From an uncultured bacterium (GTDB lineage: Bacteria; Patescibacteriota; Minisyncoccia; Phycocordibacterales; UBA9973): a DNA stretch of 32,209 nt. Where the stretch lies: assembly GCA_903907175.1 (NCBI GenBank), contig CAIVNB010000066.1, positions 1 through 32,209 of the forward strand, written 5' to 3'. The translations under genes were made by a program, and so were the position numbers. Positions 1 through 32,209 of the stretch are shown here, one piece after another (positions within the stretch are counted from its first letter, which is position 1; each line of letters opens with the position of its first letter). Below the pieces are notes generated by a model. That model worked only from the letters and a program-made list of their open reading frames with translations. It was not told the DNA's origin and searched no databases.

Positions 1-62
1 TGACAGGGACTAAGTCGTAACAAGGCACGGGTAGCGGAAGCTGCTCGTGGATTAATTCAATT
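1..62 (+). rRNA. 16S rRNA, 3' end only (window starts inside the gene)
   Basis: AAGTCGTAACAAGG universal motif at about 11-24, then h45-like CACG-G-GTAGC-GGAA-GCTGC-T-CGTG and GGAT; canonical CACCTCC tail not present. 3' boundary estimated. Confidence 0.93.
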
Positions 63-294
63 TGAAAATCGTTACAATTTTAATTTATTAAGATTGAAAC
101 TTTCATCTCAAATGAAAGTTTGACCTCGGAGAGGTTTAACTTATTGAGTCGGTATTGTGTCGCTCAATTGACGACACAATGGTTTGTAAGAACCCAAAAC
201 TTTCTGGCAAGAATGGAAAGACATTCATTAAAAAAGTTAAGTTTTACGCGAGTAAAACAAAGAACGAAACAAAACATAGAACAGCATAAACTAA

Positions 295-323
295 AAACAC
301 CTCGCGTAAGCGGGGTGTTTTTT
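295..323 (+). terminator. Rho-independent terminator downstream of the 16S trailer
   Basis: AAACACCTCGC-GTAA-GCGGGGTGTTT followed by T-run. Confidence 0.85.
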
Positions 324-337
324 GGTATAATAAAAGC
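323..337 (+). promoter_or_regulatory. Extended -10 (TGG-TATAAT) 6 nt before ATG 338
   Basis: TGGTATAAT then AAAAGC then ATG. Confidence 0.7.
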
Positions 338-1243
338 ATGAGTGTAAAACGAGTTGGCATATTAAGAGGAGGCGATATTGATAATTACGAAAATTCTTTA
401 CAAAAAGGAGGAGAACTTATTTTATATATTCATGAAAATTTAGCAGACAAGTGGAAACCGATTGATATTTTAATTGATAGGGATGGAATGTGGCATATTG
501 GCGGAATACCTACAAAGCCTGCAGAGTTGATAAACAAGGTTGATGTAGTTTGGAATACTTCACATCCAAATTTTTCTTTAATTCTAAAAAACTTGTTAGT
601 ACCAACAGTCGGGACAGATTCTTTTCCAGTCTTTTTGACAGAAAACCCGAAGAGGTTGGAGGATCACATGAAAGGTATTGGAGTAAAAATGCCAAGGCAT
701 ATTGTGTTTCCTCTATACCAAAAAGATTTCGATGGCAAGTACGATAGATATATTTTAAGAACAGCAAAAAAAGTACATGAGAAATTTTCTCCACCTTGGA
801 TAGTAAAGTCTTTGACTAATGATTTAAATATTGGAACTCATGTTGCAAATACTTATCCCGAACTAGTTGATGCTATAGAAGATATTTCAAATCATGACAA
901 AAGTATTTTGGTGGAAGAATTAATTGATGGTACGACTGCTTCAGTACATAGCATTAGAGGATTTAGGGGAGAAGAAATTTACAGCTTGCCGGCCATTGGG
1001 AATTTTTCTTCTTCTGAAAAAGAAAGACTAAATGAAATTTCAAAAGATATACACAGACATTTAAATATTTCAAATTATCTAAATTCTTTTTTTGTCTTAC
1101 ATCCAAGAAAGGGTGTGTTTCTAAAACAAATCGAATTTTCTCCAGACATAAAAGATGGTTCTAATTTTCATCAATCTTGTGAACTTGTTGGTGCAAAAGC
1201 ACACTCTGTGATAGAACATATCTTAGAAAAAGCTTTAGAATAA
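338..1243 (+). CDS. D-alanine--D-alanine ligase-like ATP-grasp protein (divergent)
   Basis: N-term VGILRGG, VEELIDGTTASVHSIRGFR ATP-grasp-like segment; 301 aa. Confidence 0.7.
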   Translation: MSVKRVGILRGGDIDNYENSLQKGGELILYIHENLADKWKPIDILIDRDGMWHIGGIPTKPAELINKVDVVWNTSHPNFSLILKNLLVPTVGTDSFPVFLTENPKRLEDHMKGIGVKMPRHIVFPLYQKDFDGKYDRYILRTAKKVHEKFSPPWIVKSLTNDLNIGTHVANTYPELVDAIEDISNHDKSILVEELIDGTTASVHSIRGFRGEEIYSLPAIGNFSSSEKERLNEISKDIHRHLNISNYLNSFFVLHPRKGVFLKQIEFSPDIKDGSNFHQSCELVGAKAHSVIEHILEKALE

Positions 1244-1253
1244 AGGAATAAAA

Positions 1254-1324
1254 CGGGCCGTAGTATACCGGTAGTACATACCCTTCGGGAGGGTATAGAC
1301 TGGGTTCGATTCCCAGCGGCCCGA
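1254..1324 (+). tRNA. tRNA-Pro(CGG)
   Basis: Acceptor CGGGCCG/CGGCCCG, anticodon loop TTCGGGA in TACCC/GGGTA stem, T-arm CTGGG-TTCGATT-CCCAG, discriminator A; no encoded CCA. Confidence 0.9.
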
Positions 1325-1354
1325 CTTTTGATTTTTTTATGATATAATTTAAAA

Positions 1355-1480
1355 GTTAAATTGTTTTTATCTGTAGCGGGTAGTCGCACTCACATAGGCA
1401 CATATGTTGGAGGTTAGCCACTACCCGCTTCAAATGGAAATAATTTTATCCAGCACTAAAATTTATTTTAGTGCTGTTTT
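1355..1480 (+). ncRNA. Candidate structured small RNA of unknown class with its own promoter and terminator
   Basis: Extended -10 TGATATAAT at 1340-1348; perfect 10-bp stem AGCGGGTAGT (1375-1384)/ACTACCCGCT (1420-1429); terminator hairpin AGCACTAAAAT/ATTTTAGTGCT (1452-1475) then T-rich tail; no ORF. Confidence 0.5.
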
Positions 1481-1719
1481 GTTTTTATAAAAAATAAAAA
1501 TTGCTTTTTACTTTTTATTAGAAAATTTTTTGAAATTAAAAAATAAAAAGTTATCCACAGTTTTTTATGTAAAATCATTGTGCTTTATTTTGTTTTGCGA
1601 GATAATTAACTTAGTTCTTTGCAACAGTTAATTTAAAAATATTTTTTATAAAAATATTTTGAGGTCGCGACTGTTGTAAGCTAAATTAAAAAAATAATTT
1701 CGCGCAAGCGACAAATTCT

Positions 1720-1791
1720 ATGGCAGCAAAAAAGAAAGCAAAGAAAGTAGTAAAGAAGGCAGCAAAAAAGACAACCAAGAAACGAGCTTAG
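1720..1791 (+). CDS. 23-aa Lys/Ala-rich basic microprotein MAAKKKAKKVVKKAAKKTTKKRA
   Basis: ATG...TAG ORF below the ORF-track length cutoff; histone H1-like AAKK composition; followed directly by a terminator. Confidence 0.5.
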   Translation: MAAKKKAKKVVKKAAKKTTKKRA

Positions 1792-1800
1792 TCTTTTCTA

Positions 1801-1832
1801 AAAAACTTCCGATAAAATCGGAAGTTTTTTTA
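1801..1832 (+). terminator. Rho-independent terminator
   Basis: AAAAACTTCCGAT-AAA-ATCGGAAGTTTTTT. Confidence 0.88.
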
Positions 1833-1854
1833 TTTTTTGTGCTAATATATATTT

Positions 1855-4404
1855 ATGAGTTTATTAAAGAAAATATTTGGGGATGCAAGTTCAAGTTTTA
1901 TTAAAAATACAGACCAAACTGTTGCTAAAATCAACGCCCTGGAGGTGGATATTTCTAAGTTGAAAGATGTCGATTTTCCCCAAAAAACACAAGAATTAAA
2001 GGATAGATTAAAGGGTGGAGAAAGCCTGGATGATATACTGCCTGAGGCTTTTGCTTTAGTTAGGGAGGCTCAAAGGAGGACCCTGGGGATAAGACTTTAC
2101 GATGTTCAACTTATTGGAGGAATGACCCTTCATAAAGGGAAAATAGCTGAAATGAAAACTGGTGAAGGAAAAACAAACGTTGCAACTTTACCACTTTATT
2201 TAAATGCATTGACTGGGAATGGGGTGCACCTTATTACCGTGAATGATTATCTTGCTCGTCGAGATGCGGTACTCATGGGACAAGTTTATGATTTTTTAGG
2301 ACTTTCTGTTGGTGTGATAAATTCTCAAAATGTTTCTTATCTTTATGATCCTAAACATGTTGAAGAGGACAAGGAGCGTGATACTGTCGGAGAATTTAAA
2401 ATAATTTATGATTTTTTGAAACAATGCACTCGTCGTGAAGCATACGCTGCTGATATTACTTACGGAACGAATCATGAATATGGTTTCGATTATTTACGAG
2501 ATAATTTAGCAACAAGGATTGAAGACTTAGTTCAAAGAGGACATTACTTTGCGATTGTCGACGAAGTAGACTCTATTTTAATAGACGAAGCACGTACGCC
2601 GCTTATTATTTCATCCGCGTCTTCTGATTCTGAAGATTTTTATGTTAAATTTTATCAAATTGCAAAACAGCTTAAAAAAGACACTGATTATACTGTAGAT
2701 GAAAAGTTAAAAGCTATTTCTTTGACAGATGAAGGTATCACAAAAGCTGAAAATTTACTCGGAGTAGAAAATATTTATACTGAAAAAGGAATAAAATATG
2801 TGCATCACCTAGAGACTGCAGTGAAAGCGCAGGCAATTTTTGAACGTGATAAGGATTATGTAGTAAAAGAAGGAGAGGTAATAATTGTAGATCCATTTAC
2901 CGGACGCCTTCAGCCAGGTAGACGATGGAGCGAAGGGATTCACCAAGCAATTGAAGCGAAGGAAGGCGTAAAAATTGAAAAAGAGACTCGTTCTTCAGGA
3001 TCAATTACTTTCCAAAATTATTTCAGATTTTATAAAAAGCTTTCTGGTATGACAGGTACAGCCGAGACTTCGGCAGAAGAATTTTTAAAGGTTTACGGAT
3101 TAGATGTAATAGTGATTCCTACCAATCGTCCTGTTGTTCGTATTGATCACCCTGATTCAATTTTCCAAACTGAAAAGGGTAAATTCCAAGCTATCGCAAA
3201 ACAAGTAAAAGAATTAAATAAAAAAGGTCAACCAGTTTTGATTGGAACGATTTCAATTGAAAAAAACGAACTTCTTTCTGTGTATTTAAGACAAGAAGGA
3301 GTGCCACATACAATTTTAAATGCAAAAAACCACGAAAAAGAGGGTGAGATTATCGCCCAGGCAGGCCGTAGAGGTGCAGTTACGATTGCTACCAACATGG
3401 CAGGGCGAGGAATAGATATTAAACTTGGAGGAAACCCAATAGTCAAAGAAGAATATGAAACTGTGAAAAATTCTGGTGGGCTTTTTGTTCTTGGTACTGA
3501 GAGACACGAAGCACGTAGAATAGATAACCAGCTTCGAGGACGCGCAGGTCGTCAAGGAGATCCGGGCGAGACGCAATTTTATGTTTCTCTTGAAGATGAT
3601 TTAATGCGAGTGTTTGGATCGGAAAGAATAAAAACTATGATGGGGCGTTTTGGTATACCGGAAGATGTTCCTATAGAGAATAAATTTATTGGCAGACAAT
3701 TAGAAAGCGCACAAGCAAAAATAGAGGGTTTCCATTTTGATGCTCGAAAAAATACTCTTGAATATGATGATGTTATGAATCACCAGAGACAAGCAATATA
3801 CGAGAGGCGTCAGAAGATGATGCGAGCGGAAAAAGAGGAGATTGAAAAATTACTTGAGCAAGTATTGGAGAATAGAGAAGAAAAAGAAAAATTAGAAAAA
3901 ATAATTCAAGAAAAGAGAGAGAAAATTGGAGAAGAAGCGTTTTTTGAAACTGTTCGTAGAATTGCCCTTTATACGACTGATACTCTTTGGATGGAACACT
4001 TAGAAGCGATGGATTATTTACGTAGTTCAGTGAATTTACGAGCATATGGTCAACGTGAGCCTATTGTCGAATATAAGAAAGAAGGGTTGATGATGTTTAA
4101 AGAGATGGAGCAAGTTTTTAAAGAACAAGTTTTATCACTTATTCAAACAATCAATGTTGAAGTTAAACAAAATATTAAGGCTGAAACAAATGAGCCAAAA
4201 GAGATTTTATTGACGAGCCACGATGAGCCTTCTGAATTTTCTGATACCAAAAAAATAAGTAATTCTCCAAAACATGAATTAAATATCGGGCGAAATGACC
4301 CGTGTCCATGTGGAGCTATAAATCCAACAACTGGTGAAGTATATAAATGGAAAAAGTGTGGGATGGTCAATGCGCCACAACATCGTAAATCACTAATCAA
4401 CTAA
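1855..4404 (+). CDS. secA: Preprotein translocase subunit SecA
   Basis: MKTGEGKT Walker A, VDEVDSILIDEARTPLIIS, TNMAGRGIDIKLGG, LRGRAGRQGDPG; C-terminal Cys motif GRNDPCPCG...KKC. Confidence 0.98.
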   Translation: MSLLKKIFGDASSSFIKNTDQTVAKINALEVDISKLKDVDFPQKTQELKDRLKGGESLDDILPEAFALVREAQRRTLGIRLYDVQLIGGMTLHKGKIAEMKTGEGKTNVATLPLYLNALTGNGVHLITVNDYLARRDAVLMGQVYDFLGLSVGVINSQNVSYLYDPKHVEEDKERDTVGEFKIIYDFLKQCTRREAYAADITYGTNHEYGFDYLRDNLATRIEDLVQRGHYFAIVDEVDSILIDEARTPLIISSASSDSEDFYVKFYQIAKQLKKDTDYTVDEKLKAISLTDEGITKAENLLGVENIYTEKGIKYVHHLETAVKAQAIFERDKDYVVKEGEVIIVDPFTGRLQPGRRWSEGIHQAIEAKEGVKIEKETRSSGSITFQNYFRFYKKLSGMTGTAETSAEEFLKVYGLDVIVIPTNRPVVRIDHPDSIFQTEKGKFQAIAKQVKELNKKGQPVLIGTISIEKNELLSVYLRQEGVPHTILNAKNHEKEGEIIAQAGRRGAVTIATNMAGRGIDIKLGGNPIVKEEYETVKNSGGLFVLGTERHEARRIDNQLRGRAGRQGDPGETQFYVSLEDDLMRVFGSERIKTMMGRFGIPEDVPIENKFIGRQLESAQAKIEGFHFDARKNTLEYDDVMNHQRQAIYERRQKMMRAEKEEIEKLLEQVLENREEKEKLEKIIQEKREKIGEEAFFETVRRIALYTTDTLWMEHLEAMDYLRSSVNLRAYGQREPIVEYKKEGLMMFKEMEQVFKEQVLSLIQTINVEVKQNIKAETNEPKEILLTSHDEPSEFSDTKKISNSPKHELNIGRNDPCPCGAINPTTGEVYKWKKCGMVNAPQHRKSLIN

Positions 4405-4449
4405 GATAGACGAATATTTTAGGCAAAAAATTTTAAACATATAATATAT

Positions 4450-4752
4450 ATGCCAAAAGAAAAAATAGAAGGATTTATGTCAATTAGGAGCGTAATTAAT
4501 GATTCAGCAAATCAATTGATGGCTTTTAAATTTTTTGATGATATTACAGAAATAAGAAAATATATTGCAGAAGCAAAATTAAAAACGCTAGAGGAATATA
4601 CCAATAAGAAAAAAATAGAACTTGAAAAAATAAAACCCGGTGTATGTGAAAAATATAATGACTTAGTTAATCAGCTTAAAAATCCAGATCTGACGTATGA
4701 AAATTTTCAAAAAATTACGAAAGAAGCTTGGCAAGTTACAAGAGTAGTTTAA
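4450..4752 (+). CDS. Hypothetical protein (100 aa)
   Basis: Intact ORF in operon-like arrangement with downstream genes; TATAAT 4 nt before ATG. Confidence 0.6.
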   Translation: MPKEKIEGFMSIRSVINDSANQLMAFKFFDDITEIRKYIAEAKLKTLEEYTNKKKIELEKIKPGVCEKYNDLVNQLKNPDLTYENFQKITKEAWQVTRVV

Positions 4753-4756
4753 TTTT

Positions 4757-5020
4757 ATGAAAAACTTAGAAATTGGTGCAATCTATAAACATTACAAAGG
4801 GACAAAAGTAAAAGTTCTTTTTGAAGCGATAGAGAGTGAGACACAGGAACATCTGGTTATTTATATGCATTTAGAAGATGGAGTTATCTGGGCAAGGCCG
4901 AAGCATATGTTTTTAGAAAATATTGTTGCAGACGGGAAAGAAGTAGAAAGATTTCAAAAAATAGATCAAGAAATTTTGGTAAAACCAAGTAAAAATTATC
5001 TATATGGAAAAGAGCAATAG
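4757..5020 (+). CDS. DUF1653-like protein
   Basis: IGAIYKHYKGTKVKVLFEAIESETQEHLVIYMHLEDGVIWARPKHMF resembles the DUF1653 pattern. Confidence 0.75.
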   Translation: MKNLEIGAIYKHYKGTKVKVLFEAIESETQEHLVIYMHLEDGVIWARPKHMFLENIVADGKEVERFQKIDQEILVKPSKNYLYGKEQ

Positions 5021-5495
5021 CCCTTTTGAAGGTTTGATAAAAAAAGATAAATATCAAGTTTTTGTGTTTGCTAATCCGGCGCCTATACCTATTAGCTTTG
5101 CTAGACATCCCTGGTTTGTTTTAAATAAAAAAGGGATTATTTCCAGATGGGAAGTTTTACATTTTAAAAATGAAGTTGATAAAGATTTAAAGCATGTACA
5201 TTTAAACAGGAGGGCACCTTTTTTAGGTTTTGATATTATTTACCCAATTAAAAAATATTTATGGAAACCAAAATTATTGGGGTACCTTGAAGGGGACGAA
5301 GGTTCTTTTGCGGAGAAAGCAGTAGAACTTATAGAGAATTCTAGAAAAAATTACCCATACTACGATAGGTATTCATTTTTTGGTCCAAATAGCAACACTT
5401 ATCTACAGTGGGTTTTGAATAAATTCCCGGAGTTTCTTATTAAGCTTTCTTGGCATTTTATTGGAAAAGATTTTAAAATAAAAAATTTGACTTAA
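5004..5495 (+). CDS. DUF3750-like protein
   Basis: GPNSNTYLQWVLNKFPE and HPWFVLNKKG; overlaps the previous gene by 17 nt. Confidence 0.6.
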   Translation: MEKSNSPFEGLIKKDKYQVFVFANPAPIPISFARHPWFVLNKKGIISRWEVLHFKNEVDKDLKHVHLNRRAPFLGFDIIYPIKKYLWKPKLLGYLEGDEGSFAEKAVELIENSRKNYPYYDRYSFFGPNSNTYLQWVLNKFPEFLIKLSWHFIGKDFKIKNLT

Positions 5496-5551
5496 TGTTT
5501 TAATTGTATAGAATCTAAGAAAAGAAAATTGCACACCTAAAATTCGAGCTT

Positions 5552-5773
5552 ATGAAAAAAAATTATGGAGACTTAATCCCCGATGGCTATACGGTATTGG
5601 GAGATAAATTTTTTGGTAGGGAACAGGAGCTCTGTGTCCTTGTAAGTGGCAATAATGTAGGAGTTTACAATTGTCATTTAGGAACCTGGCCCTTATCACC
5701 CTTACCTATTTCTTATGAAGTGGTGATAAAGGAACTTAAGGAAGTTTCAGTTCCTGGATCAGGGAACATTTGA
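5552..5773 (+). CDS. Hypothetical protein (73 aa)
   Basis: ORF followed by a strong terminator. Confidence 0.45.
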   Translation: MKKNYGDLIPDGYTVLGDKFFGREQELCVLVSGNNVGVYNCHLGTWPLSPLPISYEVVIKELKEVSVPGSGNI

Positions 5774-5780
5774 ACCAAAA

Positions 5781-5821
5781 CTCTGGTTATATCGAATCAA
5801 GATATGACCAGAGCTTTTTTA
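5781..5821 (+). terminator. Rho-independent terminator
   Basis: CTCTGGTTATATC...GATATGACCAGAG then T-run. Confidence 0.85.
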
Positions 5822-5866
5822 TTTTAAACTTTAAACATTGTGATATACTTTAAAAATAAGGAATTT

Positions 5867-7096
5867 ATGAAGAATTTAATCAAAAATTTGAAGATTAAAA
5901 GACGAGCTATTGCCACTTTGGCGGCGTTTCACTTTTATGGTAATCCTTCCGCAAAGCTAAAAATTGTTGGAATAACAGGTACAAATGGCAAGACCACTAC
6001 TGCTACGCTTTTGTATAGGATAGCGACAGAGTTAGGCTATAAAGCAGGACTTATCGGTACTGTCGAGAATATCGTTGTGAAAGAAAAGAGGCCGACAGTA
6101 AATACGACGCCTGGACCAATGATTTTAAATCAGTTACTTTCCGAAATGGTAGAGGAAGGTTGCGAATATGTTTTTATGGAAGTTTCTTCTCATGGGATAG
6201 ACCAAAAACGCATTGCGGGCGTCAGTTTCATTGGTGGAATTTTTACAAATTTAACTCATGACCACTTGGACTATCACAAAAGTTTAGAGAATTATTTTTT
6301 AGCAAAAAAGAAATTTTTTCAAGATTTGCCAAGCAATTCTTTTGCATTATCAAATGCCGATGATGAACATGGCAGAGAAATGATAAAAGGCATTAAGGCG
6401 AAAAAGTTTTTTTATGGAATAAATAATGATGCCGACTTTAAAGGTGAAATAAAAAAGCTTGATTTTGATGGTCTTGAACTTTTATTTAATAGTGAGCACA
6501 TAAAGTCAAATTTACTTGGTAAATTTAACGCTTACAACTTGATTACTGTATGGAGTACTTGTGTATTGCTTGGTTTCGATATGGAAAAAGTAAAGAATAT
6601 TTTAAAAACAATAGAACCACCTACAGGGCGTTTCGAACATTTCATGTCAAATAATGGCATTTTAGGTATAGTTGATTATGCTCATACTCCTGATGCACTT
6701 GAGAAAATACTTTTAGCTGTTAAAGAAATAAAAGACAATGAAAGTAAAATAATTTCTGTTTTTGGTTGTGGCGGAGATAGGGATCCACTGAAGCGAAGGA
6801 TAATGGGTAAAATAGGTGCGACATTGTCCGATATCCCTATTTTTACATCTGACAACCCAAGAAACGAAGACCCCGATAAGATTATTGCCGAAATGAAGAC
6901 TGACTTACCAATGAGTATTTCCCAAAAAGTTAAAACGATTTCCAATAGGCGTGAGGCAATAATTGAGGCTACGAAAATTGCTAAAAAGGGAGATATAATT
7001 TTACTTGCTGGGAAAGGGCATGAAGACTATCAAGAAATAAAAGGGGCCAAGCATCATTTCAATGACATGGAAGAATTAAAAAATAATTTGGCTTAA
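5867..7096 (+). CDS. murE: UDP-N-acetylmuramyl-tripeptide synthetase MurE (start revised from the track's 5840)
   Basis: ITGTNGKTTTATLL, NTTPGP, HDHLDYHKS, TSDNPRNEDP (DNPR motif typical of meso-DAP-adding MurE). The track start GTG at 5840 lies in the extended -10 TGATATACT (5841-5849), so ATG 5867 is preferred. Confidence 0.93.
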   Translation: MKNLIKNLKIKRRAIATLAAFHFYGNPSAKLKIVGITGTNGKTTTATLLYRIATELGYKAGLIGTVENIVVKEKRPTVNTTPGPMILNQLLSEMVEEGCEYVFMEVSSHGIDQKRIAGVSFIGGIFTNLTHDHLDYHKSLENYFLAKKKFFQDLPSNSFALSNADDEHGREMIKGIKAKKFFYGINNDADFKGEIKKLDFDGLELLFNSEHIKSNLLGKFNAYNLITVWSTCVLLGFDMEKVKNILKTIEPPTGRFEHFMSNNGILGIVDYAHTPDALEKILLAVKEIKDNESKIISVFGCGGDRDPLKRRIMGKIGATLSDIPIFTSDNPRNEDPDKIIAEMKTDLPMSISQKVKTISNRREAIIEATKIAKKGDIILLAGKGHEDYQEIKGAKHHFNDMEELKNNLA

Positions 7097-8766
7097 TGAA
7101 AATAGAAATTAAACAATGCAATAAGTGCAAACAGGACTTTACCCTAGAGCAAGATGACTTTTCATTTTATGAAAAAATGAAAGTACCTGTACCGAAAATT
7201 TGTCCAGATTGTCGTTTTAAAATGCGAGCAATGTGGAGAAATGAAACGACTCTATATTCTGGGCAAAAGTGTGGTATGTGTGAGAAGGCAATTATCACAA
7301 TGTATAATCCAAAACTTCCTTACGTAAAATATTGCTACGACTGTTTTTATTCCGAAAAATGGAGTCCCGTAGACTATGCCACGGATTATGATAAGTCGCG
7401 ACCGTTTTTCGACCAAATGAAAGATTTTTTAATCAAAGTTCCTAAAATAAATTTAGGCATTTCTACTGGTGATGGTCAAAACCTAAACAGTGAGTACGTA
7501 AATATGGCTGGTGGTTGTAAGAATTGTTATCTTGTTTTTAATACAAGTCCAGCTGAAGAATTATTGTATTCGAGAGGCATAAAAAATGGGCTTGATTCAT
7601 CTGATATATATTTTGGAGTGACTTTTGAGCGTTGTTATGAATGTATAAATGTTCAAGAATCAGCCAGTGTCATATGGGGACAAAACGTTATGGGTTGTGT
7701 TGATTCGGCTTTTATTTTAAACGGAAGTGGACTTACGAATTGTTTTGGTTGTGTAAATTTACGTAACAAAAGTAATTGTTGGTTCAACGAACAACTAAGT
7801 GTTGAGGAGTACCAAAAAAGAATTAGAGAAATACGAGGAAGTTATAAAAAAACAGAAGAAGCAAAAAAGAAGTTTATAGAATTTTCTAAAACACTCCCTC
7901 GAAGAGAGAATAACAATTTAAAAACCGTGAACTCTATTGGAGATTATCTGACTGAATGCAGAAATGTCAAAAATTCATTTGAAGCAGCAAAAGCAGAAAA
8001 TTGTCGTTATCTTTTTTCTTCAAAAATGATAAAGGATTCTCTAGGCACTACGGGATATGGAACACAAAGTGAAATGCTGTTAGAAGTGGTTGCTACAGGA
8101 TATTGTAGTAACGTCATCGGTTCCTATTGGCCAGAAAATAGCCAAAACATAATGTACTCTTTTGACTTAAGAAATTGCCAGGATTGCATAGGTTGCGATG
8201 CGTTAAAAAATGGTAAATATTCGATTTTTAACAAAGAATATACAAAAGAAGAATATGAAGAACTAAAAGAGCATATTGTAAAAGAACTTACAGATTTAGG
8301 GATTCATGGGTTAATGATGCCGGCTGAGATTGCCCCTTTTGCTTACAATGAAAGCATTGCACAAGACAATTTACCTCTAACCAAAGAAGAAGCACAAGCA
8401 CAAGGATTTAGATGGGAGGATGATATTCAGATGACCAAAGGCAAAGAAACATTAAAGCCAGAAGAAATTCCTGATCACATAAGGGATGTTTCAGATTCTA
8501 TAACAAAAGAAATTTTGAAATGTATTACTTGCGAGAGAAATTACAAAATTACAGAACAAGAATTAACTTTTTATAAAAAAATTGTTTTACCGATTCCTCG
8601 CAAGTGTTTTTACTGCAGGCACAGAGACCGTGTTCGTCGTCGTGGTTCATTCCAATTCTTTATTCGTAAATGTTCAAACTGTGGGGAAGAGGTACATACA
8701 AATTTAACTGAAGAAGTAGCCCCGATTATGTATTGTGAGAAATGCTATCAGCAAGAAGTTATATAG
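7096..8766 (+). CDS. ZnR1: Cys-rich multi-zinc-ribbon protein, paralog 1
   Basis: CxxC ribbons at both ends (zf-trcl-like CNKCKQDFTLEQDDFSFYEKMKVPVPKICPDCR and CITCERNYKITEQELTFYKKIVLPIPRKCFYCR) and NCxxC-rich middle; TAATG junction with murE. Confidence 0.85.
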   Translation: MKIEIKQCNKCKQDFTLEQDDFSFYEKMKVPVPKICPDCRFKMRAMWRNETTLYSGQKCGMCEKAIITMYNPKLPYVKYCYDCFYSEKWSPVDYATDYDKSRPFFDQMKDFLIKVPKINLGISTGDGQNLNSEYVNMAGGCKNCYLVFNTSPAEELLYSRGIKNGLDSSDIYFGVTFERCYECINVQESASVIWGQNVMGCVDSAFILNGSGLTNCFGCVNLRNKSNCWFNEQLSVEEYQKRIREIRGSYKKTEEAKKKFIEFSKTLPRRENNNLKTVNSIGDYLTECRNVKNSFEAAKAENCRYLFSSKMIKDSLGTTGYGTQSEMLLEVVATGYCSNVIGSYWPENSQNIMYSFDLRNCQDCIGCDALKNGKYSIFNKEYTKEEYEELKEHIVKELTDLGIHGLMMPAEIAPFAYNESIAQDNLPLTKEEAQAQGFRWEDDIQMTKGKETLKPEEIPDHIRDVSDSITKEILKCITCERNYKITEQELTFYKKIVLPIPRKCFYCRHRDRVRRRGSFQFFIRKCSNCGEEVHTNLTEEVAPIMYCEKCYQQEVI

Positions 8767-8768
8767 AT

Positions 8769-10430
8769 ATGGAAAATAAAATTTGTGAAAAATGTAAGAG
8801 CGGATTTCAAGTTGATGAAAATGATCATATTTTTTATGATCGGACGAAAGTACCAGTACCAAAAAATTGCCCCACTTGCCGTCAGCAACAGCGCATGCTT
8901 TTTCGAAATTTTAAAACTCTTTATAAACGACCATCTGATAAATCAGGAAAGATGATTGTTTCTATGTATAATTCTGATGCTTTGTTTCCAGTTTGGGATA
9001 GTCCAGAGTGGTGGGCTGACGATTGGGATCCCATGGATTATGGATTAGAACTTGATTTATCAAAACAATTTCTTAAACAATTATACGAGCTCAAGAATAA
9101 AGTTCCTCATTTTGCCATAATGAATACAAAAAGTGAGAATTGTGAATATTCAAATATGACTATGGCGTCAAAAAATTGTTATTTGATTTTTGGTTGTGTA
9201 GAAGATGAAAATTGTGACTATGGGCATATAATTTGGAATTCAAAAGACTGTTTAGATAATCTTTATTTATATAAGTGTGAACTTTGTTATGAGTCAATTG
9301 ATTGTGTAATGTCAAATAAATTATTTTATTCTCAAGAATGTGAATCTTGCGTAGACTCTATTGGGCTTTATGATTGTAGGGATTGTGTAAATTGTATAGG
9401 CTCTGTTGGTTTGCGACATAAAAGTTACTGCATTTTTAATGAGCAGGTTTCAAAAGAAGAATATCAAAAATTTTTAGAGAAATATCCATTAAACAACGAA
9501 GCTAGTATTTTATATATTTTAGGGAAAAGAGAAGAATTAAGAAAAAAATTGCCAGCAAGATCTGTTTTTGGTTCGCATAATAACAATGTTTCAGGAGATC
9601 ATATTTATGGGGCTCGTAATGTTTTGCAATCATTTGATATTAAGAATGGTGGGGAGAATAGTAGGTACTGTTACACAGTAAGAAAACCAATAGATTGTTT
9701 TGATAATTCGTTTTCAAGTGACAACGAGTCTTGCTATCAGTTATTAACCGGAAGCAACAACAATAATGTAATAAGTGTTCACCTTACAATGAATTCAAGT
9801 TACACTTATTATTCAGAATTTTGTTTTAATTCCCCCAATTGTTTTGGATGCATTAGTTTAAGAAATAAGCAATATTGTATTTTAAATAAACAATACACCA
9901 AAGAAGAATACGAGCGTCTTTTACCACAGATTATAGAAAATATGACAAGCACAGGCGATTGGGGAAACTTCTTCCCAATATGGATGAGCCCATTTGACTA
10001 TAATGAATCAATTGCCAATGAATATATGCCACTTGAAAAGTCTGATGCACTCGCTCAAGGTTTCACTTGGCGTGATGACATTCCAAGCACAAAAGGACAA
10101 GAAAATTGTCAGTATAAAGATTTACCAAAAGATCCAAATGATTATAATGATGAAGATTTACTTAGTAAAATATTAAAATGTGAAGCATGCGATAAAAATT
10201 ACCGTTTCATATCAAGGGAAATTGCTTTTTATAAAAGGATGAAATTGGCCCTCCCATCAAAATGTTTTAATTGTCGCCATCAGACCAGGATGAATAATCG
10301 TAATCCAAGAATTTTAAATGAAGCGACGTGTGCTTCTTGTGGTAATATAACTCTAACTACATACCCAAAAGAAAAACACAAAATTTATAAAATATATTGC
10401 GAAGATTGCTATGAGCGTGAAATAAATTAA
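8769..10430 (+). CDS. ZnR2: Cys-rich multi-zinc-ribbon protein, paralog 2 (start revised from 8742)
   Basis: Same architecture as ZnR1; MENKICEKCKSGF start at 8769 lies just after the ZnR1 stop. Confidence 0.85.
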   Translation: MENKICEKCKSGFQVDENDHIFYDRTKVPVPKNCPTCRQQQRMLFRNFKTLYKRPSDKSGKMIVSMYNSDALFPVWDSPEWWADDWDPMDYGLELDLSKQFLKQLYELKNKVPHFAIMNTKSENCEYSNMTMASKNCYLIFGCVEDENCDYGHIIWNSKDCLDNLYLYKCELCYESIDCVMSNKLFYSQECESCVDSIGLYDCRDCVNCIGSVGLRHKSYCIFNEQVSKEEYQKFLEKYPLNNEASILYILGKREELRKKLPARSVFGSHNNNVSGDHIYGARNVLQSFDIKNGGENSRYCYTVRKPIDCFDNSFSSDNESCYQLLTGSNNNNVISVHLTMNSSYTYYSEFCFNSPNCFGCISLRNKQYCILNKQYTKEEYERLLPQIIENMTSTGDWGNFFPIWMSPFDYNESIANEYMPLEKSDALAQGFTWRDDIPSTKGQENCQYKDLPKDPNDYNDEDLLSKILKCEACDKNYRFISREIAFYKRMKLALPSKCFNCRHQTRMNNRNPRILNEATCASCGNITLTTYPKEKHKIYKIYCEDCYEREIN

Positions 10431-10435
10431 TTCAT

Positions 10436-10463
10436 AAAAACCACTTAAAAATAAGTGGTTTTT
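10436..10463 (+). terminator. Rho-independent terminator between ZnR2 and murD
   Basis: AAAAACCACTTA-AAAA-TAAGTGGTTTTT. Confidence 0.88.
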
Positions 10464-10479
10464 ATGATAATATCAAATT

Positions 10480-11820
10480 ATGGCTGATTATAAGAAATTT
10501 TTTAAGGGAAAGAAAATTACAGTCATGGGACTCGGGCTTTTGGGGCGGGGAGTTGGGGATACTGCATTCTTGGCAGAATGTGGTGCTGATTTGATTGTGA
10601 CTGATTTAAAAACAAAAGAGCAATTAGCTTCATCTTTGAAAATACTTTCAAAATATAAAAATATCACCTACGTACTTGGGGAACATAGATTAGAAGATTT
10701 TGGGAATAGAGACATGATTTTAAAGGCCGCTGGTGTCCCACTTAATTCTCCACACACAGAAGAAGCTCATAAAAATAACATTCCAGTTGAAATGAGTGCG
10801 TCGTTATTTGCAAAAATTGCTGGAATTAAAATTATTGGAATTACGGGTACTCGTGGTAAATCCACAGTAACGCATTTAATAGCACAAATATTAAAACAAG
10901 CTCATAAGAAAATACTTTTAGGGGGCAATGTTCGTGGAGTTTCTACATTACAACTTTTGAAAAAAGTAAAAAAAGATTCTATTGCAGTCTTCGAACTTGA
11001 TTCATGGCAATTGCAAGGTTTTGGTGATTTAAGAATTAGTCCAAATATTTCTATTTTTACGACGTTTCTTGATGACCACTTGAATTACTACAAAGGAAAT
11101 CGGGAACTTTATTTTAATGATAAAGCTAATATTTTTAAATACCAAAAAGAAGGTGATATCTTTGTGGCAGGCGAAGGGGTAGTAAAACAGTTACCAACTC
11201 AAATTAAAAAAAATGCATTGGTTGCAAGAGCAGAAGATTTACCAAAAAATTGGAAATTAAAAATTCCAGGGGAGCACAATCGCATGAATGCTATGTGCGC
11301 CATCCTTGCAACTCGAAGTATGGGTATAGATGAAAAGATAATTAAAAAAGCAGTAGAAAGTTTTGAAGGGATAGAAGGTAGGTTAGAATTTGTGAAAGAG
11401 GTGAAGGGTATAAAAATTTATAATGATAATAATTCGACAACCCCTGACGCGACAATTGCCGCTCTTCGGGCAGTTGGGGATACAAAAAAAAGAAAAGTAA
11501 TTTTGATAATTGGGGGAGATGATAAAAAACTCGATACAAAAAAATTATTGCAAGAAATGCCAAAATGGTGTTCAAAGATCGTGATGTTTAAGGAGAGGGG
11601 GACTGACACCATAAGAGACGAGGTACTAAAATTTAACAAAAAAGGGATAGAAGTCTATGAAGAAAAAGGGCTAGGAAACACAGTAAAAAAAGCTTATAGC
11701 GTAGCGAAAAGGGGCGAGACGATTCTATATAGTCCTGGCTTTTCTTCCTTTGGAAAATATTTTGCCAACGAATACGATCGCAATGATCAATTTATTAAAT
11801 TAATTAAGAAATTAAAATGA
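10480..11820 (+). CDS. murD: UDP-N-acetylmuramoylalanine--D-glutamate ligase MurD
   Basis: MGLGLLGRGVGD, ITGTRGKSTVTHL, DNNSTTPDATIAAL. Confidence 0.93.
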   Translation: MADYKKFFKGKKITVMGLGLLGRGVGDTAFLAECGADLIVTDLKTKEQLASSLKILSKYKNITYVLGEHRLEDFGNRDMILKAAGVPLNSPHTEEAHKNNIPVEMSASLFAKIAGIKIIGITGTRGKSTVTHLIAQILKQAHKKILLGGNVRGVSTLQLLKKVKKDSIAVFELDSWQLQGFGDLRISPNISIFTTFLDDHLNYYKGNRELYFNDKANIFKYQKEGDIFVAGEGVVKQLPTQIKKNALVARAEDLPKNWKLKIPGEHNRMNAMCAILATRSMGIDEKIIKKAVESFEGIEGRLEFVKEVKGIKIYNDNNSTTPDATIAALRAVGDTKKRKVILIIGGDDKKLDTKKLLQEMPKWCSKIVMFKERGTDTIRDEVLKFNKKGIEVYEEKGLGNTVKKAYSVAKRGETILYSPGFSSFGKYFANEYDRNDQFIKLIKKLK

Positions 11821-12032
11821 AAAACAAAAAAGAGGTAGAGAAAAAATATTCAAAAAAGCAGTTAAATAAAATCTTAAAAAGATTAATCGATTCATTGAGT
11901 AAAGAAAAGGCTTTTAAGATACAAATAAAAGGTAATAAGGTCTATGTTCCGAAAGATTCAGAGATAGAAATTGAATATGAAAAAGATAAAAAAGAAGAAA
12001 AGATAGAAATTGAAATAAAATGGAAGAAATAA
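11817..12032 (+). CDS. amphi-Trp domain-like small protein
   Basis: QIKGNKVYVPKDSEIEIEYEKDKKEEKIEIEIKW pattern; ATGA overlap with murD. Confidence 0.55.
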   Translation: MKNKKEVEKKYSKKQLNKILKRLIDSLSKEKAFKIQIKGNKVYVPKDSEIEIEYEKDKKEEKIEIEIKWKK

Positions 12033-12036
12033 ATTT

Positions 12037-12522
12037 ATGCAAAAAATGTTACTTACACTTTGCATAGTTCAAAAAGATAAAAAAGTTTTACTTGGTTTCA
12101 AAAAAACTGGTTTTGGGGCAGGTCAGTGGAATGGTTTTGGTGGAAAAGTTGAAAAGGGAGAAAGTATTGAAGATGCCGCAAAAAGAGAACTCAAAGAAGA
12201 GTCTTGCCTTACAGCACAAGAGATTTCAAAAAGAGGTATACTTAATTTTGAATTTGAAGAATATCCAGAGATTTTAGAAGTTCATGTTTTTCAAACTGAT
12301 AAGTTTGAGGGAATTTCAGAAGAAACGAGAGAAATGAGACCAGAATGGTTTTCTATTGATGAGTTACCTTATAAAGAAATGTGGACGAGTGATGCACACT
12401 GGATGCCGTTACTTTTAGCAGGTAAAAAATTCAAAGGGAGCTTTCTTTTTGATCGACCGTCTACAAAAGATTATTCAGCAAAAATTATAAAACAAGAATT
12501 AAAAGAAGTAGATGAAATATAA
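12037..12522 (+). CDS. NUDIX hydrolase, MTH1 (NUDT1)-like
   Basis: GFGAGQWNGFGGKVEKGESIEDAAKRELKEES NUDIX box; EMRPEWFSIDELPYKEMW. Confidence 0.92.
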   Translation: MQKMLLTLCIVQKDKKVLLGFKKTGFGAGQWNGFGGKVEKGESIEDAAKRELKEESCLTAQEISKRGILNFEFEEYPEILEVHVFQTDKFEGISEETREMRPEWFSIDELPYKEMWTSDAHWMPLLLAGKKFKGSFLFDRPSTKDYSAKIIKQELKEVDEI

Positions 12523-12525
12523 TCT

Positions 12526-13044
12526 ATGGAAACTTTTGACGAAAGATTGATATTGTTAAAATCAGGCAGTTTGCATGTTAGACATGGTATTAGGTGGAAT
12601 CAATTTAAAATTGAGACAGATTTAAAAATGAAAAATAATTTGCCTATTGACTCTGTTGATATTGCTGAGGCAATTACTTTATTTTGTAACATTTACTTTG
12701 GTTTAATAGTTATAGGTGAAAAAAAGATTAATGAAGATAAAGAAGAAAGAGAGATCACACCTATTGTGAAAAAAGAAATTTTAGAAATATGTAATGTGAG
12801 AAATAGATTTATTCATATTGATTACCAAAAAACGAATATTACAAATAATGGTAATATTATTGAGGTACCAATAAAGTTTGCTTTTGTGCAAAATATAAAG
12901 AATGAATTTAGGTGGATATTAGATAATAGTATGAATATAGAAAAAAGTGAATTTGATGGTGTAAAATCTATGATTGAATTTATTGATTTGCTAATAGAGA
13001 AATGTAATGATTTAGGGAAAGCTAATAAGTATAAAATTAAATGA
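12526..13044 (+). CDS. Hypothetical protein with possible HEPN-type RN-x3-H motif
   Basis: EICNVRNRFIHIDY; all-helical-looking 172 aa. Confidence 0.45.
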   Translation: METFDERLILLKSGSLHVRHGIRWNQFKIETDLKMKNNLPIDSVDIAEAITLFCNIYFGLIVIGEKKINEDKEEREITPIVKKEILEICNVRNRFIHIDYQKTNITNNGNIIEVPIKFAFVQNIKNEFRWILDNSMNIEKSEFDGVKSMIEFIDLLIEKCNDLGKANKYKIK

Positions 13045-13619
13045 CAAAATACATTTTAGCAGGAGGATATCTTCATAATGCATCAGATGGGGGAAGGGCT
13101 TTTTGTGAAGAATTAATAAAAAATATTAATAAAAAACCAGTTAAAATACTTGACTGTATGTTTGCGCGTTTTTTAAATAGTTGGGAGATTAAGTTTAAAG
13201 AGGATGGGGAATTTTTTTCAAAATATATAAATAATTTTGAACTAATATTAGCTTCCCAGGAAAATTTTTTAGAGCAAGTAAAATCAGCAGATATTGTTTT
13301 TTTAAGAGGAGGAGAGACAGAACTTTTATTAGAAAGATTGAATAAAACTGGGAATTGGGTAAAAGAACTTGAAGGGAAAACTCTAGTTGGTACTTCAGCT
13401 GGCGGTGATGTAATATCTAAATATAGTTGGAATCTTGATTTAAAGAAAGTTGAAGAGTGCTTAGGGTTGTTGCCTATAAAATTTATTCCACATTGGCATT
13501 CCGATTACGATTCACCGAACATTGATTGGCAAAAAGCGTTTCAGGAATTAAAGGAATACAAAGAAGATTTACCGATTTATGCTTTAAAAGAAGGAGAATT
13601 TAAAGTTTTTGAAAAATAA
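13041..13619 (+). CDS. Peptidase S51 (PepE/cyanophycinase-like) family protein
   Basis: FLRGGETELL, LVGTSAGGDVISKY nucleophile elbow; ATGA overlap with the previous gene. Confidence 0.8.
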   Translation: MTKYILAGGYLHNASDGGRAFCEELIKNINKKPVKILDCMFARFLNSWEIKFKEDGEFFSKYINNFELILASQENFLEQVKSADIVFLRGGETELLLERLNKTGNWVKELEGKTLVGTSAGGDVISKYSWNLDLKKVEECLGLLPIKFIPHWHSDYDSPNIDWQKAFQELKEYKEDLPIYALKEGEFKVFEK

Positions 13620-13623
13620 ATTT

Positions 13624-15375
13624 ATGAATTCAGAAATTAGGAATTGTCAAAACTGCAGAAGGGATTTCGCTATAGAAGCTGAGGATTTTAATTTTTATGA
13701 AAAAATAAAAGTTCCACCACCGACTTTTTGTCCTGGTTGTCGTCTCCAGAGGCGTCTTGCATCTTACAATATTCGTACTTTATATAAAAGAAATTGTGAT
13801 AAATGCGGGGATTCAATGATTTCAATATATGCACCAGAATCTAAATGTATTGTTTATTGTACAAAGTGTTATTTCAATGATGACTGGGATCCAATGAGTT
13901 ACGGTAGAGATGTAGATTTTTTGAAACCTTTCTTGCAACAATTTCATGAATTGCGTATGGATATTCCTCAAATGCATATAAGGCATTCAAATAATAATGG
14001 TCCTAGTTGTGAATATGCTAATTCAACCTCGCATTCTTCTCATGCTTATCTTTCATATAATGTAGTTAAGTCTGACTATATTTATTATAGTTATCTAGTA
14101 AATAAAGAAAATAAAATGTGTGCCGATTCTTTTAATATAAAGAAAAATGAACTTGGATATGAACTAGTAAATTCTAATTTTAATTATAAAAGTATTTTTC
14201 TCACAGACTCGGAACAATGCGCTGACTCCTCGTTTTTGTTCAATTGCTCTAACTGCCTAAATTGTTTTATGTGCACGAATTTACGTAATAAAAATTATTG
14301 TTTTAGAAATGAACAACTCCCTAGAGAAGAATATTTAAAGAAATTTTTAGAGCTTGAAATGGGTAATGTTGATAACTTTGAAAATTTAAAAAAAGAATAT
14401 GAGGAAATATGTGCAAGGTCAATCCATTGCTATGCAAATATAATAAAATCTGAAGATTGTACTGGAAATTCGATTGAGAATTCAAAAAATGTTAAAGAGT
14501 CTTTTAATGTATGGGGTTGTGAAAATTTGAAGTTTTGTGCATTTTTGATGAATATTCATTCTGATGCATACGACATTACTGTAGCTGGTCGCGGAGAAAG
14601 ATCGTATGAACTTGTTACTAGCGGGGGTAATGGTGGCAATTTTGATTCAAAATTTTCACATCGTCTGCGTGGAGGGCATAACAATGAGTACTGTGATACT
14701 TGTAAAATTACAGATGATTTATTTGGATGTGTCGGGCTTTCTTCAAAGAATTATTGTATTTTGAATAAACAATATTCGAAAGAAGATTTTTTTATTTTAA
14801 AAGAAAAAATCATTGAACATATGAATACTATGCCCTATGTAGATAAAGTTGGGCGAGTATATAAGTACGGAGAATATTTCCCAATAGAGATTTCACAGGT
14901 TGCATATAACGAAACACTGGCTATAGAACAATTTCCATTAACAAAAGAAGAAGCATTGAGAGAGGGTTATGAGTGGCGAGATATCGAAAATAAAGAATAT
15001 AAAAATACAATTACTACTTCTGATTTACCAAAAAATATAAAGAATGTTTCTAATGATATTTTAAGTGAAACAATATTGTGTAGGCACGAAGCGAAGTGTT
15101 CACACCAATGTACAAAAAGTTATAGAATCATAGAAGAAGAATTAAATTTTTATAGACAAATGAATTTACCTCTACCAAGAGAATGTCCAAATTGTAGATA
15201 TTATAAAAGATTAGAAAGAACGAACCCTTGGAAACTATGGGACAGGAGGTGTATGTGTATTGATAAAAGTCATGAGCATACTTCTAGGTGCGAAAATAAT
15301 TTTAAAACAAATTATTCGCCCGATCGTCAAGAGATTGTCTATTGTAAAAAATGTTACCAGAAAGATATATATTAA
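13624..15375 (+). CDS. ZnR3: Cys-rich multi-zinc-ribbon protein, paralog 3 (start revised from 13609)
   Basis: NCQNCRRDFAIEAEDFNFYEKIKVPPPTFCPGCRLQRR...; C-terminal ECPNCRYYKRLERTNPWKL; same architecture as ZnR1 and ZnR2. Confidence 0.85.
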   Translation: MNSEIRNCQNCRRDFAIEAEDFNFYEKIKVPPPTFCPGCRLQRRLASYNIRTLYKRNCDKCGDSMISIYAPESKCIVYCTKCYFNDDWDPMSYGRDVDFLKPFLQQFHELRMDIPQMHIRHSNNNGPSCEYANSTSHSSHAYLSYNVVKSDYIYYSYLVNKENKMCADSFNIKKNELGYELVNSNFNYKSIFLTDSEQCADSSFLFNCSNCLNCFMCTNLRNKNYCFRNEQLPREEYLKKFLELEMGNVDNFENLKKEYEEICARSIHCYANIIKSEDCTGNSIENSKNVKESFNVWGCENLKFCAFLMNIHSDAYDITVAGRGERSYELVTSGGNGGNFDSKFSHRLRGGHNNEYCDTCKITDDLFGCVGLSSKNYCILNKQYSKEDFFILKEKIIEHMNTMPYVDKVGRVYKYGEYFPIEISQVAYNETLAIEQFPLTKEEALREGYEWRDIENKEYKNTITTSDLPKNIKNVSNDILSETILCRHEAKCSHQCTKSYRIIEEELNFYRQMNLPLPRECPNCRYYKRLERTNPWKLWDRRCMCIDKSHEHTSRCENNFKTNYSPDRQEIVYCKKCYQKDIY

Positions 15376-15397
15376 TTTAAATAGTTAAGATAAATTT

Positions 15398-16027
15398 ATG
15401 AAACTAATTTTAGCGTCAAAGGAAAAGTTTTTATTAGAAAGAGGATATGATCTTTTGGGTATGCTGAGAAAAGATTTAAAAATTGGACTGATTACTACTG
15501 CGGTAAAGGTATCAGATGAGCAATATATAAAATACATGAAAGAGTATATAGAATTAATGAAATCGTCCGGGATAGATTTTAAAGAGTTTGATATAGATGG
15601 AAAAAAAGAAAAAGATATTCGTGAATTTTTTATAGATAGAAATGTTGTGCAGGTTAGTGGAGGTAGTCCTTTTTTCTTATTAAAAAAAGTTAGAGAGTCT
15701 CGATTTGATGTTGTTTTGAAAGACCTTATAAAAGAAGGATACCCTTATGTTGGATGTAGTTCTGGTTCACATTTAATGACTCCAAGTATGGAAGTTGGAG
15801 GATGGAAAGTTGGCAGAAATAAATTTGGAGTTGAAGATTTAACCACATTAGGATATGTACCTTTTTTAATAAAATCTCATTACACCGATGACAAAAAAGA
15901 AGAAGTTGTAGAAAAAATGAAAACATTAAAATATCCACTTAGGGTATTAAAAGATAATCAATGTTTTTTAGTTGAGGACGGTAAGGTTACTTTCTTTGGG
16001 GATGAAAAAGAAACGATTTTAGAATAG
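15398..16027 (+). CDS. Peptidase S51-like / class I glutamine amidotransferase-like protein
   Basis: VQVSGGSPFFLLKK, YVGCSSGSHLMTPSMEV nucleophile elbow. Confidence 0.75.
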   Translation: MKLILASKEKFLLERGYDLLGMLRKDLKIGLITTAVKVSDEQYIKYMKEYIELMKSSGIDFKEFDIDGKKEKDIREFFIDRNVVQVSGGSPFFLLKKVRESRFDVVLKDLIKEGYPYVGCSSGSHLMTPSMEVGGWKVGRNKFGVEDLTTLGYVPFLIKSHYTDDKKEEVVEKMKTLKYPLRVLKDNQCFLVEDGKVTFFGDEKETILE

Positions 16028-16036
16028 AATGGTTAT

Positions 16037-17281
16037 ATGGAATTAGATCTTAACAAAATTAGAAAGGCATATTTCATCGGAATCGGGGGGATTGGGATTT
16101 CGGCTCTCGCAAAATGGGCAAGAGCTCGTGGTTTGGAGGTTTCAGGGGTGAACGACGAAGAAGGTAAGACGATTGATTCATTAAAAGAAGCGGGGATTGA
16201 AATAGTTTTTAAAAAAGATTATAAGGTTTTACCAGAGGCTGATATTTATGTTTATTCAGATGCATGGCTCAATAGAGGGCCTGAAATTTTAGAAAGTGCA
16301 AAAGCTACAGATAAAATAGTTTTAAGTTATGCTGAAGCCCTTGGAGTTTTTTCTAAAGATTATAAAACTATCGCAATTTCTGGCACGCATGGTAAGACTA
16401 CCACAACAGCAATGGTTGCGGATATTTTAATTGATGCGGGGTTAGATCCGACGGTATTAGTGGGTTCATTTGTCAAAAAGTTTGGTTCAAATTTCAGAGC
16501 TGGCAAAAGTAAATACTTGGTGGTAGAAGCTGATGAATACAACAGGCATATGCTCGAGCTTCATCCATACATTGGGGCGATAACGAACATGGAGGCAGAT
16601 CATTTGGATTGTTATAAAGACTTAGATGATATCAAAAGTGCTTTTGGCCAGTTTCTATCTCAAAGTGAACACAAAATTACAGATTACGAAAAGTATCTAG
16701 AAAAAGTGTCAAAGCTTTCTGTCCCTGGTGAGCACAATCGACAAAATGCAGCACTTGCTATGGCGATAGCTCTAACGCTAGGAATAGATGAGAATGTGGC
16801 GAAGAAATCACTTGAGAATTTCCAAGGTACTTGGCGCAGGCTTGAAAAAAGGGGAGTAACGGAAGCTGGAACTATTATCTATGACGATTACGCTCATCAT
16901 CCGACTGAGGTTAAGGCAAGCATTGAAGCATTGAGAGGTCTTTACCCAATAAGTAGCAAGAAAATAACTATAGTTTTTCAACCCCACCTATACAGTAGGA
17001 CAAAAGCCCTATTTGATGACTTTGCCAAGGCTTTTCACGGGGCAGATAAGATAGTCCTTTTGCCTATATATTTTGCCAGAGAAGACCAGGACGACAGTAT
17101 CTCAAGTGGCAAGCTTGCCGAAGCAATATGTGAAAATGGGGATAAAGCCATAGCTTTTACTGATTTTGACCTAGCTGAAGAGTACCTTAAAGGTCAGACT
17201 TTCGGCAAAAACGACATTTTTGTGACCATGGGAGCTGGGGAGGCGTACAAAGTTGCCGATAAAGTTTTCCACTTTAGCTAA
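16037..17281 (+). CDS. murC: UDP-N-acetylmuramate--L-alanine ligase MurC
   Basis: FIGIGGIGISALAKWARARG, ISGTHGKTTTTAMVA, EADEYNRHML, YDDYAHHPTEVKASIEAL. Confidence 0.95.
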   Translation: MELDLNKIRKAYFIGIGGIGISALAKWARARGLEVSGVNDEEGKTIDSLKEAGIEIVFKKDYKVLPEADIYVYSDAWLNRGPEILESAKATDKIVLSYAEALGVFSKDYKTIAISGTHGKTTTTAMVADILIDAGLDPTVLVGSFVKKFGSNFRAGKSKYLVVEADEYNRHMLELHPYIGAITNMEADHLDCYKDLDDIKSAFGQFLSQSEHKITDYEKYLEKVSKLSVPGEHNRQNAALAMAIALTLGIDENVAKKSLENFQGTWRRLEKRGVTEAGTIIYDDYAHHPTEVKASIEALRGLYPISSKKITIVFQPHLYSRTKALFDDFAKAFHGADKIVLLPIYFAREDQDDSISSGKLAEAICENGDKAIAFTDFDLAEEYLKGQTFGKNDIFVTMGAGEAYKVADKVFHFS

Positions 17282-17384
17282 ATTACCCATATTTTAGCCT
17301 TATTTGTCAATGGGTACTATGTAAAATATCCTTATTTTACAACGTATTTTCGATTTGACATCCTCTAAAATTGTTGTTTAACCA

Positions 17385-17413
17385 TTGACTTTTGTTGCTC
17401 AACATGATAGTAT
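17385..17413 (+). promoter_or_regulatory. Sigma70-type promoter for the 17516 gene
   Basis: TTGACT - 17 nt - TAGTAT with TGA extended -10. Confidence 0.7.
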
Positions 17414-17515
17414 ATTAGAGTATCCTTAATTAATAGCTTTTTAGCTTAATAAATATGGATATATTCTTCTAGTTGTAGCTTACAGATATAGGTTTGCGGA
17501 GCAAAACCGCCCGAT

Positions 17516-18145
17516 ATGGAAAATAAAAAATTGATACGGTTTGTGGAATCTTTTGTTTTACTACCAATCATGACAATAGCGATGCCTTTGGGAAGTCTCC
17601 CAAAAGACAGTGTAAACGTTGTCGTGGCCCCACAATCTGTGTTATCACAAAAACAAAATATTAGGGCTTCAAGTTTATTGGCTTTTAACCAAGCTATGGA
17701 CGAAAAAGCTAATCTTTTAAAGATTAAAGCGGATGCTATTGATGCTTATTTCAAAGATCACGATATGCCACTTTTGGGTACAGGCATGAAAATGGTCAAA
17801 GAGGCCGAGGCAAATGACCTCGATTGGCGTCTTGTTGCCGCGATTGCTATCCGAGAGTCAACAGGAGGTAAGTTTGATTGTAAAAAAGTTGAAAACAACC
17901 CTTTTGGCTGGGGTTCTTGTAAGATTGGGTTTAAGTCTGTCGATGAAGCTATTGAAAAGGTGGCAAAGCATTTAGGTGGGAATATGGAGAGTACTGCACA
18001 CCACTATGCTGATAAAAATACTGAACAAATCCTTAAAATTTACAATCCACCATCTATAGTCAAAAACTATGCAAAACAAGTGATTTCAATAATGAATGAA
18101 ATAGGGGATGAAGATATAGCATTAACCCAAGAGGCGAATACGTAA
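17516..18145 (+). CDS. Exported lysozyme/glucosaminidase-like protein
   Basis: N-terminal hydrophobic segment; ANDLDWRLVAAIAIRESTGGKFDCKKVENNPFGWGSC. Confidence 0.7.
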   Translation: MENKKLIRFVESFVLLPIMTIAMPLGSLPKDSVNVVVAPQSVLSQKQNIRASSLLAFNQAMDEKANLLKIKADAIDAYFKDHDMPLLGTGMKMVKEAEANDLDWRLVAAIAIRESTGGKFDCKKVENNPFGWGSCKIGFKSVDEAIEKVAKHLGGNMESTAHHYADKNTEQILKIYNPPSIVKNYAKQVISIMNEIGDEDIALTQEANT

Positions 18146-18167
18146 AAATACTATTTTAAATAAACAC

Positions 18168-18198
18168 AAAAGCCCCCGCCTTACGGCGGGGGCTTTTT
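18168..18198 (+). terminator. Rho-independent terminator
   Basis: AAAAGCCCCCGCC-TTAC-GGCGGGGGCTTTTT; palindrome may also serve the convergent rpsA. Confidence 0.9.
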
Positions 18199-18219
18199 AA
18201 GTTCTTGATTCTTATCTTC

Positions 18220-19308
18220 TTACTCTAGGTGTATCAAAGTCATCTTATGACTCTTTGGTTCAAATAGAGTGATTTGGAAATTGTATTTCTTTCCAAGTTC
18301 CAATTTTTCACGGAGTTTTGATTCAGAAGGGAAAGTAGAGTTGTGTACAAGTCCGGCTACTCCTTCTTTGATAGATACGAGAGCACCATGTTTATTGTAT
18401 TTTATGACTACACCTTCGATAATATCTCCCTTTTTCAATTTCCCTTCAAACTCCTTCCAAGGATTTTCTTTTAAAGCTTTGATTGAAAGAGATATTTTGC
18501 CATCTTTAATTTCAATGATTTTTGCCTTTACTTGATCTCCAATCTTAAACATTGAACGTGGATCTTCTACAAGCCCCCAATCAAGTTCTGATATGTGCAC
18601 AAGGCCTTCGAGTCCGTCTTCTAATTTCAAGAACATACCGAAGTCAACGATTCCTGCGATTACGCAAGTCATATCATCACCGACATTATATTTACTCAAT
18701 ATTTCTTTTTTTTCTTCAGGGTTATTGTCTTTTTCAGAAAAGATTAATTTACCTTCTTTTGGAAGAGTTGAAATAATTGTGACGGAAATTTTCTGACCAA
18801 CAAGTTTCTTCAATTCTTTTAATATTTTATCTTTATCAGAATCTTCTACTCGAGGGTAGTGATCACTCTTAAGCTGAGAAGCTGGCAAAAACCCTTGTAT
18901 TCCTTGCCAATCTAGGATTAAACCACCTTTATTTGCCTCCTTTATTTCCAAATCCATTACAGTCTTTGACTTGATTGCCTTTTCAGCTTCACTCCATATT
19001 AGAGCTTGTTTTGCTTCTCGGAGAGACAATTCTACATAGCCGTCTTCATTTTCTGCTTCGACAACTTTTGCTTTTATAATGTCGCCGATAGCTATTTTTT
19101 TAATAATGTCTTTAGCATTAATAAATTCTTTTCCGTAAATAATACCAGTTCCAAATGGTGATAAATCAACGAAAACAGATGACTTTTTCACCAAAATAAC
19201 TGGTCCTTCAACTAACGATTCTATTGCTGGCTTACTTTTACTTCGGTCAGTTATAGACTTCAAAACTAGATTCACATTTTCTTCTTTTATAATTTCTACT
19301 TTTTTCAT
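18220..19308 (-). CDS. rpsA: 30S ribosomal protein S1 (multiple S1 domains)
   Basis: Repeated S1 domains: GDIIKAKVVEAENEDGYVELSLREA, GDDMTCVIAGIVDFGMFLKLEDGLEGLVHISELDW, GDIIEGVVIKYNKHGALVSIKEGVAGLVH. Confidence 0.92.
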   Translation of the reverse strand: MKKVEIIKEENVNLVLKSITDRSKSKPAIESLVEGPVILVKKSSVFVDLSPFGTGIIYGKEFINAKDIIKKIAIGDIIKAKVVEAENEDGYVELSLREAKQALIWSEAEKAIKSKTVMDLEIKEANKGGLILDWQGIQGFLPASQLKSDHYPRVEDSDKDKILKELKKLVGQKISVTIISTLPKEGKLIFSEKDNNPEEKKEILSKYNVGDDMTCVIAGIVDFGMFLKLEDGLEGLVHISELDWGLVEDPRSMFKIGDQVKAKIIEIKDGKISLSIKALKENPWKEFEGKLKKGDIIEGVVIKYNKHGALVSIKEGVAGLVHNSTFPSESKLREKLELGKKYNFQITLFEPKSHKMTLIHLE

Positions 19309-19526
19309 AATATTTCTTAAACAAAAATATCCGCATCAAAGCGGACATAAGGCTTAGGTTCTAATTAGGCGTTTCGGCTTCATTAGGGTTATCCCAAATC
19401 CTGCTTTTAATATATCACTTCCGCCAGAGGCGGATCAGCCTTTGGCTGAAACATTTCTTATACTACTACAACTCCCCAAAAATGCAAGTAAAATTAGAAA
19501 CGACTAAATCTTGCCTAGTCGTTTTG

Positions 19527-19556
19527 TTGACAAAAGGTGTCGGGAGAGGGTATTAT
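19527..19556 (+). promoter_or_regulatory. Sigma70-type promoter
   Basis: TTGACA - 18 nt - TATTAT upstream of the 19593 ORF. Confidence 0.7.
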
Positions 19557-19592
19557 TTGGGTATTAATAATTTAATTAAAAAATAAAAATAT

Positions 19593-19862
19593 ATGGTATT
19601 TAACCCAAATCAAGCTCCCAAAACTGGAGTTAATAGTAGAGAAGAAAATAACTATTGGGAAAACGCGAATGAACCTAATAAAATGATACGAAACGAGGCA
19701 TTAAAAATCCTTGAAGAGTCTGGAAAGAAAGCAGCCATTGATTATGTCGTAAGTTTGAGTGGAAAGTATTCTATGGATAGGGATGATTCCCTTGAACCTT
19801 TTTTGACAAGGCTCCACAATGAAATTCAAATAAAAGCTATAGATAAGTCTACGAAAAAATAA
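19593..19862 (+). CDS. Hypothetical protein (89 aa)
   Basis: Own promoter and terminator flank the ORF. Confidence 0.6.
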   Translation: MVFNPNQAPKTGVNSREENNYWENANEPNKMIRNEALKILEESGKKAAIDYVVSLSGKYSMDRDDSLEPFLTRLHNEIQIKAIDKSTKK

Positions 19863-19890
19863 TATTATTTATATAACTTATAAAAATCTA

Positions 19891-19916
19891 AAAAATCCCC
19901 AAATTTGGGGATTTTT
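19891..19916 (+). terminator. Rho-independent terminator
   Basis: AAAAATCCCC-AAATTT-GGGGATTTTT. Confidence 0.88.
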
Positions 19917-19954
19917 GTTTTGTTTTTCCCTAAAAATTTGGTATAATAGATACA

Positions 19955-20596
19955 ATGATAATTACATATTTCGGGAAACAATTTTTTAAGATCACACAGG
20001 GTGATATGGCTGTCGCTTTCAACCCTGTCAGTAAAAACTCAAAATCAGGCATTTCTGCTCACTTTGGCGCCGATATTGGCCTTATTACTACCAATCATCC
20101 AGATTACAATGGCGTAGACCAATTATCTCACGGAGACAGGGTGCCTTTTATAATCTCAGGTCCTGGAGACTATGAAGTGAAAGAAATTTTTGTGAAAGGA
20201 GTAATGACAAAAGCTTTGATTGGGGGCAAAAAATATATAAATAGTATTTATTGTCTTACTGTTGATGGTATTGATATTACCTTTTTAGGGGCTTTGTCTG
20301 ATATAGAAATAGGAAAAGATGCGATTGAGGCGATAGAAGAACCAGATATTCTTTTTATCCCAGTTGGTGGAAAAGGTTCTAAAGAAAGTGGAATGCTTGA
20401 CGTAAAAGATTCTGCAAAACTAGCTTCTTCTCTTGAACCAAAAATGATTATTCCTATGGACTACGACGAAGCATCTCTAAAAGCATTTTTGAAAGAAATT
20501 GGAGAAGAAAAAGCAGAAGTTGTGGACAAACTCACGTTAAAGAGAAAAGATTTAGAAGGAAAGGAAAGTGAGGTCGTAGTATTAAAACCAATATAA
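19955..20596 (+). CDS. MBL-fold metal-dependent hydrolase (UlaG-like)
   Basis: MIITYFGKQFFKITQGDMAVAFNP..., TTNHPDYN, FIPVGGKG, IIPMDYDEA. Confidence 0.8.
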   Translation: MIITYFGKQFFKITQGDMAVAFNPVSKNSKSGISAHFGADIGLITTNHPDYNGVDQLSHGDRVPFIISGPGDYEVKEIFVKGVMTKALIGGKKYINSIYCLTVDGIDITFLGALSDIEIGKDAIEAIEEPDILFIPVGGKGSKESGMLDVKDSAKLASSLEPKMIIPMDYDEASLKAFLKEIGEEKAEVVDKLTLKRKDLEGKESEVVVLKPI

Positions 20597-20653
20597 TATT
20601 TTTAAAAATGACCCTTCAATAAAAATTCAGGGTCATGGTAAAAAAAATAAACC

Positions 20654-20920
20654 ATGAGAAAAATAATTCATAGATTAAGAAATCGTCCAGAAGAAGAGAG
20701 AAGACATATTTTACATATTGCTATTTTTATCTTGGGTTTATTTATGGTATTACTTTGGACTTTTTCTTTAGGTAGGAGTGTTACAAGTAAAGATACAAAA
20801 GTGAAAATAGAACAAGATTTAAAACCATTTTCTGTATTAAAAGACAATTTGGTCGGAGGATACAATAGTATTAAAGGAACAGACTCTACAAATACTAACA
20901 ATAATGATACTACCCAGTAA
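20654..20920 (+). CDS. Hypothetical single-TM protein
   Basis: ILHIAIFILGLFMVLLWTFSLG membrane segment; 3-nt gap to gyrA. Confidence 0.6.
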   Translation: MRKIIHRLRNRPEEERRHILHIAIFILGLFMVLLWTFSLGRSVTSKDTKVKIEQDLKPFSVLKDNLVGGYNSIKGTDSTNTNNNDTTQ

Positions 20921-20923
20921 TAT

Positions 20924-23389
20924 ATGGCAAAAAAGAAAGATGAGATAATCGAAGAATTACCACAAAGAAAAGTTGGGATACTCCCAGTGGATATAGTGGC
21001 AGAAATGAAAGAATCCTATTTGGCATATGCAATGTCAGTTATTACTGCGCGTGCATTACCTGATGTCAGAGATGGGTTAAAACCAGTGCATCGAAGAATT
21101 TTATTTGGAATGAATGAGATGGGATTAACGTCCTCATCTCGTTTTAGAAAATCTGCTGCGATAGTAGGAGACGTTTTAGGTAAATATCATCCACATGGTG
21201 ATACTGCTGTTTATGATTCTATGGTTGGTATGGCGCAAGAATTTTCTTATCGTTATCCATTAGTTATAGGACAAGGAAACTTCGGTTCTATTGATGGAGA
21301 TAATGCTGCGGCTATGCGTTATACGGAAGCGAAAATGTCTAAAATTTCTGCTGAACTTTTAAGTGATTTAGAAAAAGAAACTGTTGATTTTCGTCCAAAT
21401 TATGATGGTACAAGGAAAGAGCCAATAGTACTACCTGCAAGTGTCCCTACATTACTTTTGAACGGTACACTTGGTATTGCTGTTGGTATGGCTACTAATA
21501 TTCCACCTCACAATTTGAAAGAAGTAGTTGATGCGACAATACATTTGATCGACAATGATGATGCAAGCACTGAAGATTTGATGCAATTTATCAAAGGACC
21601 AGATTTTCCTACGGGGGGTATTGCTTATGGCTACAAAGACATGCTTCATGCATATTCGAGTGGTCGTGGTGGTGTTGTTTGTCGTGGAGAGGCAGAAATA
21701 ATAGAAACAAAAGGTGGCATGTATCAGATTGTTATTACTTCGATTCCTTTTCGAGTGAACAAAGCAAATTTAATAATGGCAATTGCAGAGTTGGTTCAAG
21801 AAAAAAGACTTGAAGGTATAAAAGGATTGCGAGATGAATCAGCAAAAGATATTAGAGTAGTTATTGATTTAAAAAGCGGAGCACATCCTGAGAAAGTTTT
21901 AAATTATATTTATAAAAATACTCAACTTGAATCAAATTTTAATTTCAACATAGTGGCACTTGTTGATGGTGTACCACAAACGCTTTCCTTGAAGTCAATT
22001 CTTTCAGAATTTATTGCTCATAGAAAAGATGTTATAAAAAGAAGAACACAATATGACTTAAGAAAAGCAGAAGAGCGAGAACACATACTCCTTGGTTTAA
22101 AAAAAGCACTTGATAAGATAGATAGAGTCATCACAGTTATTCGTGGATCGAAAGATTCTCAGACTGCGAAGTTTAACTTGATGAAAGAATTTAAGTTTTC
22201 AGATCTGCAGGCTACAGCAATTCTTGAAATGAAATTACAGAAACTTGCAGGGCTTGAAAGAAAAAATGTTGAAAATGAATTAAAAGAAAAACAAGATTTT
22301 ATTAAGGAAATGAAGGATATTTTGGCTAATTCAAAAAAAATATTAAAGATAGTTTCAAAAGAATTAGAAGAAATTAGTGAAAAGTATGCGGATGATCGTA
22401 GGACAAAAATAGTTAAAGGTGGAGTAAAAGAAATCAATGACGAAGATTTGATTCCAGATGAAGAGACAATGCTTGTATTCACTGCAGGTGGATACGTAAA
22501 ACGAACAGATCCAAGCGAATACCGAGCACAAAAAAGGGGTGGAGTCGGAGTTGTTGACCTTGAAACAAAAGAAGAAGATTTTGTTACGAAATTAGTTTCT
22601 GGTTCTACACACAGTGATTTACTTTTCTTCACTAATTTAGGAAAAGCATATCAAATGAAAATGTATGATATCCCCGAGGGCAGACGTGCAACTAAGGGAA
22701 AATCGATAATGAACTTCCTTTCATTAGGAGGGGACGAAAAAGTGACTTCGATTTTATCGATGCCAAAAGAAATCAAAAAGTCTCCAATTTCACTTATGCT
22801 TATAACTCAAAACGGTACTGCCAAAAAAATGTCAGGGGAAGGTTTCAAAGATGTACGTAGAAGTGGAATTATATCTATACGCTTGGATAAAGGAGATGAA
22901 CTTATTTCGGCATTACTTACAGATAAAGGGGACGAAGTAATGTTAGCAACTGCAGGAGGTCAATCTATCCGATTTAAAGAAAGTGACATTAGAGAAATGG
23001 GACGTACAGCTGGTGGAGTTCGTGGAGTAAAGATTGGCAAAGGAGATCAAGTTATCGCAGTTGATGTAATAAAAAAGGATAAAAAAGATGGATTTTTCTT
23101 ATCAATGAGTGCTAATGGTTTTGGAAAGAAAACAGCTCTCAAAGAATATAAAGTTCAAAAGAGAGGTGGTTCTGGTATCAAAACCGCAAAAGTAACACCT
23201 AAAACAGGGAAGCTTATAGTTGCAAAAGTTTTGACTGGCGAAGAGGAAGAGTTAATTGCCATGTCCAAAAAAGGACAAGTGATTCGCACAGCTCTCAAAG
23301 ACATTCCTTCTCTTGGTCGCCAGACACAAGGAGTTACCATTATGCGTTTACGTGGAGGAGATGGTATAGCATCTCTTGCGTGTGTGTAG
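20924..23389 (+). CDS. gyrA: DNA gyrase subunit A
   Basis: [43 protein letters not shown], GyrA-box-like AQKRGGVGV. Confidence 0.97.
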
Positions 23390-23416
23390 TTATTTTTTGT
23401 AGTGTATAATTAAATT

Positions 23417-23947
23417 ATGTTCACTGATCCGGTAAAAAATTTAAAACAACTAGGGATTAGAGACGATATGATTGTGGCAGACCTGGGCGCAGGAACGGGC
23501 TTTTATTCAATTGCAGCAGCAGAAATAGTTACAAGGGGAAAAGTGTATGCCGTTGAAGTAATAAAAGATTATGTAGCAACAATAAAAAACAAAGCACGTG
23601 ATGCACACCTTAATAACATTGAATGTTTTTGGGGAGATGTCGAAAAAATAAATGGAACGAAAATAAAAGATAACCTTGTTGATGCCGTAATTGTTTCTAA
23701 TTTATTTTTTCAAATTGAAGATAGGGATACATTTATTTTAGAAATAAAAAGGATTTTAAAGAAACAAGGAAGAGTGTTATTTATAGATTGGAGGGAAGCA
23801 TCTAGTCTTGGTCCTAAAAAAGATAACGTTGTTCTAAAAGATAAAGTGTTGGAGATGTTTAAAAAGAGGGGTTTTGTATTTGAAAAAGATATAGATGCGG
23901 GGGAACATCATTATGGTATGATATTAAGAAAAACAGAGAGTTTATAA
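23417..23947 (+). CDS. Class I SAM-dependent methyltransferase
   Basis: VADLGAGTGFYSIAAAEIV; DAVIVSNLFFQIED. Confidence 0.88.
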   Translation: MFTDPVKNLKQLGIRDDMIVADLGAGTGFYSIAAAEIVTRGKVYAVEVIKDYVATIKNKARDAHLNNIECFWGDVEKINGTKIKDNLVDAVIVSNLFFQIEDRDTFILEIKRILKKQGRVLFIDWREASSLGPKKDNVVLKDKVLEMFKKRGFVFEKDIDAGEHHYGMILRKTESL

Positions 23948-23972
23948 AGTAATCAAGTTTATAAAGTAAAAA

Positions 23973-25262
23973 ATGAAAGGAAATTTTCAAATAGTGATGG
24001 TGGTGGTATTTATGGCAGCGGCTGTTTTTGGTATTATGGTTTTTTCTGGGATGATAAAAATTGGAAATGATAAAAAAACTTCAAATGTGACTGTAACTTT
24101 ATGGGGTACAGAAAAGTCGCAGACAATATCAAAAGATTTAAATAATTTCAATAAAACAAACCCAAATTTTACTGTGGTGTATGTTCAAAAATTTCAAGAC
24201 ACATTCGACCAAGACCTTCTAGAGGCCTTAGCTGCAGGGAAGGGGCCCGATATGTTTTTTCTTTCAAACGATTTAGCTTATAAATATAGTAATAAAATCT
24301 ACAAGATTCCATATGCAAGCTATCCATTGGCCACGTTTAAGAATACTTTTGCGAGAGCAGGGGAGGTATTTTTAACAGGAAATGGTATTTTATCTTTCCC
24401 CATAGCGATAGATCCACTTGTTATGTATTACAATCGTAGTATTTTAGATGCAAATAATATTGTTTATCCTCCAACCACTTGGGATGAATTTGAAAGTCTA
24501 GTTCCAGTTTTAACTAAGAAAGACGACTCAAGTAAAATAACTAAAAGCACCGTAGCTATGGGACAGTTTTCAAATGTCTTACATGCTAAAGATATTATGT
24601 CTACTCTTTTCATGCAGCTTGGCAACCCAATTGTCTCAGAAAAACAAGGTCGTTTTTCTTCTGCATTAAACCAAAGTACTAGAGAAAAGAATTTAGGTGA
24701 TACTTTGAAGTTTTACACAGATTTTACCAATCCTTTAAGTAGTGTTTATTCTTGGAATAAGTCACTTCCAAATTCTCGTGATGCATTTAGTTCTGAAGAT
24801 CTAGAATTTTATTTTGGTTTTGCAAGTGAACTTGCATCTTTGGTAAGTAAAAATCCGAACCAAAACTTTTTAGCAGCACCAATGCCACAAATAAAAAATT
24901 CAAATGGAAAATCAACATATGCGAAAGTTACAGGTATAGCGATTTCTTCTTTTTCCAAAAACTTCAGCACTGCTTTTACTGCAGCGAGCTTGTTGACCTC
25001 TAGTGATTTTGCAAGTAAATATGCAAAAGATACTGGTAAAATTCCTGCAAGGCGTGATTTACTTGCCATTAAACAAACAGATGCATATTTGCCGATATTT
25101 TATGCTTCAGCATTATTTGGATCAAGCTGGCTTGACCCATCTGCCGTTGACACAGATAATATTTTTAGAAACATGATTGATGGTGTACTTTCAAACAACA
25201 TGACAACAGATGAAGCTATAAAAGATTCAGACAATAAACTTAATTTACTATTAAATAAATAA
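23973..25262 (+). CDS. Extracellular solute-binding protein, family 1-like
   Basis: N-terminal TM/signal; VTLWGTEKSQTISKDLNNFNKTNPNFTVVYVQ, LAAGKGPDMFFLSNDLAYKY, PLVMYYNRSILDANNIVYPPTTWDEF. Confidence 0.85.
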   Translation: MKGNFQIVMVVVFMAAAVFGIMVFSGMIKIGNDKKTSNVTVTLWGTEKSQTISKDLNNFNKTNPNFTVVYVQKFQDTFDQDLLEALAAGKGPDMFFLSNDLAYKYSNKIYKIPYASYPLATFKNTFARAGEVFLTGNGILSFPIAIDPLVMYYNRSILDANNIVYPPTTWDEFESLVPVLTKKDDSSKITKSTVAMGQFSNVLHAKDIMSTLFMQLGNPIVSEKQGRFSSALNQSTREKNLGDTLKFYTDFTNPLSSVYSWNKSLPNSRDAFSSEDLEFYFGFASELASLVSKNPNQNFLAAPMPQIKNSNGKSTYAKVTGIAISSFSKNFSTAFTAASLLTSSDFASKYAKDTGKIPARRDLLAIKQTDAYLPIFYASALFGSSWLDPSAVDTDNIFRNMIDGVLSNNMTTDEAIKDSDNKLNLLLNK

Positions 25263-25269
25263 AATTTTT

Positions 25270-26412
25270 ATGAAAAAAATATTTGCTGTATCCTTAACAA
25301 TTTTTCTTTTAAGTCTTTTTGTTTTTCCTAAATTGTCTTTAGCTGTAACATTAACAACCACAGAGCTTCAGGCAACCTCGGTTGTTTTAAATGCCGAAGG
25401 GCTTTTACCTAATAAACATTATGTAGTTTTTTATGTCACTAATTTTAACAGTCAGACACCTTCTTACACCTATTCTCCCGAAACCACTATTAATAATGAC
25501 GGCACGGCGTCTTCCCCAGTTGGAGGGTTGAGTGCGGGAGGAAAATATTCTGTAACACTGAGTTATAAAAATGACCCTCAAATTCTTGCGAGTATTGATT
25601 TTACTACACCCACACCAAATTCTGAAAAAGAGATTACACAATTCGATTTTTTGGACTTAGCGCTGGCAGTTCGGGGCCAAATTGATCAAAATGCTCATAC
25701 GATAACGCTGTCAGTTCCCAATGGCACTGATGCAACAAATCTTGTCCCGACCATTCAATTTTCTGGCAAGATAATTAGTCCTCCTCCACCGGACCCGAAT
25801 AATCCTGTAGGAGAAGACTTCAGTAATCCAGTGACCTATACAGTGACTGCAGAGGATAATTCTACCCAAGAATATACCGTAGCTGTGTTTGTTTTGAATA
25901 ACATTATAACCAATGGTGCCTGCGGGCCCGCAAACGGAGAGACATCTCCCACTGCACCCACTTCAGAACTTTGTAGCTCAGGTATCCCAACCGCAGTAAG
26001 TGGTTCTGGCCCTTGGACTTGGAAATGCAATGGTGCTGGAGGTGGCACCGATATTAGTTGCTCGGCTGAAAAGGGAGATAGTAATAAAAAGAAAACAGAT
26101 CTTTCAACTTCAGGGTTGGGGCTTACGGCCCCATGTCCTGAGGATGGATGTGGTTTCAACGAATTAATGATAGTAATTAATAAAATAATAAATTTCATCA
26201 TTTTTGTTATGGCAATACCTATTGCTGCTATTATGTTCGCTTACGCTGGCTTTATGCTTGTTACTTCAGGAGGAGCATCGGAACAAAGGACAAAAGCAAA
26301 AGGGATTTTTATAAGTGTTGCTATTGGCCTTGTTATTGCAGCGGCTTGTTGGCTTATAGTACACACGCTATTATCAATCGTTGGATATGATGGTTCTTGG
26401 ATTGGGCTTTAA
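25270..26412 (+). CDS. Surface Ig/cadherin-like head fused to C-terminal VirB2/TrbC-like two-TM domain
   Basis: Signal peptide; FTNPVTYTVTAEDGSTQ-like segment (DFSNPVTYTVTAEDNSTQEYTVAV); ACGPANGETSPTAPTSELCSSG...WTWKCNGAGGGTDISCSA; C-terminal IINFIIFVMAIPIAAIMFAYAGFMLVTSGG... Confidence 0.72.
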   Translation: MKKIFAVSLTIFLLSLFVFPKLSLAVTLTTTELQATSVVLNAEGLLPNKHYVVFYVTNFNSQTPSYTYSPETTINNDGTASSPVGGLSAGGKYSVTLSYKNDPQILASIDFTTPTPNSEKEITQFDFLDLALAVRGQIDQNAHTITLSVPNGTDATNLVPTIQFSGKIISPPPPDPNNPVGEDFSNPVTYTVTAEDNSTQEYTVAVFVLNNIITNGACGPANGETSPTAPTSELCSSGIPTAVSGSGPWTWKCNGAGGGTDISCSAEKGDSNKKKTDLSTSGLGLTAPCPEDGCGFNELMIVINKIINFIIFVMAIPIAAIMFAYAGFMLVTSGGASEQRTKAKGIFISVAIGLVIAAACWLIVHTLLSIVGYDGSWIGL

Positions 26413-26451
26413 TATATAGTATAATTATGAGGTATTATTAAAAATATAAAA

Positions 26452-26817
26452 ATGAAAAATTTTAAAAAAATAATTTTTACAGGGTTGATTTTAATTCTAG
26501 TTTTATTACCTATTTTGTCTTTTGCTCAGGATAATGGAGGAAACCCTCCAGTTGGTCAGATTGTTAATCCAATACCTAATGTTACAACATTAGAAGCTCT
26601 TATCCAGACTATTTTAGTGGGAGTATTAAAGATTGGTATTCCAATTATTGCTATTGCCATAATTTACTGCGGTTTTTTGTTTGTATTTGCTAGAGGAAAT
26701 TCAGAAAAAATAACAAAAGCGAAAGATGCACTTATTTATACTGTTATAGGGGCAGCGATACTGCTCGGTGCATGGGCAATTGCGTTACTTATTTCAGAAA
26801 CGGTACTTGCATTATAA
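26452..26817 (+). CDS. VirB2/TrbC-like pilin-type membrane protein
   Basis: Signal peptide plus two TMs: VLKIGIPIIAIAIIYCGFLFVFARG...DALIYTVIGAAILLGAWAIALLI. Confidence 0.7.
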   Translation: MKNFKKIIFTGLILILVLLPILSFAQDNGGNPPVGQIVNPIPNVTTLEALIQTILVGVLKIGIPIIAIAIIYCGFLFVFARGNSEKITKAKDALIYTVIGAAILLGAWAIALLISETVLAL

Positions 26818-26859
26818 AAATAAGGCCTTAGGTCCTAGGCATTAGGAAAATATAAAATT

Positions 26860-27579
26860 ATGAAAAAACTAAAAAAAATAATATTTACTGGTTCAATTTT
26901 AAGTATAGTTTTGCCAGCTTTGTCTTTTGCAGCGATTCCGACTATTACTTCTACATGTGGGTTAACTGTCGATAATATAGGTAATATAATATGTAGAATA
27001 GGTTTTTATTTAAATCAGATTGTTCCAATATTGGTTTTATTAGGTGTTGTATATTTTATTTGGGGAGTAGTTACTTATGTTATAGGCAATGAAGAAGAGG
27101 CAAAAACAAAAGGTAAAAATAGGATTATATACGGCATTATTGGTTTGGTTGTTATAGTCAGTATGTGGGGTTTGGTTTCTATTGTAGTAAAAAGTTTTGG
27201 ACTTCAACAAGATTTAGCTTTCGAAAATCCAGCTAATATCGTTGATAATAATATGCAAGCTTCTGGTTCTTCTACTTGTTTTAGTAATTACAGTGGACTT
27301 TCAAAGCCAAAATTAGGCGACATAATAACTTATATTACCTGTCTTGTTAGTGCATCAGTCATCCCTTTGATTTTTGTTTTGGCTGTAGCATTTTTTGTTT
27401 GGGGAGTTGTTCAATATGTGATAAATAGCAATGCAGAGGCAGAAAGAGCCAAGGGTAGAGATTTTATGATTTGGGGTATAGTTGCACTTGCTGTTATGGT
27501 TTCTGTGTGGGGGCTTGTAAATATTTTTACCAATACGTTTAATATAGAATTTACCGTTCCCCAAGTAAAAGAACAATAA
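26860..27579 (+). CDS. Duplicated VirB2-like membrane protein (two domains)
   Basis: Two copies of PI(L/F)VL..V.YF.WGVV.YVI...EA..KG+..I.+GI+.L.V+VS.WGLV.I. Confidence 0.72.
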   Translation: MKKLKKIIFTGSILSIVLPALSFAAIPTITSTCGLTVDNIGNIICRIGFYLNQIVPILVLLGVVYFIWGVVTYVIGNEEEAKTKGKNRIIYGIIGLVVIVSMWGLVSIVVKSFGLQQDLAFENPANIVDNNMQASGSSTCFSNYSGLSKPKLGDIITYITCLVSASVIPLIFVLAVAFFVWGVVQYVINSNAEAERAKGRDFMIWGIVALAVMVSVWGLVNIFTNTFNIEFTVPQVKEQ

Positions 27580-27592
27580 ACATTGTATTTAG

Positions 27593-27625
27593 TAGGTTGC
27601 TCTATGTTATAATATTAGCAACCTA
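27593..27625 (+). promoter_or_regulatory. Extended -10 promoter inside a perfect 9-bp inverted repeat
   Basis: TAGGTTGCT (27593-27601) ... TGTTATAAT (27605-27613) ... AGCAACCTA (27617-27625). Confidence 0.6.
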
Positions 27626-27723
27626 GTTGTAGGAATTATTATTAATAGTATTATAAGGTCGTTTTATTAACTTAGAGTCATTGACTCATCTCCGTGAAAG
27701 TCGGAGAAATTATTAGAAATATT

Positions 27724-28143
27724 ATGAAAAAGAAATTAATTGTTTTGTCTGGTATTGGGTCGGTAGTTTTGCCAATTTTGGCTTTTGCACAAGGTGCAGG
27801 TAATACTGGAGTAGGATGTGGTGCTTCTGGCAGTAGTGTACAGCCTGGAACTTTCCAATCTATCCTTTGTAATATCTCATCAGTGATGAATACATTGATT
27901 CCAATTCTTATTGTTTTGGGAGTAGTATATTTCATCTGGGGAGTTGTTACCTATATGATAGGTGATGACGAAGAAGCAAAAGCAAAAGGAAAAAACAGAA
28001 TCATATACGGTATCATCGGCTTGGTGGTAATAGTTGCTATGTGGGGATTGGTTTCAATCGTAACTAAGTCTTTTGGCTTAGACAACAACCCAACTAGTGA
28101 TTTCCCATGTGTCCCAGGAACTGGAGACCCAAGATGTCCATAA
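27724..28143 (+). CDS. VirB2-like membrane protein (start revised from 27694)
   Basis: MKKKLIVLSGIGSVVLPILAFAQG signal; IPILIVLGVVYFIWGVVTYMIGDDEEAKAKGKNRIIYGIIGLVVIVAMWGLVSI, nearly identical to the 26860 domain. Confidence 0.72.
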   Translation: MKKKLIVLSGIGSVVLPILAFAQGAGNTGVGCGASGSSVQPGTFQSILCNISSVMNTLIPILIVLGVVYFIWGVVTYMIGDDEEAKAKGKNRIIYGIIGLVVIVAMWGLVSIVTKSFGLDNNPTSDFPCVPGTGDPRCP

Positions 28144-28159
28144 TTTTAATTTAACCGAG

Positions 28160-28483
28160 ATGGACTTATTCTTTATAAATATAGCTTATGCTAGTGAAAG
28201 TTTGGATCAATTTATTGGCAAAGTAAATAAATTTATCATAAACCCACTTATCTTACTTCTCTTTGGTTTGGCTCTTATTTACTTTCTTTATGGTGTATTT
28301 GAATTTCTTTCAAATCTAGATAATGAAGAAAAGAAAACGACAGGCAAGAGTCATATGATTTGGGGTATCGTTGGCATAACTATAATGATGGGTGTATTTA
28401 CAATAATGAATATTATTTTAAATACTCTAAATATAGATGGCATAGATCCAGAGCAGGGGACCGTAGAGCTACAGTCACCTTAA
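28160..28483 (+). CDS. VirB2-like membrane protein (start revised from 28097)
   Basis: MDLFFINIAYASESLDQFIGKVNKFIINPLILLLFGLALIYFLYGVFEFL...MIWGIVGITIMMGVFTIMNIIL. Confidence 0.65.
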   Translation: MDLFFINIAYASESLDQFIGKVNKFIINPLILLLFGLALIYFLYGVFEFLSNLDNEEKKTTGKSHMIWGIVGITIMMGVFTIMNIILNTLNIDGIDPEQGTVELQSP

Positions 28484-28500
28484 AAATAATAAAATTTTTT

Positions 28501-28530
28501 CAAAAACCTCCATATTTATGGGGGTTTTTG
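28501..28530 (+). terminator. Rho-independent terminator closing the VirB2-like operon
   Basis: CAAAAACCTCCAT-ATTT-ATGGGGGTTTTTG. Confidence 0.8.
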
Positions 28531-28584
28531 TTTTTTGGGATAAAATAAAATGGGCAGATTCGCGAAGCGAACCTGCCCATGATT

Positions 28585-29358
28585 TTAATACCACAAAAAA
28601 ACAATTTCATCTGTTCCATCAGGGTATATAAGATAGTATCCGGCGGACATAGTCCGCCATTTTTTTATATGTTTGTTCACTCCAGGTTTTTCATCAAAAA
28701 TGAAAAACTTACTGGGGTTAGATTCAAGAACACATTTTGCATTTCCAGGACCGATTATCCTGATGTAATTCTTGAGGGGGTCGAGATATGCACGAATGGG
28801 TTTATTCATTGTTGCAATCTCTTTTCCAGAGGAAGAAACTGAAGAATTTGTCGTATTGTTGATAACATTTTCAGTTTCAACTTTTTTTGGATGATTAATA
28901 GAGTATTGATCAACTCCATAAGCAATCCAGTTCCCAAGGATAAACATGACAACAATTATAATTATTATTGTTGACCACGTTGATGTTTTTACCTTAAGTA
29001 TCGCAAAAATTAGTGCTAAGTTCGTGAGAACAAAAAACATCATAGGTGTTGTCCAAGATATCCATAAGGATGGAATCTTGAGATAGATTATTCCTAACAT
29101 CAATATGTAGACGATGAAGGAAATAACTGCGTTGCGAACTATTACGACAGGGTTGGTAGGAGGCGTAGCCGGTGCTGTTCCTCCATGTGTTCCGTGTGCA
29201 GCAGGTGCAGTTGCAGGGGTTGCAGGTGTGGCTGTCTGTGCAGGATTAGCCAGATTCCATGATGGTAGTTTAATCTGTATCCCATTCTTGTAAATATGAT
29301 AAATTACAAATGGAATTAAGATACATACCAATAACAATATTACTTGCCATGTTTCCAT
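28585..29358 (-). CDS. Hypothetical membrane protein with Ala/Thr/Pro linker
   Basis: Several TM segments and TPATPATAPAAHGTHGG linker; adjacent to the SPFH-like gene (1-nt gap). Confidence 0.6.
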   Translation of the reverse strand: METWQVILLLVCILIPFVIYHIYKNGIQIKLPSWNLANPAQTATPATPATAPAAHGTHGGTAPATPPTNPVVIVRNAVISFIVYILMLGIIYLKIPSLWISWTTPMMFFVLTNLALIFAILKVKTSTWSTIIIIIVVMFILGNWIAYGVDQYSINHPKKVETENVINNTTNSSVSSSGKEIATMNKPIRAYLDPLKNYIRIIGPGNAKCVLESNPSKFFIFDEKPGVNKHIKKWRTMSAGYYLIYPDGTDEIVFLWY

Positions 29359-29359
29359 A

Positions 29360-30451
29360 TTATACGTTCTCCTTTTCTGTTGGTTTAATTGTAAAGATTT
29401 TATTTATTGTTCCACTGTCCACGACAAGTGTTGAAACCTTAGCCCACTCTTTCATAGCTTCGGCAGTAATCTTTGCGTTAGCATCAGGCACAAGTTCAGT
29501 GATATTTCCTTGTGCATCTACTTTTGCAAGGCCAGTGTCGACAAGATATTTTTTTCGCCATTTTACAATTGGCTCCTGTTCGGCTTCGTATGCCTTTGCT
29601 TTTTGCTCAGCTACTTTCACATCTTGTTCTGCCGCCTTAACCCTCGCTTTTCCTGTTTCTTCCGCGATAGTTACATTTGCAAAAGAGGCCATTAATTCCC
29701 TAGACTTGTCATTCGCGGGATTGAAGTCTTTAAAAATAGACCTAAGCAATTCAAATCCAAAAGTTAGCAACCCTGGTTGGTCTACTGAATCGTTTGCGTG
29801 TCTTTTCATTTCTGAATCGAAATTATCTTTTTCTTCACAAGAATATTGATTAAGATCATGTAACGGCTTTTTGGCCACTAACCCTCTTAAACCCCCGTGA
29901 AGAATTTCATTGGCTGCTTCAAGCCAATTCTTAATACCAAACAAAGCTTTTGCTGGGTTTGTTAATTCCAGCATATTGTTTGTATAGGTATTTACAGCTG
30001 CTAGCTCTTCAGTATCCAGATTAGAAGTAACAGTAGGATATTCCACTCTCCATTCAAGGTGGTTAGATATCCCTGTGCGTGAAATGAGGCAATGTTTTGT
30101 TTCCTTGTCTTCCCAAATCATTACATCTCCATCTTGTTGTTCGCCTATCATTTTTTCTTTTGTATAGGTTAAGGGATATGTGTGAAGAGTGAAAAATGGC
30201 CAAAGGAAAAAATAAATGTTCCATCTCTTTTTTTCACCAGGAATCAGGTCAATAATGTCCCACTTTTGGAATCCACCCAGGATGTCTTCTCCTTTGTAGA
30301 TTGTCTTTCCTTCTATATTTTCGATGAAGGTATAGAGCTTTCCAAGCAACATAATTGCTTGGACGGTCCTTGCCTTTGGCATATAAAATGATTTTTTTAC
30401 CATTAAAAGCACAGTCCCGATTAATAATCCTAAAATAATTGTTGTTGTCAT
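29360..30451 (-). CDS. SPFH/band-7-like membrane protein
   Basis: N-terminal TM, then a domain ending in the Ala/Glu-rich helix ETGKARVKAAEQDVKVAEQKAKAYEAEQEP typical of SPFH proteins. Confidence 0.6.
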   Translation of the reverse strand: MTTTIILGLLIGTVLLMVKKSFYMPKARTVQAIMLLGKLYTFIENIEGKTIYKGEDILGGFQKWDIIDLIPGEKKRWNIYFFLWPFFTLHTYPLTYTKEKMIGEQQDGDVMIWEDKETKHCLISRTGISNHLEWRVEYPTVTSNLDTEELAAVNTYTNNMLELTNPAKALFGIKNWLEAANEILHGGLRGLVAKKPLHDLNQYSCEEKDNFDSEMKRHANDSVDQPGLLTFGFELLRSIFKDFNPANDKSRELMASFANVTIAEETGKARVKAAEQDVKVAEQKAKAYEAEQEPIVKWRKKYLVDTGLAKVDAQGNITELVPDANAKITAEAMKEWAKVSTLVVDSGTINKIFTIKPTEKENV

Positions 30452-30499
30452 AATCCATCGGCCTCCTAAGCCGGTTGTTTTTTTTAAGTTAGTTTTTAT

Positions 30500-30590
30500 T
30501 TGATAATTTATTCGTTTGAAGGGCGAAATCTTTATATAACCCTCTTTCCAAGAGGGGGAGATTTAGCCACTTAAATGAATAAATTATCAA
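30500..30590. repeat. Nested inverted repeat (14-bp perfect outer arms)
   Basis: TTGATAATTTATTC (30500-30513)/GAATAAATTATCAA (30577-30590), inner GGCGAAATCT/AGATTTAGCC with one mismatch and CCCTCTT/AAGAGGG. Confidence 0.8.
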
Positions 30591-30627
30591 TATTTAACTT
30601 GTTTTTCAAAGATCCCTATATGCTACA

Positions 30628-30656
30628 AGTATAGCACAAACAAAGCAAAAAGTCAA
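30628..30656 (-). promoter_or_regulatory. Sigma70-type promoter for the SPFH-like operon
   Basis: Minus strand TTGACT - 17 nt - TATACT with TGC extended -10. Confidence 0.75.
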
Positions 30657-30675
30657 CCCTAGGGGCTGACTTTTT
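30647..30675. terminator. Terminator hairpin downstream of the 30696 gene (minus)
   Basis: AAAAAGTCA-ACCCTAGGGGC-TGACTTTTT. Confidence 0.75.
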
Positions 30676-30695
30676 AGCTTAATTTATAATGTTAT

Positions 30696-31808
30696 TTATG
30701 CGTGTTTTAGAGGAGCTTGTCTTTCTCTGTCAGATACATAAAGCTTTCTCCATAATATTACTGCAATGAGAACAAGTATTGCGAAGAATAACCATCCAAA
30801 AAGACTTGAAGGCAAGAATCCACCTGATCCAAATAATGCATTTGCTGCTAGGTCGCTCGTTTGATTTTCATTACCTGATTGATTGTTTGTTGTGTTATTT
30901 TTTGAAGTACTTGAAGTGGTAGTTGTTTTTGAGGTATTTGAAGTATTCTTAGTAGTGGAAGATGAAGTAGTGTTTCCTAGGATAGCTGATGCTACTCTTA
31001 TGGTTTTTGTTTGATAAACAGATGTTCCATTAGAACTATAACCAGTTAGAGTGTATGTTGTTGTGTTAATAGGATGTACAACTTGGGAACCTGAGACACT
31101 TACAGTTCCGATATTTGAAATATTCATTGAATTACAACTATTAGTATCCCAAGTCAAAGTTGAAGAGTCGCCCCTATTAATGTAAGTTGAACTTGCATTG
31201 AAACTTGAAATTTCACAATTTAATCCTTGTACGGTTACAGTTCTAGACTTGGTGATAGCTTCTCCGTTTTGTCCATAAGCGGTTAAGATATATGTGGTTG
31301 GGACTAGGGGATAAACAACCTGAGAACCTGAACTATTCACACTTCCAATATTTGAAATACTTACTGAATTACAATTATTAGTATTCCAATTTAACGTAGA
31401 AGATCCGCCTGAATTAATATAACTGGAACTCACGTTAAAGTTTGGAATTTCACAATGTAGTTGCTGTACGGTCACTGTTCTTGATTGGTAAATAGATCCT
31501 CCATTTTGTCCATAAGCAGTTAACACATAAGTAGTTGTATACATTGGGTAAACAACTTGAGAGCCCGAGGTACTTACAGTTCCAATATTTGAAATGCTTA
31601 TTGAATTACAATTATTAGTATTCCAATTTACCGTTGAAGACCCACCTGGACTAATATAATTTGAACTTACATTGAAACTAGAAATTTCACAATTAAGTGG
31701 CTGAAAATCAGCCTTTGTAATTTCCGGTAACAAAAAAGTTGCGAAAACAAAGGTAGTTAATAATGCTAAAGTAAAAGATATTAAATTTTTGTTATTTATT
31801 TTAAACAT
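30696..31808 (-). CDS. Surface protein: signal, three 79-aa Ig-like repeats, Ser/Thr linker, C-terminal TM (start revised from 32009)
   Basis: MFKINNKNLISFTLALLTTFVFATFLLPEITKA signal; three LNCEISSFN...TVTV repeats; the longer track ORF runs through two tRNA genes. Confidence 0.8.
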   Translation of the reverse strand: MFKINNKNLISFTLALLTTFVFATFLLPEITKADFQPLNCEISSFNVSSNYISPGGSSTVNWNTNNCNSISISNIGTVSTSGSQVVYPMYTTTYVLTAYGQNGGSIYQSRTVTVQQLHCEIPNFNVSSSYINSGGSSTLNWNTNNCNSVSISNIGSVNSSGSQVVYPLVPTTYILTAYGQNGEAITKSRTVTVQGLNCEISSFNASSTYINRGDSSTLTWDTNSCNSMNISNIGTVSVSGSQVVHPINTTTYTLTGYSSNGTSVYQTKTIRVASAILGNTTSSSTTKNTSNTSKTTTTSSTSKNNTTNNQSGNENQTSDLAANALFGSGGFLPSSLFGWLFFAILVLIAVILWRKLYVSDRERQAPLKHA

Positions 31809-31814
31809 GCTACC

Positions 31815-31843
31815 AGTATAGCATATCCTAATATAAAAGTCAA
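31815..31843 (-). promoter_or_regulatory. Sigma70-type promoter for the leaderless 31808 gene
   Basis: Minus strand TTGACT - 17 nt - TATACT - GGTAGC - ATG. Confidence 0.8.
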
Positions 31844-31882
31844 GCCCTAATAGATACTTATAAATAAAGGTTAAAAATGATG

Positions 31883-31964
31883 TGCCCGAGGTGGGAATCG
31901 AACCCACATCCCTTGCGAGACACGATTTTAAGTCGTGCGCGTATACCAGTTCCGCCACTCGGGC
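31883..31964 (-). tRNA. tRNA-Leu(TAA)
   Basis: GCCCGAG/CTCGGGC acceptor, CACGA-CTTAAAA-TCGTG anticodon arm, long variable arm. Confidence 0.93.
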
Positions 31965-31980
31965 ATTTTTTAATGACCTG

Positions 31981-32052
31981 AGGCCTGGGGCGGAATTGAA
32001 CCGCCGCATAGAGATTTTGCAGATCTCTGCCTTACCACTTGGCTACCAGGCC
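31981..32052 (-). tRNA. tRNA-Cys(GCA)
   Basis: GGCCTGG/CCAGGCC acceptor, AGAGAT-CTGCAAA-ATCTCT, discriminator T. Confidence 0.92.
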
Positions 32053-32134
32053 ATTTTTCTAGTCTAACATTTTTTAAAAAACTTTCAAAATAGGAGAATT
32101 TATGATATCTTAAATATAGTTAAAAAATTTATTT

Positions 32135-32207
32135 CCGCCCTTAGCTCAGCTGGTAGAGCAGATCCCTCTTAAGGATAAGGTCCTCGGTTCGATCCCGAGA
32201 GGGCGGA
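32135..32207 (+). tRNA. tRNA-Lys(CTT)
   Basis: CCGCCCT/AGGGCGG acceptor, GCTC/GAGC D-stem, anticodon loop CTCTTAA, T-arm CTCGG-TTCGATC-CCGAG; one 27-43 mismatch. Confidence 0.9.
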
Positions 32208-32209
32208 CA

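Follow-up and report, generated by a model that had tools for sequence, protein, structure and literature searches.

Among the described systems, those closest to the locus considered here are Ca. Campbellbacteria and Ca. Wolfebacteria, both of them Parcubacteria, as is the genome under study. One survey places them in category iv, where Shine-Dalgarno (SD) motifs are scarce and CCUCC is missing, together with Absconditabacteria, Peribacter, Chryseobacterium, Carsonella and others (PMC10783764). Bacteroidetes, Mycoplasma and endosymbionts are further groups in which the anti-Shine-Dalgarno sequence (aSD) is known to be lost (PMC6107228). The 128 aSD-lacking taxa of Amin et al. are mainly Bacteroidetes, Tenericutes and Proteobacteria, and Parcubacteria or CPR appear nowhere in that text (PMC6107228). 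Bacteroidia mostly retain the aSD sequence but have it sequestered by bS21/bS18/bS6 (PMC9976891). Leaderless bacteria, such as Mycobacterium tuberculosis and the GeneMarkS-2 leaderless group (cited in PMC9581028), have a -10 element that sets the transcription start site at the start codon.

The locus lies at the start of a window of 32,209 nucleotides, by which is meant the whole stretch of DNA analysed, from an uncultured bacterium of the Nomurabacteria lineage. The assembly behind it (G000; contig C66) has 835 kb in 88 contigs and is 92% complete. Like the category iv genomes, the window has no CCUCC past helix 45 (h45) of the 16S rRNA and few SD motifs. A first-pass annotation of this DNA had mentioned that aSD loss is reported in a few lineages, and related Parcubacteria are indeed among them (PMC10783764). 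However, the available passages of that source cover one genome each for Campbellbacteria and Wolfebacteria and do not treat leaderless initiation in them, whereas the loss described here is order-wide with decayed forms class-wide. For the taxa of Amin et al. the h45-anchored test was the same as here, and SD motifs are absent in them too. Leaderless bacteria share the -10 that sets the start-codon transcription start but keep the aSD, and SD for many genes; the window's lineage is without the aSD. Similarly, Bacteroidia translate without SD-aSD pairing, but the window's lineage has lost the aSD by substitution and its bS21 is divergent. A Bacteroidia-type buried aSD is ruled out, since the sequence itself is absent in the window. 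In a partial literature search, no paper on leaderless initiation in Patescibacteria and no report on the order-wide extent of aSD loss were found.

The 3' end of the 16S rRNA

The contig begins inside the 16S gene, position 1 of the window being 11 bases ahead of the conserved AAGTCGTAACAAGG. The features of this end and of the transcript beyond it are as follows.

12 to 25, forward strand: conserved 16S 3' segment AAGTCGTAACAAGG, just 5' of h45 (sequence, sole genome match, Rfam RF00177 alignment)
26 to 49, forward strand: 16S helix 45 with GGAA loop, intact, CACGGGTAGC-GGAA-GCTGCTCGTG (sequence, expected fold, kept in relatives)
50 to 62, forward strand: 16S 3' tail, GATTAATTCAATT where GATCACCTCCTTA is expected; aSD absent (sequence, Rfam, relatives)
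261 to 286, forward strand: 3' arm of the 16S precursor stem, AGAACGAAACAAAACATAGAACAGCA, complementary to the relatives' leader TGCTGTTTTTTGTTTTGTTTCGTTCT
294 to 323, forward strand: intrinsic terminator hairpin and T-run, end of the 16S transcript, with CACCTCG and not CACCTCC (sequence, fold)
338 to 1243, forward strand: D-Ala-D-Ala ligase C-terminal-like (ATP-grasp) protein, first gene past the 16S (ORF, protein annotation)

Directly after h45, positions 50-64 read GATTAATTCAATTTG. In the alignment to Rfam SSU_rRNA_bacteria (RF00177), window 1-62 corresponds to model positions 1472-1533 of 1533 with the length unchanged; the score of 44.6 bits is below the gathering score of 50, and the contig starts inside the gene. 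This base-for-base match implies that the aSD was replaced by substitution, neither by insertion nor by truncation. The absence of the aSD in the window's 16S is confirmed: h45 is intact and the single-stranded tail behind it has no CCUCC, as in category iv (PMC10783764). The first-pass annotation had seen the intact helix and the tail without aSD, and both stand on the sequence and the Rfam alignment; it placed the tail at 49-62, which is the right site, but base 49 is the last of h45 and the tail starts at 50.

The 16S trailer is of about 200 nt in the window and is followed by the strong terminator. As an RNA duplex of full leader against full trailer was too long to inform, the pairing of AGAACGAAACAAAACATAGAACAGCA with TGCTGTTTTTTGTTTTGTTTCGTTCT was judged by eye, with the leaders taken from three relatives' loci (L010, L011, L014), the window's own leader being off the contig. 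By sequence, the arm and the relatives' leader are arranged as in an ordinary processing stem. A 23S gene after the 16S was not seen in three relatives, within the loci searched.

Two further observations concern the rest of the window. A 71-nt hairpin at 1365-1435 (GTAGCGGGTAGTCGCACTC...GGTTAGCCACTACCCGCTTC; -25.8 kcal/mol, z -4.8), just past tRNA-Pro, has no Rfam match and is a possible small structured RNA. Three proteins of about 560-590 aa (7096-8766, 8742-10430, 13609-15375), interspersed among mur ligase genes, share a similar N-terminal CxxC (CNKCKQDF, CEKCKSGF, CQNCRRDF) and belong to no Pfam family.

Signals ahead of the start codons

Starts were modelled by an iterative codon-plus-upstream scheme, with GGAG, GAGG or AAGGA at -20 to -5 counted as an SD motif and -55 to -40 used as control. 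There is no excess of the motif at the modelled starts of the window's genome (5.6% vs 4.9% in the control) or in the Nomurabacteria pool (4.9% vs 7.9%). With naive starts, the window's genome has the motif at 8.1% vs 4.7% of first-of-operon genes and 2.6% vs 7.8% of internal ones, and for E. coli, run through the same pipeline, the corresponding values are 33% vs 13% and 47% vs 7%. The earlier descriptions of start regions without SD signal, and of an initiation system free of SD and aSD, are supported as far as they go. Judged from the sequence, SD-aSD pairing would be unable to select starts on the window's ribosome. Class members with an intact aSD make little use of SD too, so SD use seemingly fell before, or without, the loss of the tag.

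The AT-rich start contexts are SD-free as the first-pass annotation claimed, but it missed a precisely placed -10 box there. Ahead of the starts the profile is T-15 G-14 n T-12 A-11 T-10 A-9 A-8 T-7, which is an extended -10 promoter (TGnTATAAT) ending six bases ahead of ATG, and the implied transcription start is the A of ATG. In the window the box is seen at four starts.

323 to 331, forward strand: extended -10 TGGTATAAT, six bases ahead of ATG 338 of the ligase-like gene, with a predicted leaderless mRNA (box scan, position statistics)
1840 to 1848, forward strand: extended -10 TGCTAATAT, six bases ahead of the secA ATG 1855 (box scan, annotation)
10465 to 10473, forward strand: extended -10 TGATAATAT, six bases ahead of the MurD-like ligase ATG 10480 (box scan, annotation)
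23405 to 23410, forward strand: TATAAT -10 box, six bases ahead of the ATG of ORF 23417 (box scan)

At naive starts of first-of-operon genes, the box is exactly at -12 in 18.6% of cases in the window's genome (background 1.0%) and 21.7% in the pool (background 0.9%), against 0% in E. coli with the same pipeline. These first-in-operon boxes are preceded by TGn in 13 of 16 and 35 of 46 cases, respectively. A scan free of gene calls, for a TATAAT-like box followed by an open ATG, finds spacing six 35 times vs a mean of 10.2 in the window's genome (p 1e-9) and 93 times vs 17.0 in the pool (p 1e-37), and it is flat in E. coli (1 vs 1.2 at six bases). Likewise, TGNTAWWATN6ATG occurs 69 times across the window's genome vs 4 in the reversed control, and 38-67 times in seven further genomes of the same family. 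No clear position was found for a -35 element of the boxed promoters. The box is not confined to first genes, being present at 9% of starts close behind another gene in the window's genome and 16% in genome G028; most operon-internal starts are without it. Modelled starts are ATG in 161 of 162 cases in the window's genome and 158 of 164 in G028, a preference of the kind that leaderless initiation would favour; it is weaker in the pool (222 of 265), and the model may itself favour ATG.

Because the excess of TAnnnT at -12 above background amounts to 16% of all starts in the window's genome and 23% in the pool, leaderless mRNAs are predicted for roughly a sixth to a quarter of genes, secA and the MurD-like gene of the window among them. 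The box would account for no more than about 16-26% of starts. The DNA signal is that of leaderless bacteria, with a -10 spacing that puts the transcription start at the start codon above background. With so exactly placed a -10 box in AT-rich start contexts, leaderless initiation leads as the candidate mechanism, within an overall explanation in which we have fairly good confidence.

The strongest competitor is that the aSD is lost and starts are selected mainly via A-rich unstructured leaders, as in Bacteroidia, with bS1 and IF3, the boxes near ATG reflecting no more than short intergenic spacers and leaders. In its favour are upstream regions rich in A and free of SD, the presence of bS1-like and divergent bS21-like proteins, and the lack of a -12 box at most internal starts. 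However, short spacing alone would fix no single register, and the register is exact (in the pool, 93 boxes at spacing 6, 8 at spacing 5 and 48 at spacing 7) with a promoter-specific TGn, which speaks against such leaders as the main route and makes them an unlikely account.

IF3 is found in 29 of 31 genomes. Matches to bS21 are found in 14 of the 31, every one under the Pfam cut-off. The window itself encodes a bS1-like protein.

18220 to 19308, reverse strand: S1-domain protein with 4 S1 domains, bS1-like; not as long as rpsA, and scoring under the rpsA cut-off (domain search, annotation)

Two of the bS21 matches under the cut-off (L274, L275; genomes G046, G041) look by eye like divergent bS21 proteins, one of them directly upstream of a YbeY-like frame.

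Search for a concealed or substitute anti-SD

It could be that the mature 16S regains a CCUCC tail by splicing, by trans-joining or from an unassembled second copy, given that the assembly is 92% complete with its 16S cut by the contig end, and that introns are frequent in CPR rRNAs (PMC12641178). Several findings make this very improbable. There is no CACCTCC downstream of the tail anywhere in the window, which extends the earlier statement that none occurs in the ~240 nt up to the terminator, and CCTCC is missing over 10 kb; the closest resemblance is CACCTCG at 298-304, within the terminator hairpin. Among 26 16S ends, CACCTCC lies downstream in the same locus for only one, 1312 nt off. In G037, a relative whose complete genome is a single contig, there is one 16S match, likewise without CACCTCC. 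The starts, being without SD motifs, would offer no target for such a tail. A second CACCTCC copy and an intron with a downstream aSD had been named beforehand among the threats to the reading of a lost aSD. No further 16S was found in the 92%-complete assembly, nor a second AAGTCGTAACAAGG genome-wide with one mismatch allowed, and the relatives show neither an intron signature nor an aSD a short way downstream. An interrupted 16S 3' end, by intron or fragmentation, is not supported, as no CACCTCC continuation was found nearby downstream or elsewhere in the 92%-complete assembly.

It is just as hard to believe that the tail is a new, differently spelled anti-SD pairing with a new SD. The genus conserves the tail GAATAATTCAATTTGAA, but start regions pair with their own tail no better than shuffles do in the window's genome (-2.07 vs -2.05 kcal/mol), the pool (-1.57 vs -2.04 kcal/mol) or G028 (-1.53 vs -1.79 kcal/mol), and E. 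coli as positive control gives -5.69 vs -4.54 kcal/mol. In this pairing test a tail-complementary upstream motif is found in few genes, as in category iv (PMC10783764), and the idea of a replacement SD fitted to the new tail is not supported.

The tail in the order, the class and the phylum

The first-pass annotation had advised a check of the tail across genomes, and the tail proves consistent: CACCTCC is missing in 25 of 25 other 16S 3' ends from the genus and order, and a pattern search over named genomes finds 93 contig stretches with the window-type tail or a one-base variant, mostly of Ca. Nomurabacteria and Zambryskibacteria. The genus tail is GAATAATTCAATTTGAA or GATTAATTCAATTTGAA. Conservation of a tail variant among close relatives is again a property of category iv (PMC10783764). 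An assembly error or chimeric contig at the window's start, also foreseen in the first-pass annotation and suggested by the position of the tail, 50 bases inside the end of a MAG contig, and by rRNA contigs of G153, G267 and G171 that look misbinned, has practically no chance of being right, since the tail is common to many assemblies, with GATTAATT in 17 loci, GAATAATT in 72 and 25 of 25 genus and order ends without the aSD. Sequence comparison thus indicates that the aSD is truly lost in the window's lineage and throughout the order.

In other parts of the phylum loss of the tag is rare: among the matches listed, at least 138 tails from outside the class, 125 retain CCTCC and 13 are slightly altered. 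Within the class, a 16S tail is visible in 188 of 289 genomes and 68 match GRATNNCCTCC; there are also decayed tails (CATCTCC, TTTCTCC, CATTTCT) or nothing recognisable. Hence the tag in the window's class is intact, decayed or gone, varying by family.

Some other observations were made in the same comparison. Lost-tail genomes of the class mostly have CACG...CGTG at the base of h45 and intact ones mostly CATCC...GGATG, a difference that may reflect shared ancestry or a structural link. In family f176, outside the class, one- or two-base aSD changes (CATCTCC, CACTTCC, CATTTCC) occur in at least 7 genomes and are possible early decay. The order member G171 has an additional CACCTCC 16S with a different helix 45 (contig C6), which looks like contamination. 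The tail on G267:C15 is the same as that of G304 of family f102, and the tail on G153:C19 the same as that of family f70. All three are probably rRNA contigs that were binned wrongly into public MAGs or contaminate them, and because those of G267 and G153 look misbinned, two within-family tail contrasts are doubtful.

Anti-SD loss, box density and Era

The -10/ATG box signal is class-wide and strong in the window's family. The median number of boxes is 16.5 in lost-tail genomes of other families and 28 in the window's order, vs 12 in intact genomes (p about 1e-3 each, uncorrected for phylogeny and base composition). A simple coupling of aSD loss to leaderless density was rejected and there is a trend only, as some aSD-intact genomes have dense boxes (G293 54, G186 51, G213 41) and order members of family f26 have few (3-13). 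The leaderless signals make an SD-free life plausible, but they do not strictly track the tag. In family f73, six genomes (G176, G227, G288, G263, G302, G252) have 59-153 occurrences of TGNTAWWATN6ATG vs 1-9 in the control and no detectable 16S tail, and their intact-CACCTCC sisters have 10-17.

Era binds GAUCACCUCC (PMC10582724) and is reported absent from most Paceibacteria (PMC12641178). Among 289 class genomes the sole match above cut-off, in one genome, is a two-domain GTPase. With Era absent class-wide, one constraint on the 16S tail is gone, whether the tag is intact or lost. That Era loss specifically triggered aSD loss was rejected, Era being also absent in aSD-intact members; it is permissive at most.

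Proposed mechanism and significance

The explanation that joins aSD loss, no substitute pairing and leaderless starts via the extended -10 is, taken as a whole, probably correct. With SD use in the class already low and Era absent, little would have been left to hold the tail, which probably decayed for these reasons. The new tail has evolved no substitute pairing with start regions, and the mature 16S is predicted to end within about 15 nt of h45, on AAUUCAAUU. Judging by the position of the extended -10, which ends six bases before ATG in many transcription units, the A of the start codon would be the first base transcribed, giving a leaderless mRNA. Ribosomes, either 70S or 30S assisted by initiation factors, would then translate these mRNAs from their 5' AUG, as in known leaderless translation. 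Downstream genes of operons may be reached by termination-reinitiation together with unstructured A-rich leaders.

The loss itself is of a known kind, its order-wide extent is real, and the candidate replacement mechanism is newly seen and testable. A wider proposal, which we hold tentatively, is that a large order gave up SD-aSD entirely, that its transcription-unit starts are mainly leaderless, and that the class preserves the stages from intact through decayed to none. The aSD is among the most conserved bacterial sequences, and its loss across a diverse order, beyond single endosymbionts, is relevant to the question of its function. Gene finders that rely on SD sites will probably place starts wrongly here, and better results are expected from a start model that includes the -10 box. 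The intermediate tails in other families of the class make it possible to test the sequence of events, in which SD use falls, Era disappears and the tag decays, and, if the proposal is true, the class would be a natural series for the rebuilding of bacterial start selection.
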